From Treponema primitia ZAS-2 (GTDB lineage Bacteria > Spirochaetota > Spirochaetia > Treponematales > Breznakiellaceae): a DNA stretch of 64,000 nucleotides. Within the stretch, counting starts at the first letter, position 1; the number at the start of each line of letters is the position of its first letter. The translations under genes were made by a program, and so were the position numbers. The notes beneath the pieces are model-generated. The model worked only from the letters and a program-made list of their open reading frames with translations, searched no databases and was not told the origin of the DNA. The stretch is from positions 1,116,001 through 1,180,000 of the forward strand of contig NC_015578.1 of NCBI RefSeq assembly GCF_000214375.1, read 5' to 3'. Shown here in pieces: positions 1-64,000 of this stretch.

Positions 1-668
1 ATAGTGATAGTTTCGGCATTTTCTTCTATACAGACCAGTACCGGCAGGCCTGTGAGTTTTTCTATCGTAATTTTATTGTCTTCATGCAGGGTGTTCCCAG
101 GCAGGAAGCGGTTGATGATAAAGCCCCTGACCCGAAGACTTAAATGTTCAGCGTAGGAGGCGGTGAGGACAGCTCCGTTGATACCCCCCAGCGCCGGGGG
201 GACCACGATCAGGATATCAAGGGACAGGGCTTTGATAATATCCGTGAGCATAATCTGTTTTTCGCCGTCCATGCGTATGGGGCAGACAATGCCCCCGCTC
301 CCCTCGGCTACCATGTAGTCATGCCGGGCCGCCTGGGCGGTGTAATCGGCGCGGATCTTTTCCAGTTCCGCAGGATTGCCTTCGATTTGCGCGGCCAGGT
401 GGGGGGAGTAGGGGTGTTCGTACACATAGGACACGGTTTCCTCTGCCGGAGTTTTCAGTCCCGCTATGCGCCGCACATATTCTGCGTCCCCGGGGATGAG
501 CCGGCCCTGCTCTTTTTCCGCGCCGCTCAGGGCCGCCTTGTAATACCCCGCGTCGAGGCCCCGCTGAAGGATGCCCTTCAACAATAGTGCGGAGACAAAG
601 GTTTTCCCCGTGTCGGTTCCCGTAGCGCTGATAAAAATACCCTTAGTTTTTTTCGTGTTTGAAGTCAT
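1..668 (-). CDS. bioD: Dethiobiotin synthetase BioD, 3' end cut by window edge
   Basis: ATP-dependent ring closure of 7,8-diaminopelargonate to dethiobiotin, the penultimate step of biotin synthesis, in the cytoplasm. About 222 codons are present and the C-terminus lies beyond position 1. The reading frame gives a P-loop TGTDTGKT at residues 16-23, the substrate motif EGSGGIVCPI and the stretch PPALGGINGAVLT, all typical of BioD. The ATG at 668 is the only sensible start because the P-loop follows at once. There is no Shine-Dalgarno sequence; a -10-like TATACT ends 8 bases before the ATG. The gene lies just downstream of the pckG terminator, so it is probably transcribed on its own. A biotin protein ligase is encoded at 9.65 kb. 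Family assignment is firm. Confidence 0.93.
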   Translation of the reverse strand, partial: MTSNTKKTKGIFISATGTDTGKTFVSALLLKGILQRGLDAGYYKAALSGAEKEQGRLIPGDAEYVRRIAGLKTPAEETVSYVYEHPYSPHLAAQIEGNPAELEKIRADYTAQAARHDYMVAEGSGGIVCPIRMDGEKQIMLTDIIKALSLDILIVVPPALGGINGAVLTASYAEHLSLRVRGFIINRFLPGNTLHEDNKITIEKLTGLPVLVCIEENAETIT

Positions 669-676
669 TAATACTG

Positions 677-705
677 AGTATAAACCTAAAAAAAAGGGGT
701 GGAAA
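677..705 (-). promoter_or_regulatory. Candidate bioD promoter, leaderless type
   Basis: On the minus strand TTTCCA, 17 bases, then TATACT, ending 8 bases before the bioD ATG. Transcription would begin at or next to the start codon. The -35 element lies inside the stem of the upstream pckG terminator. The -35 match is only 4 of 6, so this is a candidate. Confidence 0.45.
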
Positions 706-721
706 GGTCATTTCCACCCCT
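686..721 (-). terminator. Rho-independent terminator of pckG
   Basis: An 11-bp perfect stem (AGGGGTGGAAA paired with TTTCCACCCCT) and a 5-base loop are followed on the minus strand by eight T residues, starting 15 bases after the pckG stop. This is a textbook intrinsic terminator. Confidence 0.9.
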
Positions 722-735
722 CTGTTAAAAATTAC

Positions 736-2556
736 TTATGCGTTAAGCCGTTTTTCGATGGCGTCCAGTTCCGAATACAGTTCCTTGGGGAGCTTGTCGC
801 CGAACTTAGGATAGTGGTTCTGCCGCACGTCGGCAATTTCCTTTTTCCAGCCTTCGATGTCCACGTTGAGGATCTCCTTCATGTCCGCCTCGCTTACCCC
901 CGCAGGGCGCTCGATAGCGTCCGGTGTGGGGAGTATACCGATGGGAGTGTCCACGAATTTACCCTTGTTGTCACAGCGGTCGAAGATCCAGGCCAGGACC
1001 CGGGAATTTTCGCCGTACCCGGGCCAGATGAATTTGCCCGCATCATTTTTGCGGAACCAGTTGACGAAGAATATCTTGGGCAGCTTGGACTCGTCGTGGG
1101 TCTGGCCCAGTTTGATCCAATGCTTGAAGTAGTCCCCCATGTGGTAGCCGCAGAAGGGCAGCATGGCAAAGGGGTCCCGGCGTATGGTGCCGGCCTGAAC
1201 GTCCAGGGCAGCGGCGGTTACTTCGGAGCCCACGATGGAGCCCATGAACACCCCGTGAATCCAGCTTTTGGCCTGGTTTACCAGGGGGATGGTCTTGGGA
1301 CGGCGGCCGCCGAAGAGGAAAGCGCTGATGGGCACACCCTTGGGGTCCTCCCACTCGTCGGCAATAGCCGGGCACTGTTTGGCCGGGCCGGTGAACCGGG
1401 AATTGGGGTGGGCCGCGGGTTTCTGGTCCTTGTTGCTCTTGTCCTGGACCCAGGGATTGCCGTTCCAGTCGATGAGTTTTCCGGGAGCATCGTAGCCTAT
1501 CCCTTCCCACCACACGTTTTTGTCCTCCGTCAGGGCGACGTTGGTGTAGATGGTGTTGCTCTTGATGGTATCCATGGCGTTTTTGTTGGAGTCGTTGTTG
1601 GTGCCCGGGGCCACGCCGAAGAAGCCCGCTTCCGGGTTGATGGCATAGAGCCGGCCGTCTTCCTTAAACTTCATCCAGGCGATATCGTCGCCCACGGTCT
1701 GTACTTTCCAGCCCGGGATGGTGGGGATGAGCATGGCCAGGTTGGTCTTGCCGCAGGCCGAGGGGAAGGCGCCGGTGATGTACTTTACTTCGCCCTGGGG
1801 GTTGGTGAGCTTGAGGATCAGCATGTGTTCCGCCAGCCAGCCTTCGTCCCGGGCCAGTACCGAGGCGATGCGGAGGGCCAGGCACTTTTTGCCCAGCAGG
1901 GCGTTTCCGCCGTAGCCCGAGCCGTAGGACCAGATTTCCCGGGTTTCCGGGAAGTGGGAGATGTACTTTTTGTCCACCGGGGCGCAGGGCCAGACCCCGT
2001 TGTCCTTTTCGCCGGCCCCCAGGGGCTTGCCTACCGAGTGGTAACAGGGTACGAAGAAGCCATCGGGTCCTAAAACATCGAGTACTTTGGTCCCTACCCG
2101 GGCCATGATGTGCATATTGGCCACCACGTAGGGGGAATCGGTGATTTCCACCCCGATTTTGGCAATATCCGAGCCAACCGGGCCCATGGAGAAGGGGATT
2201 ACGAACATGGTCCGGCCCTTCATGCTTCCTTTATAGAGGCTGGTCATGTTTTTTTTCAGTTCCGCCGGGTCAATCCAGTTGTTGGTGGGCCCCGCATCGT
2301 CCTTGCTTTTGGAGGCGATATAGGTCCGGTTTTCCACCCGGGCCACGTCCGAGGGGTCGGACCGGAACAGGTAGCTGTTAGGCAGGATTTTCTCGTTCAG
2401 CTTGGTCGCCAAACCGGCGTCCAGGGTGAACTGGATCATCCGGTCATATTCGGCCTTGCTGCCATCACAGACCTCAACAGAGTCCGGGGTCATCAGGGAA
2501 ACCGCGTCTTCAACCCACTTTTTGAGGCTGGCGTGCTTTAGTTCTTGGACTTTCAT
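736..2556 (-). CDS. pckG: Phosphoenolpyruvate carboxykinase (GTP)
   Basis: Interconverts oxaloacetate plus GTP with PEP, CO2 and GDP; in fermentative bacteria it may run in either direction (gluconeogenic, or PEP carboxylation toward C4 acids). The product is 606 residues, the usual length of the GTP class. Seen in the sequence: the nucleotide-binding loop [12 protein letters not shown], the metal and substrate segment [10 protein letters not shown], and the family stretch [11 protein letters not shown]. The ATG is preceded by AAGGAG at good spacing. A promoter at 2671-2698 gives a leader of about 105 bases holding two small palindromes, and a strong terminator follows the stop. The gene is monocistronic. 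Identity is certain; direction of flux is not decided by sequence. Confidence 0.97.
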
Positions 2557-2577
2557 GAATACTTACTCCTTAATGTA

Positions 2578-2625
2578 GGCGGCTTTTAACCGCCAAGTAA
2601 AATCGGAAGGGAACCTACGGTTCCC
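2578..2625. repeat. Two small palindromes in the pckG leader
   Basis: GGCGG-N7-CCGCC at 2578-2594 and GGGAACC-TAC-GGTTCCC at 2609-2625, 14 bases apart, both between the pckG promoter and its Shine-Dalgarno. They would form stem-loops in the 5' leader. They resemble in size the mini-palindromes at 41.7 kb. Function unknown: leader regulation, mRNA stability, or a dispersed repeat. Confidence 0.6.
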
Positions 2626-2670
2626 ACTACTCCTTGCAAATGTAATTAATTAAAACTAGTTATTTCCTTC

Positions 2671-2698
2671 ATTATAAAAGAATATGGCAACTTGTAAA
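2671..2698 (-). promoter_or_regulatory. pckG promoter
   Basis: Minus strand TTTACA, 16 bases, TATAAT: one mismatch from the sigma-70 consensus in total. It lies about 115 bases upstream of the pckG ATG. Confidence 0.65.
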
Positions 2699-2716
2699 AG
2701 TGGGTGATTTTAATAT

Positions 2717-3067
2717 ATGCTATATATTATGATTATCGTGGGTATTATTGTATCCTTGGCCATGCTGGTGGTGATTATCCGGTTCGCCCTTTCCAAAAAG
2801 ACCGAAAAGCTGGTGCGCTTGGCCTCAATTATCGCCCTGGGGCTTATCGTTCTTGCAATCGTTTTCTGTTTGATCATGATCGCAGCTGGGCCTAAGGAAG
2901 TGGAAGAGGAAGTGGCCTTCACCGCCCTCCCCCCATCCACGCCGGTAGCAGTGACGAATACCGGGGCCGTGTATTTTCTTATTTTTGGGATTGTGGTGGT
3001 GCTTTTTTTGGGGTTTATTATCTTTACGGCCATGCGGGATCAGAAAAAGGGCAAAAAGAGCCTTTAG
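2717..3067 (+). CDS. Small membrane protein, unknown function
   Basis: A 116-residue protein with three predicted membrane segments (about residues 3-23, 36-57 and 85-106). A short acidic, Pro/Thr-rich stretch (EVEEEVAFTALPPSTP) separates the second and third, and the C-terminus is basic (RDQKKGKKS). I recognise no family. The gene is divergent from pckG and overlaps the end of the convergent gene at 3064 by four bases. There is no good Shine-Dalgarno before the ATG. It is likely real because the hydrophobic pattern is coherent and the opposite strand holds nothing better, but this is less certain than its neighbours. Confidence 0.6.
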   Translation: MLYIMIIVGIIVSLAMLVVIIRFALSKKTEKLVRLASIIALGLIVLAIVFCLIMIAAGPKEVEEEVAFTALPPSTPVAVTNTGAVYFLIFGIVVVLFLGFIIFTAMRDQKKGKKSL

Positions 3068-3453
3068 GCCACCAGATTGACCAGGGCCCCGGTTGGGGAA
3101 GGGGGGGCAGGGTTATAGGGTAGGGCCACACTGGCCGCCTGGGCCTGGCGTATCTGGTTCCTGTACTGGTCGATCAGGGCATCGATACGCTCGTCGGAAG
3201 GATCCGTATCCATGGCGGGCTCGGGCCGCCGTTTGATCTGGGAAAGCTGTTCAATGAGCACATCCAGGACCTTGAGCCGGCTGATGGCCACGCCCCGGGT
3301 CCCTTCTGGCGCAGGAACCCCGGAGACATGCTTAAAGTGGGAATATATGTAGCTTCCGGGGGATACGGGCAAGGACATTCTGCCCCCCCGGGATGCGCTG
3401 ATTGCGTAGCCGATACTGGGAATTGCGGTGTTGGCTGAAACCCCGAAACTCAT
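3064..3453 (-). CDS. Conserved-looking hypothetical protein, 129 aa
   Basis: The ATG at 3453 is preceded by GGAAGGAG at 7 bases, so I prefer it to an in-frame start 17 codons upstream. The product is soluble: a Ser/Gly-rich N-terminus (FGVSANTAIPSIGYAIS), a middle predicted helix with VLDVLIEQLSQI, then DERIDALIDQYRNQIRQAQ, which looks like a short amphipathic or coiled-coil helix, and a Pro-rich end. No signal peptide or known domain is visible. It converges on the small membrane gene with a 4-base overlap of stop codons. Function unknown. Confidence 0.6.
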   Translation of the reverse strand: MSFGVSANTAIPSIGYAISASRGGRMSLPVSPGSYIYSHFKHVSGVPAPEGTRGVAISRLKVLDVLIEQLSQIKRRPEPAMDTDPSDERIDALIDQYRNQIRQAQAASVALPYNPAPPSPTGALVNLVA

Positions 3454-3590
3454 ACTCTGCTCCTTCCCTTTGAATATCGGATAAGCAAGTGAAAGTATTA
3501 GCAAAAAAGTTTAACCCCGCTCATACCGAAGGGCGGTATTTGACAAGTACTACCTGAAGCGGTAAAGCAAGATAAGGGGGTATAAAAAAG

Positions 3591-3627
3591 TGTGTAAAAA
3601 ATGCACAGAATGTGAAGTATTTACACA
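3591..3627. promoter_or_regulatory. Inverted repeat, possible enhancer site for a sigma-54 activator
   Basis: TGTGTAAA at 3591-3598 and its exact reverse complement TTTACACA at 3620-3627. The pair is centred about 105 bases upstream of the predicted sigma-54 transcription start, the usual place for bacterial enhancer-binding protein sites. The link to an activator is inferred. Confidence 0.4.
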
Positions 3628-3688
3628 TTTCACCCTTGGAACTGCCTTGGGAATCCCTTCATTTTGTGGAAATTAACAGAAAATGAGC

Positions 3689-3705
3689 TTGGCACAGTTC
3701 TTGCT
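3689..3705 (+). promoter_or_regulatory. Sigma-54 promoter
   Basis: TTGGCAC-N5-TTGCT, with the invariant GG (3691-3692) and GC (3703-3704) exactly 10 bases apart, matches the RpoN -24/-12 consensus. Transcription should start near 3716, giving a leader of about 29 bases with a Shine-Dalgarno before the ATG at 3745. Confidence 0.75.
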
Positions 3706-3744
3706 TAATCATTATAGGAAAGTGAAATATAAAGGAGCAATACT

Positions 3745-5661
3745 ATGGTCGGCTTTTTGAGAACAAGGAAAATTGATTCCCGGGCAAGGAGTTTGAAATG
3801 GACATTTTCCGCGGTTTTATCGGTTTTGCTCTTGATCATGGGATGCGACAATTTAGCGGACAACACCCCGGAAAACAATAACAATGATGGTGATCAGACC
3901 TATGTCGGCGATACGACCGAGGCCGGAGATACAAGCGATGCCGGAGTGTGGGATGGGGTTGCGGACACTGAATTTTCCACCAATACAGATGCAGCTGCCA
4001 TACTGGCTGCTATATACGCGCTGGAGGCCGACTCAGGGGATTATGAATCGGCGGTACCGGATTCTGCCAAAGATACCACCGTCCCCGCTGTTTCCGATGC
4101 GGCGTCTATCGTTCTTGATGACGGACATAGTACAGTAACTCCCAACGATTCGGTAGGAATAACTATTGATGACACGAACAATATCATCACCATCACTGCC
4201 GAAGGTACCTACGCATTGTCTGGCAGCCTTTCAGACGGACAAGTGATCGTCGATGTGGACAAAAATGTGAATTTGATTCTGAATGGGGTCAATATCACAT
4301 CTTCAAAAGGCGCGCCCCTGGCCTTGTTTGGCAAAAAGAAAAAGATCATAAGCCTTGCCGAGGGTACGCAAAACACCCTCACCGATGCAGCGGCGTATAC
4401 CAGTTTTTATAAAGATGACGAACCGAACGGAGCGCTCTTTTCAAAAAAAGCGCTCACCATTAACGGCAGCGGAAGCCTTACGGTAAATGGCAATTACAAC
4501 AATGGTATTAGCTGCAAAGACAACCTGAAAATTCTTGGAGGAACTATCACAGTTTCCGCAAAGAACAATGCGCTGAAAGGTAATGATTCTGTGGTCATTA
4601 AGGGCGGGGATATAAATATTACATCCGACGCGGATGGTATCAAGTCTGATGCGGACGATGAAGGCGCGGGATATGTCTATATCAGCGGGGATGCAAAGCT
4701 CTCAATACGTTCGGCGGAAGACGGCATACAGGCATACCGGGCTGTGCATATTCTTGAAGACGCCGTGGTAAACATTAGATCCGGCGGCGGCACAACGAGT
4801 AAAACTACGGGATACGACGGTGATACCAGTTGCAAAGGTATAAAGAGCGACCTTGATTTGCTCATTGAAGACGGGACATTCAATTTGGACTGCCTTGATG
4901 ATGCAATCCACTCAAATAATGGGGTACTTATTTCCGGGGGAACCTTTTCAATTAAAACCGATGACGACGCAATACACGGCGATTCCCTTGCAGTTATCAA
5001 CGGCGGAAATATCTCAATTACCAAATCATACGAAGGGCTTGAGGCGGCAAAGGTGGTTGTAAACGGCGGTACCATCAATATGACCGCCTCTGACGACGGC
5101 ATAAACGCTGCGGATGGAACCTCTACTACTCCCATGCAGCGTCCCGGACCTGGCGGAGGACCGGGCTGGCAGCCAGGACAAGGCGGTATGGCCGCAAATA
5201 CAAATTGCGCCATCACCATAAATGGTGGAAATATAACGGTGAATGCCGGGGGCGATGGCATTGATTCCAACGGAAATGTCTGGATTTCCGGAGGCTTCAT
5301 AGTTGTTCACGGGCCTACTTCCTCCGGGGACGGCGCCCTTGACTCGGATGGGACATTCTTCATAGACGGCGGCGTCCTGCTTGCGGCAGGCTCTGCGGGT
5401 ATGGCTCAAAAGCCCTCAACCACTTCAACACAATATAGCCTGGCTTTCACATTCAGCGGCAGGAAGAATGTCGGAACCCAGGTTGTAGTTAAAGACTCCA
5501 AGGGTGAAACAATGGCGGACTACACTGGGGCTAAACAGTTCCAATCACTCATAATCAGTTCCCCGGATTTGGTGAACGGGGGGGTATATTCGGTGTATAT
5601 AGGGAATGCCCTTTCAAAAACCTTTACAGTTTCCAGTAAAGTGACGTCCGTGTCTTTGTGA
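3745..5661 (+). CDS. Carbohydrate-binding beta-solenoid lipoprotein (Cthe_2159-like)
   Basis: A 638-residue surface or periplasmic lipoprotein. After a basic N-terminus (about 18 residues) come a hydrophobic core and the lipobox LIMGC; residues 40-90 are Asp/Asn/Thr-rich linker. From about residue 135 the protein is made of short repeating strands of the type ITINGGNITVNAGGDGIDS, DGIKSDADDEGAG and DDAIHGDSLAVINGG, the parallel beta-helix pattern of the carbohydrate-binding domain described for Clostridium thermocellum Cthe_2159, which binds acidic polysaccharides such as polygalacturonate. A Gly/Pro/Gln-rich loop (PGPGGGPGWQPGQGG) interrupts the helix near residue 475. The start has GGAG at good spacing. 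It is a single-gene unit behind a sigma-54 promoter, so expression is probably tied to a specific signal. The ligand is inferred. Confidence 0.82.
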   Translation: MVGFLRTRKIDSRARSLKWTFSAVLSVLLLIMGCDNLADNTPENNNNDGDQTYVGDTTEAGDTSDAGVWDGVADTEFSTNTDAAAILAAIYALEADSGDYESAVPDSAKDTTVPAVSDAASIVLDDGHSTVTPNDSVGITIDDTNNIITITAEGTYALSGSLSDGQVIVDVDKNVNLILNGVNITSSKGAPLALFGKKKKIISLAEGTQNTLTDAAAYTSFYKDDEPNGALFSKKALTINGSGSLTVNGNYNNGISCKDNLKILGGTITVSAKNNALKGNDSVVIKGGDINITSDADGIKSDADDEGAGYVYISGDAKLSIRSAEDGIQAYRAVHILEDAVVNIRSGGGTTSKTTGYDGDTSCKGIKSDLDLLIEDGTFNLDCLDDAIHSNNGVLISGGTFSIKTDDDAIHGDSLAVINGGNISITKSYEGLEAAKVVVNGGTINMTASDDGINAADGTSTTPMQRPGPGGGPGWQPGQGGMAANTNCAITINGGNITVNAGGDGIDSNGNVWISGGFIVVHGPTSSGDGALDSDGTFFIDGGVLLAAGSAGMAQKPSTTSTQYSLAFTFSGRKNVGTQVVVKDSKGETMADYTGAKQFQSLIISSPDLVNGGVYSVYIGNALSKTFTVSSKVTSVSL

Positions 5662-5714
5662 CTGACGCCAAATTAGTTTGATGTCGGACCGTACAGGTGG
5701 GTATAACCGGAGCG

Positions 5715-6983
5715 CTACAGCCCCCGATTCAACCGTGCCCAGTCTGTAAGCCTCCGGTCCAAGCTGCGTATTTCCCCCTGGTTCGCCGAGCGTATCCGGT
5801 CATGCAGGTAGGGGAGTATGACCCGCTCTTTCATGGCCATCCAGTTCCTGGGCAGGATATTCGGCGGGGTTAGGAAGGTTTCAGGGGGCATACGCCCCAG
5901 GAGGCTGGGGTAGAACTGGGGGAAGATCCGCTCCGTCACTGTGCGGAGGGCGGAAAACCCGTTGGCTATGCCGAAGCGGGTCTCGTTGAGCCGGTTGTTT
6001 TTTCCTGCCTCCAGAAACAGCCGCTGGGTCTCTTCTTTAAAAAACCATTCAGTAAAGGCTTCGGCGGCTTTTTTCGCCCGGCTGTTCCGGAAAATGCCAT
6101 AGTACACCATGTCCTCTGATAGGGGGATGGTATCCTTCCCGGCGATCCAGCGGAAATCCAGGCTTGCCCTTCGCTCCTGGGGGAGGGTGAAAAATTCTGA
6201 ACTACCCATGTGGAAGAACAGGATACGCCCGGACTGGGCAAGTTTTGCCGGGGGATCGTAAAAATATTTGAACGAAAAATCATCTTCCGCCTGTATGCTG
6301 GTATTGGCCTCCTGTATCCAGTCCTGGATAAAAGACAGGGACCCCTCCAGGGCCCGGCTGTCCCATTCCAGGGGGGAGGCTTCCCGAAAGGAGGCGCCAA
6401 AGAGGACAGCGCTTACGAAAATAAAGTCATCATTCCAGGCGGGGGAAAAGCCCATCCGGGAATAGATGCCGTTGCTTTCGATATTGTAGGTTTTTCCGAT
6501 TTCCCTGATTTCCTCCAGGGAAATTGTAAAGGGGTTGGACAGGAGTGTCCCCTTATCCCTGGAAAAGACAAGGGCGGGAATATTAAAAGCCACCGGGAGC
6601 AGGTACTGTTTTCCGTCGATATTCCCCAGGGCCAGCAGGGGAGGGTAGAATGATTCCCTTGAAATCTGGTTTTTCTTAAAAAAACTGTCCAGAGGTTGAA
6701 AAAGGTTCCTGGTGGCGGCACTTTTAAGCCAGCTTCCCACCACAATATCCGGGTAGGAGCCATCGTTATCCGTGAGCTTTTGGGCAGGGGACTCAAAATA
6801 CCGGGTTTCGATCTTATAAATATCCTGGTTGGCATTAAAATATTCGGCATATAGGGCAAATTCCGGCTTATCGGTCCATAAAACAGCCGTATTGGAGCTC
6901 TGTAATGCGCAGGAATCCAACAGATGCAGGATCAGGGTTGTGAACAAAAAGGCCGTTAATGGCGAGTGCTTGTTTTTTCTCAT
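5715..6983 (-). CDS. Extracellular solute-binding lipoprotein, family 1 (sugar type), orphan
   Basis: About 422 residues with a lipobox LLDSC near residue 27, so it is anchored outside the inner membrane. Features of family 1 binding proteins: an N-terminal strand/helix with FALYAEYFNANQ, the stretch DNDGSYPDIVVGSW where the family places its hinge aspartate, QYLLPVAFNIPALVFSRD, and a C-terminal region with AAEAFTEWFFKEETQRLFLE. These proteins deliver sugars or oligosaccharides to ABC importers, but no permease or ATPase lies nearby, so it must share one encoded elsewhere or act as a sensor. Two adjacent ATGs (6986, 6983) are possible; I choose 6983 because the -10 hexamer ends 7 bases from it. 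There is no Shine-Dalgarno. It is divergent from the gene at 7007. Confidence 0.82.
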   Translation of the reverse strand: MRKNKHSPLTAFLFTTLILHLLDSCALQSSNTAVLWTDKPEFALYAEYFNANQDIYKIETRYFESPAQKLTDNDGSYPDIVVGSWLKSAATRNLFQPLDSFFKKNQISRESFYPPLLALGNIDGKQYLLPVAFNIPALVFSRDKGTLLSNPFTISLEEIREIGKTYNIESNGIYSRMGFSPAWNDDFIFVSAVLFGASFREASPLEWDSRALEGSLSFIQDWIQEANTSIQAEDDFSFKYFYDPPAKLAQSGRILFFHMGSSEFFTLPQERRASLDFRWIAGKDTIPLSEDMVYYGIFRNSRAKKAAEAFTEWFFKEETQRLFLEAGKNNRLNETRFGIANGFSALRTVTERIFPQFYPSLLGRMPPETFLTPPNILPRNWMAMKERVILPYLHDRIRSANQGEIRSLDRRLTDWARLNRGL

Positions 6984-6998
6984 CATAGGAAGTATATT
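6970..6998 (+). promoter_or_regulatory. Candidate promoter for the gene at 7007, leaderless type
   Basis: TTGTTT, 17 bases, TATATT, ending 8 bases before the ATG at 7007. It overlaps the divergent promoter on the other strand, so the two would compete for polymerase. Confidence 0.45.
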
Positions 6999-7018
6999 GA
7001 TATATAATGCAAATTCAA
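6991..7018 (-). promoter_or_regulatory. Candidate promoter for the solute-binding lipoprotein, leaderless type
   Basis: Minus strand TTGAAT, 16 bases, TATACT, ending 7 bases before the ATG at 6983. Part of it lies within the first codons of the divergent gene. Confidence 0.5.
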
Positions 7019-7486
7019 GAACCCCGAATAATAAGGCTCATAGAACAAATCAGCGAGCATTACCGCTCAAATATTGCCAACCGTTTTATCCGGCCGGCTC
7101 TATTGCAATTACCCATAGAGAATCAGGAATGGAGCTTGATCGAGGTTTTTATGGAACGGGGGGATCAATTCCGCTTCCAGGGCTATGAATTGGATGAACT
7201 CTACCATCAGCTCGCCGCTGCCGCCAACCTGGTTTCCCTGGCCCGGACCAGCCTAGCCCCGGGCTTTCGGAACCGCCAGGGGATAGACTCTGTTAAAGGT
7301 TCCGATAAGGTGCTGCGGGATATGGCTTTGAATAACTTTTCTTCCAACCTCCGGGTCCTGGCGGATCTGCTGAACGAACTCTTTGTGCTCCTGGTAGAAG
7401 CGGATAAAGTTGCAGCCCGGGGCCGCAAACCCCTCTATGCCCAGATGCCGGAATTGAACGATTTAGGGCGGAAGCTCATTGGATAA
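7007..7486 (+). CDS. Hypothetical helical protein, 159 aa
   Basis: A soluble, mostly helical protein with no signal peptide. Visible stretches: IIRLIEQISEHYRSNIANRFIRPALL near the N-terminus (given here only as a region of about residues 8-33), ELDELYHQLAAAANLVSLA near residue 62, and LRVLADLLNELFVLLVEADKV near residue 115. I recognise no family. It lies 41 bases upstream of era on the same strand and may be cotranscribed with it; a small palindrome sits between. It is divergent from the binding-protein gene with only 23 bases between start codons. Confidence 0.68.
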   Translation: MQIQEPRIIRLIEQISEHYRSNIANRFIRPALLQLPIENQEWSLIEVFMERGDQFRFQGYELDELYHQLAAAANLVSLARTSLAPGFRNRQGIDSVKGSDKVLRDMALNNFSSNLRVLADLLNELFVLLVEADKVAARGRKPLYAQMPELNDLGRKLIG

Positions 7487-7495
7487 CCCGCCTTT

Positions 7496-7510
7496 GGAAA
7501 ACGGTTTTCC
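7496..7510 (+). repeat. Small perfect palindrome before era
   Basis: GGAAAAC-G-GTTTTCC: 7-bp arms with a one-base centre, 17 bases upstream of the era ATG. No T-run follows, so it is not a terminator. It could limit or stabilise the era leader, or be one of the window's mini-palindromes. Confidence 0.5.
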
Positions 7511-7527
7511 CGGGACTTGCGAATAAA

Positions 7528-8454
7528 ATGGAAAAAAAATCAGCCTTTGTTGCGGTGGTGGGCCGTCCTTCAGTGGGAAAGTCAAGCTTAGTAAACCTGT
7601 TCTGCGGCCAAAAGGTAGCAATAGTAAGCGCGGTTCCCCAGACCACCAGAAACGCTATCAGGGGTATTGTGAACCGGCCCCAGGGCCAGTTGGTTTTTGT
7701 GGACACCCCGGGCCGCCATGCCTCGGAACGGAAACTCAATAAAAAACTTATGGAGGTCGCGGACCGGGCGGTAGCAGAGTCGGAGTTGGTCCTCTACCTG
7801 CTGGACGCCTCCCGCCCCCCGGGCGCCGAGGAAGAAGCCATTGTCACAGGGCTTGCTTCCTTTGCGCTTACTACCCTTGTGGTGGCTGTCAACAAGATGG
7901 ACGCCAAGGGCGCCGACTTTGAGGCGGCCCGCAGTTTTATTACCCAGCGTCTTCCCCTGCTTCCCGAAGCCCGGATATTCGGGATTTCCGCCCTGAAAGA
8001 TGAGGGGACCGGACCTTTACTGGATTGTCTTTTCAGCCTGGCCGTGGAGGGTGAGCCCCTTTACCCTGAGGAATACTACACCGACCAGGACCTTGGCTTC
8101 CGCATCGCCGAGATAATCCGGGAGAAGGCGATCAACCGCCTGCGCCAGGAACTGCCCCATTCCCTGTATGTGGAGGTGGCGGACACGGAGTTGCGCTCCA
8201 AAGAGGGGGCCCCCGAGGGGGACCCTGAAAAGACCCGGCTCTGGGTCCGGGCTTTTATCATTACTGAGCGGGAATCACAGAAGGGCATGGTAGTCGGCAA
8301 GGGCGGCGAAATGATCAAGGCTATACGCCAGGCCGCCCAAAAGGAACTGAACAGTATCCTTGACTGGAAGGTGGAACTGGATCTGCGGGTTAAAAGCTCC
8401 CACGACTGGCGTCACAACGACAAGGTGCTGAAGCGGTTAATTTCCCGGGAATAA
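7528..8454 (+). CDS. era: GTPase Era
   Basis: Ribosome-assembly GTPase that binds the 3' end of 16S rRNA and assists 30S maturation. The product is 308 residues, usual length. Motifs: G1 GRPSVGKSSLVN at about residues 12-23, G2 TTRNAIRG, G3 DTPGRH, G4 NKMD, and the C-terminal KH domain with the core VVGKGGEMIKAIRQAAQ at about residues 254-270. Era's usual G1 is GRPNVGKS; here Ser replaces Asn, a mild variation. The start lacks a clear Shine-Dalgarno. The gene converges on thrH with a 12-base gap and no evident terminator. Confidence 0.97.
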   Translation: MEKKSAFVAVVGRPSVGKSSLVNLFCGQKVAIVSAVPQTTRNAIRGIVNRPQGQLVFVDTPGRHASERKLNKKLMEVADRAVAESELVLYLLDASRPPGAEEEAIVTGLASFALTTLVVAVNKMDAKGADFEAARSFITQRLPLLPEARIFGISALKDEGTGPLLDCLFSLAVEGEPLYPEEYYTDQDLGFRIAEIIREKAINRLRQELPHSLYVEVADTELRSKEGAPEGDPEKTRLWVRAFIITERESQKGMVVGKGGEMIKAIRQAAQKELNSILDWKVELDLRVKSSHDWRHNDKVLKRLISRE

Positions 8455-8466
8455 TACTGCTGTGGA

Positions 8467-9084
8467 TCATTTGCCTTCAGGGTTAGATAAAAATCCATCG
8501 ATCTGGGATAGTAAATCTGTGTAAGTATCTACACAAACAATATCGCTGTTGTCAGATCGTATCGCCGGGGGGGCGCGGAAGAGGCAGCCCGCATCGGCTT
8601 CCCGGATCATTGCCAGGTCGTTGAAGGAATCCCCTGCGGCGAATACCCCCAGGTTAATGGACTTGAAGGCGATAACCGCATGCTTTTTGCCGTCCTTCTG
8701 CCGGAGCTTGTACCCGGTAACGGTGCCGTCCGCCTCGGTGATCAGGGTGTTGCAGAAAAGGGTAGGGTAGCCTAGTTTTGCCATCAGGGGCTTGGCGAAC
8801 TGTTCAAAGGTATCCGAAAGGATGATAAGCTGGGTGCGTTCTTTCAGGGCCCGGGTAAATTCCGCTGCCCCCTCCAGGGGTTCCATGGTCCCGATGACTT
8901 TCTGGATATCTGCCAGCTTAAGATGGTGTTCTTCCAGGAGTTTCAACCGGAACGACATGAGCTTATCGTAATCAGGCTCATCCCGGGTGGTACGCCGCAG
9001 TTCGGGAATACCCGCAGCTTCGGAAAAGGCTATCCAAATTTCGGGGATCAGAACCCCTTCCAGATCAAGGCAGACAATGGGCAT
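8467..9084 (-). CDS. thrH: ThrH-type phosphoserine phosphatase / homoserine phosphotransferase
   Basis: HAD-superfamily enzyme that removes phosphate from phosphoserine and, in the characterised Pseudomonas ThrH, can pass it to homoserine, linking serine and threonine synthesis. From the ATG at 9084 the protein is 205 residues, the same as Pseudomonas ThrH; a start 8 codons upstream would add a non-conserved tail. Motif I is DLEGVLIPEIWIAF (residues 5-18), motif II ILSDTFEQF, motif IV AAGDSFNDLAMI, and YKLRQKDGKKHAVIAFKS is characteristic of ThrH. No operon partner; the gene converges on era. Whether it mainly serves serine synthesis or phosphotransfer cannot be read from sequence. Confidence 0.9.
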   Translation of the reverse strand: MPIVCLDLEGVLIPEIWIAFSEAAGIPELRRTTRDEPDYDKLMSFRLKLLEEHHLKLADIQKVIGTMEPLEGAAEFTRALKERTQLIILSDTFEQFAKPLMAKLGYPTLFCNTLITEADGTVTGYKLRQKDGKKHAVIAFKSINLGVFAAGDSFNDLAMIREADAGCLFRAPPAIRSDNSDIVCVDTYTDLLSQIDGFLSNPEGK

Positions 9085-9651
9085 TACAGAAACCGATCCT
9101 TTATACAAAATTGTTATTGGAGCATTCTACTATGGGGAATAGAATGGCGCAAGGCGTTGTATTGCCAATTTAACCAAAGGTGGCTCATCCTCCGGGAGGG
9201 GTGGGGATTGCCTCCATCCCCTAACCTGTAGAGTCCGCCTCCGTCAGCCTCGCTTCGCGAGTCTGCTACGGCGGGGAATTCCAGAGACGGGGACGGAGGC
9301 AATCCCCACCCCTCCCGGAGACATAGGTCAACATTAGGAAACTGGTATTGCGTGCTGTTATGTTTAGCAATGGCCTCAGGCAATCCTTACTTTTGTATGG
9401 CAATGGTTTTTTATTGTAGGTATATGGGGATAAAGGCAGGGGCGAATTGCCATCCCCCCCGGTCAGTAACCCAGTACAGCTATCACACTGACCGTTGCTT
9501 ATGCAACTTTCATTCGTAACCTATTTTTGTAAAATAGGCCATAAAATAAGAATTTTCTTATATGGAAATAAAACTTTTTAATATAGTATTATAAAAAAAA
9601 GCTAAATTTGAATGGTAAAAATAAGTATTATTTTACTAAAAAGTGTTGCAA
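9085..9651. other. Non-coding intergenic region with palindromic structure
   Basis: About 570 bases between the divergent thrH and birA. The left half is GC-rich and holds a large inverted repeat (9190-9320). The right half, from about 9500, is AT-rich with small palindromes, for example CCTATTTT-TGT-AAAATAGG at 9521-9539 and AAAATAA-GTA-TTATTTT near 9618-9634. Short open frames here only translate the repeat and have no ribosome-binding site or codon pattern of their own. No tRNA or small RNA could be identified. Confidence 0.6.
9190..9320. repeat. Inverted-repeat element, 32-bp arms, MITE- or REP-like
   Basis: Arms 9190-9221 and 9289-9320 are reverse complements with one mismatch. The 67-base centre contains further complementary stretches (CCGCC with GGCGG, and CTCGC-TTC-GCGAG), so the whole element can fold into a long nested hairpin. 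No terminal target duplication is apparent. It could be a non-autonomous mobile element, a REP-type repeat or a bidirectional terminator-like structure. Confidence 0.75.
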
Positions 9652-10407
9652 ATGAAGAAACTTGAGTTGTACAACCCTTTTTCCGCCCCTGTTTTTCACC
9701 TGGAGACCACGGCCAGCACCATGCTGGACGCCCGGGAACTGGCTGCCCGGGGATCACCCCACGGTACGGTGATCATGGCGGATGTTCAGGAAGCGGGCCG
9801 GGGCCGTATCCCCAGCCGTCCCTGGAAGGCTGAAAAGGGCAGCCTTCTTTTTACCTTACTTCTCCGGTATCCCGGGATGGAAGCCATACCTCAGGCACTG
9901 ACCCTCAGAACCGGCCTGGCCCTGGCCTTGGCTATCGAAGATTTTGTCCCGGCCTTTAAGGGGATGACCCGGGTCAAATGGCCCAATGACCTGATGCTGG
10001 GATCGAAAAAAGTGGCGGGGATACTCACCGAGGGGGACGGCAAAAATGTATATATCGGGATTGGGGTGAATGTGGCCCAGGGGGAATTTCCTCCTGATAT
10101 CAGAGATAAGGCTGTGAGTTTGGGATTGGCGCCGGAGGCCCGGTTCCCCTTGCTGGAGGCTTTTCTCCGGCGTTTCCATGGGCAACTTGAGGGGCCTGAT
10201 TCAGGGAGCGATAGCTGGCGGGAACAGCTTGACCGGCGGCTGTATATGAAGGGCAGTCAGGTACGCTTCATTGACGGCCCAGCCGCTTCGGGCCGCTTGG
10301 TGGAGGGGACTCTGCAAGGCATAGGCCCCGGGGGGGAGCTTCTTATCCAAACCGGAGACTCGGCGGAAGCCCAGGGTTTTATCACCGGGGAACTGGATGT
10401 GTATTGA
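9652..10407 (+). CDS. birA: Biotin--[acetyl-CoA-carboxylase] ligase, class I (no DNA-binding domain)
   Basis: Activates biotin with ATP and attaches it to the lysine of biotin carboxyl carrier domains. From the ATG at 9652 it has 251 residues. Motifs: the substrate sensor ETTASTMLDAR near residue 19, the biotin/AMP loop EAGRGRIPSRPW near residue 47 (classically GRGRxGRxW), and KWPNDLML followed by KKVAGILTE. The N-terminal winged helix of the E. coli repressor-type BirA is absent, so it is an enzyme only. In-frame GTG and TTG codons lie three and two codons upstream; none of the possible starts has a Shine-Dalgarno. The GerMN gene follows after 36 bases. Confidence 0.92.
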   Translation: MKKLELYNPFSAPVFHLETTASTMLDARELAARGSPHGTVIMADVQEAGRGRIPSRPWKAEKGSLLFTLLLRYPGMEAIPQALTLRTGLALALAIEDFVPAFKGMTRVKWPNDLMLGSKKVAGILTEGDGKNVYIGIGVNVAQGEFPPDIRDKAVSLGLAPEARFPLLEAFLRRFHGQLEGPDSGSDSWREQLDRRLYMKGSQVRFIDGPAASGRLVEGTLQGIGPGGELLIQTGDSAEAQGFITGELDVY

Positions 10408-10408
10408 G

Positions 10409-10437
10409 TTGACCCCCTGGCTAATTCACTCTATTAT
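10409..10437 (+). promoter_or_regulatory. Promoter for the GerMN gene, leaderless type
   Basis: TTGACC, 17 bases, TATTAT, ending 6 bases before the GTG at 10444. Near-consensus hexamers at ideal spacing; transcription would start at or within a base or two of the GTG. Confidence 0.6.
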
Positions 10438-10443
10438 TAGGGA

Positions 10444-11265
10444 GTGGCAGCTTTAAAAAACCGGAATAAAAATACTTCTCCCCCTCCGAAAAAAACGATT
10501 CAGTTTGTTTTTTGGACCCTGTTTTTCATAGTGATTATCAGTCTTTTTATCGTCAGCTGGCAGCTTATTGAATCTAATGTAAAAAAAACCGGACTTCTGG
10601 ACCGGCTCTTTAACCGGGAAGCGGCAAGGACTGAAAGCCCTTCGGAAATCCCGGTGCCCCTGGAAATTGGCCCCGGTGTACCCAGCCCCGGTCAGGCAGA
10701 AGATGGCCTGCCTATAGGCCCTACAGAACCTGCTCCCGAGCCAGCGGACGAATTTACCCTTACCGGGGATGAGGCCCCTGAGCCGCAATCGCTTACCGAA
10801 ACCAAGCCTGCCGCCCCGCCTGTGACCCCGGCGCCTCCGGCCGTACAATCCCGGGACCGGGCTCTCTACTTCATCCGGGTTGACGGGGACGGGACCATCC
10901 TGCGTACTTCGGTTAACCGTACCGTAACCTTGAGCGATTCCCCTTTGGAGGATGTGTTGCGACTTCTCCTGCAGGGTCCCACAGCGGCAGAAAAAGCCCG
11001 GGGCCTTATCACCCTGATTCCCCCAGGGACCAAATTCCTCAGGGCCGAAGTACGGGGATCCACAGTCTACATCAGTTTTAGCGAGGATTTTCAGTTCAAT
11101 ACCTATGGAGTGGAGGGTTATGTGGGCCAGCTGCGACAGGTGGTGTGGACCGCCACGGAATTTTCCAATGTCAAGGATGTGCAGATACTCATAGAAGGCC
11201 GTCGGGTTGATTATCTGGGGGAAGGAATCAACATTGGGAGCCCCCTGGACAGGGATGCGTTCTAG
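10444..11265 (+). CDS. GerMN-domain membrane-anchored protein
   Basis: A 273-residue protein with one membrane segment (about residues 20-42), a long Pro/Glu-rich periplasmic linker (residues 60-135), and a C-terminal GerMN domain (about 140-265) recognisable from SPLEDVLRLLLQGPTAAEK, LITLIPPGTKFLRAEVRG and VYISFSEDF. GerMN domains were named from spore germination protein GerM and are found in envelope proteins of many non-sporulating bacteria; they are thought to bind wall or protein ligands, and the exact role here is unknown. GTG is the first possible start because a stop codon lies two codons upstream in frame, and a GGGAG stretch sits directly against it, too close to act as a normal ribosome-binding site. 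Confidence 0.8.
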   Translation: MAALKNRNKNTSPPPKKTIQFVFWTLFFIVIISLFIVSWQLIESNVKKTGLLDRLFNREAARTESPSEIPVPLEIGPGVPSPGQAEDGLPIGPTEPAPEPADEFTLTGDEAPEPQSLTETKPAAPPVTPAPPAVQSRDRALYFIRVDGDGTILRTSVNRTVTLSDSPLEDVLRLLLQGPTAAEKARGLITLIPPGTKFLRAEVRGSTVYISFSEDFQFNTYGVEGYVGQLRQVVWTATEFSNVKDVQILIEGRRVDYLGEGINIGSPLDRDAF

Positions 11266-11268
11266 GCT

Positions 11269-12135
11269 TCAGAAAACCCGAAGCCGCCGCATGGAAAGGG
11301 CCTTGCCGGTTTCCCGGTCCATTTCCGCAATCACCCCCCGGAGTTCCGGAACCTGATCCGCCGATGGTTCAGCGCAGGCCATACGGTACAGCACCTGGGT
11401 CCGCGCCCGGTCCAGGCAAATCTTAGCATCCATGCCGATTATGCCGCCTGATACGCCGGTCATACCCAGATCCGATATGTAGCCCGTACCCCCGGGGAGC
11501 ACCTTTTCATCCGCAGTCTGTACATGGGTATGGGTACCCACCACTAGGCCTGCCCTGCCGTCCAGGTAATAACCCAGGGCTTCCTTTTCCCTGGTGGATT
11601 CTGCGTGAAAATCAACCAGTACTATGGCGGGAGACTTAAGGGACTCTTGAGTCCCAAGGGACTCTTGAGTCCCAAGGGTCTCTGGAGACCCAAGGGTCTC
11701 TGGAGACCCAAAGGTCTCTTGGATAACCGAGTCAAAGGAGCGGAAGGGGCAGTCGATGGGGGTCATCAGTTCCCGGCCCTGGAGATTTATCACCAGATAG
11801 GGGATCTCGTTTTTTCTGATCAGCACCCAGCCATGGCCCGGGGCGCCGGCGGGATAATTCAGGGGCCGCAGTATCCGTTCTTCAGTGTCCAGAACGGGCC
11901 AGAAATCCCGTTTCTCCCAGACATGGTTCCCCGAAGTAACTACATCCGCCCCGGCGGCAAGGATACGGCTCAGATTAGGGTTGGTAATACCGAAACCATC
12001 CGCGGCGTTTTCCCCGTTGACCACCACAAAATCTGCCCTCTCATCCCGGATAAGGGAAGGGAGCAGCTTTTCCAGAACATCCAGCCCCGGATTGCCCACC
12101 ACATCGCCGATCATGATTACCCTTAGTGCATCCAT
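11269..12135 (-). CDS. ymdB: YmdB-family metallophosphoesterase with in-frame repeat insertion
   Basis: Dinuclear-metal phosphoesterase of the TIGR00282 family; Bacillus YmdB hydrolyses 2',3'-cyclic nucleotides and influences RNA turnover and biofilm decisions. The product is 288 residues, about 25 longer than usual. Metal-binding motifs are complete: MIGDVVGNPG (start), VNGENAADGFG, SGNHVWEKRD, VDFHAESTREK and GTHTHVQTADE. The extra length is a tandem repeat of GSPETL and GTQESL units at about residues 142-165, encoded by four 18-base palindromic units at 11640-11711, between two conserved blocks. RNase Y, the usual partner of YmdB in RNA decay, is at 18.6 kb. No Shine-Dalgarno; a TATACT ends 7 bases before the ATG. 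Confidence 0.92.
   Translation of the reverse strand: MDALRVIMIGDVVGNPGLDVLEKLLPSLIRDERADFVVVNGENAADGFGITNPNLSRILAAGADVVTSGNHVWEKRDFWPVLDTEERILRPLNYPAGAPGHGWVLIRKNEIPYLVINLQGRELMTPIDCPFRSFDSVIQETFGSPETLGSPETLGTQESLGTQESLKSPAIVLVDFHAESTREKEALGYYLDGRAGLVVGTHTHVQTADEKVLPGGTGYISDLGMTGVSGGIIGMDAKICLDRARTQVLYRMACAEPSADQVPELRGVIAEMDRETGKALSMRRLRVF
11640..11711. repeat. Tandem array of four 18-bp palindromic units inside ymdB
   Basis: Units at 11640, 11658, 11676 and 11694, period 18. The first two are GGGACTC-TT-GAGTCCC and the last two GGGTCTC-TG-GAGACCC, each followed by AA. Each unit is itself a 7-bp-arm palindrome, and the change between unit types is compensated on both arms. Degenerate half-units flank the array. 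The period is a multiple of three, so the frame is kept. Confidence 0.92.
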
Positions 12136-12142
12136 AGGGGAA

Positions 12143-12171
12143 GTATACGGGGGAAGGGGGGATTAATCCAG
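12143..12171 (-). promoter_or_regulatory. Possible ymdB promoter, leaderless type
   Basis: Minus strand TATACT ends 7 bases before the ymdB ATG; the -35 at 17-base spacing (TGGATT) is poor. There is no Shine-Dalgarno. Confidence 0.3.
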
Positions 12172-12277
12172 GGTAGATTTTTAGAAATATTTTACGTGTA
12201 TTATAATGAATAATGCGGCAATTGGTAAAATTTGTTGTGATACAAACATGATGCGATGTTTCGCCGGAATGATACCA

Positions 12278-13039
12278 TCACGGCTGTTTAAGATACCGGT
12301 AATCAACAAGATCCAGGTGATGTTCCTCCAGCCAATTCCGGACCCGCTTGTCACAGAGGGTTTCCAGATCCTTGCATCGGGGCAGGGTTAAGCTGGTATT
12401 GTCCAGCAGGTACTGATCGATATAACCGGGGTGGAAATGCAGCACCCGAATTTCGTCGGAACTGTTTAAAAGGCCATAACGGTCTTCAAAAAAATCCTCT
12501 GGCTTCGCTCCACGGTTAATGATATCCCCATAGTCCAGCCTATCCACTGCGGAAAGGTAGCCCTTTTGGGGCTGCCCGTCCAGTTCAATATAGTGCAAGC
12601 CGTACCGAAGGGCAGCATCCCTGAGGGCTGCGGTAATTTCATCGCTTTGAACGGAGTGAATTTCAATATGCAGGGGATACTCCCCGGTGAGATCGCGAAA
12701 CCTTTCTATCTGGGCGTTTGTTTCCCGCAGGGCATCGGGGTAACTAATCTGGTACCGGCCGGTTTTATACTCCCCGGAGCGGCGGAAACGTCCCTGTTCA
12801 TCCACCAGGGAGGGAATGCTGTCCGGGGGGCTGCAGGGAAGGCCCTGTACAAAATTGGTATGCAGGACCAGGCACAGATCCGGCATTTCTTTTTTACGGA
12901 GCTCCAGGGCAAATTCCGCAGCGGGCATATTTACCATAAGCCCTGCGGTCCGGGCGATGCCGAATTTGCAGGCCTGGATAAGTCCAAGGCTAAAGGCCCG
13001 GGAAAAGCCAAAATCATCGGCGGCAATTATCAGTTTCAT
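12278..13039 (-). CDS. ChbG/YdjC-family carbohydrate deacetylase
   Basis: Metal-dependent deacetylase of the YdjC family; E. coli ChbG removes an acetyl group from chitobiose phosphate. 253 residues from the ATG at 13039, which has AGGAG nine bases upstream. Family features: the catalytic and metal pair in IAADDFGFS (residues 4-12), LVLHTNFVQG, HIEIHSVQSDEI and the late histidine motif VLHFHPGYID. It is the last gene of an ABC transporter operon, starting 12 bases after the permease stop, so its substrate may be what that importer brings in. Specificity cannot be read from sequence; acetylated amino sugars or related compounds are the family norm. Confidence 0.85.
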   Translation of the reverse strand: MKLIIAADDFGFSRAFSLGLIQACKFGIARTAGLMVNMPAAEFALELRKKEMPDLCLVLHTNFVQGLPCSPPDSIPSLVDEQGRFRRSGEYKTGRYQISYPDALRETNAQIERFRDLTGEYPLHIEIHSVQSDEITAALRDAALRYGLHYIELDGQPQKGYLSAVDRLDYGDIINRGAKPEDFFEDRYGLLNSSDEIRVLHFHPGYIDQYLLDNTSLTLPRCKDLETLCDKRVRNWLEEHHLDLVDYRYLKQP

Positions 13040-13051
13040 CCCCAGCAACTC

Positions 13052-14713
13052 CTACAGTTTAAGTTCTCTTCTACCGGTGATTTTGAAAATGACCAGCAGA
13101 CAGATAACAGAAATACCCATAAAGATCACCGACAGCGCGGCGGCGTTGCCGTACATACCCCGGATAACCTCGGTATAAATGGCCACCGTGATGGTCCGGG
13201 TTCCCGCCACATAGAGCATGATGGAAGCACTGAGTTCAGAGGTGGTCTGCATCCAGGTCATGATGGAACCCGACAGGATTCCCGGACCCAGGATGGGCAC
13301 CGTAATGCGGGTAAAAACCCTGAGGGGGGAAGCTCCTAAACTTATTCCCGCTTCTTCGGTACTCATGCTGATGGAACGCAACAGGGCGGATATGGAACGG
13401 ATCATGTAGGGAAGCCTGCGGATCACATAAACCAGGATCAGGGCGCCGGCGGTGCCTGCCAGCACAAAGGGTTTGCGGAAGCTTACTGAAATGGCTATTC
13501 CCAATACTGAACCGGGAATGATAAAGGGTATCATGGAAAAGGCATCCAGGGCGGTGTTGAGTCTGCTGGGTCTGCGGACCACCACATAGGAAACCAACAA
13601 TCCCAGGATTATAATAATGAGTACCGCAGCGCTGGAAAAAACCAGGGTATTACGAATGGAGTCCCCCAGCCGGGAAAACACGCGGTTAAAGCTGTCCAGG
13701 GAAAAACCATCCACAAACATGGACCCCGAGGGGGAGGTCTTTTTAAAAGCCGTATAGATGATCAGGGCCTGGGGAATAGTGGCCAGTCCTATGAGGGTGT
13801 AGCAATACAGATGGGCCAGGATACTCCGGAGCATCCCGGCCTTAACCGGTTCTATGGGCTGGTATGCGTTCATGGAATAGGAGTTGTGATCGGTTACATA
13901 CTTTTGGGCCAGGAATACCGCCAGGGTGGTAAGCATCAGGATAAGGCTCATGGCGGCGGCAAAATTCTTGTCCGATCCCGTTTCGGCCATGTACTGGTTA
14001 AAAATAAGCACCGGCATGGTGCGGTACCCTTCTCCGATGAGCATGGGGGTGCCAAAGTCCGCGAGGGAACGCATGAACGCCAGGAGGGCTGCGGCAATAA
14101 TGGTGGGCGTTATCAGGGGGATTACCACCAGGGTAAAGCGGCGAAAACCGGTACAGCCGAATCCTTCGGCAGCCTCAAAGAGGGAGGTGTCCATGCTGGA
14201 CAGGGCGCCTGAAACGTAGAGGTAAATGACGGGCATCATAAAGAGGGAGGCCACCAGGAGTATGCCCCCAAAGCCGTAGATACCCTGGTAATGCAGGCCC
14301 AAAATGTCGTTTAAAAACCGGGTAAGCGCCCCGTTGCGGCCTAAAAGAAGTATCCAGGAATAGGCGCCGATAAAGGGAGGCGAGATCATGGAAAGGGTAA
14401 TCACCAGATCCAAAAAAGAGCGGCCCCGGATCTTAACGGTTTTCATCACAAAGGCCAGGGTAGTACCAAGGACCGTGGCCAGCAGGGTAACGCAGGAAGT
14501 AACCTTCAGGCTGTTAAGGAGTGAATTGTAATAATACTTTCTGCTGAAAAACAGGGCAAAATTAGCCAATGTGAGTTCCCCGCTTTCATTGTCAAGGGCG
14601 CTCTGTTTTAAAATACCAAAGAGGGGATAGAGCAGAAATAAAACAAAAAAAATCAGGGCTCCGGCGCTGACGATCATCCAGATGTCAAAGGGCCGGCGTC
14701 TACTCAAGCTCAT
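13052..14713 (-). CDS. ABC transporter permease, fused two-domain (FbpB/PhnV-like)
   Basis: A 553-residue inner-membrane permease made of two homologous halves, each with about six membrane segments and an EAA-type loop that contacts the ATPase: first half SLFEAAEGFGCTGFRRFTLVVIPL (region near residue 190), second half EEAGISLGASPLRVFTRITVPIL (near residue 470). This fused form is typical of iron(III), 2-aminoethylphosphonate and some polyamine importers. It overlaps the ATPase gene by 14 bases and is followed directly by a deacetylase gene, so the four genes from 16892 down to 12278 form one operon. Substrate unresolved. Confidence 0.88.
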   Translation of the reverse strand: MSLSRRRPFDIWMIVSAGALIFFVLFLLYPLFGILKQSALDNESGELTLANFALFFSRKYYYNSLLNSLKVTSCVTLLATVLGTTLAFVMKTVKIRGRSFLDLVITLSMISPPFIGAYSWILLLGRNGALTRFLNDILGLHYQGIYGFGGILLVASLFMMPVIYLYVSGALSSMDTSLFEAAEGFGCTGFRRFTLVVIPLITPTIIAAALLAFMRSLADFGTPMLIGEGYRTMPVLIFNQYMAETGSDKNFAAAMSLILMLTTLAVFLAQKYVTDHNSYSMNAYQPIEPVKAGMLRSILAHLYCYTLIGLATIPQALIIYTAFKKTSPSGSMFVDGFSLDSFNRVFSRLGDSIRNTLVFSSAAVLIIIILGLLVSYVVVRRPSRLNTALDAFSMIPFIIPGSVLGIAISVSFRKPFVLAGTAGALILVYVIRRLPYMIRSISALLRSISMSTEEAGISLGASPLRVFTRITVPILGPGILSGSIMTWMQTTSELSASIMLYVAGTRTITVAIYTEVIRGMYGNAAALSVIFMGISVICLLVIFKITGRRELKL

Positions 14714-15797
14714 TCTGAACTCCCTTAAGGAAGTTTACCCTACCTTCGGGATCAAAAATATTTACCTTATGCCGGACAAAATCCAGGGTAACGGGGCTGC
14801 CGGTTTTAAATTCTCCCTGTTGGTCCGAGGTCATGATCACCTCTACCGGGGGGCTAAAACCGGTTTCAACCTGATAGTGGGTATTGGGTCCCAGAAACAC
14901 TTTGCTGCGCACAGTTCCTCGGATTCCCGGCCCATCCCCCCGGACAATAAATTCCTCAGGACGTATGGAAACCAGAACCTTGCTTCCTGCGGGGGGGAGC
15001 TCGTCTCCCCAGGTGTCCAGGGGAACCCTGAAACCGTCAGGAAAAGTAACCGTCCCCCGATCAAACTCCGCTTCCAGCAGGTTGCTGCGCCCTATAAAGG
15101 TGGCTACAAAACGATTGGCCGGCCGGCCGTATATATTCTGGGGAGCGCCGACCTGTTGTATAACCCCGTCTTTCATAACGGCAATACGGTCGGAGATAGC
15201 CAGGGCTTCTTCCTGATCATGGGTAACATAGACAGTGGTAATACCCGTCTTGTTCTGTATATCCTTGATGGCATCCCGGGTTTCTATACGCAGCTTTGCG
15301 TCCAGATTTGAAAGGGGTTCATCCATCAGGAGCAGATCCGGTTCTATCACTATTGCCCGGGCCAAGGCTATGCGCTGCTGCTGGCCTCCGCTCATGCGGT
15401 TGGGCATACGATCCCGAAGCTCTTCAATATGTACGGTATGCAGGATGGCATCAACCCGGGACTCAATTTCCGGCCGGGGGATATTCCGGTTCCGCAGACC
15501 GAAGGCAACATTTTGAAAGGTGGACATATGGGGAAAGATGGCGTAGTTCTGAAACACCATACCCACATTGCGTTTATTAACCGGTACTTGGTTTATGACC
15601 CGATCGCCAAAAAGAATACGCCCGCCCTCAATGGAATTAAACCCTATCATCATCCTGAGCAGAGTTGTTTTGCCGCAACCCGAAGGACCCAGGAGGGTGA
15701 AAAATTCACCCTCCCGTATTTTAACCGAAAGATCGGGAATGATAGTATTATCTCCGTATTTTTTTACCAGATGTTCACAGGTAACGGCTACGCTCAT
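14700..15797 (-). CDS. ABC transporter ATPase, PotA/FbpC type
   Basis: 365-residue ATPase that powers the permease encoded downstream. Walker A GPSGCGKTTLL (residues 36-46), Q-loop FQNYAIFPHM, signature MSGGQQQRIALARA, Walker B LLLMDEPLSNLD, H-loop VTHDQEEAL, then a TOBE-like C-terminal domain (from about residue 240) used for regulation or substrate sensing. The ATG has AAGGAG eight bases upstream. The putrescine, iron and phosphonate subfamilies share these features, so the exact substrate is open. Confidence 0.92.
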   Translation of the reverse strand: MSVAVTCEHLVKKYGDNTIIPDLSVKIREGEFFTLLGPSGCGKTTLLRMMIGFNSIEGGRILFGDRVINQVPVNKRNVGMVFQNYAIFPHMSTFQNVAFGLRNRNIPRPEIESRVDAILHTVHIEELRDRMPNRMSGGQQQRIALARAIVIEPDLLLMDEPLSNLDAKLRIETRDAIKDIQNKTGITTVYVTHDQEEALAISDRIAVMKDGVIQQVGAPQNIYGRPANRFVATFIGRSNLLEAEFDRGTVTFPDGFRVPLDTWGDELPPAGSKVLVSIRPEEFIVRGDGPGIRGTVRSKVFLGPNTHYQVETGFSPPVEVIMTSDQQGEFKTGSPVTLDFVRHKVNIFDPEGRVNFLKGVQNELE

Positions 15798-15824
15798 GGT
15801 AAAACTCCTTCAAACCCGTTGTTC

Positions 15825-16892
15825 CTATTGAAGAACCCTGGTCATAAGATCATTGAATTGCGCCTGAATCCTCTTGGTGTTCTGGATGATCCACTCCTCG
15901 GGATAGTCCATGTGATTTTTGCCTACAATCCGTTCAATATCGCTGTAGGGTTTAAAGTAGGAAGCCAGGGCGGCGTTTTTACGGACCGGCCGGGAACTGG
16001 TGGTGGTCCCCATGGCGCCCTGCATCTCCTCGGAAATTACAAAGTCTACGAACAGCCGGGCATTTTGGGGGTTTGCCCCGCCTTTGACTATCTGAACGGT
16101 ACTGGGGGCAAAATAGAGACATTCCCGGGGATACACAATTTCCAGATGTTTGGCTCCGTCCTTCATATAGGTTACCGATGGCGCCTCCCAGGTAAGGGCT
16201 ACCCCGTATTCGCCGTCCGCCACGGATTTATGGATATTACCGGAACTCTCCAGCATGATGCCATGTTTCAACAGCTTTTCCACATAGCTCCAGCCGCTGT
16301 CAGATTCGTACCGTTTGCCCTCGGCAATGGCAAAGCCGTCCAAAATTTGCCCCAGGTGGCTGAAGGCGGAATTGGATTTTGCAGCGTTACCAAAAACAAC
16401 CTTTTTGGCCAACTGGGGCTGCAACAGATCCGCATAGCTTTCAATCTTTATGTTTCCCACCACATTCCGGTTTACCAGCAGCACATGGGTAGTAAATTCA
16501 AAGCCCGTAAAATAGTTATCCGGATCCTGGGCCACTTCTTCTATAAAGGCAGCCTCGGGGCTGTGGTATGGCTCAAAAAGATCCTTGCTGTTCTGAAGCA
16601 GGGACTTGCCGCCGCCTATAAGCACATCCGCTATGGGATTATCCTTTTCTGCGGTCAGTCGGTTCATAAGCTCTCCGCCGCTGGCGGATATAACCTCTAC
16701 CTTAACGCCGTACTTTGACTCAAAGGCCGGAATCAGCTGGCTCATAAAATCTTCCGAGGTATTGGAATAGACAACCAGATTCTTGGATACTCCGCCGCTG
16801 TTCTTGTCCTCTTTGCCGCCCCCGGCCGCTAAACCGGCCGCAATGCCTCCGAACAGCGCAAGGGCCAAAAAAAACCGTATGGATTTCTGCAT
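15825..16892 (-). CDS. Periplasmic binding protein, iron/phosphonate/polyamine type
   Basis: 355 residues with a signal peptide (about residues 1-22) that ends at AAGGGKEDKN without a lipobox Cys, the form common for secreted binding proteins in this window. Family 1/6-type features: NLVVYSNTSEDFMSQLIPAFESKYG (residues 38-62), SASGGELMNRLTAEKDNPIADVLIGGG and a late NAALASYFKPY. These match FbpA and 2-aminoethylphosphonate-type receptors. AGGAGG precedes the ATG. It is the first gene of the operon binding protein-ATPase-permease-deacetylase. The conserved tyrosine pair of ferric FbpA is not evident, so a non-iron ligand is plausible. Confidence 0.87.
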   Translation of the reverse strand: MQKSIRFFLALALFGGIAAGLAAGGGKEDKNSGGVSKNLVVYSNTSEDFMSQLIPAFESKYGVKVEVISASGGELMNRLTAEKDNPIADVLIGGGKSLLQNSKDLFEPYHSPEAAFIEEVAQDPDNYFTGFEFTTHVLLVNRNVVGNIKIESYADLLQPQLAKKVVFGNAAKSNSAFSHLGQILDGFAIAEGKRYESDSGWSYVEKLLKHGIMLESSGNIHKSVADGEYGVALTWEAPSVTYMKDGAKHLEIVYPRECLYFAPSTVQIVKGGANPQNARLFVDFVISEEMQGAMGTTTSSRPVRKNAALASYFKPYSDIERIVGKNHMDYPEEWIIQNTKRIQAQFNDLMTRVLQ

Positions 16893-16992
16893 TACATGAT
16901 CCTCCTAAAAATTGACAGGTGATAAACACAATAGAAACTATATACCATTATTTTAAAAAGGGCAAGAAAAAAAGCAGGAATTGCTCCCGGGC

Positions 16993-18525
16993 TCAGATCA
17001 GCTCATCCGATGCCTGGACAATGAGCCGCAGTAGTTGGAGTATATTTGTGAGCCTGGTGACGATGCTCTGGAGCTGGCTTTCCATGGGCAACACGGAAAA
17101 GGTGTTCAGCTCTTCCCAGTTCAGGATGACTGTGGGGTCGTTTTTCCGGCAGTCTTCCAGGGTATCCGTAAAACCATCGTGCAGCACAGAAAGGTGGAAG
17201 ATCGCCTCGTTGATGATGGTTTTCGCTTCCCCGTTGACCGTGTCCAGGTTTGCACTTATGATCTTTGTCTGGTTTTTATCCCGGTCTATTTTTATCATCG
17301 CGGTTTTAAGACGATTGCTGTAGACCCCGCCGTTGGCAAGTGAATCGTCAAGTTCGTTGATACGATCGTGATAGGGTATGAGCGTCCGAACCGATTCGGA
17401 AAGGGGCAGGGAAAGTGCGGGGGTAACCCATTGTGCCCGGACAAGGATCAAATCGTAGAGTCCCAGGAACTCCATTTTCTCTTCCAGAAGAAAGGCGCTT
17501 AAATAATTGAGCCCCTGGGAAAACCTGAAACCGGGAAACCCCTTCTTTACATACATTTCCCCGGCCCGGTCAGTATAGTTCTTAAGATTATTTACATTGG
17601 TATAGCCGAAAACCGCCTGGGCATATTCGGTGATTTGGGTGTTTTGTGTAACCGTGATAATTTTCTTGAGGTGGTCGAACATTTCAGTCTTTATAATTTC
17701 CAGGTAGGCCCCAGTGATGTCCTCATTGTGAACAGAGGGGACCCAACTCCAGTCAGGGTTCTTGTCGATAAACCGGATCATCATCTCCAGTATCCCCGAA
17801 CGTTTAATATCCCGCAATTGGAGGAGCAGGCTGTTCCAGAGCTTGGGATTCACCACATCCGTATCTTTAAATGCCTTTAATGCCATCAAGGCGGAATTCC
17901 AGTCCAGGTTCGGATCAAGGGTACCGGTCAGTTCCAGAAAATCCTTAAGTTCATCCGAGATCAGCCGGCCCTGTACCGGAATAAACTGGGGGTTATAGCT
18001 GAAGTTGCGTTCCCGAAGGTGGCTGTCGAATTTTTTTAGAAAAAAGTAGAAATCAAAACTAACGAATTTGATCAGGGTCAAAATGAGATTATAACATTCA
18101 TTTATACGGCCTTTCAGTTCTGTATCAAAGCTGCCGGCCAGGGTATCGAATTCGGTTTGTATTTGTCGGGCTAGATCCCGGGGGGGTATGTTTGTTGCCC
18201 GTTCATCAATGCTTTCCGGGGAAACCTGGGCCAGGATGTCCAATTGTCTGGGGTTAAGAAAATTGTTGACCGTAGCCAGTTTGAGCTGGGTCGACTGGAG
18301 GGCGTGCTGCAACAGGGTCTGGGCCGGGGAAACAACCTTGTAGATGCCGAAGAAAAACCGGGCAAGCTCCGGGTCAGCCTCTTCGGTCTTGATCCGGTAA
18401 AACTTCCCATACTTATTGGCCGCCACCATCTTGGACATCTTTTTAAGGGTCCGTCTTTTGGCCCGCTCGGGATCAGCTTTCCCGGTAAACAGGGAGATAA
18501 ACCACTTATATAAAGAAAACGCCAT
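16993..18525 (-). CDS. Large spirochaetal protein, DUF5312-like
   Basis: 510 residues, mostly helical, no signal peptide and no clear membrane segment. Visible parts: a basic N-terminus (KADPERAKRRTLKKMSKMVA, residues 16-35), FFFGIYKVVSPAQTLLQHAL near residue 58, the phrase LDILAQVSPESIDERA, and a C-terminal helical region with LTNILQLLRLIVQASDELI. It matches my memory of the conserved spirochaete family DUF5312, whose function is unknown. It follows rny by 73 bases, with a hairpin between. GAGG lies 12 bases before the ATG. On the minus strand a weak 4-bp stem and seven T residues lie downstream, near 16967-16985. No function is proposed. Confidence 0.8.
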   Translation of the reverse strand: MAFSLYKWFISLFTGKADPERAKRRTLKKMSKMVAANKYGKFYRIKTEEADPELARFFFGIYKVVSPAQTLLQHALQSTQLKLATVNNFLNPRQLDILAQVSPESIDERATNIPPRDLARQIQTEFDTLAGSFDTELKGRINECYNLILTLIKFVSFDFYFFLKKFDSHLRERNFSYNPQFIPVQGRLISDELKDFLELTGTLDPNLDWNSALMALKAFKDTDVVNPKLWNSLLLQLRDIKRSGILEMMIRFIDKNPDWSWVPSVHNEDITGAYLEIIKTEMFDHLKKIITVTQNTQITEYAQAVFGYTNVNNLKNYTDRAGEMYVKKGFPGFRFSQGLNYLSAFLLEEKMEFLGLYDLILVRAQWVTPALSLPLSESVRTLIPYHDRINELDDSLANGGVYSNRLKTAMIKIDRDKNQTKIISANLDTVNGEAKTIINEAIFHLSVLHDGFTDTLEDCRKNDPTVILNWEELNTFSVLPMESQLQSIVTRLTNILQLLRLIVQASDELI

Positions 18526-18562
18526 GGTAAAAACTGACCTCTTAAAAGCATGGGAAAAGGGT

Positions 18563-18594
18563 AACCTGGCCGCCGCATAGCAGCGGCCGGGTTA
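18563..18594 (-). terminator. Stem-loop after rny, possible terminator or attenuator
   Basis: AACC-T-GGCCGC … GCGGCC-GGGTT forms a strong GC-rich stem starting 4 bases after the rny stop. Only a mixed T/C stretch follows on the minus strand, so termination may be partial and the DUF5312-like gene may be read through. Confidence 0.5.
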
Positions 18595-18597
18595 AGT

Positions 18598-20127
18598 TTA
18601 TCTCGCGTATTCGGTGATTCTGGTTTCCCTGATAATCGTTACTTTGATCCTGCCCGGATAGCGCAGATCGTTTTCGATTTTCTTTGCTATCTGTTTGGCC
18701 AGATCCCGGGACTCTTCGTCGTTCACCGCCTCGTTATTGACGATGATCCGCAGCTCCCTTCCCGCCTGGATGGCAAATGCCTTATCCACCCCGGTAAAGC
18801 CCGTGGCGATATTCTCCAGGTTTTCCAGACGCTTGACATAGTTGTCCAGGGTTTCCCGCCGGGCCCCGGGCCGGGCCGCGGAGATGGCATCGGCGATCTG
18901 GACCAGTACCGATTCAATACAGGAGGGCTCTATATCGTTGTGATGGCTCCCGATGGCGTTGATGATCCGGGGGTCCTCCCCCATCTTCCGGGCCATGTCC
19001 ATGCCGATTTCCGCGTGGTTCAGGTCCGAGTCGCTTTCAATACCCTTGCCAATGTCGTGGAGCAGGGCCCCCCGCTTGGCTAGTTCCCGGTTGGCGCCGA
19101 TTTCTGCGGCCAAGATGCCCGCGATAATCGCCACTTCCTTGGAATGGTAGAGCACGTTCTGGCCGTAGCTGGTGCGGAAATAGAGCCGCCCCAGGGTGCG
19201 GATCGCTTCCTGGTTGATGTTGTGGATACCCAGGTCAAAGAGGACCTTTTCGCCCTCCTCGAAGATTTTCTGGGAAATGTCTTTGGTTACCTTGGTGACA
19301 ATTTCCTCGATCCGTGCGGGATGGATACGCCCGTCGGTGATGAGCCGTTCCAGGGCGATCTTGGCAATTTCCCGGCGCACCGGGTCAAAGCAGGAGATAA
19401 CCACCGCCTCCGGGGTATCGTCGATGATGATATCCACCCCGGTCATGGTCTCCAGGGTACGGATATTCCGCCCCTCCCGCCCGATAATACGGCCCTTCAT
19501 CTCGTCGTTGGGAAGGGTCACGGTGGCTACGGTTACCTCGCCGGTAACTTCCGTAGACAGGCGCTGGATAGTGGCGATCAGCACATCCCGAGCCTTCTTT
19601 TCCGCGGAAAGGTTGGCTTCCTGCTCGATCTTGTTGATCAGCCCCTGGGCGTCATGCTTAGCCTCGCTCTCCAGATCCTGGATAATCAAGGCCTTCGCTT
19701 CATCCACCGTGAGGCCGGAAATTCGTTCCAGCTCTGCCCGGTACCGTTCCTCTTCCATGCCCAGAGCATTATCCCGTTCCTGCAAATCCCGCTCTTTATC
19801 CGTCAGGACCTGTTCCGTCTTCTCTATCTGGGCCGTTTTTTTATCTATAGTCTCTTCTTTCTGCAAGACACGTCTCTCGTATCTTTGCAGCTCTGCCCTG
19901 CGTTCCCGAGTCTCCCTTTCCAGCTGGTTACGATCGCGTATAACTTGTTCTTTTGCTTCAAGAAGTATTTCCTTCTTTTTAGCGTCAGCTTCCTTTATAG
20001 CATCCTGTTTTATACGTTCGGCGCGTTGCTCCGATGCCGTAAGTTGAAATCTGGCATACAGCCATCTTATAGTCCAGCCTAAGGTTAACCCGGCAAGAGG
20101 GAGGATAATCCAAATTATCCAGTTCAT
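18598..20127 (-). CDS. rny: Ribonuclease Y
   Basis: Membrane-anchored endoribonuclease that starts mRNA decay. 509 residues, usual length. In order: one N-terminal membrane segment (residues 1-22), a long charged coiled coil (about 30-190), a KH domain with MKGRIIGREGRNIRTLE (about 205-225), and an HD domain with LLHDIGKGIES near residue 357 and GSHHNDIEPS near residue 397 carrying the metal-binding His-Asp. Its own promoter is at 20169-20196. YmdB (11.3 kb) and the RicT-like PSP1 protein (41.7 kb), both tied to RNase Y function in Bacillus, are also in this window. Confidence 0.97.
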   Translation of the reverse strand: MNWIIWIILPLAGLTLGWTIRWLYARFQLTASEQRAERIKQDAIKEADAKKKEILLEAKEQVIRDRNQLERETRERRAELQRYERRVLQKEETIDKKTAQIEKTEQVLTDKERDLQERDNALGMEEERYRAELERISGLTVDEAKALIIQDLESEAKHDAQGLINKIEQEANLSAEKKARDVLIATIQRLSTEVTGEVTVATVTLPNDEMKGRIIGREGRNIRTLETMTGVDIIIDDTPEAVVISCFDPVRREIAKIALERLITDGRIHPARIEEIVTKVTKDISQKIFEEGEKVLFDLGIHNINQEAIRTLGRLYFRTSYGQNVLYHSKEVAIIAGILAAEIGANRELAKRGALLHDIGKGIESDSDLNHAEIGMDMARKMGEDPRIINAIGSHHNDIEPSCIESVLVQIADAISAARPGARRETLDNYVKRLENLENIATGFTGVDKAFAIQAGRELRIIVNNEAVNDEESRDLAKQIAKKIENDLRYPGRIKVTIIRETRITEYAR

Positions 20128-20168
20128 TGCTTCACCCCTTACCGATGTGCATTAATTCACAGTACCAT

Positions 20169-20196
20169 ATTATAATAGAGGAAGATGGCGTGTCAA
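20169..20196 (-). promoter_or_regulatory. rny promoter
   Basis: Minus strand TTGACA, 16 bases, TATAAT: perfect hexamers, 42 bases upstream of the ATG, leaving room for the Shine-Dalgarno AAGGGGTG. Confidence 0.8.
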
Positions 20197-20240
20197 GGGG
20201 TCGGTATGACGGTTGCTTACTATCCCTGGAAGGGCCAGTC

Positions 20241-21221
20241 CTAGGGGCTATATAGGAAGCAGGCCACCTGGTGGTTTCCTTCCACGGTTTGTAAGGCTGG
20301 AACGGAGTTTTTGCAGCGTTCCATAGCATTGGGGCATCGGGAAGCTAGGGCGCAGCCCACTTTGCGGCCTATGGGACTGGGGATGTCCCCCTGGAGTTTG
20401 ATTTTTTCCCGTTTTTCGAAGGGGCTTTCCGGGGGTATCGCCGAAAGAAGGGCCCTGGTATAGGGATGGAGGGGGTTTTTATAGATCCCCCCGGCCTCGC
20501 AGAGTTCCACAAGCTTCCCCAGATACATGATGGCGATCCGGTTGCTGATATACTTGATAACGCTCAGGTCATGGGAGATAAAAATATAGGAAAACCCCAT
20601 TTCCTGCTGGAGTTCCTTAAAAAGATTAAGGATCTGGGCCTGGATGGAAAGGTCCAGGGCGGAGACCGGTTCGTCGCAAACCAGGATTTTGGGATTCAGG
20701 GACAGGGCCCGGGCAATATTGAGGCGCTGCCGCTGGCCTCCGGAAAATTCATGGGGGTAGCGTATGGAATACTGTTCGTCCAGGCCCACCTTTTTCATGT
20801 ACCGGCGGACCTCCTGGATCCGCTGTTTGGGGTCCGTTACGGTTTTGTGGATCACCATAGATTCCCCCACAATTTCCTCGGCGGTTTTCTTTGGGTTCAG
20901 GGAGGAGTAGGGGTCCTGAAAGACCATCTGGATGTCCCGGCGCATTTCCTTCAGGGCATGGCCCCGAATGGCGGCGATATTGGTTCCGCCGTAGTAAATT
21001 TCCCCCTCCTCAGGCTGATAGAGCCGCACAATACAGCGCCCCAGGGTTGATTTTCCACATCCTGATTCTCCAATAATACCCAGGGTCTCCCCGGGATACA
21101 GATCCAGGGATATATCATCCAGGGCGTAAAGGTATTCGGCCTGTCCAAAAGGACCAGCGTTGCGGAGCCGGAATCGTTTTCCCAGGTGTTTAATACTTAA
21201 AATCGGTGGATCCTTATCCAT
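20241..21221 (-). CDS. oppF: Oligopeptide ABC transporter ATPase OppF
   Basis: 326-residue ATPase of a peptide importer. Walker [13 protein letters not shown] near residue 55, Q-loop FQDPYSSLNP, signature FSGGQRQRLNIARAL, Walker B LVCDEPVSALD, H-loop ISHDLSVIKY, and the C-terminal oligo_HPY extension with several Cys (GCALASRCPNAMERC) typical of OppD/OppF. Starts inside the end of oppD (8-base overlap) with AAGGAAAGAG upstream. Last gene of the oppABCDF-like operon; no clear terminator follows before the rny promoter. Confidence 0.93.
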   Translation of the reverse strand: MDKDPPILSIKHLGKRFRLRNAGPFGQAEYLYALDDISLDLYPGETLGIIGESGCGKSTLGRCIVRLYQPEEGEIYYGGTNIAAIRGHALKEMRRDIQMVFQDPYSSLNPKKTAEEIVGESMVIHKTVTDPKQRIQEVRRYMKKVGLDEQYSIRYPHEFSGGQRQRLNIARALSLNPKILVCDEPVSALDLSIQAQILNLFKELQQEMGFSYIFISHDLSVIKYISNRIAIMYLGKLVELCEAGGIYKNPLHPYTRALLSAIPPESPFEKREKIKLQGDIPSPIGRKVGCALASRCPNAMERCKNSVPALQTVEGNHQVACFLYSP

Positions 21222-22248
21222 TAACTCTTTCCTTCTTTTTTAGCCGTTCCATGTCGGATTCTTTCAACTGCTGTTGTGGCAACTGCCGATGGCAGGCCAC
21301 CCAATGGCCATCCTCAATTTCCTGCAATTCCGGCACTTCCTGGGTGCAGCGGGGGATGGCGTAGGGACAACGGTTATGGAAATTGCAGTACTGCCCGGTT
21401 AACCGGAGATCCGGCGGGGTCCCTTCAATAGTATTGAGTTTTTCATTCTGATCCGCCGACAGTCGGGGGATGGAATCCAGAAGCCCCCAGGTATAGGGGT
21501 GGAGGGGGTTTTTGTAGAGTTCCCCGGTTTCGGCATGTTCCACGGTTTTGCCTGCGTACATGACCATCACGTCGTGGCACATCTCCCAGACTACCCCAAT
21601 ATTGTGGGTGATGAGTATGATGGATGTTCCCGCTTCTTCTTGGAGCCGGCGCAGAAGTTCCAGTACCTGATCCTGGACGGTTACATCCAGGGCAGTGGTG
21701 GGTTCATCGGCGATAACGAGCTTGGCCCGGTTGCAGAGGGCCATGGCGATGATGACCCGCTGGCACATTCCCCCGGAAAGTTCGTATGGGTAGGCGGACA
21801 TACGGCTTTTGGGATTGGGTATCCCCACATCGGCCAGGGCTTTTACCGCCATGGCATAGGCTTCCTTCCGGGTCTTATCCTGATGGGCGCAGATGGTTTC
21901 TATCATCTGAAACCCTACTGTAAATACCGGGTCCAGGGAGGTCATGGGGTTTTGAAAAATAAAAGAAATATCCTTGCCCCGAAAATCCCGCATCCGTTTC
22001 TTGTCAAACTGGAGAACATCGGCGCCTTCAAAAAGAATACGGCCTTCCACGATACGCCCTGTGGGGGGGAGGAGCTTAATCAGGGAAAAGGCGGTAATAC
22101 TCTTGCCGCATCCCGATTCCCCCACGATCCCCAGGGTTCGCCCTTCTTCAATGGAAAAGCTGACCCCGTCCACCGCCTTGGCAGTACCACTGGAAAGGAA
22201 GAAATAAGTTTTGAGATTATCTACGGTGAGTACTTTTTTACGTTCCAT
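21214..22248 (-). CDS. oppD: Oligopeptide ABC transporter ATPase OppD
   Basis: 344-residue partner ATPase. Walker [13 protein letters not shown] near residue 37, Q-loop [12 protein letters not shown], signature [15 protein letters not shown], Walker [14 protein letters not shown]-loop ITHNIGVV, and a C-terminal oligo_HPY region with [15 protein letters not shown]. Nine bases separate it from oppC upstream, with a GGGGGCGGG ribosome-binding site in the gap. OppD and OppF form the ATPase heterodimer under the OppB-OppC channel. Confidence 0.93.
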
Positions 22249-22257
22249 ACCCGCCCC

Positions 22258-23169
22258 CTACCGTTTCATCTTGGGGTCCAGCACATCCCGGACTCCGTCA
22301 CCAAAAAGATTAAAGCCAATCACCGTAATGAGGATGAACACCCCCGCAATGGTGGCAATATGGGGGGATGAATTCAGGCATCCCCGGCCGGCCCGGAGTA
22401 TATTCCCCCAGGACGCGGTGGGGGCCACGATGCCCAGCCCCAGGAAGCTCAGGGCCGATTCGGAGATGATGGCGCTGGCAATATGCAGGGTGGCGTATAC
22501 GATAATCTGAGGCAGGGCGTTGGGCAGAATGTGTACCAAGGCCAGCCGTATATCCGAGGCCCCCAGGACCCGCTCGGCGTTACAGTATTCTTCATTTTTC
22601 AGGATGCTGAACTGTCCCCTGACCACCCGGGCAAAGCCGGGGATGGTTCCTATGCCAATGGCGAGGATCACATTAAAGAGCCCTGACCCTAGGACGGTGA
22701 TGAGCAGAATGGACAACAGTATATAGGGGAAAGCCGAAAGGCCGTCCATGATTCGCATGAGTATCGAATCCACGGCCCCTCCGATATAACCCGCCAGGAT
22801 CCCTACCAGGGTTCCCAGGAGACCTCCGAGGAGTATACTCCCCAGGGATACCACAATGGACACCCGGGCGCCGTAGAGAATACGGCTAAAAAGGTCCCGG
22901 CCATAGTCGTCGGTACCGAAGATGTGGCCGTGCTGCCCCGGTTTAAGGAAGGGGTTGATCAGGTCAATTTTATTGGGGTCGTAGGAACTTAAAATTGGCG
23001 CCAGGATTGCCAGAAGGAGGATGGCCACAATAATCCCAAACCCCAGAAGGGCCACCCGGTTCCGGCAAAATTTATGGACAAAATCGTTCTGCCGCCGTTC
23101 CCGGCGGATAATTTCATTGTACGCCGCAAGTCGGGAGGCGCTATCTTGGGTATCCGGTATATCAGCCAT
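22258..23169 (-). CDS. oppC: Oligopeptide ABC transporter permease OppC
   Basis: 303 residues from the ATG at 23169, which has GGGGGA seven bases upstream; an earlier in-frame start would lie well inside oppB. An N-terminal cytoplasmic region of about 35 residues is followed by a membrane segment (VALLGFGIIVAILLLAILAPIL), a short periplasmic part naming GTDDYGRDLFSRILYG, typical of OppC/DppC, and five further segments. The EAA-like loop is CNAERVLGASDIRLALVHILPNALP. Overlaps oppB by 8 bases, so translation is probably coupled. Confidence 0.93.
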   Translation of the reverse strand: MADIPDTQDSASRLAAYNEIIRRERRQNDFVHKFCRNRVALLGFGIIVAILLLAILAPILSSYDPNKIDLINPFLKPGQHGHIFGTDDYGRDLFSRILYGARVSIVVSLGSILLGGLLGTLVGILAGYIGGAVDSILMRIMDGLSAFPYILLSILLITVLGSGLFNVILAIGIGTIPGFARVVRGQFSILKNEEYCNAERVLGASDIRLALVHILPNALPQIIVYATLHIASAIISESALSFLGLGIVAPTASWGNILRAGRGCLNSSPHIATIAGVFILITVIGFNLFGDGVRDVLDPKMKR

Positions 23170-24133
23170 TGGCTTTCCCCCATAACATGGTTTCCGCTGC
23201 AAATTTAGGGTTCACCAACATATAGATCAGGTCCGTGAGGAGGTTTACCAACACAAAGGCAATGGCAATTACCATCACTGTCCCCTGAATGAGGGCATAA
23301 TCCCGGTTGTTAATGGCGTTGGCGATCATGGTGCCCATCCCGGGCCAGGAGAAAATGTTCTCCGTGAGTACCGCCCCGGAAAAAGCCCCGGCAAGCTGCA
23401 TCCCCACCACGGTCACAATGGGGGGCAGAGCGTTTTTCAGGGTATGCCGCCAGAGCAGGGTTCCTTCTTTGAGTCCCCGGGCCCGGATGGACCGGATAGA
23501 TTCGCTGCCCAGGGCTTCGATTACACTGGAACGGGTTACCCGGACAAAAGAGGCCAGGGGTACCAGGGTAAGGGTGATACAGGGCAGCGCCAGGTGCCGC
23601 AACAGTTCACCCAGGCCATCTACACTGCCGGACATGCCGAAGGTGGGGAGCCAGCCCAGATTCACGCTGAACACCAGGACCAGCATAAGCCCCACCCAGA
23701 ACACCGGCAGGGAAACTCCCACCAGGGACAGCAGGGTCAGGATATAATCCAGGGTTGAAGACTGCCGGGACGCCGTGGTCACCCCGATGGCAATCCCCCC
23801 GATGGTGGCAATGATCAGGCTGGTGAGGGTCAGGAGCAAGGTATTGGGGATACGTTCGGCAATAATCGTCCCCACCGGGCGGTTATAAAAATAAGACCGC
23901 CCAAAATCCCCCTGGATGATATTTTTTAAGTACCGGATATACTGGACAAACATACTGTCATTCAGCCCCATCTCTTCCCGGATAAGCTCCATCATCTGAG
24001 GGCTCGCCTGGTCCCCCACCATGGCGGTAACCGGGTCCCCGGGAACCATCCGAGTAAGTATAAAGGTCAGGGTTACCACAATAAAAAGGGTGGGGAAAAC
24101 CTGTAGGGTTCTACGGATAATGAATTTGATCAT
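23162..24133 (-). CDS. oppB: Oligopeptide ABC transporter permease OppB
   Basis: 323 residues from the ATG at 24133 (MIKFIIRRTLQVFPT), with AAGG eight bases upstream; the longer frame adds 20 non-conserved residues that are also the intergenic hairpin. Six membrane segments; ILTRMVPGDPVTAMVG is the OppB/DppB hallmark, and the coupling loop is SIRSIRARGLKEGTLLWRHTLKNALPP. A copy of the first 18 or so codons of this gene survives at 26031-26100 as a duplication scar. Confidence 0.93.
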   Translation of the reverse strand: MIKFIIRRTLQVFPTLFIVVTLTFILTRMVPGDPVTAMVGDQASPQMMELIREEMGLNDSMFVQYIRYLKNIIQGDFGRSYFYNRPVGTIIAERIPNTLLLTLTSLIIATIGGIAIGVTTASRQSSTLDYILTLLSLVGVSLPVFWVGLMLVLVFSVNLGWLPTFGMSGSVDGLGELLRHLALPCITLTLVPLASFVRVTRSSVIEALGSESIRSIRARGLKEGTLLWRHTLKNALPPIVTVVGMQLAGAFSGAVLTENIFSWPGMGTMIANAINNRDYALIQGTVMVIAIAFVLVNLLTDLIYMLVNPKFAAETMLWGKANG

Positions 24134-24160
24134 GTAACAGCCTTTTATAAGGAAGAACCG

Positions 24161-24213
24161 CAGGAGAGCTTGTTCCGGCATCTGCCGAAGCATTGATAAA
24201 ATCAGCTCCCCTG
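24161..24213 (-). terminator. Stem-loop between the first peptide-binding gene and oppB
   Basis: 10-bp outer stem (CAGGAGAGCT at 24161-24170 with AGCTCCCCTG at 24204-24213, one wobble) enclosing an inner CGGCA-TC-TGCCG hairpin. No T-run, so it is more likely a 3' stabiliser or attenuator that keeps binding-protein mRNA in excess over oppBCDF mRNA. Confidence 0.55.
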
Positions 24214-24244
24214 TGGCTTTCCCTTATATAAAACAAGGTAGAAG

Positions 24245-25858
24245 TTAGTTAGCTATGGAAAGGTTGATATATCCCGGTTCGCCCTGGATGCCCTTGGTGA
24301 CATCCAGTATTGCCGCCCACTGTTCCACATTTTTTACCCGGTTGGTGACACCCCAGGTCAGTTTTTCGTTGGCATAGAAGATCCCCACATTTTCGGGAAC
24401 CACCTGTTCAAGGATCTCATGGTAAAGCTGGATACGCTTGGTCCGATCGGGGATCGCCACTGCTAAGGCGATTTTTGCGTCAATGGCTGGGTTGGAATAA
24501 CCCCAAGGGTTATAGTTTCCCCCAATTTTGTCGGTGGAGAAGAAATAGCCCAGGGAGGTGGCGGGATCCGAGGTGCAACCCTGGCTCCCAGCTTGAAGTT
24601 CAAAGCTGCCGGTCTGGAGTATTTCCATATATACCGCCTGCTCAGTGGTAACGGGAACCAGCTCCACATTGAGAGCATCCTTCCACAGGGCCTGGAGTAT
24701 GGTTACCGCCCGTTCCGCATTCCCGGTACCTACATAATTGATGGTTACTTTGAACCCGTTGGGATAACCCGCTTCGGCTAGCAGGGCCTTGGCAGCGGTG
24801 GGATTATAAGCGGGAACCAGTGCTTCCAGCGCCTTATCGTAACCCCAGCTGTTATTAGGCAGGGGCAGCTTCTGCACAGTTCCTTCATTATATCGGAATA
24901 CCCCCTTGGCCAAGGTATCGTAGTCGGTGGCTTGAATCAAAGCCTTCCGTACCCGAGGATCGCTTAGGGGACCCTTGGCCCGGGTGTTAAAGCCTATCAG
25001 GTTGACCCGGAAGGCGGGGTTTTGGTATAGGGTCAGACTACTATTGTCTTTCACTGTCTGAATAGTTTCACCTACCACATTGAGGTCCACATCAATTTCC
25101 CCTGTGCGGAGGGCGTTAACCCGCTGTGCTGTGTCACTGATGATATAATATTCAACCCGTTCAATATTGGCCTTGGTCCCCCAGTATTTTTCGTTCCGCA
25201 CCATGGTGGACTTTTGATCCGGAATATGGCTTTCCAGGATATAGGGGCCGGTACCGATAAAGTGGGTGGCAAAGTCCTGCCCCCAGCCTTCCTGTTCCTC
25301 CGGGGGGAAAATCGTATTGGTGGTACTGGTAAGGTTATAAAGGAAATTTGCATCGGGCACATTCAGGTGGCAAGTAACCTGGTAGGGACCGGTTACTTCC
25401 ACTTCCCCTAACATATAGAGGTAATTGGAGAAATATCCCTTGGCCCGATTCAAGCAATAGACCACATCTGCAGGGGCCAACTCGCGGCCGTTCTGGAATT
25501 TTCCGGGGTGGTAAAGAACCCCTTTACGCAGGTTAAACACATAGGTTTTGCCATCTTCGCTGATTGTCCAATCGGTAGCCAAGTCGGGGAAGAAGTCAGA
25601 CCGGCCCTTATTATTCCGTACCAGGGTATCCCCCAGTTGGCCGATAACATTATCCGCTGCGGTGCTATCCAAATAGAGAGGGTCCAGGGTTTTGACACTT
25701 CGGTTCAAGGAAACACGCAGGGTATTATCCGCCCGGGGAGTTCCACCGGCTTGAGATTTTCCGCCTCCGTAGACGGAACCGACGCCACCGGCCAATAGCA
25801 GGGCCAGAGCCAGGCCCGCTACAAGGGGTCTGGCTGCACAAAGTAAACTTTTTTTCAT
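24245..25858 (-). CDS. Peptide-binding protein OppA-like, copy A
   Basis: 537 residues from the ATG at 25858, which has AAGGATGG upstream. Signal peptide about residues 1-29 ending near SVYGGGKSQ with no lipobox, so probably a free periplasmic protein. Family 5 features: TLRVSLNRSVKTLDPLYLDS, FNLRKGVLYHPGKFQNGRELAPADVVYCLNRAK (regions near residues 40 and 110), PYILESHIPDQKSTMVRNEKYWG, and RVRKALIQATDYDTLAKGVF. It captures peptides (or nickel, in some relatives) for the Opp channel. It is highly similar along its whole length to the product at 26182 and arose with it by tandem duplication. It keeps its own copy of the promoter. Confidence 0.92.
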   Translation of the reverse strand: MKKSLLCAARPLVAGLALALLLAGGVGSVYGGGKSQAGGTPRADNTLRVSLNRSVKTLDPLYLDSTAADNVIGQLGDTLVRNNKGRSDFFPDLATDWTISEDGKTYVFNLRKGVLYHPGKFQNGRELAPADVVYCLNRAKGYFSNYLYMLGEVEVTGPYQVTCHLNVPDANFLYNLTSTTNTIFPPEEQEGWGQDFATHFIGTGPYILESHIPDQKSTMVRNEKYWGTKANIERVEYYIISDTAQRVNALRTGEIDVDLNVVGETIQTVKDNSSLTLYQNPAFRVNLIGFNTRAKGPLSDPRVRKALIQATDYDTLAKGVFRYNEGTVQKLPLPNNSWGYDKALEALVPAYNPTAAKALLAEAGYPNGFKVTINYVGTGNAERAVTILQALWKDALNVELVPVTTEQAVYMEILQTGSFELQAGSQGCTSDPATSLGYFFSTDKIGGNYNPWGYSNPAIDAKIALAVAIPDRTKRIQLYHEILEQVVPENVGIFYANEKLTWGVTNRVKNVEQWAAILDVTKGIQGEPGYINLSIAN

Positions 25859-25951
25859 AAAATCCATCCTTTTTCATATCGAGAAAAATTTTTATAGCAC
25901 CTTTGATAAATCTTATAAAACACATAAGAATTGTAGGTAGCCAATAGGTGG

Positions 25952-25980
25952 ATAATAATCAATCCAAAATAATTTGTCAA
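25952..25980 (-). promoter_or_regulatory. Promoter of peptide-binding gene copy A
   Basis: Minus strand TTGACA, 17 bases, TATTAT, about 94 bases upstream of the ATG. The same promoter, with TTGACT, is found before copy B. Confidence 0.75.
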
Positions 25981-26009
25981 CAATTATTTTTAAAAAAGGA
26001 GTTTATTAA

Positions 26010-26100
26010 GCGGCAACTATTTATTCTTTAATAAAAAGGGTAGGGAAAACCTGTAGGGTTCTGCGGATAATGAATTTGATCATGTAACAGCCTTATAACA
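26010..26100. pseudogene. Tandem-duplication scar: fused 5' remnants of two genes
   Basis: Bases up to 26030 match the start of the plus-strand gene at 27947 (ribosome-binding site and first codons, with the GTG start changed to CGG). From 26031 the sequence matches the first ~50 coding bases and the leader of oppB at 24081-24150, ATG included. The two gene starts are joined head to head only here. This marks the junction of an approximately 1.95-kb tandem duplication that copied the binding-protein gene. Neither remnant is functional. Confidence 0.9.
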
Positions 26101-26160
26101 GGAAAGAACCGCCGGATATCCGGGTTTTTGACAAAAAGTCCCGGGCGTCCGGCGGTTTCC
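26101..26160 (-). terminator. Large stem-loop after peptide-binding gene copy B
   Basis: AACCGCCGGA (26107-26116) pairs with TCCGGCGGTT (26148-26157); inside, CCGGG pairs with CCCGG and TTTTT with AAAAA. It starts 22 bases after the copy B stop. It occupies the same relative place as the stem-loop after copy A but has a different sequence. Likely a transcription or decay barrier that makes copy B a separate message. Confidence 0.6.
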
Positions 26161-26181
26161 CATACCAGAAATGGATAGAAG

Positions 26182-27798
26182 CTAGTTGCTTATGGAAAGG
26201 TTAATATACCCCGGCTGGCCCTGGGTTCCCTTGCATATATCCATCACCGAAGAAGACCACTGTTCCACGTTCTTAACCCGGTTGGCCACACCCCAGGTTT
26301 GTTTTTCGTTGGCGAAGAAGATACCCACGTTTTCAGGTACCACTTGCTCAAGGATTTCATGATAAATCTGGATACGCTTTGCCCTATCTGGGGTGGCCAC
26401 CGCCGCCGCAACCTTGGCGTCAATTTCGGGCTTAGAGAAGCGCCAGGGGTTATAATTACCTCCAATCTTATCAGTAGAATAGAAATACCCCAGGGAGGTG
26501 GCGGGGTCTGCGGTACAACCCTGGCCGCCTGCCATGATTTCAAAGTTGCCGGTATTGAGAATTTCCATATATACCGCCTGTTCCGAGGTACTGGGAACTA
26601 ACTCCACATTCAGGGCTTCCTTCCACATAGCCTGGAGTATGGTAACCGCTCGTTCCCGGTTTGCGGTGGCCACATAGTTGATGGTTACCTTAAACCCGTT
26701 GGGGTAGCCCGCCTGAGCCAGCAGGGCCTTGGCTCCCGCCACATCATAGGAGGGGACCAGCCGTTCCAGGGACTTATCATAGCCCCAGCTATTAATAGGA
26801 AGGGGAAGTTTCTGGGCATCACCTTCGTTATAGCGGAACACTCCCTTAGACAGGGTTTCGTAATCCGTGGCCTTGATCAGAGCCTGGCGAACCCGGTTGT
26901 CACTGAGGGGTCCTTTGGACTGGGTGTTAAAACCCACCAGGTTAATCCGGTAAGCCGGGGTTTGGTACAGGGTCAGTCGATCACTGTCGATTACGGTTTG
27001 GATGGAATCCCCCACCAGGGCTACATCAACGTCGATCTCTCCAGTCCTGAGGGCATTAGTCCTCTGGGCGGTATCGGTGATGATATGGTATTCAACCCGG
27101 TCGATATTGGGTTTGGTCCCATAGTAGTTATCGTTCCTTACCAATATAGTCCGCTGATCCGGGGTATGGGTTTCCAACTTAAAAGGTCCGGTTCCGATAA
27201 AATGATTGGCAAATTCCGCGCCCCAGCCATCGACCTCTTCTTTGGGGATGATGATGTTGGAATTACTGGTCAGATTATACAAAAAGGTCGCATCGGGCAC
27301 ATTCAGGTGGCATGTAACCTGGAAGGGGCCGGTAGCCTCCACAGGGCCCAGCATATAGAGATAATTGGAGAAATATCCCTTGGCCCGGTTCAAGGAATAA
27401 ACCACATCCTGGGCGTTTAGCTGCCGGCCATTTTGGTATTTTCCCGCATGAAAATACACATCCTGACGAAGATTGAACACATAGGTTATACCGTCGGCGC
27501 TGATGGTCCAATCGGTGGCCAGGCTCGGATAAAATTGTGATTGAGTCGCATCATTCCGGACCAGGGTATCCCCTATCTGCTGGATCACATTATCCGCTGC
27601 AACGCTATCCAAATAGAGGGGGTCCAGGGTTTTAACACTCCGAGACAGGGCAATACGCAGGGTATTATCCACCCGGGGGGTTCCTCCGGCTTGAGAATTT
27701 CCGCCTCCGTAGGCGGAACCGACGCCACCGGCCAATAGCAGGGCCAGAGCCAGGCCCGTTACAAGGGGTCTGGCTGCACAAAGTAAACTTTTCTTCAT
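26182..27798 (-). CDS. Peptide-binding protein OppA-like, copy B
   Basis: 538 residues from the ATG at 27798 (AAAAAGGATGG upstream). Signal peptide as in copy A, cleaved near SAYGGGNSQ. Same family 5 domains; examples are LRIALSRSVKTLDPLYLDS, NLRQDVYFHAGKYQNG and RVRQALIKATDYETLSKGVF. Differences from copy A cluster in the middle of the protein and toward the ligand pocket region (for example TATQSQFYPSLATD against KGRSDFFPDLATD), so the two may bind different peptides. It lacks adjacent permease genes of its own and presumably shares OppBCDF. First gene of the minus-strand peptide cluster. Confidence 0.92.
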   Translation of the reverse strand: MKKSLLCAARPLVTGLALALLLAGGVGSAYGGGNSQAGGTPRVDNTLRIALSRSVKTLDPLYLDSVAADNVIQQIGDTLVRNDATQSQFYPSLATDWTISADGITYVFNLRQDVYFHAGKYQNGRQLNAQDVVYSLNRAKGYFSNYLYMLGPVEATGPFQVTCHLNVPDATFLYNLTSNSNIIIPKEEVDGWGAEFANHFIGTGPFKLETHTPDQRTILVRNDNYYGTKPNIDRVEYHIITDTAQRTNALRTGEIDVDVALVGDSIQTVIDSDRLTLYQTPAYRINLVGFNTQSKGPLSDNRVRQALIKATDYETLSKGVFRYNEGDAQKLPLPINSWGYDKSLERLVPSYDVAGAKALLAQAGYPNGFKVTINYVATANRERAVTILQAMWKEALNVELVPSTSEQAVYMEILNTGNFEIMAGGQGCTADPATSLGYFYSTDKIGGNYNPWRFSKPEIDAKVAAAVATPDRAKRIQIYHEILEQVVPENVGIFFANEKQTWGVANRVKNVEQWSSSVMDICKGTQGQPGYINLSISN

Positions 27799-27890
27799 AA
27801 ATCCATCCTTTTTCATATCGAGAAAAATTTTTATAGCACCCTTGACAAATCTTATAAATTACTTAAGAATTGTAGGTGACCAATATTTGG

Positions 27891-27919
27891 ATAATAATCA
27901 ATCGAAAATAATTAGTCAA
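27891..27919 (-). promoter_or_regulatory. Promoter of peptide-binding gene copy B
   Basis: Minus strand TTGACT, 17 bases, TATTAT, homologous to the copy A promoter. The region is shared with the divergent gene at 27947. Confidence 0.75.
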
Positions 27920-27946
27920 CAATTTTTTTAAAAAGGAGTTTATTAA

Positions 27947-28315
27947 GTGGCAACTATTTATTCTTTAACCACCCTAGAACTGGATGAATCCCAAAAAAAA
28001 GCCCTGGTGGATGAGCTAACTTCGGCCTTGGGCCAGATATACACCAAGGGCTTGTCCCTGTATTTCACCAAGGTAAAACCCGAGGACACCATAGGGGATG
28101 CGAAAAACCAGCTTCTCTTCTTTGTCTGCGTCCCCCCCTATATTACCCTGGAGAAAAAACGGCTTACCATTAAGATCCTCAATGATGCGGCGATTCGGGG
28201 GGCGGGGTATAAGGGGAAGCTCAAGGTGATAGTTCTCTTTCAGTACCATGATGATGACGGGGTGGGCAAAGACGGCCTCCTCTTTGCGGATGCGAAGGCC
28301 GCAGCCCATAACTAA
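27947..28315 (+). CDS. Tautomerase-like small protein, paralogue 1
   Basis: 122 residues, GTG start with AAAAGGAG at eight bases. The predicted order strand-helix-strand twice (ATIYSLTTLELDESQKKALVDEL, then LLFFVCVPPY, then LTIKILNDAA, then LKVIVLFQYHDDD) resembles the MIF/4-oxalocrotonate tautomerase fold. The catalytic Pro that follows Met in true tautomerases is Ala here, so either chemistry differs or the family guess is wrong. Clear paralogue of the next gene (VPPY, YHDD, GLLFADAKAAA shared with VPPY, YHDD, GILRSDAKAAA). It leads a plus-strand run of tautomerase-like, reductase and aminopeptidase genes, divergent from the peptide-binding gene. Confidence 0.65.
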   Translation: MATIYSLTTLELDESQKKALVDELTSALGQIYTKGLSLYFTKVKPEDTIGDAKNQLLFFVCVPPYITLEKKRLTIKILNDAAIRGAGYKGKLKVIVLFQYHDDDGVGKDGLLFADAKAAAHN

Positions 28316-28342
28316 GAAAAATTAATTTTTAAGGAGATACAT

Positions 28343-28708
28343 ATGGCAACTATTTTAGCAACCACGGCTCTGGAATTGAGCCCGGAAAAAAAGAAAGAGG
28401 TCATTGCGGCCTTGGGCGTATCAATTGGGGAGGTTTTTAAAACCTATTCCCTTTATTTCCAGCAGCTATCCCGGGAAAATGTGGCCGGCGCGGCGGTGGA
28501 TCAAACCACCTTTTACGTTTTTGTCCCCCCTTATATGGAGGTGGATCGCCGGCGGACCCTGATCAAAAAGCTCCATGACACCATGGTGGCCCAGGTGGGC
28601 AATAAGGGGGATCTGAAAAACATTGTAATCTTCAAATACCATGATGATGAGGCATGCGGCGTAGACGGGATATTACGGTCCGACGCCAAGGCTGCAGCGG
28701 CCAAATAA
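28343..28708 (+). CDS. Tautomerase-like small protein, paralogue 2
   Basis: 121 residues, ATG with AAGGAGA upstream, 27 bases after paralogue 1. Same layout: N-terminal MATILATTALELSPEKK, central FYVFVPPYMEVDRRRTLIKKLHD, end NIVIFKYHDDEACGVDG. The two proteins may form a heteromer, as some 4-oxalocrotonate-type enzymes do. No N-terminal Pro. Function not recognised. Confidence 0.65.
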   Translation: MATILATTALELSPEKKKEVIAALGVSIGEVFKTYSLYFQQLSRENVAGAAVDQTTFYVFVPPYMEVDRRRTLIKKLHDTMVAQVGNKGDLKNIVIFKYHDDEACGVDGILRSDAKAAAAK

Positions 28709-28720
28709 AGAACCCTATAT

Positions 28721-29719
28721 ATGAAAACAATGAGTATAGGCAATTCGGGGCTTACAGCCTCGGTGCTCACCCTGGGAACCTGGTCCATCGGGGGCGGAGA
28801 CTGGTGGCAAAATAACGACGATGAGGCTTCTATTAAGACCATACATCGGGCTCTGGAACTGGGGATCAACCTTATTGATACCGCCCCCATCTACGGCCTG
28901 GGTCACAGCGAGGAAGTGGTAGGGAAGGCCCTGGCCGGAGGGAAACGGGACAAAGCCCTGATCGCCACTAAGGGGACCTTCCAGTGGGACACCGAAGTGG
29001 GCCGCTATGTCTACGATGTGGATGGTCACCGGGTCTTTGTGGACCACAGTTATGGGACCATCATTAAGGATTGTGAAGACAGCCTAAAACGGCTGGGAAC
29101 CGATTATATCGACATCTACTACCTCCACAACCCTGCCAGGGATACGGTAAAGTACCCTGTGGCGGATACGGTTCGGGCTCTTCAGGACCTGAAAAAACAG
29201 GGAAAGATCCGGGCCATCGGCCTTTCCAATGTCCAGGTGGAACATATCGAAAGCCATATTGCTGCGGGCTGTGAGTTGGATATAGTCCAGCGGAGGTACA
29301 GCCTCCTGGAGTCGGATGTAGAGAAGGATATACTCCCGCTTTGTGAAAAGCACGGGCTTTCCCTCCATGCATATACCCCCCTGGAACGGGGCATCCTGAC
29401 CGGCACGGTAAAAGCGGATCAGGTTCCCCCGAAGGGGGATGCCCGGGATGGACAGTTTTGGTGGAAATCGGAAAACCTGCCCGACGCGGTCGAATTTGTC
29501 CGTAATCTGGGGGACCTTTGCGAAAAAAACCATTGTTCACCCATGGAGCTGGCCATTGCCTATCTGCGTAGCAAGCCCTTGGTGAATGTGATCTGCGGCG
29601 CCCGCCGGCCTGCCCAGATTGAGGTGGATGTGCCTGCTGCTGAACTGGTCCTGGCCCCTGAGGATGTGGCGGAAATCCGCCGCCGTGTCGGGGTACTCAA
29701 GGCCAAACACCCTGTTTAA
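28721..29719 (+). CDS. Aldo/keto reductase
   Basis: 332-residue NAD(P)H-dependent oxidoreductase of the (beta/alpha)8 aldo/keto reductase family. The tetrad is visible: Asp and Tyr in IDTAPIYGLG (about residues 51-60), Lys in LIATKGTFQW, His in IYYLHNPAR. The C-terminal cofactor region includes VICGARRPAQIE. The second Met (codon 4) is an alternative start. It lies 12 bases after the tautomerase-like pair and 25 bases before an aminopeptidase gene, so it is probably part of the same transcript. Substrate unknown; an aldehyde or ketone from amino-acid breakdown would fit the context. Confidence 0.9.
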   Translation: MKTMSIGNSGLTASVLTLGTWSIGGGDWWQNNDDEASIKTIHRALELGINLIDTAPIYGLGHSEEVVGKALAGGKRDKALIATKGTFQWDTEVGRYVYDVDGHRVFVDHSYGTIIKDCEDSLKRLGTDYIDIYYLHNPARDTVKYPVADTVRALQDLKKQGKIRAIGLSNVQVEHIESHIAAGCELDIVQRRYSLLESDVEKDILPLCEKHGLSLHAYTPLERGILTGTVKADQVPPKGDARDGQFWWKSENLPDAVEFVRNLGDLCEKNHCSPMELAIAYLRSKPLVNVICGARRPAQIEVDVPAAELVLAPEDVAEIRRRVGVLKAKHPV

Positions 29720-29744
29720 GCGGTCTTTTTTTAAGGAGTAGCCC

Positions 29745-30857
29745 ATGCATGATCCCCGGATTAAGGCCATTGCCAAAACGGCGGTTAACTTTTCGGTCTC
29801 CCTGCAAAGGGGAGAGAAGCTTCTTATCGATATAACGGACGGCGCTGAGGATTTTGCCCTGGCCCTGGTTGAGGCCGCCCATGAGGCCGGGGGGTTCCCC
29901 TATGTAAACCTCCAGACCAGCCGCTTGAACCGGGCTTTAATTCTGGATGGCAGCGAGGAATCCTGGGCAGCCTGGTACGAATACGAGCGGGTCCGAATGG
30001 AGGACATGGATGCCTACATTACGGTCCGCCGGAATGATAATCCCGCAGAACTTTCGGATGTGCCTGGGGAAAAGCTGGCCCTCTACAACAAGTACTATGG
30101 CAAACTCCACTATGGTATCAGGCTGCCTAAAACTAAATGGTGTGTCCTGCGCTACCCCAATTCCGCCATGGCCCAGGCCGCAGGGATGAGCTTTGAAGCC
30201 TTTGAGGACTTTTTTTTCCGGGCCTGCGGGGTGGACTACGCCAAAATGAACGAAGTGGTCCGTCCCCTGGTGGAACTGGTAAAGCGGACCGACCGGGTAC
30301 GGATCATTGCCCCGGGGACGGACATTAGCTTTTCTATTAAGGACCAGGGGCCCAAGGACCCCATCTGCGGAATTTTTAACATACCCTGTGGTGAAGTGGG
30401 TTTCCCGGTAATCCCCGATTCAGTGAACGGCGTGATTGCCTACAATGTGCCATCCCTATTCCAGGGCTTTATGTTCCAGGATATCCGGTTCCGCTTTGAA
30501 GGGGGCCGCATTGTGGAAGCCTCCTCCAATGATACCGGGCGGATTAACCGCGTCCTGGATACTGACGAAAACGCCCGGCGCATTGGAGAGTTTGCCATGA
30601 GCTTTAACCCCCATGTTACCCGGCCTATCTTTGATACCCTCTTTGACGAAAAGATGGTCAAATCCATCCACTTTACCCCTGGCAACAGCCCCATCAACCC
30701 CTCAGGAATCCACTGGGACATTGTGCAGTCCCAGGATGCCAAGGATGGGGGCGGCGAGATATGGTTCGATGGAGTACTGATCCGCAAGGATGGCCTTTTT
30801 GTGCTCCAGGATCTGGAGAACATCAACCCCGAAAAAATATTTCCCTTGATTAGCTAA
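29745..30857 (+). CDS. M29-family aminopeptidase
   Basis: 370-residue leucyl/thermophilic-type aminopeptidase (AmpS/AmpT family) that removes N-terminal residues from peptides in the cytoplasm. Metal ligands of the family are recognisable: Glu in FNIPCGEVGFPV, the late His in IHFTPGNSPINPSG, and HWDIV. AAGGAG lies before the ATG. It ends by overlapping the convergent M20 dipeptidase gene by 8 bases. With Opp and the dipeptidase it completes a peptide uptake and breakdown set. Confidence 0.9.
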   Translation: MHDPRIKAIAKTAVNFSVSLQRGEKLLIDITDGAEDFALALVEAAHEAGGFPYVNLQTSRLNRALILDGSEESWAAWYEYERVRMEDMDAYITVRRNDNPAELSDVPGEKLALYNKYYGKLHYGIRLPKTKWCVLRYPNSAMAQAAGMSFEAFEDFFFRACGVDYAKMNEVVRPLVELVKRTDRVRIIAPGTDISFSIKDQGPKDPICGIFNIPCGEVGFPVIPDSVNGVIAYNVPSLFQGFMFQDIRFRFEGGRIVEASSNDTGRINRVLDTDENARRIGEFAMSFNPHVTRPIFDTLFDEKMVKSIHFTPGNSPINPSGIHWDIVQSQDAKDGGGEIWFDGVLIRKDGLFVLQDLENINPEKIFPLIS

Positions 30858-32304
30858 GCAGTTCATCCAGTTTCAGTATAGCCTGGACATAAATATGGAT
30901 GGCCTCCTCCAGGGAGGCAACGGAAACTGCCTCGTTCACCTGATGGGCCTTCCCCTCCAGGGGCCCGAAGGGGGAGGGGATGTCCCTTCTTTCAGGGCCA
31001 TAGCCCACCGCCCGGGGCAGCCTGCGGGCATGGGTACCCCCGCCCATGACAAAGGGCTTTAGGTCAGTGCCCAAATGGCGGTTTGCAATATCGTTTAAGG
31101 CTATTACCAGGGGATCATCCGCCGGGGTATAGCAAGGGGGGCGATTGTGAATTTTTTCCAGGGTATAGCCGTAGGCCGCTCCTCTTTGCCGCAGCCGTTC
31201 CACCAGTTCTTCCTGGGGGCTTGTAATGGCATAGCGCACATTAATCCCGATGATAAGTTTGCCCTCCCTGGTTGCCCCAGTACTGCCCACATGGGTGGTC
31301 TTCCCGGATAATTCGTCTTCAAAGGCAATATTGAGGCCTTCGCCGTAATAGTCCGCAAAGGAATCCGCCACAAAGGTCAGGGCAGGAACGGCGTCGCCCT
31401 GGGCCAGATTTGCTTTGAGGATACCCGCCGCCAGCTTTTGAAGGGCGTTTACCGAATTTTCCGGAAACGCTGCGTGGCCGCTGATCCCCCGGGCGCTTAT
31501 CCGCACCAAAGCTCCTCCCGGTTGCCCGCTTCCTTCAAGGGCCTCCACAGTAAAATCGGATCCCAACACCGCCCGGGCTTCTTCGGCGCCGATACCACGT
31601 AATTCCACAGAGGCATAGTTAGGTACCATGTTGGACACGGTCCCTCCCTCAAATCGTACCAGATTTCCCTCCCCCAGATTGGCGACAAAATCGGCGGTAA
31701 GTATGCCCTTCTCCCCGTTGCAAACAGGAAAACTGCTATCCGAGACCAGCCCAAAGGCTGGCGGGTTATCCACTTCGAGAAAATGGGCTATATCCTGCAT
31801 TCCCGCCTCTTCGTTACAGCCAAAAAAAGCATAAAGCCCGTGTTTAAGAACTATGCCCTGGTCCTGTAAAAATTTGAGGGTATAGAGCACTGCTACTGCG
31901 GGCCCCTTATTGTCCGTAGCCCCCCGGCCTATAATAAACCCATCCTGCTCCCGCCCTTCAAAGGGCGATCCTGTCCATCCGTCTCCCGGGGGCACCACAT
32001 CAAGATGGGAAAAAAACCCGATGGAATTGGAGGAAAGCCGCTCAGCGGTATCTTTTCCATAAAGGGCGCCGATGCCATAATAATCGTAGGATTTTACCCC
32101 TAATCCATGTTTGCGAATGAGCCCTTCCATACTATCCACTACGGCGCCGCAGGGTTCCCCAAAGGGGTATTTCCCGTTTGGGGCGGCGGATATACTGGGA
32201 ATCCGTACCAGGGTCTTAATGTCTTCTATCAATTCGCGCCGTTTATTTAGTATCCATGTATCCAACGCCCCGTCTAATTCTTCTCCGGTCTTCGATCTAT
32301 TCAT
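30850..32304 (-). CDS. M20 dipeptidase (PepV-like)
   Basis: 484 residues from the ATG at 32304, chosen because GGAGG lies ten bases upstream and homology begins there; the open frame runs on upstream without coding character. Metal and catalytic motifs of the M20 family: FFSHLDVVPPGDGW (His and Asp), GRGATDNKGPAVA (bridging Asp), GCNEEAGMQD (catalytic Glu pair), LVSDSSFPV (Asp) and MGGGTHARRLP (late His). It hydrolyses dipeptides delivered by the Opp system. Convergent with the M29 gene; divergent from the UroD-family gene. Confidence 0.92.
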   Translation of the reverse strand: MNRSKTGEELDGALDTWILNKRRELIEDIKTLVRIPSISAAPNGKYPFGEPCGAVVDSMEGLIRKHGLGVKSYDYYGIGALYGKDTAERLSSNSIGFFSHLDVVPPGDGWTGSPFEGREQDGFIIGRGATDNKGPAVAVLYTLKFLQDQGIVLKHGLYAFFGCNEEAGMQDIAHFLEVDNPPAFGLVSDSSFPVCNGEKGILTADFVANLGEGNLVRFEGGTVSNMVPNYASVELRGIGAEEARAVLGSDFTVEALEGSGQPGGALVRISARGISGHAAFPENSVNALQKLAAGILKANLAQGDAVPALTFVADSFADYYGEGLNIAFEDELSGKTTHVGSTGATREGKLIIGINVRYAITSPQEELVERLRQRGAAYGYTLEKIHNRPPCYTPADDPLVIALNDIANRHLGTDLKPFVMGGGTHARRLPRAVGYGPERRDIPSPFGPLEGKAHQVNEAVSVASLEEAIHIYVQAILKLDELLS

Positions 32305-32325
32305 GGTTTTCGCGCCTCCACTGCA

Positions 32326-32352
32326 TTGACAATTGTATAAAAAAAGTATAAA
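32326..32352 (+). promoter_or_regulatory. Possible promoter for the UroD-family gene at 32398
   Basis: TTGACA, 15 bases, TATAAA: good hexamers at short spacing. A TATAAT at 32376-32381 is an alternative -10 without a good -35. Confidence 0.35.
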
Positions 32353-32397
32353 GCATATAAATACTGTATGACTAGTATAATAAAGGGAGTTTAAAAA

Positions 32398-33444
32398 ATG
32401 ACCAGTAAACAACGGATCAAGGCGCTTTTGGAGAATAAGTCCATAGATCGAAGCCCGGTAGCGGGATGGTTTCATATGCCTCTTTTGGATCGGAATGTGA
32501 CCGATTTTACCCAGGCCCTGATCAGTACCCGGGATTATTACGGCTGGGATTTTATCAAGGTAATGACCAACGGCCATTTTATGACCGAGGCCTATGGAGG
32601 GGAGATTGAATTTTCCCAAAATCCCCTGAATTGGTATGGGACGGTTATACGCTACCCCGTCCGGGACCCTCATGATGCCGCCAAACTTCCTGTGCTGAAT
32701 GCAAAAACTAATCCCCTGTTTAAACGGGAAGTGGCCATTGTAAAAAATCTGGTGAAGCATTACAAAAAAGAGGTGCCCATCATTGCCACCATTTTTAATG
32801 CCCTGACCTCCTTCCAGGAACTAAATGCCAGCCTCAACCCCCTGTTTACCCAGGTTATGATCCGCCATCATAAGGAAGAGCTCCATAAAGCCCTTCGCTC
32901 AATACAGCAAACCAACAAGAATTATTTGGATGCCCTCATCGCCGAAGGAATAGACGGTATCTTTCTGGTGAATCAGTATGCAGCCAAACATATTATTACG
33001 AGCAAAGAATATGATGAATTTGTCACCCCCTATGATAATGAGCTTTTGGAGTACATCAAGGGTAAGACCTGGTTTAACATGGCCCATATCCATGGAGAAA
33101 AAAACCTATGGGTTGATAAATATGTGGACACCCTCTATCATGCCCTGAACTGGGAGAATACTCCCAAGGGGATAAGCCCAGGGGCGGTGAGCAGTATTAC
33201 TAAGGTGGCGAAGCAATTCCCCGGAAAGGTCCTGATTACCGGTCTGGATCAGAATCATGACTTTGTCAGTGAAACCAATGACCGGGAAGAGGTAAAGCGG
33301 GTATTAAAAAAACGCTATTTAAGAGCCAAAAAAGAGCTGGGTAGTAACCGGTTTATCTTTGGCCCGGGCTGCACCTTGCCGCTTTCGGTACCCAACTATC
33401 TTTTTACCCTCATCAGGGAAGTGGCGGAAGAAGAAGGGAACTAG
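32398..33444 (+). CDS. UroD/MtaA-superfamily protein, His-x-His variant
   Basis: 348 residues; GGGAG before the ATG. The fold family holds uroporphyrinogen decarboxylase and the zinc methyltransferases MtaA/MtbA. The sequence begins SKQRIKALLENKSIDRSPVAGW, the standard opening of this family. Where the methyltransferases have His-x-Cys, this protein has AHIHGEKN (His230, His232), followed late by FGPGCTLP with Cys325, so a zinc site His-x-His-Cys is possible. There is no haem-pathway gene beside it; it precedes a MATE exporter. Function is therefore open: a methyl-transfer or one-carbon role is inferred, not shown. Confidence 0.75.
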   Translation: MTSKQRIKALLENKSIDRSPVAGWFHMPLLDRNVTDFTQALISTRDYYGWDFIKVMTNGHFMTEAYGGEIEFSQNPLNWYGTVIRYPVRDPHDAAKLPVLNAKTNPLFKREVAIVKNLVKHYKKEVPIIATIFNALTSFQELNASLNPLFTQVMIRHHKEELHKALRSIQQTNKNYLDALIAEGIDGIFLVNQYAAKHIITSKEYDEFVTPYDNELLEYIKGKTWFNMAHIHGEKNLWVDKYVDTLYHALNWENTPKGISPGAVSSITKVAKQFPGKVLITGLDQNHDFVSETNDREEVKRVLKKRYLRAKKELGSNRFIFGPGCTLPLSVPNYLFTLIREVAEEEGN

Positions 33445-33456
33445 CACTCATATAGC

Positions 33457-33485
33457 TTGATCAATATTTTTAATTTTAATATTGT
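33457..33485 (+). promoter_or_regulatory. Candidate promoter for the MATE gene, leaderless type
   Basis: TTGATC, 17 bases, TATTGT, ending 8 bases before the ATG at 33494; no Shine-Dalgarno. Surroundings are AT-rich, so chance matches are likelier here than elsewhere. Confidence 0.35.
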
Positions 33486-33493
33486 TATTATTT

Positions 33494-34870
33494 ATGGTCA
33501 AAATTGAAAACAATCTATCCAAGGGAAACGTGCTTACCAAACTGGTACTTTTTGCGCTTCCTTTTTTGGCGTCCAACCTGGTCCAGTCCTTCTACAATGT
33601 GGCGGATATGCTCATCGTGGGGAATTTTAGCGGGACCGCAAGCATGTCCGGTGTTAATATCGGGGGACAGATAACCTTTATTTTGACCAATGTGGTTATC
33701 GGGCTCTGTATGGGGGCCACGGTGCTTATCGGCCAGTATGTGGGGGCCGGGAACCGGGTCGGCCTGGAGCGGGTTACTGCCACCATCATCACCATGCTCA
33801 TCGGGACCGCCCTGGCGATCACCGTGGTGATGCTGTTTTTTAAGGGACCGGTGCTGCGGCTCATCCGGACTCCGGCGGAATCATTTGCTGAAAGCGACCG
33901 GTACCTTACGGTGACTCTTATCGGGGCTGTATTCATCTTCGGGTACAATGCCTTGAGCGCCATACTCCGGGGCATGGGCAATTCCAAACAACCCTTCTAT
34001 TTTGTGTCCATTGCCTGCGTTACCAATGTGGTTTTGGACTTGGTTTTTGTGGCGGCTTTTCATTGGGATGCCTTTGGCGCTGCCCTGGCTACGGTGATCT
34101 CCCAAGCCCTGAGTATGTTCCTCTGTATCATTTATATGGTACGGAACAATTTTCAGTTTGACTTCAAGCTCCGGTCTTTTAAGATTTACAAGGATCAGTT
34201 GGCCCTGATTTTTAAGATAGGCCTGCCTACCTGCTTACAAAATGCGGTTACCAGCCTTTCCTTCCTGTTTCTTACAGCAATAGTGAATATAGTGGGCGGG
34301 GTCACCGCTTCTGCGGCGGTGGGAGCGGTGGGCAAATTCAACAGCTTTGCCTTTATGCCCACCATGGCCATGAGCGCCTCGATTTCTGCCATGACCGCCC
34401 AGAATATCGGGGCCGGCAAAATGGAAAGGGCAATTCAGACCTGCAAGATCGGGACAATTTTTTCGGTCTGTGTTACCTGGACCTTTTTTGTTCTGGTTCA
34501 ATTATTCCCCTCAGTCATCCTGAACGCCTTTGGCAGCGATCCGGAGATGATCCAGGACGGGATTAGCTACCTCCGCATCTTTAGCTTTGATTTTCTGTTT
34601 ATCCCCTTTATTTTTTGCATTAATGGGTTTCTTATTGGCGGCGGCCATACCATATTTACTCTGTTCAGCAGTATGCTTTCAGCGATACTGCTCCGGGTGC
34701 CTGTTTGCTACATCTTTGGTGTGGTCATCGGCTGGGGTCTTCAGGGTGTCGCCCTGGGCGGTCCTGCCGCCGCCGTTGGAGCTTTGGTTGTAACGATCAT
34801 CTACCTGGCAACCGGCAAGTGGAGAAAAATTGTGATCAGAGCCGGTAGGCCGGTTGCTGAGGAAAGCTGA
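33494..34870 (+). CDS. MATE-family efflux transporter
   Basis: 458-residue inner-membrane antiporter with about twelve membrane segments in two pseudo-symmetric halves. Family stretches: NVLTKLVLFALPFLASNLVQSFYNVADMLIVG region (residues 10-41), AILRGMGNSKQPF between the halves, and SASISAMTAQNIGAGKMERAI in the second half. Exports cationic drugs or metabolites using Na+ or H+ gradients; substrate unknown. An in-frame TTG lies four codons upstream, but ATG 33494 is preferred. Ends 7 bases before the convergent lptB. Confidence 0.92.
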   Translation: MVKIENNLSKGNVLTKLVLFALPFLASNLVQSFYNVADMLIVGNFSGTASMSGVNIGGQITFILTNVVIGLCMGATVLIGQYVGAGNRVGLERVTATIITMLIGTALAITVVMLFFKGPVLRLIRTPAESFAESDRYLTVTLIGAVFIFGYNALSAILRGMGNSKQPFYFVSIACVTNVVLDLVFVAAFHWDAFGAALATVISQALSMFLCIIYMVRNNFQFDFKLRSFKIYKDQLALIFKIGLPTCLQNAVTSLSFLFLTAIVNIVGGVTASAAVGAVGKFNSFAFMPTMAMSASISAMTAQNIGAGKMERAIQTCKIGTIFSVCVTWTFFVLVQLFPSVILNAFGSDPEMIQDGISYLRIFSFDFLFIPFIFCINGFLIGGGHTIFTLFSSMLSAILLRVPVCYIFGVVIGWGLQGVALGGPAAAVGALVVTIIYLATGKWRKIVIRAGRPVAEES

Positions 34871-34877
34871 GTCGGCC

Positions 34878-35633
34878 TCACATCCTGAATTCGCTGCCCA
34901 GGTACACTTCCCGCACCATTTCGTTTGCCAGGATCAGATCCCGGTCTCCCTGGGCGACTATGGTGCCGTCGGCGATGATGAAGGCTTCGGTGGTTATCTC
35001 CAGGGTGTCCCGGACATTGTGGTCTGTGATGAGTATCCCTATGCCCTTTTCCGCCAGCCGGCGGATAATTTGCTTGATCTCATAAACCGCGATGGGGTCG
35101 ATACCCGCAAAGGGTTCGTCCAGCAGGAGGAACTTCGGCTCCGTGGCCAAGGCCCGGGCGATCTCGGTACGCCGCCGTTCGCCCCCTGAGAGGGTGTAGC
35201 CGTACTGGGTGCGGATGCGGCCTATGCCGAATTCATCCAGCAGGGCTTCAAGGCGATCCTTTTGGGCTGCTTTGTCAATATCCCTGCGGCTTTCCAGGAT
35301 AGCCCGTATATTCTGTTCCACCGTAAGTTTGCGGAAAATCGAGGCTTCCTGGGGAAGGTAAGCAACTCCCATCCGGGCCCGGCGAAACATGGGTTTTAAT
35401 GTGATATCATCCCCGTTCAGGGCCACTGTTCCCATGCTGGGTTTGTAGAAGCCCACAATCATGTAGAATATCGTTGTTTTCCCCGCGCCATTGGGGCCCA
35501 GGAGCCCCGCCACTTCTCCGTTCTTCATGGTAAAATCAACGCCTCGGACCACCTCCTTGGCGCCGAAACGCTTGTGAAGGTTCGTTACCGTTAAAATGTG
35601 GTTTGTTATGGTGTTGGAGTCAAGCTCGTCCAC
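34878..35633 (-). CDS. lptB: LPS-transport-type ATPase LptB
   Basis: 251 residues, GTG start with GAGGAA upstream. Walker [12 protein letters not shown] (about residues 46-56), Q-loop YLPQEASIF, signature [15 protein letters not shown], Walker [13 protein letters not shown], switch His in [12 protein letters not shown]. All diagnostic for LptB, which powers lipid or LPS extraction with LptF/LptG. The upstream genes encode LptA- and LptC-like proteins. Many treponemes lack true LPS, so the cargo may be another outer-membrane lipid (inference). Confidence 0.94.
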
Positions 35634-35636
35634 GGG

Positions 35637-36305
35637 CTATTCCTCTTCTTTTGTTTCTTCTGTCACTTCTTCTGTTGCTTCTTCTTTCGCTTTCTCTTTG
35701 ATAGAGCCGGAAACTGAGCCCTCCATGGTAACATCATCCGTATCAAGGTCTACCCTGATCCGGTCGGCCCTGAATTCATCGTTAGTTTTATAGACCACCG
35801 GAAACCCCGACAGATCCAGCAGTTTTGCCTGACGGCGGTACACGGCGTATTCGGAACGGCACACCATATCATCCTTGAAGAGCCGAACCGAGATTTGGAA
35901 TACCGTTATTTCGGCCTGATCGTCATATTCAATAAAACGGCCCTTGGCGACGATTTCGTTTTCCCGGTCCTCCAGGGTGGAATTCCCCTCCAGCCGGGCT
36001 ATTTTGAGTTTTCGGTCATAGCGTAGGCGGTCGGTCTGGAAGAGTATGTTTTTATCCTCCTCCAGCCCCCAGACTTCGCCGAAGCAGTCGATAAACTGAT
36101 TATCTTCCCCCTGAAGCTCTATCCGGTTAGCCCTGAGCAGCAGCTTATCGGACCGCACCTCGGCATTCCCGGTAAGCATGGTGATTTCTTTCCCCGACGC
36201 CCGACCCCCGGTCATGTGATCCGCCCTGAAAGTAAAGGTATCTGCATTGACAGAAAAGCTAAGGGCCAACAGTAAAAGTGTCAGGGGAAGGGTTTTTATG
36301 ACCAT
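35637..36305 (-). CDS. lptA: LptA/OstA-like periplasmic protein
   Basis: 222 residues with a signal peptide (about 1-21, ending VNADTF). The body follows the OstA/LptA beta-strand pattern: FRADHMTGGRASGKEITMLTGNAEV, LLLRANRIEL, RLRYDRKLKIARLEGNSTLEDRENEIVAKG (regions across residues 25-145). Such proteins form the periplasmic lipid bridge. The C-terminus is a low-complexity Lys/Glu/Thr tail (KEEATEEVTEETKEEE) not usual in LptA. Overlaps the end of lptC by 10 bases; lptB follows after 3 bases. Confidence 0.82.
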   Translation of the reverse strand: MVIKTLPLTLLLLALSFSVNADTFTFRADHMTGGRASGKEITMLTGNAEVRSDKLLLRANRIELQGEDNQFIDCFGEVWGLEEDKNILFQTDRLRYDRKLKIARLEGNSTLEDRENEIVAKGRFIEYDDQAEITVFQISVRLFKDDMVCRSEYAVYRRQAKLLDLSGFPVVYKTNDEFRADRIRVDLDTDDVTMEGSVSGSIKEKAKEEATEEVTEETKEEE

Positions 36306-37033
36306 AGGGCCGGTTCCATGGGCTCATACCCATCCGCATCCGGGCTTTGTTCCGGATTAATGAAAGGTTCCCCGTTTTCGGGGTAGCTGCCCGGTTCGGC
36401 CACTTCTTCGGAGGATTCCTCCCCGGAAGAATCCTCCTCATCCTTATCAACAAAAGTTCCATCTACGCCGCCGGAAAAGGCCCAGGTTCTGCTCCGGGCA
36501 TCGGCGAAAAAACCCTTGCCTGAAAAAAGGGTCCCGTCGGAACGCTGGATGCCCACGGTATCCTCTTCGCCCCCGGTAAGCAGCCTCGGTTCGTCCTCCC
36601 AGGAAAGGTTATCTGTTTCTATGGTTATATCTTCCGACTCAACGGCGATAATAATACTTTTTTCCAGCAATATATTTCCTGACTCCAGTTCCACCAGGGC
36701 ATTCCCCGCCCGGCCTGAGGCATTTACATCATCACCGTGATTGTAAAACTGTTCAAAGGAAAAATTCCGGAGTTCCATGGTCTGCCGTTTTTCATACCGT
36801 TCCGCCAGCTGGGCCCGGAAACGCACCACCGGGTCCCCATCCCGCATCCGGACATACTCCACCTCTCCCATAATAATGTCCGGCTGGTCTTCATTTTCAG
36901 ATTCCATGTCACCGTAATCAAAGGAGCAGCTGCCCAGCAAAACTAAGGCTATACCAATGAGGAATGAGAAATGAGAAATGAGGAATTTGTGTTTTGTCGC
37001 CACTCTTTTTTTGCCTGGTTTCGTATCTTTCAT
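36296..37033 (-). CDS. lptC: LptC-like lipoprotein
   Basis: 245 residues. The N-terminus is basic, then a hydrophobic stretch and a lipobox VLLGSC near residue 35. The rest resembles LptC: QPDIIMGEVEYVRMRDGDPVVRFRA and ITIETDNLSWEDEPRLLTGG, a beta-jellyroll with OstA-like strands; the C-terminal 45 residues are very acidic. The signal region ISHFSFLIG is encoded by four 7-bp tandem repeats (36957-36984), so repeat slippage would shift the frame. First of the lpt genes after pyrG; GGAAG lies about 11 bases before the ATG. Confidence 0.75.
   Translation of the reverse strand: MKDTKPGKKRVATKHKFLISHFSFLIGIALVLLGSCSFDYGDMESENEDQPDIIMGEVEYVRMRDGDPVVRFRAQLAERYEKRQTMELRNFSFEQFYNHGDDVNASGRAGNALVELESGNILLEKSIIIAVESEDITIETDNLSWEDEPRLLTGGEEDTVGIQRSDGTLFSGKGFFADARSRTWAFSGGVDGTFVDKDEEDSSGEESSEEVAEPGSYPENGEPFINPEQSPDADGYEPMEPALWS
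36957..36984. repeat. Heptanucleotide tandem repeat in the lptC signal sequence
   Basis: Four units of ATGAGRA (plus strand) at 36957, 36964, 36971 and 36978. The unit is not a multiple of three and lies in the first 30 codons of lptC, so adding or losing a unit changes the reading frame. A related stretch of GGAATTAGAAATTAGGAA type lies just before lptC on the minus strand, near 37045-37066. Confidence 0.85.
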
Positions 37034-37056
37034 TCCTAACTTCTGCTTCCTAATTT

Positions 37057-38685
37057 CTAATTCCCTTTCGTTTTTTTGACCGCAGCGATGAAGTCCCGGA
37101 ACAGGGGGCTGGCTGCGGTGGGTTTGGACTTAAATTCCGGGTGGAATTGTACCCCCAGGCCCCAGGGGTGATCCGACCATTCTACGGCTTCCACCAAACT
37201 TTTATCCTCCGTAAAGCCTGTAAGCTGAAGCCCTGCATCGGTCATTTCCTTGCGGAAGGTATTGGCAAATTCGTAACGGTGCCGGTGGCGCTCGGAAACG
37301 GTCTTTTCTTTATAGGCCGCGAAAAACAGGGAGTTTGGTTCCGCCAGGGATATCCATTTTCCCAGCCGCATGGTGCCGCCGTAGTTCTTCACATCCACCT
37401 GATCCTCCAGGAGGCTTACCACCGGGTGCTTGGTGTCCTGGTTAAATTCCGTAGAATCCGCGTCCTCCCAGCCCAGCACATTCCGGGCCCAGTCTATCAC
37501 CATGATCTGCATCCCCAAACAAATGCCGAAGTAGGGGAGCTTGTTTTTCCGGGCCCATGCCGAAGCCTTAACCATGCCGTTGATGCCCCGCTGGCCAAAG
37601 CCTCCGGGCACCAGGATACCATCCACCCCCCCATCCGCAGCGGAAGCCCCCAGGACAGCATCGGCATCCTCGGTTTCTTCCAGTCGGGAGGAGTCGATCT
37701 TTACCAACTCCACTTCCACCCGGTTTTCCAGCCCCGCATGGAACAGGGCTTCAAACACCGACTTATAGGAGTCGTGAAGGTCCATATACTTACCCACGAT
37801 GCCGATTCGGACCTTGCCGCTCAGGCTGTTAAAACGCTCCATCATGGAGTACCAGGGTTTGAGGTTGGCGTGCCTGCTCTCTACCCCCAACTTTTTCAAT
37901 ACCACCTGATCCAGTTTCTGATCGAAAAAAACCAGGGGTACCTCATAAATTGTAGTGTCCACATTGTAGGAAGTAAAGACCGCCTCGCTTTCCACATTGG
38001 TAAAAAGGGCTATCTTCCGTCGGGTTGCCTCTTCCAGCATTACCGGGGCCCGGCAAATCAGCACATCCGGCTGAATTCCCTGTTCCTGCATAGCCTTCAC
38101 CGAGTGTTGGGTGGGTTTGGTCTTTAACTCACCCTCGCCGACCTCCGGGATCAGGGTCAGGTGGGCTGAAAGGACGTTTTCCCGGCCCAATTCATGAATA
38201 AGTTGCCGGGCTGCTTCCAGAAAGGGGATGGATTCAATATCCCCCACGGTCCCACCGATTTCCACGATCACCACATCAGTATCGGCGTCTTCCTTGGAAA
38301 CCGCCAAAATCCGATTTTTAATTTCGTCGGTTATGTGGGGGATCACCTGGACACAACGCCCCAGGTACCGGCCCTCCCGTTCCTTACGGATCACGGTTTC
38401 GTAAACCTGGCCGGTGGTGATGGAATTGGCCCGGGAAAGGGGCCCGGAGGTAAACCGGGCGTAATTTCCCAGATCCAGGTCCGTTTCCCCCCCATCGTCG
38501 GTTACATAGACCTCCCCATGCTGGTAGGGGCTCATGGTCCCAGCATCCACGTTAATATAGGGATCGCACTTGACCATCCGGACATTAAACCCCCGTCCTT
38601 CAAGCAAGGCTCCCAGGGAGGAGGCCGCGACCCCCTTACCAAGGCTTGAACACACGCCCCCGGTGACAAAAATAAACTTATTCAT
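37057..38685 (-). CDS. pyrG: CTP synthase
   Basis: Makes CTP from UTP, ATP and glutamine. 542 residues from the ATG at 38685 (MNKFIFVTGG). Synthetase domain: VTGGVCSSLGKGVAASSLG (residues 7-25), KCDPYINVDAGTMSPYQHGEVYV and EIGGTVGDIES. Glutaminase domain: the oxyanion and nucleophile region YFGICLGMQ with Cys, VPGGFGQRG, and the late His-Glu in VQFHPEFKSKP. No Shine-Dalgarno, but a good promoter whose -10 ends 8 bases before the ATG. lptC follows 23 bases after the stop and is probably cotranscribed. Confidence 0.97.
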   Translation of the reverse strand: MNKFIFVTGGVCSSLGKGVAASSLGALLEGRGFNVRMVKCDPYINVDAGTMSPYQHGEVYVTDDGGETDLDLGNYARFTSGPLSRANSITTGQVYETVIRKEREGRYLGRCVQVIPHITDEIKNRILAVSKEDADTDVVIVEIGGTVGDIESIPFLEAARQLIHELGRENVLSAHLTLIPEVGEGELKTKPTQHSVKAMQEQGIQPDVLICRAPVMLEEATRRKIALFTNVESEAVFTSYNVDTTIYEVPLVFFDQKLDQVVLKKLGVESRHANLKPWYSMMERFNSLSGKVRIGIVGKYMDLHDSYKSVFEALFHAGLENRVEVELVKIDSSRLEETEDADAVLGASAADGGVDGILVPGGFGQRGINGMVKASAWARKNKLPYFGICLGMQIMVIDWARNVLGWEDADSTEFNQDTKHPVVSLLEDQVDVKNYGGTMRLGKWISLAEPNSLFFAAYKEKTVSERHRHRYEFANTFRKEMTDAGLQLTGFTEDKSLVEAVEWSDHPWGLGVQFHPEFKSKPTAASPLFRDFIAAVKKTKGN

Positions 38686-38693
38686 GTAAACCA

Positions 38694-38722
38694 ATTATCC
38701 CGATGCGGGGGGGCTTAGTCAA
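38694..38722 (-). promoter_or_regulatory. pyrG promoter, leaderless type
   Basis: Minus strand TTGACT, 17 bases, GATAAT, ending 8 bases before the ATG at 38685. Transcription would start within one or two bases of the start codon. Confidence 0.6.
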
Positions 38723-38819
38723 CGTACTGACAAATTCCCGGTTTGCTCAAAGGGGGTTCCGCCCGGTCACTACCCCAGCAGTAAAAGCCCACATTTTACT
38801 AATATTATAAAATTGATAA

Positions 38820-38848
38820 TTGACACTATCTAGCGCAGTCCTTACTAT
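38820..38848 (+). promoter_or_regulatory. cheR promoter, leaderless type
   Basis: TTGACA, 17 bases, TACTAT, ending 7 bases before the ATG at 38856. One mismatch from full consensus; divergent from the pyrG promoter 98 bases away. Confidence 0.62.
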
Positions 38849-38855
38849 AAAGGGT

Positions 38856-39677
38856 ATGGCAGATGAAATAGTTTTGACCGATGCTGATTTTGAGCAGTAC
38901 CGAAACCTCATTTACAATGAAAGCGGTATCAATTTTACCAAGACCAATCGCTCCATTCTGGAGGGCAGGCTCAAGGAGCGGCTTCGGGGTAAGACGGGGA
39001 TCACCTTGGGTTCCTATTTTACTACCATCTCCAAAGATAAAGAGGAGCTCAAGGGCTTTCTTGATTCGGTTACCACCAATCTGACCCGGTTTTTTCGTAA
39101 TCAGGCCCAATTTGACGCTCTGGAACACCATGTTATCCCGGAATTGATGAAGATTAAGAAGCCTACAGGCAATACTACCATCAAAATCTGGAGTGCCGGC
39201 TGTTCCACCGGGGAGGAACCCTATACTATCGCCATGCTTTTGACCGAAATTCTGCCCCCGCCCTGGAAATTTGAGATCGTGGCCAGTGATATCAGCCTGA
39301 AATGCCTTATGACCGGCAAGGAGGGCTTCTACGCCGATGGTCGTATGGACGGTATCCCGGATAATTACCTGAAAAAGTACTTCGACAAGGTAACCGGAGG
39401 CTATAAGGTTAAGCCCGAGCTGATGGCTAAGATACGTTTTGATTACCATAACCTTAAAAACGATTCGGGGCAGCGCAATCTGGACATCGTATTCTGTCGG
39501 AATGTGATCATCTATTTTGATGAACAAACCCAGCTCGGGGTGGTTAACCGTTTCTGGGATTCCATGGCGTCCAAGGCCTTTCTTTTTATCGGCCATTCTG
39601 AATCCCTCTTCGGGATGAATACCAAATTCGAATTTGTTAAAACCGAGTGGGCAACCTTGTACCGGAAATTTATATAG
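38856..39677 (+). CDS. cheR: Chemotaxis protein methyltransferase CheR
   Basis: Methylates glutamates of chemoreceptors using SAM. 273 residues from the ATG at 38856. N-terminal helical domain (FEQYRNLIYNESGINF, residues 11-26; RSILEGRLKERLR), then the SAM-binding domain with IWSAGCSTGEEPYTIAM near residue 112, IVASDIS, and IVFCRNVIIYFDE with the Asn-Val-Ile-Ile signature near residue 215. cheB follows after 31 bases. An AAAGGG touches the start codon too closely to act as a normal ribosome-binding site. Confidence 0.95.
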   Translation: MADEIVLTDADFEQYRNLIYNESGINFTKTNRSILEGRLKERLRGKTGITLGSYFTTISKDKEELKGFLDSVTTNLTRFFRNQAQFDALEHHVIPELMKIKKPTGNTTIKIWSAGCSTGEEPYTIAMLLTEILPPPWKFEIVASDISLKCLMTGKEGFYADGRMDGIPDNYLKKYFDKVTGGYKVKPELMAKIRFDYHNLKNDSGQRNLDIVFCRNVIIYFDEQTQLGVVNRFWDSMASKAFLFIGHSESLFGMNTKFEFVKTEWATLYRKFI

Positions 39678-39708
39678 GGCAGAGAAAAATAGTAAAAGGA
39701 GAACGATT

Positions 39709-40863
39709 GTGGCTGAGGATGTTGCGGTATTAATTGTTGACGATTCGGCGCTGATGCGTAATCTCATAGGCAGGATGATAGAAGCCACCCCTGGGTTGGT
39801 GATTGCTGAAAAGGCCATGAACGGACGTTTCGCCCTGGATAAGATACCCCGGGTCAACCCGGATATTATCGTCCTGGACCTGGAAATGCCGGAAATGAAC
39901 GGCATTGAATTCCTTAAGGAACGAAAAAAACAGGGGATCACCATCCCGGTGGTGATCCTTTCTTCCATTGCCGCCAAAGGCGCGGAGATCACCTTTGAAG
40001 CCCTTTCTCTGGGGGCCAGCGACTTTATTCAGAAACCCTCAGGTTCGGTGTCCGAGGACATCCACACCGTAAAGGATACCCTGGTGGGCATGCTCTTAGG
40101 CTATGGCGGTCAGTACCGCCGGAGTCAGGGCCGCAAGGTAGTCCCCTCCATTGATTTTACCGCCAAGACCATTACCCCCATTGCACACGGAACCGAGCCG
40201 GCGAAAAGTTCCACGGTCAGTCAGATCCTGGGTAGCCCAGCCACCGGGCCGGCCAAGCCGCTGGTAGCGGTACGCAAGCCCGCTAAGACCGAAATTATTG
40301 CCATCGGTATCTCCACCGGCGGACCTGACGCCCTGCGGGTGGTGTTTGCCAACCTGGATAAGGACCTGAAGGTGCCCATCGTGGTGGTTCAGCATATGCC
40401 CCAGGGCTTTACTAACGAATTTGCCAAAAGCCTGGACCGGCTCTGCCCCTTGGATGTGAAGGAAGCCGAAGAAGGGGACGCTATACAGCCCGGGCGCATC
40501 CTCATTGCCCAGGGGAATAAGCACCTGGAAGTGGAGCGGAGGGGCGGGGGAGTTGTAGCCCACCTTTCCGATGCGCCCCAGGTGAGCGGTCACCGGCCTT
40601 CGGCGGATGTGCTCTTCGCCTCGGTGGCTCTTGTGTATACCAACCATGCCCTGGGGGTGATCATGACCGGTATGGGCCGGGACGGCGCCCAACAGCTGGG
40701 GACCATTTTCAAGGAAGGGGGCATGACCCTGGGCCAGGATGAGGCGTCCGCCGTGGTTTACGGTATGCCCCGGGTAGCCCATGAACTGGGCCATGTGCAG
40801 GAGCAGGTTTCCCTGGAGAAAATGGCCCGCCGAATCTGCGATGTGGCCAAGGCGGTGCGGTAA
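39709..40863 (+). CDS. cheB: Chemotaxis response regulator methylesterase CheB
   Basis: Removes methyl groups from, and deamidates, chemoreceptors; activated by CheA phosphorylation. GTG start with AAAAGGAG seven bases upstream; 384 residues. Receiver domain residues 1-120 with acidic pocket VDDS (about residues 10-13) and phospho-acceptor Asp57 in VLDLEMP. Linker about 130-195. Catalytic domain with Ser in GISTGGPDAL, His in VVQHMPQGFT and Asp in IMTGMGRDGAQQL. Forms an adaptation pair with cheR. Confidence 0.96.
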   Translation: MAEDVAVLIVDDSALMRNLIGRMIEATPGLVIAEKAMNGRFALDKIPRVNPDIIVLDLEMPEMNGIEFLKERKKQGITIPVVILSSIAAKGAEITFEALSLGASDFIQKPSGSVSEDIHTVKDTLVGMLLGYGGQYRRSQGRKVVPSIDFTAKTITPIAHGTEPAKSSTVSQILGSPATGPAKPLVAVRKPAKTEIIAIGISTGGPDALRVVFANLDKDLKVPIVVVQHMPQGFTNEFAKSLDRLCPLDVKEAEEGDAIQPGRILIAQGNKHLEVERRGGGVVAHLSDAPQVSGHRPSADVLFASVALVYTNHALGVIMTGMGRDGAQQLGTIFKEGGMTLGQDEASAVVYGMPRVAHELGHVQEQVSLEKMARRICDVAKAVR

Positions 40864-40938
40864 AGGTTTTTTCAGGTAAGAAAAATTTTAAAAATTACCG
40901 GGGATTAGCGGATATTCGCCGGATCTTGTAAAAAAAAT

Positions 40939-41682
40939 ATGAAAAATAGGTATGAAGATTTACTGGAATATTACGATGAGTTGTTTCCGGTTGAAAAGAA
41001 GCGCATGGAATTTATTGAATTCCTGACAAAAAACCTGGATCCCTCCAGGCCTTTTCGGGTTCTGGATATAGGCTGCGCCACCGGGACCACCGCCCTGTAC
41101 CTGGCCCGGCAGGGCATGGATCTGGTGGGCATTGATGTCAATGAGACCATGATCCAAAGCGCCAACCGTCGTAACCGGGAACCCAAAAGCAACGCCCGTT
41201 TTTTTTGCATGGATATGCGCGCCTGCCGCTCCTATTTCCCCGCAGCAAGCTTTGACATGATTCTCTGCCTGGGAAACAGTCTGGCCTGCCTCAACAGTAA
41301 AGGTGAAATTGATTCCCTGTTCCGCCAAGTCCGGGAACTTTTGGTGCAGGACGGGGTTTTTGTGTTTGAGCTTTTGAATTACGACCGTATTGTGGTGGGA
41401 AAAAGCGGCGAAATACCCCCCAAAGAAACGGTGCGGGTGAATCTTACCCAGCGTTATAATACCATCCCGGACGGCCATATACGACTCAGCACTGCGGTCC
41501 TTTCCCTTAACGGCTACCCGGTCTTCTCCGAAGACACCCTGCTCTACCCGGTGGGTTCCCGGGAATTAAGCTCCCTGCTCCGGAATGCCCCGCTCAGTGG
41601 AGAACCTTTTTACCGGGACTTTGACAAAAACCCCCTGAGCCGGGAGGCGGTTACCCTGGTGGGGACTGCCAGGAAGGATTAA
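40939..41682 (+). CDS. Class I SAM-dependent methyltransferase
   Basis: 247 residues. SAM-binding motif I VLDIGCATGTTALYLARQG (about residues 41-59), acidic residue in LVGIDVNETMI, motif IV FDMILCLGNSLAC near residue 110. The opening YEDLLEYYDELFPVEKKRMEF is frequent in this family. Substrate unknown. It lies 75 bases after cheB; the gap contains GGTAA…TTACC complementarity but no T-run, and the start has no Shine-Dalgarno. A role in chemotaxis is not implied. Three tandem mini-palindromes follow the stop. Confidence 0.85.
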   Translation: MKNRYEDLLEYYDELFPVEKKRMEFIEFLTKNLDPSRPFRVLDIGCATGTTALYLARQGMDLVGIDVNETMIQSANRRNREPKSNARFFCMDMRACRSYFPAASFDMILCLGNSLACLNSKGEIDSLFRQVRELLVQDGVFVFELLNYDRIVVGKSGEIPPKETVRVNLTQRYNTIPDGHIRLSTAVLSLNGYPVFSEDTLLYPVGSRELSSLLRNAPLSGEPFYRDFDKNPLSREAVTLVGTARKD

Positions 41683-41688
41683 CTCCCC

Positions 41689-41732
41689 GGGCTTTAGCCC
41701 ATTGGACTTTAGTCCGCCGGGCTTTTAGCCCG
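41689..41732. repeat. Three tandem mini-palindromes between convergent genes
   Basis: GGGC-TTTA-GCCC (41689-41700), GGAC-TTTA-GTCC (41704-41715) and CGGGC-TTTTA-GCCCG (41718-41732), spaced 15 bases apart. The second differs from the first by paired changes that keep the stem. The third includes the stop codon of the PSP1 gene. They may act as a two-way termination or mRNA-protection array, or be a dispersed repeat family. Confidence 0.85.
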
Positions 41733-42669
41733 CCTTCACCTGCCACTTGCCCTCGATTTTTTCGAACCGGGCGGCGGGTAGGGTGACCTGGCGGCTGTCT
41801 TCGGCGCTGAGTTTTACGGTACCTACCACCACATTGACCTCCACCACTTTCCAGATAGCATCGTCATAGCTGATCTTGCAGCCCTCAGGGGGGATGAGCC
41901 GGCGCTGTTCGTTGTAAAAATTGTGCTCGTAGGCCAGGCAACAGAGGAGACGGCCGCAGGGGCCGGAAATTTTCATGGAGTTCAGGGAGAGGTTCTGGTC
42001 CTTGGCCATTTTTATAGAGACCGGCTTGAGTTTGTCCGAAACCGCGTGGCAGCAGTAGGCCCGGCCACAGACACCCAGGCCGCCCACTACCCGGGATTCG
42101 TCCCGGACCCCGATCTGGCGCAGCTCAATACGGGTCTTGAAGATACTTACCAGGTCCTTTACCAGTTCACGGAAGTCCACCCGGTTTTCTGCGGTAAAGA
42201 AAAAGAGGATCTTTGGTTCCTCCAGTAGGTAATGGACCGAAACCAGCTTCATTTCCAAACGGTGGGTCTCGATTTTTTCCTTACAGATCCGGAAGGCGTC
42301 TTTTTCCTGTTTCCGGTTATATTGGGATTTTTCCAGGTCATCCTTGGAGGCGGGCCGTTCTATCCGGGATATTTCGCCTAAGCCCGGAGAATTCCGGTGC
42401 TGTATGGGGCCGATTATCTGGGCCAGATCCCGTCCGTACCGGGTGGGAACCATGACCCAGCTTCCGGCGCCCAGTTCTTCCCCTTTATAGGCGGCGAGAA
42501 AGGTTTCATTGGAGTAGGAAAGCCGGAGCCGGTAAACCGGGGTGTCCGGGGCCAGGGGGTCATCCACGGCTACAACGATAACATCGGTTTCTTCCCCCAG
42601 GGAGTCAGAATTATCCTCTAGGGCGGAAATATCCTCATCCCCGTCCATATCTTCATATTCATCAGACAT
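41725..42669 (-). CDS. PSP1-domain protein, RicT (YaaT)-like
   Basis: 314 residues. An acidic N-terminal tail (DEYEDMDGDEDISALEDNSD, residues 3-22) precedes the PSP1 core. The Cys-rich block LGVCGRAYCCHAV followed by GPCGRLLCCLAYEH (about residues 200-250) is that of Bacillus RicT, where such cysteines contribute to iron-sulfur binding by the RicT-RicA-RicF complex, which directs RNase Y cleavage. RNase Y is encoded at 18.6 kb. AAGGA lies nine bases before the ATG. Last gene of the M23-bactofilin-YaaR-PSP1 operon. RicA and RicF are not seen in this window. Confidence 0.88.
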   Translation of the reverse strand: MSDEYEDMDGDEDISALEDNSDSLGEETDVIVVAVDDPLAPDTPVYRLRLSYSNETFLAAYKGEELGAGSWVMVPTRYGRDLAQIIGPIQHRNSPGLGEISRIERPASKDDLEKSQYNRKQEKDAFRICKEKIETHRLEMKLVSVHYLLEEPKILFFFTAENRVDFRELVKDLVSIFKTRIELRQIGVRDESRVVGGLGVCGRAYCCHAVSDKLKPVSIKMAKDQNLSLNSMKISGPCGRLLCCLAYEHNFYNEQRRLIPPEGCKISYDDAIWKVVEVNVVVGTVKLSAEDSRQVTLPAARFEKIEGKWQVKAG

Positions 42670-42733
42670 AATGGTTTCCTTTTTTGGCGAAAGCAGGATC
42701 GCCGAGGTCGCGTTACAATAAAAACATAGGTCT

Positions 42734-43288
42734 TTATTGTACTAAATCTACAAGCAGGCCGGTGATTTCATCAAGCCGGGCCAACAGTCCAAGCTGGTCA
42801 ACCTGGCCCGCAAGTATTCCCGCAGCCAGTTGTTCCAGTTTTTCATCCACCACCCGGATCACGTGATGCCGTTTTGCCTCTTTTGATTCCGAGGTTCCAC
42901 GCTCACCCTTAAACCCGGGTTTTAAGTAATTGGGGATGCCGATCTGGGCTTCAATATCGTAGCCATTTGCCACCACATAGCGGAGGAAACGGCGGACCGC
43001 CCGTTTGTACTGTGCTATCTCCTCACCCAGGGGCCGCAGCCGCAGATCGTCACCGGCGCTGTGGACCCCGTCAAGGAGTTCCTGGAGGACCTCTTCCGAG
43101 GGGGCAAGGCTGTCCAGGGCGGCCGAGGCTTCAAGGTCCTCAGCTTCCCGGGTTTCGGTTCCCTCCAGGAGACGGGAGAAGGCACTCTTTTTTGTGCCTT
43201 TTATTGCCTTGTCCCCGGGTTTCCGGGTCTGGGCGTAGGCTGCGGGGTTAAAAAGCGGGATGTTGCTGGGGAGCTCTATTTTATCCAT
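42734..43288 (-). CDS. YaaR (DUF327)-family protein
   Basis: 184 residues from the ATG at 43288, which overlaps the bactofilin stop by 8 bases and has GGGGGA upstream; an earlier start would sit inside the bactofilin gene. The last 110 residues match DUF327: LGEEIAQYKRAVRRFLRYVV, IRVVDEKLEQLAAGIL and LARLDEITGLLVDLV. In Bacillus, yaaR lies next to yaaT (ricT), the same pairing as here. Molecular function is unknown. Confidence 0.82.
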   Translation of the reverse strand: MDKIELPSNIPLFNPAAYAQTRKPGDKAIKGTKKSAFSRLLEGTETREAEDLEASAALDSLAPSEEVLQELLDGVHSAGDDLRLRPLGEEIAQYKRAVRRFLRYVVANGYDIEAQIGIPNYLKPGFKGERGTSESKEAKRHHVIRVVDEKLEQLAAGILAGQVDQLGLLARLDEITGLLVDLVQ

Positions 43289-43739
43289 TCGATCCCCCGG
43301 AGCGGGAAGCCTTTTTTGAATGGGAGAAAGCCGAAAGGGCGGATTTGACCCCCTGGGCGTCCCGGTGCTCCGCAACGGCCCGATCCCAGGCTTCATCGCT
43401 TTGGCAGACCGTTACCTTGCCGTGGATAAGGCAGCCCTCGTCAGCCTGGATGCGCCGGGTGATAATGTCACCCAGGACCAGGGCGGTATTGAGGATGATG
43501 ATTCGCTCGTCGGCCAGGATGTTTCCATAAACAACCCCCCCTATGGTTACCGTGGTGCCCGTGATATTGCCCTTCATCCGTGCCCGTTCCCCCACCACGA
43601 CCCGGCCCCGGGCGGTCAAATTGCCCTGTATGCTGCCGTCCACCCGGGTAAAGCCCCCGGACTCAATATCGCCGTTAATCGAAGCGCCGGGACCTAAGAT
43701 GGTATTAATGGAAAAATCTTCGTATCTGTCGTTGGACAT
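43281..43739 (-). CDS. Bactofilin
   Basis: 152-residue cytoskeletal protein. The central beta-helix repeats are clear: INGDIESGGFTRVDGSIQGNL, VVVGERARMKGNITGTTVTIGGVVYGNI and LVLGDIITRRIQADEG (regions residues 20-110); the ends are disordered, with a basic Ser/Lys-rich C-terminus. Bactofilins polymerise without nucleotide and often position M23 endopeptidases that shape the cell; an M23 gene lies directly upstream. GGAGGGTGA precedes the ATG. Confidence 0.93.
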   Translation of the reverse strand: MSNDRYEDFSINTILGPGASINGDIESGGFTRVDGSIQGNLTARGRVVVGERARMKGNITGTTVTIGGVVYGNILADERIIILNTALVLGDIITRRIQADEGCLIHGKVTVCQSDEAWDRAVAEHRDAQGVKSALSAFSHSKKASRSGGSNG

Positions 43740-43769
43740 TCACCCTCCCGCCTTCGGCTGCCTGAGGGT

Positions 43770-44810
43770 TTACCGTTGGTTTTTTGCGATGCTGGAACGG
43801 ATATTAAGGTACTTGAAGGGGTCTACCACGTCGGAGCCGATATGAACCTCGTAATGCAGGTGGGGTCCTGTGGAAAGGCCGGTGTTCCCGATATAGCCTA
43901 TGGTTTCCCCCTGCTGTACCCGCTGCCCAGTGGTTACCCGGAACTGCTGCATATGGCCGTAGCGGGTGTAGAACCCATGCTTGTGCTTGATGATCACATA
44001 GTTCCCGAAGCCCGTGGCGTCGTAGTCCACGGTTACCACCTGCCCGTCCGCGGCAGCCACAATGGCATCCCCCTGGCGGTAGGTGGACATATCAATGCCC
44101 TTATGAATGTAATATTGGCCGGTAAAGGGGTTTTCATTCTGTCCAAAGAACATGGAAATATGGCCTATGCCGCCTTTGATAGGCCAGATGCTGGGAATTT
44201 CCGTGAGCAGGGCACTCTGGGAATCCAGGAGGGTGCCGATTTCCTTGACCGGCTCCACCGCTGAGGCCAGGTATTCAGAAAGCCGCCGCACATCGTCCAC
44301 TTCCTGGAGGGTCCCTTCGGCGGTTTCTTTGATATCGAAGAATGAGGAAAGGTCCCCGGAAAGGGAGGGATTGGAAGCCCTATTTGCAGGAGTATCCACC
44401 CCCAGGGCGGAAAGGGTGCTGGAAAGTGCCACTTCGAAGCCCCGGGCAGTGCGCAGGAGCCGGGAGGTTTCGTCCCGTAACTGGTCCAGGCTGGCCTGGG
44501 CGTTCTTGAGCCGCCCATCCTTGTCCGCCAATACACCCCTGGTATTGCTGTAGGAAGCGCCGTACCAGAAGAAAGCCCCGACTATACCTGCCAGGACCAG
44601 GGCCATACAGGCCATGGACAGCACGGTTACATGGAGATTGTAGACTTTTTTCTCAGAATGGGGGACTAAGACGATGGTATACCGGCGGGTTAGCTCCTGA
44701 AAGATGACTTTGAAAAAGGAAGCTATCCCTTTGACAAGTATAAGGGCAAGGTTTTTTACCTTAAAGACCAGACTGTTTTCAAACCGTTTATACTCGTGAA
44801 CCGATGCCAC
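43770..44810 (-). CDS. M23-family peptidase, membrane-anchored
   Basis: 346 residues, GTG start with GAGG six bases upstream. One membrane segment (about residues 63-85) after a cytoplasmic N-terminus of some 60 residues, a periplasmic coiled coil (about 95-190), and a C-terminal M23/LytM domain with zinc ligands in YIHKGIDMS (His and Asp), the middle His in YTRYGHMQQF and HLHYEVHIG. Cuts peptidoglycan cross-links or stems. It heads the operon with bactofilin, a combination known to set curvature or helical shape in other helical bacteria; a role in spirochaete cell shape is inferred. Confidence 0.94.
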   Translation of the reverse strand: MASVHEYKRFENSLVFKVKNLALILVKGIASFFKVIFQELTRRYTIVLVPHSEKKVYNLHVTVLSMACMALVLAGIVGAFFWYGASYSNTRGVLADKDGRLKNAQASLDQLRDETSRLLRTARGFEVALSSTLSALGVDTPANRASNPSLSGDLSSFFDIKETAEGTLQEVDDVRRLSEYLASAVEPVKEIGTLLDSQSALLTEIPSIWPIKGGIGHISMFFGQNENPFTGQYYIHKGIDMSTYRQGDAIVAAADGQVVTVDYDATGFGNYVIIKHKHGFYTRYGHMQQFRVTTGQRVQQGETIGYIGNTGLSTGPHLHYEVHIGSDVVDPFKYLNIRSSIAKNQR

Positions 44811-44851
44811 TCTATACCTCTATGTAATTATCGGGTTATATCCCTTTTTTC

Positions 44852-44881
44852 ATTGTACGAAAAAGCACTGTTTTCTGTCAA
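44852..44881 (-). promoter_or_regulatory. Promoter of the M23-bactofilin-YaaR-PSP1 operon
   Basis: Minus strand TTGACA, 18 bases, TACAAT, about 41 bases upstream of the GTG start. Confidence 0.7.
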
Positions 44882-44974
44882 ATTATAAAAATTTCGTTCT
44901 CCATATTGTACTCCAAATACTTTCTTTTGTCAAATGGGGTTTCTTTTTAATTTTTTCCATATTCCTTTCCTTTT

Positions 44975-45003
44975 TTGACAAAAAATCTATAAAAGAGTAT
45001 ACT
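44975..45003 (+). promoter_or_regulatory. Promoter of the sugar-sensing operon
   Basis: TTGACA, 17 bases, TATACT, 42 bases before the ATG at 45046: near-perfect sigma-70 consensus, suggesting steady basal expression of the sensor genes. Confidence 0.82.
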
Positions 45004-45045
45004 ATCAGTAAATTTATCTCGGGGAAACGAAATTTTCAATAAAAA

Positions 45046-46014
45046 ATGAAATATTTTTTAAGAATGGGCATAGCTTTATTTGGCTTATTGTCCCTGGCGG
45101 CCTTTCTCGTTTCCCTTTTCCTGGCCCGGGATATGACCAGTTCCGCAGGAAACCTCACCGGAAGCTCCGGGGCCCTCCCTTCCCCTCTGAATTACCACTT
45201 TGCCCTTTATTTGCCGGATAACCGGAATTCCTTCTTCACCGGGATTATCCGGGGGGCGGAACAGGCTGCGGCGGAGCTGAATTTAGCGGTTTCCATCCAT
45301 TCTATTGACCCGGCCAAAAATGAGCTGGAAATGGCTTCCTATACCGGGATAGACGGGGCTGTGGTTTGCCCCTACCTGGACGACGCTCTGGCCCGGCGCC
45401 AGCTGGATAAGCTGGGGGCGCAGCAGATTCCGGTGGTGATCATCAACCACAATGTGCCCAACGATCAGCCCTGGCCCTTTATCGGGTCCAACAACTTCGA
45501 GGTAGGCCGCAGGGTAGGCCTTTCTGTGGGCGCCATCAACGAAGGGCCCATACGGCTGGCCCTGGTGTACAGCGACAAGGCGCCGGGCATATACGGGGAG
45601 CGGGAACTGATGGAGATGGGGATATCCGCCGCCTTGGGGCAAAGGCTGGCCGCCCCTATCCTGGGGCTGCGGACCAACCTGAATCCCCTGGATGCGGAGG
45701 AACTCCTGTACCGGCTTTTCAGGACCAGGCAGGACATCAATACCATCATCTTTACGGACCCGAACGATACCCTGGCGGCGGTCCAAACCTTGATCGACAT
45801 GAACCTGGTGGGTCAGGTCCAGATCATCGGTTTTGGTGATGATCCGGGGATACTGGAAAATATCCGCAAAGGCCTCATCGCCTGTAGTGTCCTGACCAAT
45901 CCTGAACGGATAGGCTACGAATCCATACGGTCCCTGTGGTCCCTGCGGAACACAGGCTATACCCCCACCTCCATTGATACGGGGATAGGGATCATAGATC
46001 GGAGCAGCCTGTGA
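45046..46014 (+). CDS. Membrane-anchored periplasmic sugar-binding sensor (XylFII-like)
   Basis: 322 residues of the LacI/RbsB-type fold. The N-terminal segment (residues 5-27) is hydrophobic with no lipobox or clear cleavage site, so it is probably an anchor. Sugar-binding features: FALYLPDNRNSFFTGIIRGAEQAAAE (near residue 50), GIDGAVVCPYLDD, NNFEVGRRVG and IIGFGDDPGILENI. It is translationally coupled (GTGA) to a histidine kinase gene, the arrangement of the XylFII-LytS/YesN three-component sensor of Clostridium, in which the binding protein switches the kinase. No Shine-Dalgarno lies within 15 bases of the ATG. Confidence 0.82.
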   Translation: MKYFLRMGIALFGLLSLAAFLVSLFLARDMTSSAGNLTGSSGALPSPLNYHFALYLPDNRNSFFTGIIRGAEQAAAELNLAVSIHSIDPAKNELEMASYTGIDGAVVCPYLDDALARRQLDKLGAQQIPVVIINHNVPNDQPWPFIGSNNFEVGRRVGLSVGAINEGPIRLALVYSDKAPGIYGERELMEMGISAALGQRLAAPILGLRTNLNPLDAEELLYRLFRTRQDINTIIFTDPNDTLAAVQTLIDMNLVGQVQIIGFGDDPGILENIRKGLIACSVLTNPERIGYESIRSLWSLRNTGYTPTSIDTGIGIIDRSSL

Positions 46015-47552
46015 AATCCCCCCTTGGAAGGATACGGGGTTCCATCCGCCTGCAAATGCTCTTCAGCGGGGTGGGGGTCTTTTTGATCCTGGTTCTTTCC
46101 ACCGCCTATATTCTCTTTTCCTCCATAAGACTCCAGGCGGTGTCGGCCCGCAGCTTTGAGAAGGAGCGGTTTATCAAGTCCATCCAGGAGGGGCTTGAGG
46201 CTTTTCAGGAACCCCTGCTCAACTATCTTTCTACCCGTTCCTCCAACGCCCTCTCCCGGATTCTCATTGATACCCAGGCCCTGCGGTGGAAGCTGCCCAC
46301 CTATATGCCCATAACGGTGAACCAGTCCGAATTGAAGGAACGGGAGCTTTATTCCCTGATCCATTCCTATCTGAATCTGGCGGACCAGGCCATGGAGGAA
46401 AAGCGGGGACGGAATGTATCCGCCTATACCCGGATCTACGATGAGATGGAGGGGCTCCTGGGCTACATCAATAACGAGATAGACCACATCAGCACCGAAC
46501 GGTTCAGGAGCCAGTTGGATGCCTATGGGATTTTTATCGCCGATGCCTGGGCGGTTCAGTTCTGGAATTTTTTGTTCATCATTTTTATTTCCATCTTCGC
46601 AATCCTCATGCTTTTCAGTTCCATCAGACGTATCACCAGCCCCCTGGTCAGACTTTCCGCCATGGCGGTGGAGATCTCCGCGGGGAATTTTGGGGTTAAC
46701 GATATTGAGCCCAGTTCTGTTGAGGAAATGGATCAGCTGGTCCGGGCTTTTAACCGGATGAAGCACGATATCAGCCAATATGTTGAGGCCATACGCCGTC
46801 AGGAAAACATCAGGCAGGAATATATGCAGGAGCGCTTGCGGAATATGAATATGGAAGGCCTGGTGCGGCACATGGAGATCTACGCCCTCCAGGCCCAGAT
46901 GAATCCCCACTTCCTGTTCAATACCCTGAACACGGGGATGCAGCTTGCCATTGTGGAGGGGGCGGACCGGACTGGGGAATACATGGAGTACCTGGCCCGG
47001 CTCTTCCGGCATATTATCAGAAACAAAGAAATTATTGTTCCCCTGCGCCATGAAATTGAAGGGATGAATTACTATTTCTACCTGTTAAGGGTACGGTTCC
47101 CCAAGAGCCTCGATCTTGCCATGGACTGCGACGAGGCCCTGCTGGACAGATACAAGGTGCCGGTTTCTATACTCCAGCCCCTGGTGGAAAACTGTGTGGT
47201 CCACGCCTTTAAGAACGTTCCGGCCTATCCTGAGGAAAGTTCCGCCCGGGCTTCCCACATCAGGGTTAGTGCGGCTCTGGAAGGGGAACGGCTGGTGTTA
47301 CAAGTGGTGGACAATGGCAGCGGCATGACCGGGGAAACCCGGGAAAAGCTGCTCCATCCCCAGTCCATAGCCCAGTCCTCTCTGTCCAGGGTTATGGGGC
47401 TGGAAAACGTGATCCAGCGGCTGTACTTTTTCTACCCCGATGATCCTGAAGTGGTGGATATCAAGAGCGGCGAGGGCGGGGAAGGGACCGCCATCATTAT
47501 CCGTATCAATACCCTGAGGGAACCCTCGTATCCCGGAGGAAGCCGTGTATAG
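46011..47552 (+). CDS. Sensor histidine kinase, LytS/YesM type
   Basis: 513 residues, GTG start with GGAG upstream. Two membrane segments (about 15-37 and 183-205) enclose a periplasmic domain of about 145 residues; then a HAMP domain (about 206-260), the His_kinase block with the phospho-acceptor His in QMNPHFLFNTLN near residue 305, and an ATPase domain with VENCVVHAF and VVDNGSGM. It likely reads the state of the neighbouring anchored sugar-binding protein rather than sugar itself (inference). Overlaps the regulator gene by 8 bases. Confidence 0.93.
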   Translation: MKSPLGRIRGSIRLQMLFSGVGVFLILVLSTAYILFSSIRLQAVSARSFEKERFIKSIQEGLEAFQEPLLNYLSTRSSNALSRILIDTQALRWKLPTYMPITVNQSELKERELYSLIHSYLNLADQAMEEKRGRNVSAYTRIYDEMEGLLGYINNEIDHISTERFRSQLDAYGIFIADAWAVQFWNFLFIIFISIFAILMLFSSIRRITSPLVRLSAMAVEISAGNFGVNDIEPSSVEEMDQLVRAFNRMKHDISQYVEAIRRQENIRQEYMQERLRNMNMEGLVRHMEIYALQAQMNPHFLFNTLNTGMQLAIVEGADRTGEYMEYLARLFRHIIRNKEIIVPLRHEIEGMNYYFYLLRVRFPKSLDLAMDCDEALLDRYKVPVSILQPLVENCVVHAFKNVPAYPEESSARASHIRVSAALEGERLVLQVVDNGSGMTGETREKLLHPQSIAQSSLSRVMGLENVIQRLYFFYPDDPEVVDIKSGEGGEGTAIIIRINTLREPSYPGGSRV

Positions 47553-49044
47553 AGTTCTGATTGTGGACGATGAGGAGCCGGTCCTGGACAGTTACGAATT
47601 TATGCTGAAGGGCACCGGCGATTTTGCCCTGGCGGGAAAGGCGCGTACGGGCTTTGAAGCCCTGAAACTGATCTACGAGCTGGAACCGGATCTGGTGTTT
47701 ATGGATATCAACATCCCCGGCCTGGATGGGCTGGAGGTGATCACCGAGGTCCGCAAAAAATTTGTCCCCATGGTTTTTATCCTTTCCACCGCCTATGAGC
47801 GTTTCGATCTTGCCCAGCGGGCCATACCCCTGGGGGTGTTTGCCTACTTGGTTAAACCGGTTTCAAAGAAAACTTTTTTAGGCGCCCTGGATGAGGTCCG
47901 CGCTGCCCTGAAAAACCGGGTGCCCGATCAGGCCCCCCAAACCGAAGATGAGGCGGCCCGGCAGTTTCTGCAGAAAACCATCTGGAAGGAGATTTCCGCC
48001 GAAGACTGGGAAGGGTACCGGGAACGGTTCAGCCTGCCCTCGGACAAAGGGATAGTGTTTATGGCGGAACTGGATCAGGATACGGAAATCTGGTGCGGAA
48101 AAATTGCCGAACAGCTTTCCTACCGCCATCGTTGCCGCTGGGATGTGATACTGAACCGGGGATTTTTTCTTGTTTTTGAGGAACTGCCCCGGGATACCCT
48201 GGAGGGCCGGCTTCTGGGTATATTCAGGGAAATTAAGCTGCCCCCTGGAATCTGCTGCTACGGCATAGGGGAACCCCGTCCGGGGCCGGAACTGTACCAG
48301 TCCTGCAACGGCGCATTGAGGGAACTGCAAAACAAACTGAACTCTACGGATATGAAGCAGAGGGAACGGCAAAAAATAGTACAGCTGCGGCATAAGATCG
48401 GGATTGCCGGGGCGGAGGAGGTAAAAAAGCTCTTCAAGTCCCTCTGGGAGGAGGTGTTTTCCTCAGGCGATTTTACCCTGGCAAAGATGAAGATGTGCGC
48501 ACTTTTTCTGTTCCTGATAGACGACTGTACCGGATCCTACGGCGCCCATTCTGAGCTGGAACCCCCCTTTTACCCTGCCGAGGAGATACTGGCCCTGGAG
48601 GATATGGCGGAATGGGAACTCTGGGCGGATGACGCCTTCGGGAAGCTTCTGTTCCAGGCCACCCTGCACAGATCGGGCAACTTTCCCCTGCCCCTGGGCA
48701 AGGCCATTGAGTACATCCACGGGCATTTTGCGGAGGGGCTCCAGCTCAGTGCTGCGGCGGAGGCAGCCCAGGTTTCCTCAGCCTATTTAAGTCGCCTCTT
48801 TTCGGAACACCTGAAAACAAACTTTGTGGATTACCTGACCGAGCTGCGGATAGAACAGGCGGAGAAGCTTATCCTGGAGGGGAGGATGAATATCAAGGAA
48901 GTGGCCTTTGCGGTGGGGTACCAGGACCCGAATTATTTCAGCAAGATATTCAGGAAAACCACCGGAGTGCTGCCCACGGTGTATGCTGCCCAGGGCAGGG
49001 TATCTTCAGCGCAGGAGGGTGGATATGAAACGGATAAACTTTAG
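47545..49044 (+). CDS. Response regulator with AraC-type DNA-binding domain (YesN-like)
   Basis: 499 residues, GTG start with GGAGGA upstream. Receiver domain residues 1-120 with VDDEEP and phospho-acceptor Asp54 in FMDINIPG; a long middle region without known motifs; C-terminal AraC double helix-turn-helix from about residue 390, with AAAEAAQVSSAYLSRLFSEH and IKEVAFAVGYQDPNYFSKIFRKTTG. It should activate the uptake genes downstream when phosphorylated by the adjacent kinase. The next gene starts within its last codons. Confidence 0.93.
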   Translation: MYRVLIVDDEEPVLDSYEFMLKGTGDFALAGKARTGFEALKLIYELEPDLVFMDINIPGLDGLEVITEVRKKFVPMVFILSTAYERFDLAQRAIPLGVFAYLVKPVSKKTFLGALDEVRAALKNRVPDQAPQTEDEAARQFLQKTIWKEISAEDWEGYRERFSLPSDKGIVFMAELDQDTEIWCGKIAEQLSYRHRCRWDVILNRGFFLVFEELPRDTLEGRLLGIFREIKLPPGICCYGIGEPRPGPELYQSCNGALRELQNKLNSTDMKQRERQKIVQLRHKIGIAGAEEVKKLFKSLWEEVFSSGDFTLAKMKMCALFLFLIDDCTGSYGAHSELEPPFYPAEEILALEDMAEWELWADDAFGKLLFQATLHRSGNFPLPLGKAIEYIHGHFAEGLQLSAAAEAAQVSSAYLSRLFSEHLKTNFVDYLTELRIEQAEKLILEGRMNIKEVAFAVGYQDPNYFSKIFRKTTGVLPTVYAAQGRVSSAQEGGYETDKL

Positions 49045-50143
49045 CTGGTTGATAGTAGTAGTGTTGGTGTTTTCCGGCTGTTCCCGGGGGAAGACTGCGG
49101 CCTCTCCGGCGCCGGTACAGGGTGCGGCAGTATCTTCGGAGATCCCCAGTGTTGCAGTGCCGGAGCCGGACGGGACCAAGCGGGTGACCATAGGGTTTTC
49201 GGTAGCCACGGCGACCTTTATTGTTGAACGGTGGAACAAGGATGTGAAGGTCTTTTCCGGGGCGGCCCAGGAACTGGGGGCGGATGTGCTGGTTCAGCTT
49301 TCCGCCGGGGGGACCAGGGAGCAGATTGCCCAGATAAACTATATGGCCAATCAGAAGATAGATATTCTGGTGGTGATCGCCAATAATACTGAGATGATGA
49401 CCGGGGTAATCAAACAGGTCCGGGATGCAGGTATACCCGTGATAGCCTATGACCGGATGATCATGGGGGTGCCCATTGATGCGTATATTTCTTTTGATAA
49501 CCGGGAGGTGGGCCGTAAGTTCGGGCAGGCCCTGACCGATGCGGTTCCCCGGGGGAAGTATTTGGTGGTTAACGGCTCTCTGGCGGATTCCAACAGTTAC
49601 GAAGTAAATGTCGGGCTTCATGAAATACTGGACCCCCCCATTGCCGCAGGGGACATAGAGCTTGTACAGGAAATCTGGCTTGAGGAGTGGAGTTTTGACG
49701 AGGCCCTGGAAAAGGTAGGCGCCATATTTGAAGAGCGTTCGGACTTTGACGCCATCTCCTGTGGCAATGATCAGATAGCCGGCGCGGTGATCCAGCTTTT
49801 ATCCGAGCGGCGCCTTGCCGGAAAGGTGATGGTGGTAGGCCAGGATGCGGAACTGATCAGCTGCCAATATGTGGTGGAGGGGCTTCAGCTCATGACCGTG
49901 TATAAGCCCATAGGAAAACTCGCTGTCCGGGCAGCCCAACTGGCCATGTCCATCGTGGAGAAGCACCCCATTCCCCCGGCTACCATGCTGGACAACCAGA
50001 GCGGGACCATGGTTCCGGGGTATATAGAAATGCCTGTAGCGGTGGATAAAACCAATATGGATGTGGTCATCCGGGACGGTTTTCACTCCCAGGAGGATAT
50101 TTACCGGAATGTTATGGAGTCCCACGAATGGGGAAAATATTGA
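49025..50143 (+). CDS. Sugar-binding lipoprotein, XylF/RbsB-like
   Basis: 372 residues from the ATG at 49025 (AGGAGGG upstream), overlapping the regulator gene by 20 bases. Lipobox VFSGC near residue 18, then a Pro/Ala/Ser-rich linker and a LacI-type binding domain: VTIGFSVATATFIVERWNKD, IPVIAYDRMI, ISFDNREVGRKFG, CGNDQIAGAVIQLL and VVGQDAELISCQY. Xylose-binding XylF has closely similar stretches. It is cotranscribed with the sensor genes, not with the ATPase and permease, so it may belong to signalling or be the high-affinity receptor. The ligand is inferred as a pentose or hexose. Confidence 0.88.
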   Translation: MKRINFSWLIVVVLVFSGCSRGKTAASPAPVQGAAVSSEIPSVAVPEPDGTKRVTIGFSVATATFIVERWNKDVKVFSGAAQELGADVLVQLSAGGTREQIAQINYMANQKIDILVVIANNTEMMTGVIKQVRDAGIPVIAYDRMIMGVPIDAYISFDNREVGRKFGQALTDAVPRGKYLVVNGSLADSNSYEVNVGLHEILDPPIAAGDIELVQEIWLEEWSFDEALEKVGAIFEERSDFDAISCGNDQIAGAVIQLLSERRLAGKVMVVGQDAELISCQYVVEGLQLMTVYKPIGKLAVRAAQLAMSIVEKHPIPPATMLDNQSGTMVPGYIEMPVAVDKTNMDVVIRDGFHSQEDIYRNVMESHEWGKY

Positions 50144-50291
50144 CATTAAAATATTCCTTCTAAAAGGGGGCACATTTTTGGAAAAGGGGAATATTCTTCT
50201 TTTTTGTCAAAAGATTACGGTATCCAATAGACATGTTTCCGATCCAAAATAGATCAAGTTTATAATTCATTATTCATTATGGAGGAAAAAA

Positions 50292-51440
50292 ATGAAGAAA
50301 ATTAGTTTAGTCTTAGTGATCCTTCTGGCCTTTGGCGCCATGGCATTTGCCGGTGGCGGACAGCAGGGCGGCGGAACCGGCGGAGCCAGTGCTGCACCCC
50401 TTATTGGTATAGCAATGCCCGAAACCACGGTTCTGCGCTGGGTAAAAGACGGCGCCAGCCTTAAAGCGGAGGCGGAAAAACTCGGCTACCGCGCGGAACT
50501 CCAGAACGGCAACGGCGATCAGGTTCAGCAGAACCAGCAGATCGGTAATCTCCTGACCCAGGGCGCCAAGCTCCTGGTGGTCGGTCAGTTGAATGACGGC
50601 GTCGCCTCTGCGATTTCCGATGCGGCCCGGGACAAAGTTGCGGTCATCGCCTATGACCGTATCATCCAGAATTCAGCGGACTACGATTACTACATCACCT
50701 TTAACAACTTCAAGGTCGGCCAGCTTCAGGGCCAGGGCCTGGTAAAGGCTATGAACCTCGACGCCGCCACCACCGCGGCCCCCAAGTACATCACCTACTT
50801 TGCCGGTTCCCCCACTGACGGAAACGCCTTCTTCTTCTTTGACGGCGCCACCAGCGTTCTCAATCCCTATATTGAGAAGGGCGTACTCAAGGTAGTGGGC
50901 CCGGCGCCCAAGGATTCCAAGGACACCGCCAATTTCCAGCGTATAGCCACTGAAGGCTGGCTGCCCAATATCGCCAAAAACAGGATGGAAAACCTCCTCA
51001 CCGGGGATGCCCGCAGCGTAACCCTTGATGCGGTTCTTGCCCCCAACGACACCCTGGCCCGGGCCATCATCGAAGCCTGCCTTGCGGATGCCAAATATGC
51101 CCAGAAGCTGCCCGTGGTATCAGGGCAGGACGCCGAAGCCGCTTCCCTGGCCATGATCAAGAACGGCCAGCAGGCCATGACCGTGTTCAAGGATACGGGC
51201 AAACTGGCTGAAGCCGCCATCATCCTTGCGGACCAGATCCTCAAGGGCGTGGCGAATCCCGTGGTTCCCGGGGCGGTCCTGGCTTCCAGCATCGGCCTTG
51301 AGAGCATCGGCGATACGGGGAAGAAAGTGGTAAAAGCCTATCTTCTCGATCCCATTAATATCACCAAGGACAATTGGAGAGAACCCATCACCGCAGGATT
51401 CATCAGTGCTGATGAAGTTGCAGCCAACGGTTTGCAATAA
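50292..51440 (+). CDS. Multiple-sugar-binding periplasmic protein, ChvE-like
   Basis: 382 residues with a cleavable signal peptide (MKKISLVLVILLAFGAMAFA) ending before GGGQQGGG; no lipobox. LacI-type fold with IGIAMPETTVLRWVKDGASL, LLVVGQLNDG, VIAYDRIIQNSADYDYYITFNN, APNDTLARAIIEACL and VVSGQDAEAASLAMI, the style of ChvE and the GguAB-associated receptors for arabinose, xylose, galactose and glucose. GGAGG lies before the ATG. It begins the transport part of the locus; a strong hairpin after its stop would limit read-through to the ATPase gene. Confidence 0.93.
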   Translation: MKKISLVLVILLAFGAMAFAGGGQQGGGTGGASAAPLIGIAMPETTVLRWVKDGASLKAEAEKLGYRAELQNGNGDQVQQNQQIGNLLTQGAKLLVVGQLNDGVASAISDAARDKVAVIAYDRIIQNSADYDYYITFNNFKVGQLQGQGLVKAMNLDAATTAAPKYITYFAGSPTDGNAFFFFDGATSVLNPYIEKGVLKVVGPAPKDSKDTANFQRIATEGWLPNIAKNRMENLLTGDARSVTLDAVLAPNDTLARAIIEACLADAKYAQKLPVVSGQDAEAASLAMIKNGQQAMTVFKDTGKLAEAAIILADQILKGVANPVVPGAVLASSIGLESIGDTGKKVVKAYLLDPINITKDNWREPITAGFISADEVAANGLQ

Positions 51441-51482
51441 GCGTGTGAAATCGCTGTTTTGTTAGAGCGTTTTTGAATATAG

Positions 51483-51515
51483 GGCCGGCTATGAAGGTAC
51501 ACTTCATGTCCGGCC
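51483..51515 (+). terminator. Stem-loop attenuator between binding-protein and ATPase genes
   Basis: GGCCGG … CCGGCC closes an inner ATGAAG-GTACA-CTTCAT stem; the following sequence is T-rich (TTGTATCTTTTCT). It sits 43 bases after the binding-protein stop. Partial termination here would give the usual excess of receptor over membrane parts. Confidence 0.72.
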
Positions 51516-51546
51516 TTGTATCTTTTCTATTGATAAAGGAAACGCC

Positions 51547-53073
51547 ATGGACGAGTATATTCTTGAAGTACAAAACCTGACTAAGGAATTTCCCGGGGTC
51601 CGCGCCCTGGACCGGGTGAATTTCAGGGTTAAGAAGGGCGAAATCCATTCCCTCTGCGGGGAAAACGGCGCCGGCAAATCAACCCTGATGAGCGTAATCA
51701 GCGGGGTGTATCCCAAGAGCAGCTACGATGGGACGGTCCTGTACAAGGGCCATGAAACCGGTTACCACAGTGTAAAGGATAGCGAAAAAGAAGGACTTGC
51801 CATTATCCATCAGGAGTTGGCCCTGAGTCCCTATTTATCAATTTACGAAAATATATTCTTGGGACACATGAAAACCCGGCTTGGGATTATTAACTGGAAT
51901 TTTTATATAAAGGAATCGCAAAAGTACCTGGACCGGGTAGGCTTGAAAGAAAGCCCCTATACTACGGTCAGCAAGCTGGGGGTGGGAAAACAGCAGCTTG
52001 TGGAAATTGCCCGGGCCCTTTCCAAAGAAGTGGACCTTCTCATCCTTGATGAGCCCACCTCTTCCCTGAATGATGAAGAAAGCAACCATCTGTTAAACCT
52101 CATCCTTGAATTTAAGCGCCAGGGCATTACGGCGATTATGATTTCCCATAAACTTAATGAGGTGCTCAAGATTGCGGACAGTATTACTATTTTTCGTGAC
52201 GGCAAGACTATTTCCACCTACGATGTCAAGGCGGATAAGGTCACAGAAGAAATGATCATCAAGGATATGGTGGGGCGGGATTTAACCCATCGTTTTCCGG
52301 GTAGGAAATCAAACCCCGGGGAAACGGTCATGGAAGTCAAAAACTGGTCGGTTTATCATCCTGACTATCACAATATGAAAGTTGTGGACAACGCTTCATT
52401 CTACCTGCGGAAGGGGGAGATCCTCGCCTTCTGCGGGCCTATGGGGGCAGGGCGCACCGAATTGATGATGAGCATCTACGGTAAATCCTACGGTTCCCGC
52501 AGCGAAGGGGAACTCTCTCTCCACGGAAAAAAGATTGAGCCCCGTTCCGCAAAAGCCGCCCTGGAAGCGGGGATCGGGTATGTTTCGGAGGACAGGAAAA
52601 ATCTGGGGCTGATCCTGATCCAAACTATAAAGAACAATATTTCTGCTTCTTCCCTGGCAAAAAAATTCTCCCGGTTCGGTCTGGTGCAGGCGGCAAAGGA
52701 AATCGCGGAAGCTGAAAAATACCGGAATGAACTGCGGATCAAGACCCCTTCGATAGATCAGCTTACCCGGAACCTTTCGGGTGGTAATCAGCAGAAGGTG
52801 GTGGTAGGCCGCATCCTGCTGGCGGACCCGGAGATCTTTATTGTTGACGAACCCACCAGGGGTATAGACGTCGGCGCAAAAACTGAGATATATGAAATCA
52901 TAAACGATTTGGCGGCCCAGGGGAAAAGCGTGATCATGATCAGCTCGGAACTTCCCGAAGCCCTGGGCATGGCGGACCGGATCTATGTTATGAATGAAGG
53001 TAAAATTAAGGGCGTGCTGAGCCACGATGAGGCGACTCAAGAAAAGATAATGCACATGGCCCTGGTAGGGTAG
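51547..53073 (+). CDS. Sugar ABC transporter ATPase, two-domain (GguA/XylG-like)
   Basis: 508 residues with two fused ATPase domains. First: Walker A GENGAGKSTLM (about residues 38-48), signature LGVGKQQLVEIARAL, Walker B LLILDEPTSSLN, ISHKLNEVL. Second: degenerate Walker A GPMGAGRTELMM (about residue 298; Lys replaced by Arg, as is normal for this family), LSGGNQQKVVVGRIL, IFIVDEPTRGIDVG. This is the RbsA/XylG/GguA class. AAAGGAA precedes the ATG. Works with the permease gene that follows. Confidence 0.95.
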   Translation: MDEYILEVQNLTKEFPGVRALDRVNFRVKKGEIHSLCGENGAGKSTLMSVISGVYPKSSYDGTVLYKGHETGYHSVKDSEKEGLAIIHQELALSPYLSIYENIFLGHMKTRLGIINWNFYIKESQKYLDRVGLKESPYTTVSKLGVGKQQLVEIARALSKEVDLLILDEPTSSLNDEESNHLLNLILEFKRQGITAIMISHKLNEVLKIADSITIFRDGKTISTYDVKADKVTEEMIIKDMVGRDLTHRFPGRKSNPGETVMEVKNWSVYHPDYHNMKVVDNASFYLRKGEILAFCGPMGAGRTELMMSIYGKSYGSRSEGELSLHGKKIEPRSAKAALEAGIGYVSEDRKNLGLILIQTIKNNISASSLAKKFSRFGLVQAAKEIAEAEKYRNELRIKTPSIDQLTRNLSGGNQQKVVVGRILLADPEIFIVDEPTRGIDVGAKTEIYEIINDLAAQGKSVIMISSELPEALGMADRIYVMNEGKIKGVLSHDEATQEKIMHMALVG

Positions 53074-53114
53074 TTCCCTTCCGATTTACGGAAAAAAATA
53101 GAGGAGTAGTGATT

Positions 53115-54308
53115 ATGAGCGATACAGTGGAAAAAAAGCCCAGTATTGGCAGTTTGCTTATGGGCAGCTTAAAGGGCTATTCAATGTTCTTTGTCCTGGT
53201 ATTGATAATGATTGCCTTTGCCTATCTTACCGGGGGCACCAATTTTTCATCCCGCAACTTTACTAATATCCTCATTCAGTACAGCTATGTACTGATCCTT
53301 GCGGTAGGAATGGTGATGGTAATCATCGTGCTGGGCATAGACCTTTCGGTTGGATCGGTCTGCGCCTTTGTGGGGTCCATCAGCGCCATGACCTACAATA
53401 CCGGCATAGGCATGGCTCCCACCCTGCTCATTGCCCTGGCCATAGGGGTTTTGGTGGGCGCCTTTTACGGGTTCTGGATAGCCTACATGAACGTGCCGGC
53501 CTTCATTGCGACTCTGGCGGGGATGCTCCTGTTTCGGGGCTTAAGCTATATTGTTACGAGCCTTAACCCCATACAGCTCCGTGACAACGGCTACAAGCAG
53601 ATGGCTTCAGGGTTTTTTCCCAATATATGGATTGATGAAGCCCAAAGCTTTGACATCCTTCCCCTCATTGTTGGAACAATTGTAGCACTGCTATTCGTTG
53701 TTTTTGATGTTATTACCCGGATTAACCGGAAAAAGAACAAGTTTGCTGTTTCCCCTGTTTGGGCCTTTGTTTTAAAGCTAATCATCATCAGCGCATTGAT
53801 ACTCGCCCTGAGTCAGCGCTTTGCAACCTACCGGGGCCTGCCGATAGTGGTGGCGGTTCTAGCCATCACGATTTTTATCTTTCAGTTTATGATGAACAAC
53901 ACGATTCTGGGGCGCTACATTTATGCAGTAGGCGGGAACGCCAGATCAGCAAAACTGTCGGGGATAAACTCGGAACTGGTTGTTTTCCTTGTATTCTGTC
54001 TGATGGGCCTCCTCACAGGCCTTGCTGCGGTTATCCACACCGGTTACATGAACTCGGCGCTGCCTGCTGCCGGCATGGGCTTTGAGATGGACGCCATCGC
54101 CTCCTGTTACATAGGCGGGGTTTCCGCAGCCGGCGGTATAGGCACCGTAGGCGGCGTTGTTATCGGCGCCTTTATTATGTGCGCCATCAACAACGGCATG
54201 TCCCTGATGAACCTGGGTGCCGCATGGCAGCAGGTGGTCCGGGCAATAATACTGCTCCTGGCAGTATTCTACGACGTGTATACCCGGCGCAAAGCGGGCT
54301 TGGGCTGA
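53115..54308 (+). CDS. Sugar ABC transporter permease (GguB/XylH-like)
   Basis: 397 residues from the ATG at 53115 (GGAG eight bases upstream; an in-frame GTG two codons earlier is less likely). About ten membrane segments. Family marks: VMVIIVLGIDLSVGSVCAFVGSISAM near residue 75, ATLAGMLLFRGLSYI, YAVGGNARSAKLSGIN and GVSAAGGIGTVGGVVIGAFIM. The length and the extra loop (residues 170-215) match the GguB/XylH form rather than RbsC. Channel for the monosaccharides bound by the ChvE-like protein. Confidence 0.95.
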   Translation: MSDTVEKKPSIGSLLMGSLKGYSMFFVLVLIMIAFAYLTGGTNFSSRNFTNILIQYSYVLILAVGMVMVIIVLGIDLSVGSVCAFVGSISAMTYNTGIGMAPTLLIALAIGVLVGAFYGFWIAYMNVPAFIATLAGMLLFRGLSYIVTSLNPIQLRDNGYKQMASGFFPNIWIDEAQSFDILPLIVGTIVALLFVVFDVITRINRKKNKFAVSPVWAFVLKLIIISALILALSQRFATYRGLPIVVAVLAITIFIFQFMMNNTILGRYIYAVGGNARSAKLSGINSELVVFLVFCLMGLLTGLAAVIHTGYMNSALPAAGMGFEMDAIASCYIGGVSAAGGIGTVGGVVIGAFIMCAINNGMSLMNLGAAWQQVVRAIILLLAVFYDVYTRRKAGLG

Positions 54309-54332
54309 TATGTCCGTATATAAGCCTTTATT

Positions 54333-54403
54333 GAGCCCCACGCCATGCGGCCTGGAAACGTCTACCCGCTCACCGGTTCGCGGGCGTTTTTCTGGCGGGG
54401 CTC
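54333..54403 (+). other. Structured intergenic RNA, terminator or leader of the methyltransferase-like gene
   Basis: GAGCCCC (54333-54339) pairs with GGGGCTC (54397-54403), closing a loop that contains a second hairpin CCCGC (54365-54369) with GCGGG (54380-54384) followed by CGTTTTTC. The inner hairpin with its T-run resembles a terminator for the transport genes; the outer pairing could compete with or extend it. It does not match a riboswitch I know. Confidence 0.5.
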
Positions 54404-54459
54404 GGTTGATAGTAAAAACGCGGGGTCTCTTGGCTGCCGTATAAAAAGGTGGTGTTTTT

Positions 54460-55461
54460 ATGACCCCGAAAGAACGGCTCTATACCCGGCTTGCAGGGAA
54501 GCCGGTAGATAAGATCCCCAATATGAACATCATGATGCACATCGTGGCCCGGGAAGCGGGGGTTTCATACCGGGAGTACGTTCAGGATTACCGGAAGCTG
54601 GTTGAGGGGAACCTTATCTGCGCGGAGAAGTACGGCCTGGATACGGTGAGCGCCATCTCGGATCCCATGCGGGAGGCCGCGGCTTTCGGCGCGGAGCTGA
54701 CCTTTCCTGAGACCACGGTCCCCTATGCAAAGAAATCCCTGATTAGCGATGACTGGGATCTTTCGGTGCTGAAGCGTTTTGATCCAACGGAAAGCGAGCG
54801 TACTCTGGATCGCATCAAAGGCTGCGAACTGCTCAGACAAAGGGTGGGGAAGGATTACCCCGTGGTGGGATGGATAGAAGGCTGCATCGCCGAGGCGGCG
54901 GACCTTAGGGGCTTAAATGAACTCTTGATAGACCTTGCCATGGAGGAAGAGCGCCTTCCGGAATTGTTTCAAATCATTTTTGAGGAGCAGAAACTCTTTG
55001 CAAAAGCCCAGATCCATGCCGGGGCGGATATTATCGGGGTGGGCAATGCCGCAGCATCACTAATTGGCCCGGTCTTGTATAAAAACTACGGTCTGGAATG
55101 GGACAAAAAAATCACCGAATATATTCATGCCTGCGGAGCAAAGGTGAAGCTCCATATATGCGGGAATATTACGCCTCTCTTAGAATTACTGCGGGAAGTG
55201 AAGGCGGATATCCTTGATATTGACTCCATGGTGGACTTCGCCAGGGCTGCAAGGTTCTTTGAAGGGACAGGTACCGCGGTGAGCGGGAACGTACACCCCG
55301 CAGGGGTGTTGATGCAGGGGACGGCTGAGCTGGTGGAACGGGAGATAAAACGCTGCATGAACATCAGCTCGGCCACTTCCCTGGTCGCTGCGGGGTGCGA
55401 GGTTCCTTTGGCTACGCCGGAGGAGAATTTGCTTTTGATGGATCGGCTGCTTTATCTGTAG
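54460..55461 (+). CDS. UroD/MtaA-family protein with zinc methyltransferase motif
   Basis: 333 residues; AAGGTGG before the ATG. The opening TPKERLYTRLAGKPVDKIPNM is standard for this superfamily. It carries the zinc-binding pattern of methylcobamide:CoM-type methyltransferases: His232-x-Cys234 in VKLHICGNITPL and Cys313 in VAAGCEVPLATPEENL. True uroporphyrinogen decarboxylases lack this motif, so a corrinoid- or thiol-linked methyl transfer is more likely than haem synthesis. It follows a complete sugar uptake system, separated by a structured region; whether it handles methylated sugars or other methyl donors is speculation. No corrinoid protein gene is adjacent. Confidence 0.83.
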   Translation: MTPKERLYTRLAGKPVDKIPNMNIMMHIVAREAGVSYREYVQDYRKLVEGNLICAEKYGLDTVSAISDPMREAAAFGAELTFPETTVPYAKKSLISDDWDLSVLKRFDPTESERTLDRIKGCELLRQRVGKDYPVVGWIEGCIAEAADLRGLNELLIDLAMEEERLPELFQIIFEEQKLFAKAQIHAGADIIGVGNAAASLIGPVLYKNYGLEWDKKITEYIHACGAKVKLHICGNITPLLELLREVKADILDIDSMVDFARAARFFEGTGTAVSGNVHPAGVLMQGTAELVEREIKRCMNISSATSLVAAGCEVPLATPEENLLLMDRLLYL

Positions 55462-55554
55462 GGATGCGGATACGCAATTATTCCACCCTAATGCAAGAAA
55501 TTTGCTATAATCATAGAAAGAATACCAGCTTATTGCTTTTAGCCCTACCCCCTC

Positions 55555-55583
55555 TTGAAACTAATTGAAATCTTTGCTATATT
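55555..55583 (+). promoter_or_regulatory. Promoter of the EF-G operon
   Basis: TTGAAA, 17 bases, TATATT, about 69 bases before the ATG at 55653. Confidence 0.65.
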
Positions 55584-55652
55584 ATCGCAATTCAGAGCGT
55601 CTATTAGCATTTTTTATCATACCATAACGGATGAACCTAAGGAGTAGTGTAG

Positions 55653-57746
55653 ATGGGCATCGATATTACCAAGATGCGGAACATTGGGATTAGCGCGCAT
55701 ATTGACTCGGGGAAAACCACCCTTTCGGAACGTATTTTGTTCTATTGTGACAAAATTCACGCCATCCATGAGGTCCGCGGGAAGGACGGGGTAGGCGCCA
55801 CCATGGACCACATGGAGCTTGAGCGGGAGCGGGGGATTACGATTCAGTCCGCCGCGACCCAGGTTGAATGGAAGGATTATACCATTAACCTCATTGATAC
55901 ACCCGGGCATGTGGACTTTACCATTGAAGTGGAGCGGTCTTTGCGGGTCCTGGACGGGGCGATCCTGGTGCTTTGCGCGGTGGGGGGGGTTCAGTCCCAG
56001 TCCATCACCGTGGACAGGCAGCTTAAGCGTTACCATGTGCCCCGTATTGCCTTTGTCAACAAGTGTGACCGTACCGGGGCCAACCCCTTTAAGGTGCGGC
56101 TCCAACTCCGGGAAAAACTGGGGCTTAACGCGGTGATGATACAGATCCCCATTGGGCTTGAGGATAAACTTGAGGGCCTGGTGGACCTGATTACCATGAA
56201 GGCCGTGTACTTTGACGGCGACTCGGGGACCGAACTCCGGTACGCCGAGATCCCCCCCCACCTTAAGGGGGATGCGGAAAAGTACCGGGAAGAGCTGATC
56301 GATGCGGTTTCCCTCTTTTCCGATGAGCTTGCGGAGAAATTCCTGGGCGGGGAGGATATAAGCGAGGATCTCATCCATCAGGCTATCCGTAAGGGGACTC
56401 TGGCGGAACAGTTTGTGCCGGTGATGATAGGTTCCGCTTATAAAAACAAGGGTATCCAGACCCTCCTGGATGGGGTGAGCAACTACCTGCCCAACCCGAC
56501 AGAGGTAAAGAACTACGCCCTAGACCTGGACCACGGGGAAGAGCGGAAGGAGCTTATTTCCGACGAAAAGAGCCCCACCGTGGCTCTGGGCTTTAAACTT
56601 GAGGACGGCCAGTACGGCCAGCTTACCTATGTGCGGATTTACCAGGGCTCCCTGAAAAAGGGTGAAGAATTGATCAATACCCGGGCTCGGAAAAAGTTCA
56701 AGGTAGGCCGGCTGGTGCGTATGCACTCCAACGATATGGAAGATATTACCGAAGGGGCGCCCGGGGACATTGTGGCCCTGTTCGGGGTCGAATGCGCCTC
56801 CGGGGACACCTTTTGCGGGGGCGGGCTTAACTATGCCATGAGCTCCATGTACGTCCCCGAACCGGTTATCTCCCTGGCAATCAACCCCACGGACAAAAAG
56901 TCCGCAGACCAGATGGCCAAGGCCCTGAACCGTTTCACCAAGGAGGATCCGACTTTCCGGACCTTTGTGGACCAGGAATCAAACCAGACCATCATCCAGG
57001 GTATGGGAGAACTCCACCTAGAAGTGTACATCGAGCGGATGCGCCGGGAGTACAAGTGCGAGGTGGAAACCGGTATGCCCCAGGTTGCGTACCGTGAAGC
57101 TATTCAACAGCGCTCGGACTTCAACTACACCCACAAAAAGCAAACCGGCGGTTCCGGCCAGTACGGAAGGGTAGCGGGTTATATGGAACCCTACGGCGAC
57201 GGGGACTACGAATTTGTGGACAACATTAAGGGCGGGTCCATACCCAACGAGTTCATCTCCAGCTGCGATAAGGGCTTTAAGGAAGCGGTCAAGCGGGGCA
57301 GCCTCATCGGGTTCCCCATTGTCAATATCCGCTGTTTGATCAACGACGGAGCGTCCCACCCGGTGGACTCCTCGGATATAGCCTTCCAGTTAGCCGCCAT
57401 CGGCGCCTTCCGGGAAGCTTACAATAAGGCAAAGCCCTGTATCCTGGAGCCTATTATGAAGGTTGCCGTGGAGGGACCCACTGAATTTCAGGGGAATATT
57501 TATGCCTCAATTAACCAAAGGCGTGGTATAATATCCGCATCCACTGAAGATGGGACCTTCTCCCGGGTGGAAGCTGAGGTACCCTTGAGCGAAATGTTCG
57601 GCTATTCAACGGTGCTCCGGTCCTTGACCCAGGGCAAGGCTGAGTTTAGCATGGAATTTGAAAAGTACGGCAAAGTTCCGACAAGCATTTCCGAGGCCCT
57701 CGTGAAAGAATACGAGGAAAAACGAAGAAAAGAGCAGGGAAGGTAG
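55653..57746 (+). CDS. fusA: Elongation factor G, spirochaete/mitochondrial EFG1 type
   Basis: Translocation GTPase, 697 residues. G1 [18 protein letters not shown] (residues 14-31), switch [32 protein letters not shown] region, G3 DTPGHVDF, G4 NKCDRTG. Domain IV region has [16 protein letters not shown], and the C-terminal domain [18 protein letters not shown]. The switch I wording (VGATMD and [10 protein letters not shown]) is that of the spdEFG1 group shared by spirochaetes, planctomycetes and mitochondria. Such genomes commonly carry a second EF-G that acts in ribosome recycling. AAGGAG is upstream. The next gene starts 6 bases after the stop. Confidence 0.95.
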
Positions 57747-57751
57747 GAAAA

Positions 57752-58453
57752 ATGGTTAAACAGGAACTGATACAGAGAAGTCCGGTGCGAATATTTGAGA
57801 AATCCATCCACGGCGGGCTTGGGGCCGGGGAAGTGGGGATTATTTCATCCCAGAGCGGCATCGGCAAGACTTCGGTGCTGGTGCAGATTGCCCTGGACAA
57901 GCTTTTACAGACCAAAAAGGTCATCCATGTATCTTTTACCCAGCATACCGACTATGTCCTTGCCTGGTATGAGGATATTTTCGATGAATTTGTCAAGAAA
58001 AAGAACCTGGAAAATTCCCGGGAAGTGAAAAACGAACTGATAAAAAACCGGGTCCTGATGAACTTTAACCAGGATGGGGTTACCGGGGAGCAGATCCTCA
58101 AAAGCCTTCGGGCGATGATCGTGGATGGGGGCTTCAATGCCGATGCCCTGATCATCGACGGATTTGACTTTAACAGGATGAGCCGGGAACGTATCGCTGG
58201 GGCTAAAGAATTTGCCAAGGAACTGGGATTTTCGGTCTGGTACAGCTGTACCGTCAAGAGTGACGCCCCGGCCTACGACAAGAAGGGCATCCCCCTGGTG
58301 GTAACGGATTTTGTGGATCTGGTGGATGTGGTGATTGTCCTGGAACCCAGGCAGGATCACATTGCACTTACGGTTTCCAAAGACCGAGACACTTATAACC
58401 CTGAACACATGGACCTGAAACTGGACCCGAAAACCCTGCTTATTTTGACTTAA
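57752..58453 (+). CDS. RecA/KaiC-like P-loop ATPase
   Basis: 233 residues. Walker A SSQSGIGKTSVLVQIALDK near residue 31, a hydrophobic strand ending in Asp for Walker B (ADALIIDGFDF near residue 131), and VSFTQHTDYVLAWYEDIFD between. The fold matches a single RecA/KaiC-type ATPase domain, shorter than DnaB or RadA. Its place 6 bases behind EF-G and 22 bases ahead of the WD40 lipoprotein gene implies a shared transcript, but no role follows from that. Function not recognised. Confidence 0.75.
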   Translation: MVKQELIQRSPVRIFEKSIHGGLGAGEVGIISSQSGIGKTSVLVQIALDKLLQTKKVIHVSFTQHTDYVLAWYEDIFDEFVKKKNLENSREVKNELIKNRVLMNFNQDGVTGEQILKSLRAMIVDGGFNADALIIDGFDFNRMSRERIAGAKEFAKELGFSVWYSCTVKSDAPAYDKKGIPLVVTDFVDLVDVVIVLEPRQDHIALTVSKDRDTYNPEHMDLKLDPKTLLILT

Positions 58454-58475
58454 TAGCTGCGGCCCGGAGGGGACT

Positions 58476-61400
58476 ATGCGTAGTTTGATAAGAAACCTGC
58501 TCTCCGGCGCGGTACTTTTAGCTCTGTGTTTTTCCTGTGCCAGTTCCGGAGGTGCCCGGGCGCTTCGTGCGGCCAAGGTGCCCATAGAGCAGACGAAACT
58601 CTATCCCCAACTTGGGCATAGCTTTCCGGTTTCTTCTGTTGTTTTCAGCCCTGATAACACCCTGATCATTTCCGGCGCTGCGGATAACCTGGTTAAAATC
58701 TGGGATATCGAAAGCGGCCGGGAACTGTGGACCCTCTCGGGGCATAGTTCTACGGTAAAATCCGTGGCCGTAAGCCCGGAGGGCAAACATATTGTCTCGG
58801 GTTCCCTGGATAATACCATCATCATCTGGGATACCGAAAATGGCCGTGCTCTGCAAACCCTGACAGGCCATGGCGCCGCTGTCTATTCCGTGGCCTACAG
58901 CCCCGACGGCCGGTATATTGCCTCAGGTTCCGCAGACCGGACCGTCCGCTTATGGGACGCCGAGAGCGGTCAGGAACTGCGGACCTTCACCGGTCATAGC
59001 TTTTGGGTGAATGCGGTGAGTTTCAGCCCCGACTCCCGTTACCTGGCTTCCTGTTCCCGGGATAATACCATCAGAATCTGGGACGTCCAGAGCGGCCGCT
59101 TACTCCGCTCCCTTTCCGGGCACAGCGATGAGGTGGATGCCCTTTGCTACAGCCCGGATGGTAAGTTTATTGCCTCGGGTTCCCATGACATGACTATCAA
59201 AGTATGGAACGCCGAAAATGGCCGGGAGATGCGGACCCTGGAGGGACATTCGGGGGTGGTAAAATCCATTGCTTACAGCCCCGATGGCCGGTATATTGTT
59301 TCCGGTTCCAGCGTGGATGCTACCATAAAGATCTGGGACGCCGGTACCGGTCAGGAACTGAATACTATTGAATCCACAGGTATCGAAAGCCTCAGTTACA
59401 GCCCGGACGGGCAGCGTTTTGCCTCAGGCTCCCATGATAACAGTATCAGTGTCTGGAGCGCTGCTGGCGGTGTGGAGTTGCAAAAGCTGTCCAGCCGTTC
59501 CTCCTGGGCCCGGGCCTTGGCTTACAGCCCGGACGGAAAGTTTATTGCCGCAGGTTCCGCGGATCGGACTATCAGGATATGGGAAGCCGGTTATGGCCGG
59601 GTGGTGCGTTTTCTGACCGGCCATACCGCTTCGGTACGGGCCCTGGCCTACAGCCCGGACGGTAAGTATATCGCTTCCGGAGGGGCGGATAATTCGGTCA
59701 GGGTGTGGAACGCCGAAACCGGACAGGAACTGTGGACCCTGACGGATCACAGCTCGGTGGTCCGGGCCGTAGCCTATAGCCCGGATGGCCGCTTTATCCT
59801 TTCAGGCTCCGCAGATAACACCCTCAAGATATGGGATACCGAAACCGGCCTTGCCCTGCGGACCCTTTCGGGGCATGGCGCTCCGGTGAATACCCTGGCC
59901 TACAGCCCCGATGGTTTGTATATCGCTTCCGGTTCGGAGGATGCTTCTATTAAAATATGGGAAGCTGAAACTGGCCTGGAACTGCGGACCCTCAGGGGGC
60001 ATGATTCATGGATTATCAATTTGGCCTACAGCTCCAATGGCAGGTATATCATATCCGGATCAATGGATAGGACCATGAAGGTATGGGACCTCGAAAGCGG
60101 CGAAGCAACGGATACCCTGGAGGGGTATTCCGGGGAACAGCAATCCGGCATGGCTCTGAGCCCTAATGGCCGTTTTATTGCCGCCACTACCGGTGGCGAC
60201 GCCACCGGTAGTGGCGTAGACAGCAGAACTATCCGTATCCGGGATGCCGATAGCGGCAAACTGCGCTTTGAGCTTACCGGGCATACCAACGAAATCTATG
60301 CCCTGGCCTACAGCCCCGATGGCCGCTTTATCGCTTCCACCTCCCTGGACGGAACTACCCGGATATGGGACTCCGTTGTGGGCAGAGAACTGGCCCAATT
60401 CATCGGTTTTAATGATGATGAGTGGATTTCTGTCACCCCCGATGGCTATTACAATTCTTCCTTCAAGGGAGACGGGTACTTCAATATACGGCGGAGCGGC
60501 CAGGTGTACGGCCTGGACCGGTACCGGCCGGCTTTTTTCAAACCTGCACTGGTTCAATCCCGGCTTCAGGGGCTTTCCACCAGGAGTTCCCGGGGATTCC
60601 GGGGTCCGAACATCAACGGGGTATCTGCCCCGCCGGATATACTTGTGGGTGAGTACGAAGCCGGTAAACTGCCAGTTCAGATATCCAGCCGCTACCTTCC
60701 CCTTAAAATGGTCAAGGTTTTTCAGAATGGCCGCCTTTTGGGGAACGATGTATTAGGCTCTCTTGAAGGAACGGGATTTAAACCTGCCCCCACGGGGCTT
60801 ACGGTTACCGGAAACGCCAAAAAATTGGACTTTATTCTTCCTCTTACCCTGGAAGGGGGAACCAATACCATAGAGATTGTCGCCCTTGACGGCTTTACCG
60901 AAGGCCGTCACTTTGTGGAACTGGAGGGCCCTCCCGAGCAACCTGAAGCCGAAGAGGAGCTTCCCAAGCTCTGGGTTTTTTCCATCGGTGTTAGCCGTTA
61001 TGATGACCCCCGGATTAACCACCTGGGTTTTGCCGCCTTTGATGCCCGGGAGGTCCTCAATTTTTTCAAGGCCCAGGAAGGAAAACAATTCGGGAAGGTG
61101 AATACCCTGTTCCTCAGCACCGGGGAACTTTTGAGCCCCACCTGGAATAATATCACCCAGGGGCTGGGTGCCTTTTTTCGGGAGGTCGGTTCCCGGGATA
61201 CAGTGATACTGTTCCTCTCCGGTCATGGGGTGAGCGATAAAGAGGGGAACTACCACTTCCTTCCGTCGGATTTGCGCCTTACCGAAGGGAATATTCCCTT
61301 TGAAGGGACCCTGTCCTGCCAGGATATCAATGCAGCCCTGGATATTCCGGGGCGGAAACTGGTATTTATTGATTCCTCCCATACCGCGGGAATTAGGGCG

Positions 61401-61706
61401 GGAAATATCCGGAATGTAGACAGTATCCGCCTGGCCAGGGAATTCCAGGATAACCGCCCCCTGATTTTTAACTCCGGGCATGGGGATGAGCTATCCTACG
61501 AAAACGCCCAATACCAGTTGGGGCTCTTTACCTATGCCCTGCTCCAGGGTTTGCAGGGCCAGGCGGATACCCGCCGGGACGGCCAGGTAACCATGGCGGA
61601 ACTGGACGCCTATGTGACGAAAACCGTATCGACCCTATCCGGGGGCCGACAGAACCCCTCCGCCTCAGGCGGCTATAAGGACTTTGTGGTTGCAGTGACA
61701 GAGTAG
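58476..61706 (+). CDS. WD40-repeat lipoprotein with caspase-like domain lacking the catalytic Cys
   Basis: 1076 residues. Lipobox CFSC near residue 22 anchors it outside the membrane. Residues about 45-640 hold 14 WD40 repeats (typical unit SPDGRYIASGSADRTVRLWD), enough for two seven-bladed propellers. A linker of about 190 residues is followed by a caspase/metacaspase-like (C14) domain from about residue 830: VFSIGVSRYDD, His917 in LSGHGVSD, and VFIDSSHTAG where active relatives read D-[AS]-C-H-[SA]; here Ser968 replaces the catalytic Cys. The domain is therefore probably a pseudo-enzyme or ligand-binding module. Repeat 13 carries an extra nine residues from a 35-bp palindrome (60182-60216). 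GGAGGGG precedes the ATG. Confidence 0.92.
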   Translation: MRSLIRNLLSGAVLLALCFSCASSGGARALRAAKVPIEQTKLYPQLGHSFPVSSVVFSPDNTLIISGAADNLVKIWDIESGRELWTLSGHSSTVKSVAVSPEGKHIVSGSLDNTIIIWDTENGRALQTLTGHGAAVYSVAYSPDGRYIASGSADRTVRLWDAESGQELRTFTGHSFWVNAVSFSPDSRYLASCSRDNTIRIWDVQSGRLLRSLSGHSDEVDALCYSPDGKFIASGSHDMTIKVWNAENGREMRTLEGHSGVVKSIAYSPDGRYIVSGSSVDATIKIWDAGTGQELNTIESTGIESLSYSPDGQRFASGSHDNSISVWSAAGGVELQKLSSRSSWARALAYSPDGKFIAAGSADRTIRIWEAGYGRVVRFLTGHTASVRALAYSPDGKYIASGGADNSVRVWNAETGQELWTLTDHSSVVRAVAYSPDGRFILSGSADNTLKIWDTETGLALRTLSGHGAPVNTLAYSPDGLYIASGSEDASIKIWEAETGLELRTLRGHDSWIINLAYSSNGRYIISGSMDRTMKVWDLESGEATDTLEGYSGEQQSGMALSPNGRFIAATTGGDATGSGVDSRTIRIRDADSGKLRFELTGHTNEIYALAYSPDGRFIASTSLDGTTRIWDSVVGRELAQFIGFNDDEWISVTPDGYYNSSFKGDGYFNIRRSGQVYGLDRYRPAFFKPALVQSRLQGLSTRSSRGFRGPNINGVSAPPDILVGEYEAGKLPVQISSRYLPLKMVKVFQNGRLLGNDVLGSLEGTGFKPAPTGLTVTGNAKKLDFILPLTLEGGTNTIEIVALDGFTEGRHFVELEGPPEQPEAEEELPKLWVFSIGVSRYDDPRINHLGFAAFDAREVLNFFKAQEGKQFGKVNTLFLSTGELLSPTWNNITQGLGAFFREVGSRDTVILFLSGHGVSDKEGNYHFLPSDLRLTEGNIPFEGTLSCQDINAALDIPGRKLVFIDSSHTAGIRAGNIRNVDSIRLAREFQDNRPLIFNSGHGDELSYENAQYQLGLFTYALLQGLQGQADTRRDGQVTMAELDAYVTKTVSTLSGGRQNPSASGGYKDFVVAVTE
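60182..60216. repeat. 35-bp perfect palindrome inside the WD40 gene
   Basis: Arms of 17 bp (60182-60198 and 60200-60216) around a single A, every base paired. It encodes extra residues within ATTGGDATGSGVDSRT in WD40 repeat 13, where other repeats have about nine fewer residues. It looks like a small palindromic insertion that kept the frame. Confidence 0.9.
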
Positions 61707-61720
61707 GGTGCGAAACCCTC

Positions 61721-62242
61721 TCAGTCCACTTTTTCCCAGAAGACGGTTTTTTCCAGGGGCGCTCGTTCGCCATGCCGGTCTGCGGGGCTTGCGTCATCCC
61801 CGGGGTAACCCAGCATCAGTATTGCTGCGGGAACCAGATTTTCCGGGATATTGAATTCTTTCACCAATACTGCAGGATCAAAGTGCATGACCCAGAGGGT
61901 TCCCAGGCCCAGTTCCACCGCCTGGTACATGAGCTGGGTAGTAACGATACTGGCATCAATTTCTCCGCTTTTGGCATCGTCGGCTTTTCTGACCCAGCAT
62001 AGGTTTGTATCATAACAGACGATGAATACCGCGGGGGCGCCGTTCCTGCAGGGGGTACTGGCATCAATTTTTTTAAGACCCTCCGCCCCGGTTACCGCCA
62101 GGATGCGCTGGGGCTGTTTATTTGCCGCAGTAGGGGCGATTCTCCCGGTTTCAAGGATAATGTTCAATTTTTCCCGTTCCACCGGTGTGTCCTTGTACTT
62201 GCGTACCGAATAACGGCTGAGGGCTAATTCTTTAAAAGTCAT
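61721..62242 (-). CDS. Nitroreductase-family flavoprotein
   Basis: 173 residues from the ATG at 62242 (AAGGAG seven bases upstream; a longer frame is not needed). FMN-binding marks: SRYSVRKYKDTPVEREKL (residues 8-25), RIAPTAANKQPQRILAV, and the C-terminal AAILMLGYPGDDASP. NAD(P)H-dependent reduction of nitro compounds, quinones or flavins; natural substrate unknown. Convergent with the WD40 gene (14-base gap) and downstream of the sugar oxidoreductase pair, 34 bases after it, possibly in the same transcript. Confidence 0.9.
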   Translation of the reverse strand: MTFKELALSRYSVRKYKDTPVEREKLNIILETGRIAPTAANKQPQRILAVTGAEGLKKIDASTPCRNGAPAVFIVCYDTNLCWVRKADDAKSGEIDASIVTTQLMYQAVELGLGTLWVMHFDPAVLVKEFNIPENLVPAAILMLGYPGDDASPADRHGERAPLEKTVFWEKVD

Positions 62243-62302
62243 GGGTGGGCTCCTTTTTTTAAGTATATCAGGAACCACCACAGGGTTAAAGGCCGGTTTG
62301 AG

Positions 62303-63277
62303 TTAAGCGGGCTCTCCGGGAAACCGTAATCCCCAGATGGCTCTTATGGCGTCCATGGTTTCCATCACCCGGATGATGTCCCGGTGGGGCATTTCAGGGC
62401 ATTCGGATGAACCGGATTCGATAGCTTTCCTGCAGGCTTCAACCTCATACTCAAAACCGGTCAGTTGCGGCGGAGGGTCAAATGAAGCAATGAGTTTATC
62501 ATCAGTATTATAAACCCGAATGCCCGCACAATTGTTAATGTTAAGAAATTCAATATAACCCTTATCGCCATATATAATGCCGCGCCGGTCACTCCGGTAC
62601 AGCATGCCAAACTGGAGGAAGGCAATTTTTCCATCATCATAGCTAAAGTTGACACTGCTCATGGCGTCTACCCCTGTTTTATAGGGGATCAGGGTTGAGC
62701 CGATTTTTTTAATTTTATCCCCAAAGTGCATCAGCGCAAAATTGACCGGGTATACCCCGATATCCAACAAGGCGCCCCCGCCCAATTCAAGTTTTCCCAG
62801 CCTCTCCACATTATGAACCGGGTACGCTAAATTTGCGGAAAGCGCATGGATTTCCCCTATTAAATTTTTTGCAAGTATTTCATCCATGGTTTTTCTCATG
62901 GGCATATACCGGGTCCAGATAGCTTCCGCCACCAGCAGTTTTTTCTCCCGTCCAAGGGCAAGTACTTCCTTTGCCTGAGCGGCATTCAGGGTAAAAGCCT
63001 TTTCGCAAAGGACATTTTTTCCGTTAAGAAGCGCCGCCTTTATCTGTTCCGCATGGTGGGAAATTGTTGTGGCAATATAAATTAAATCAACATTTTTGTC
63101 CTGATACAATTCTTCGTAGGACCCATAGGTATGGGGTATTTTGTATTTATCCGCAAACTCCCCGGCTCGTTTTAAATCCCTGGATGCCACGGCATAGGCC
63201 TTTGCGTTTTCCATCTGGTTTAAGGTTCTTGCCATGGTATTGGCAATATTTCCGGCTCCGATAATACCTACGTTCAT
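62303..63277 (-). CDS. Gfo/Idh/MocA-family oxidoreductase
   Basis: 324 residues from the ATG at 63277 (GGGAG upstream). N-terminal NAD(P) fold MNVGIIGAGNIANTMA, the family motif CEKAFTLNAAQAKE (the EKP motif has Phe-like variation: EKA here), and C-terminal beta-sheet domain with GALLDIGVYPVNFAL, which contains the Asp and Tyr of the usual GxxxDxGxY site. Oxidises or reduces sugars or sugar acids. Coding begins 34 bases after the stop of the KDG-kinase-like gene, so both are likely in one catabolic operon. Confidence 0.9.
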   Translation of the reverse strand: MNVGIIGAGNIANTMARTLNQMENAKAYAVASRDLKRAGEFADKYKIPHTYGSYEELYQDKNVDLIYIATTISHHAEQIKAALLNGKNVLCEKAFTLNAAQAKEVLALGREKKLLVAEAIWTRYMPMRKTMDEILAKNLIGEIHALSANLAYPVHNVERLGKLELGGGALLDIGVYPVNFALMHFGDKIKKIGSTLIPYKTGVDAMSSVNFSYDDGKIAFLQFGMLYRSDRRGIIYGDKGYIEFLNINNCAGIRVYNTDDKLIASFDPPPQLTGFEYEVEACRKAIESGSSECPEMPHRDIIRVMETMDAIRAIWGLRFPGEPA

Positions 63278-63311
63278 TTTAGTCTCCCTGGCACTTGGCC
63301 CGCGCGGACCC

Positions 63312-64000
63312 TCAGCGGACAATACGCCCGCTTGATGAGCCCTTCATCAGTGACAGTATTTCATCTTTTGTGGAAAAGTTAAAGTCCCCGTAAATTGAAT
63401 GGCATAAGCAGGAAGCTGCTACGGCAAATGAAACGACATCACAGTCGCTTTTAGACAATTCGGAATCCTGAAGCGCGTAAATCAAGCCGGCGGAAAACGA
63501 ATCCCCGCCGCCTATGCGGTCAACAATATTATGGATTTCGTAGGGGGTATAAACACCCTTGTTTTCCGGGGCAAAGCAGGGGGTGTCAGTTTTTTTGTTG
63601 TACAGCATGGCGCCCCAATTATTATGGCTGGCGGAAATGCTTTCTCTGAGCGTGAAGGCAACTTTTGATACATTCGGGTACTTTTCGGTGATTTGACGAG
63701 CCACATCGGGATATTTCCCCGTTTCAAGCTTACCCCCCGCAGCATCACTGTTGCCGGCTTTGATATTAAGCATATCGTCAGCGTCTTCCTCGTTACCGAT
63801 AACAATATCCGCGTGGGGTATTATTTTTGCCATAACCTTACGGGCCAGTTCCCTGGGCTTATAAGAATCGTCCCAATTCCAGAGTTTTTTGCGGAAGTTA
63901 AGGTCCACCGAAACAGTTACCCCCCTGTCCCGGGCCATTTTTACCCCAAGTTCCGCCGCCTCTGCGGCATTTTTTGAAAGCGCAGGGGTAATTCCGGTAA
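63312..64000 (-). CDS. PfkB-family sugar kinase, 2-keto-3-deoxygluconate kinase-like, 5' end cut
   Basis: About 229 codons of the C-terminal part; the start is beyond the right edge. The visible sequence opens GITPALSKNAAEAAELG, then VTVSVDLNFRKKLWNWDD, as in KdgK, and has the PfkB signature DRIGGGDSFSAGLIYAL near the end with the catalytic Asp. Predicted reaction: ATP-dependent phosphorylation of 2-keto-3-deoxygluconate in the breakdown of uronates or pectin. Next in the operon is the Gfo/Idh gene. Exact sugar acid uncertain among KDG-type kinases. Confidence 0.88.
   Translation of the reverse strand, partial: TGITPALSKNAAEAAELGVKMARDRGVTVSVDLNFRKKLWNWDDSYKPRELARKVMAKIIPHADIVIGNEEDADDMLNIKAGNSDAAGGKLETGKYPDVARQITEKYPNVSKVAFTLRESISASHNNWGAMLYNKKTDTPCFAPENKGVYTPYEIHNIVDRIGGGDSFSAGLIYALQDSELSKSDCDVVSFAVAASCLCHSIYGDFNFSTKDEILSLMKGSSSGRIVR

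What the first reader, a model, noticed from the sequence alone, without database searches (positions are those of the whole stretch)
38694..38856. Recurring promoter placement suggests a set of leaderless mRNAs
Eight genes without a correctly spaced Shine-Dalgarno have a sigma-70-like -10 hexamer ending 6-8 bases before the start codon: pyrG (TTGACT-17-GATAAT, 8 bases), cheR (TTGACA-17-TACTAT, 7), GerMN at 10444 (TTGACC-17-TATTAT, 6), the gene at 7007 (TTGTTT-17-TATATT, 8), the binding lipoprotein at 6983 (TTGAAT-16-TATACT, 7), the MATE gene at 33494 (TTGATC-17-TATTGT, 8), bioD (TTTCCA-17-TATACT, 8) and, more weakly, ymdB (TATACT, 7). Genes with a clear Shine-Dalgarno have their -10 much farther upstream (rny, fusA, pckG, the M23 operon). 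Since transcription normally starts 6-8 bases after the -10, these mRNAs would begin at the AUG/GUG. The hexamers and gaps are read directly; leaderless translation is inferred.
Basis: partly seen in the sequence, partly recalled or inferred. Interest (0 to 1): 0.75.

Follow-up and report, generated by a model that had tools for sequence, protein, structure and literature searches.

The report
Genes transcribed right from start codon
In this termite-gut-type spirochaete a minority of genes, including the CTP synthase and chemotaxis methyltransferase genes of the finding, have their promoter so close that the messenger should begin at the start codon with no leader, and this layout is kept gene by gene across many related genera; leaderless genes themselves are already known in bacteria, including spirochaetes.

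Summary
TANNNT lies 6-8 bases before the start in 34 of 130 genes lacking a Shine-Dalgarno (shuffled 10.1, maximum 18) and in 5 of 477 genes with one. Among those 34, TTG falls at a 17-base spacer in 11, and at 0-2 for any other spacer. Five of seven genes tested across the family keep -35, spacer, -10 and distance to the start codon while the flanks diverge (cheR 28/30, gene 7007 16/20, pyrG 38/55, GerMN 17/24, lipoprotein 18/30). In several genera two divergent starts are only 23-67 bp apart and that space is filled by two promoters, leaving no room for leaders. The best reading is leaderless (0-2 nt leader) mRNAs. The kind is known: predicted for spirochaetes (PMC3160421) and mapped in Leptospira (PMC5243855). 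New here are the gene-by-gene conservation, the shared-box divergent leaderless promoters, and a conserved C just before the pyrG AUG. No RNA ends were measured.

The parts
38694..38699 (-). pyrG -10 element GATAAT, 8 bases before ATG
   Evidence: read directly; ATAAT kept at the same place in relatives
38717..38722 (-). pyrG -35 element TTGACT, spacer 17
   Evidence: TTGAC conserved
37057..38685 (-). pyrG, CTP synthase; start codon fixed by conserved N-terminus MNKFIFVTGGV
   Evidence: Pfam CTP_synth_N 3.9e-118; relatives align from residue 1
38820..38825 (+). cheR -35 element TTGACA, spacer 17
   Evidence: conserved in 28/30 family orthologues together with the -10
38843..38848 (+). cheR -10 element TACTAT, 7 bases before ATG
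38856..39677 (+). cheR, chemotaxis methyltransferase
   Evidence: Pfam CheR 6.1e-65
10409..10437 (+). GerMN-gene promoter TTGACC-17-TATTAT, 6 bases before GTG at 10444
   Evidence: 17/24 orthologues keep it, 11 with GTG start
10444..11265 (+). GerMN (Germane) domain protein
   Evidence: Pfam PF10646 1.6e-22
6970..6998 (+). gene-7007 promoter TTGTTT-17-TATATT, 8 bases before ATG; its -35 lies inside the divergent lipoprotein gene
   Evidence: 16/20 orthologues keep the geometry
7007..7486 (+). conserved gene of unknown function (159 aa, no Pfam match)
6991..7018 (-). lipoprotein promoter TTGAAT-16-TATACT, 7 bases before ATG at 6983; its -10 overlaps the -10 of gene 7007 by 4 bp and its -35 lies inside gene 7007
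5715..6983 (-). solute-binding lipoprotein (SBP_bac_8)
   Evidence: Pfam 2.2e-10; 18/30 orthologues with leaderless geometry
33457..33485 (+). MATE-gene promoter TTGATC-17-TATTGT, 8 bases before ATG at 33494
   Evidence: only 4/17 orthologues show the geometry
677..705 (-). bioD promoter TTTCCA-17-TATACT, 8 bases before ATG at 668
12142..12147 (-). ymdB -10-like TATACT, 6 bases before ATG at 12135; no clear -35
   Evidence: YmdB Pfam 3.5e-90; geometry in only 4/30 orthologues
2716..2721 (+). further candidate: TATGCT 7 bases before ATG at 2729
   Evidence: no -35 seen
45052..45057 (+). further candidate: TATTTT 6 bases before ATG at 45064
   Evidence: no -35 seen

Best explanation
The eight sites are members of a class of leaderless genes. 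A sigma-70-type promoter (TTGACA-17-TATAAT-like) is fixed so that RNA polymerase, which prefers to start about 7 bases past the -10 element, begins transcription at or within 2 bases of the start codon. The mRNA then has no Shine-Dalgarno and should be translated by direct binding of the ribosome to a 5'-terminal AUG (or GUG). Shown here: promoter elements, spacing, absence of a Shine-Dalgarno, statistical excess, and conservation across genera. Inferred: the actual RNA 5' ends and the leaderless mode of translation.
For: A de novo two-motif search of 607 gene starts converged in all ten runs on AGGAG 3-8 bases upstream plus a TATA-type (TATAnT) motif whose spacing peaks at 6-8. Starts chosen without promoter information: 34/130 no-SD genes against 10.1 expected and 5/477 SD genes. 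TTG at spacer 17 in 11/34, near zero elsewhere, and all 34 use ATG. With a generic promoter matrix, no-SD genes have 14 promoters at d 5-9 against 0.2 in shuffles, SD genes 2 against 1.0. Whole-genome pattern 97 against 20. Ortholog footprints with control shifts: cheR 28/30 (at most 4), pyrG 38/55 (at most 8), GerMN 17/24 (at most 2), lipoprotein 18/30 (at most 2), gene 7007 16/20 (at most 3). pyrG/cheR starts only 50-53 bp apart in several genera, both promoters overlapping in that gap. Gene 7007/lipoprotein starts 62-67 bp apart in 9 relatives with one shared palindromic -35 (TTGTCAA), and 23 bp apart in this window. Class-wide excess at d = 6 over d = 13, 886 against 162.
Against: No RNA 5' ends were available. 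d = 8 sites could give a 1-2 nt leader. MATE, ymdB and bioD lack support from relatives. A pyrimidine at -1, expected before a start on A, is only slightly commoner than in SD genes (25/34 against 282/477, p = 0.11), although it is invariant in cheR and pyrG. In several lipoprotein relatives the -10 reads TAGGAT, which could also serve as a weak Shine-Dalgarno.
Confidence: 0.9

Rival explanations
1. The hexamers are an accident of A+T-rich sequence before start codons (for example kept unstructured for ribosome access), not promoters.
For: Upstream regions are A+T-rich; TANNNT is a loose pattern (10 of 130 expected by chance).
Against: Three-fold excess over dinucleotide shuffles; -35 TTG at exactly 17 bases; TTGACA and spacing conserved across about 30 genera while the spacer sequence drifts; near absence in SD genes.
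Confidence: 0.02
2. The promoters are real but the genes mainly use another, farther upstream promoter with a long SD-less leader (S1 or 70S-scanning translation), the near promoter being minor.
For: Not excluded for genes with long upstream gaps (cheR and pyrG in this genome, 170 bp between starts).
Against: In relatives the same genes have only 23-67 bp between divergent starts, filled by the two near promoters.
Confidence: 0.05
3. The start codons are mis-assigned and translation starts downstream behind an ordinary Shine-Dalgarno.
For: Start choice is uncertain for some genes (GerMN and lipoprotein N-termini vary between species).
Against: The pyrG and cheR starts are fixed by conserved N-termini across genera; the second ATG of cheR is out of frame; start choice in the genome survey used SD information and still left the class.
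Confidence: 0.03

Closest known systems
'TA-led' (leaderless) genes predicted in 207 of 953 bacterial genomes, Zheng et al. 2011 (PMC3160421)
   Same: TANNNT about 12 bp (first T) upstream of the start, no Shine-Dalgarno, excess over dinucleotide shuffles; 6 of 18 Spirochaetes had them, 3.9% of genes on average. My excess is about 4% of sampled genes (24 of 607).
   Different: That survey does not mention Treponema or Leptospira by name in the text; here -35, spacing and gene-by-gene conservation are added.
Leaderless mRNAs of Leptospira interrogans mapped by dRNA-seq (PMC5243855)
   Same: Same phylum; about 430-450 genes with a start within 10 nt of the start codon.
   Different: Experimental there, sequence-only here; a different lineage of spirochaetes.
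Bidirectional promoters of E. coli with a shared -10 element (PMC12825309)
   Same: Divergent transcription from one short symmetric sequence; in this window the two -10s overlap by 4 bp (6993-6996).
   Different: In nine relatives the shared box is the -35 (TTGTCAA), and both transcripts would be leaderless.
pyrC start-site switching in E. coli and Salmonella (Wilson 1992, Liu and Turnbough 1994, Sorensen 1993; titles seen in the reference list of PMC5730371)
   Same: Pyrimidine gene with a C just before a purine in the start region (inference; pyrC details from memory).
   Different: There the switch controls a hairpin over the SD (from memory); here it would decide between a 0-nt and a 1-2-nt leader. 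Untested.

Membership tests
leaderless (TA-led) bacterial genes | -10-like TANNNT placed so that transcription starts at the start codon | tested here: met
   (pyrG has GATAAT)
leaderless (TA-led) bacterial genes | no Shine-Dalgarno at usable spacing | tested here: met
   class definition; relatives; ambiguous for lipoprotein relatives with TAGGAT
leaderless (TA-led) bacterial genes | excess over shuffled upstream sequence | tested here: met
   34 against 10.1 +/- 3.0
leaderless (TA-led) bacterial genes | mapped 5' end of the mRNA at the start codon | not testable with these tools
   no RNA data for this organism found in the library searched
leaderless (TA-led) bacterial genes | translation from the 5'-terminal start codon | not testable with these tools
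   needs reporter or toeprint assays
bidirectional promoter (shared element) | one symmetric element used by both directions | tested here: met
   sequence only: overlapping -10s at 6991-6998 in the window; shared -35 TTGTCAA in nine relatives
bidirectional promoter (shared element) | transcription in both directions from that element | not testable with these tools
   needs two-way reporter or in vitro transcription

The most novel reading that the evidence does not exclude
The pyrG promoter is a CTP sensor that works without any leader. The base just before the AUG is C in 43 of 45 distinct sequences (1.74 bits, against 0.04-0.22 bits at -8 to -5), and the -10 of these is exactly 8 bases away. 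Any start at -2 or -1 would then need CTP as second or first nucleotide, whereas a start at the A of AUG would not. Low CTP would shift starts to the AUG and give a truly leaderless, better translated mRNA; high CTP would add 1-2 bases and lower CTP-synthase output. Other d = 8 genes do not show this C (5 of 22).
Probability: 0.15. Interest if true: 0.8.

Novelty: new member of a known kind. Interest (0 to 1): 0.5.

Why it matters
It extends leaderless initiation to a named, deeply conserved gene set in treponeme relatives and shows the signature class-wide in Spirochaetia except one family of small genomes. Conservation of the start-to-promoter distance per gene makes it possible to ask which genes keep leaderless initiation and why. 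Divergent pairs whose whole intergenic space is two leaderless promoters are compact natural constructs for testing the mechanism, and the pyrG case offers a testable nucleotide-sensing idea. It also matters for annotation: start codons of this class can be missed by SD-based gene finders.

Tried and rejected
An SD model fitted separately to each small relative sample absorbed nearly all genes, so the model learned on this genome was applied unchanged. A restricted EM to estimate the leaderless share gave 18-21% in control windows too, so that figure was discarded and the excess count (about 4%) used. The reversed-pattern control overstates enrichment because real promoters exist only in the forward pattern, so a distance control (d = 13) was added. 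Literature searches for leaderless mRNA in Treponema found no 5'-end map. Chance A+T richness and start mis-annotation were considered and rejected as stated under the rivals.

Full report
Setting. The window is bases 1116001-1180000 of a single-contig genome of 4,059,867 bp. A relative held as G050 has the length of Breznakiella homolactica RmG30, so the family looks like the termite-gut treponeme group.

Observation. The eight promoter-start arrangements were read again from the sequence. Seven agree with the finding in hexamers and distances; ymdB is 6 bases, not 7, and has no recognisable -35. The bioD site is on the minus strand at 677-705, before an ATG at 668. The coordinates given, 38694-38856, are the region between the divergent genes pyrG (CTP synthase) and cheR (Pfam).

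More than chance. I called genes by coding score on 864 kb of the genome and chose starts using coding score, start codon and a Shine-Dalgarno model only, so that no -10 information entered. Of 607 genes, 477 had a Shine-Dalgarno and 130 had not. TANNNT lies 6, 7 or 8 bases before the start in 34 of the 130 (dinucleotide shuffles 10.1 +/- 3.0, maximum 18 in 300) and in 5 of the 477. A motif search without any seed gave the same two signals in ten of ten runs: AGGAG at 3-8 bases and a TATA-type motif (TATAnT) peaking at 6-8 bases. The -35 element is an independent check: in those 34 genes TTG stands at a 17-base spacer 11 times, at 16 once, at 18 twice, and at 0-2 for every other spacer; all 34 starts are ATG. 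With a generic sigma-70 matrix the best promoter of no-SD genes falls at 5-9 bases 14 times (shuffles 0.2), that of SD genes 2 times (shuffles 1.0), with SD-gene promoters spread from about 15 bases outwards. In the whole genome TTG-N20-TANNNT-N6-ATG occurs 97 times, the reversed pattern 20 times.

Conservation. For each gene I located the orthologous start in relatives and asked whether a -35 (4 of 6 matches to TTGACA), a 16-18 spacer and a -10 lie at 5-8 (for gene 7007, 5-9) bases; the same search at four displaced distances is the control. cheR 28 of 30 (controls up to 4), pyrG 38 of 55 (up to 8), GerMN 17 of 24 (up to 2, with GTG kept in 11), lipoprotein 18 of 30 (up to 2), MATE 4 of 17 (up to 1), ymdB 4 of 30 (up to 1); gene 7007 16 of 20 (up to 3). 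The distance is a property of the gene: 8 in every pyrG counted, 6 in 16 of 17 GerMN, 5-7 in cheR. In pyrG the spacer and the bases -8 to -5 are close to random while TTGAC, ATAAT and the distance are fixed, so this is selection, not recent common descent. In some members of the order (G020, G023) pyrG has instead an SD-like sequence and no such promoter.

No room for a leader. pyrG and cheR are divergent in all 38 loci that hold both. In several genera their start codons are only 50-53 bp apart, and the two promoters overlap in that space. Gene 7007 and the lipoprotein are divergent with 62-67 bp between starts in nine relatives, where the two -35 boxes are one palindromic TTGTCAA read on both strands. 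In this window the starts are 23 bp apart, the two -10 boxes overlap (6991-6996 and 6993-6998) and each -35 lies inside the other gene; two relatives (G003, G034) share this form.

Spread. The same position peak appears in samples of three family relatives (20 genes against about 7 expected, -35 TTG at spacer 17 in 8) and of an order relative, G020 (8 against 2.6). In the class the signature TTGAC-N18-TANNNT-N6-ATG exceeds the same promoter with ATG 13 bases away by 886 to 162, while one family (f7, 0.9-1.8 Mb genomes, probably Borrelia-like, judged from size only) shows 12 against 27, that is, no excess.

Mechanism. RNA polymerase prefers to start 7 bp downstream of the -10 element (PMC5730371), so d = 6 or 7 puts the first base at or next to the start codon and d = 8 within two bases. 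Leaderless mRNAs are read mostly by direct binding of 70S ribosomes to the 5'-terminal codon (review PMC9031893). Promoter geometry and conservation are shown; RNA ends and translation mode are inferred.

Known or new. Zheng et al. (PMC3160421) described the same signal as leaderless genes and found it in 6 of 18 spirochaete genomes (mean 3.9% of genes); dRNA-seq of Leptospira interrogans found about 430-450 such genes (PMC5243855). My excess is about 4% of sampled genes. So the kind is known. What I did not find described is the gene-by-gene conservation, the shared -35 between two leaderless promoters (the E. coli bidirectional promoters share the -10, PMC12825309), and the conserved C before the pyrG AUG (43 of 45; 5 of 22 in other d = 8 genes), which suggests, without proof, CTP-dependent choice of the start base.

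Noticed in passing
window 38686 (base before pyrG ATG) and pyrG of relatives (L043-L071, L263-L295): C directly before the pyrG AUG in 43 of 45 distinct sequences, far more conserved than neighbouring non-promoter bases.
   Followed up: partly
L353-L364, intergenic space between 7007-like gene and lipoprotein gene: One palindromic TTGTCAA serves as the -35 box for both divergent promoters in nine relatives.
   Followed up: partly
own genome C1:344929, 611536, 933216, 1675281, 2758087, 2823645: A dispersed upstream element close to TTGCACAAATTTTCCGTATTGACTATGCTATTCCCATG recurs about six times before ATG; genes behind it not identified.
   Followed up: no
genome G046 (same family): 106 hits of TTGAC-N18-TANNNT-N6-ATG against 11 at the control distance, many more than any other family member sampled.
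   Followed up: no
own genome, SD-led genes: Their -10 hexamers cluster 16-24 bases before the start, suggesting leaders only just long enough to hold the Shine-Dalgarno.
   Followed up: partly
family f7 (0.9-1.8 Mb genomes): The family of the class in which the leaderless geometry is clearly not in excess (12 against 27).
   Followed up: no
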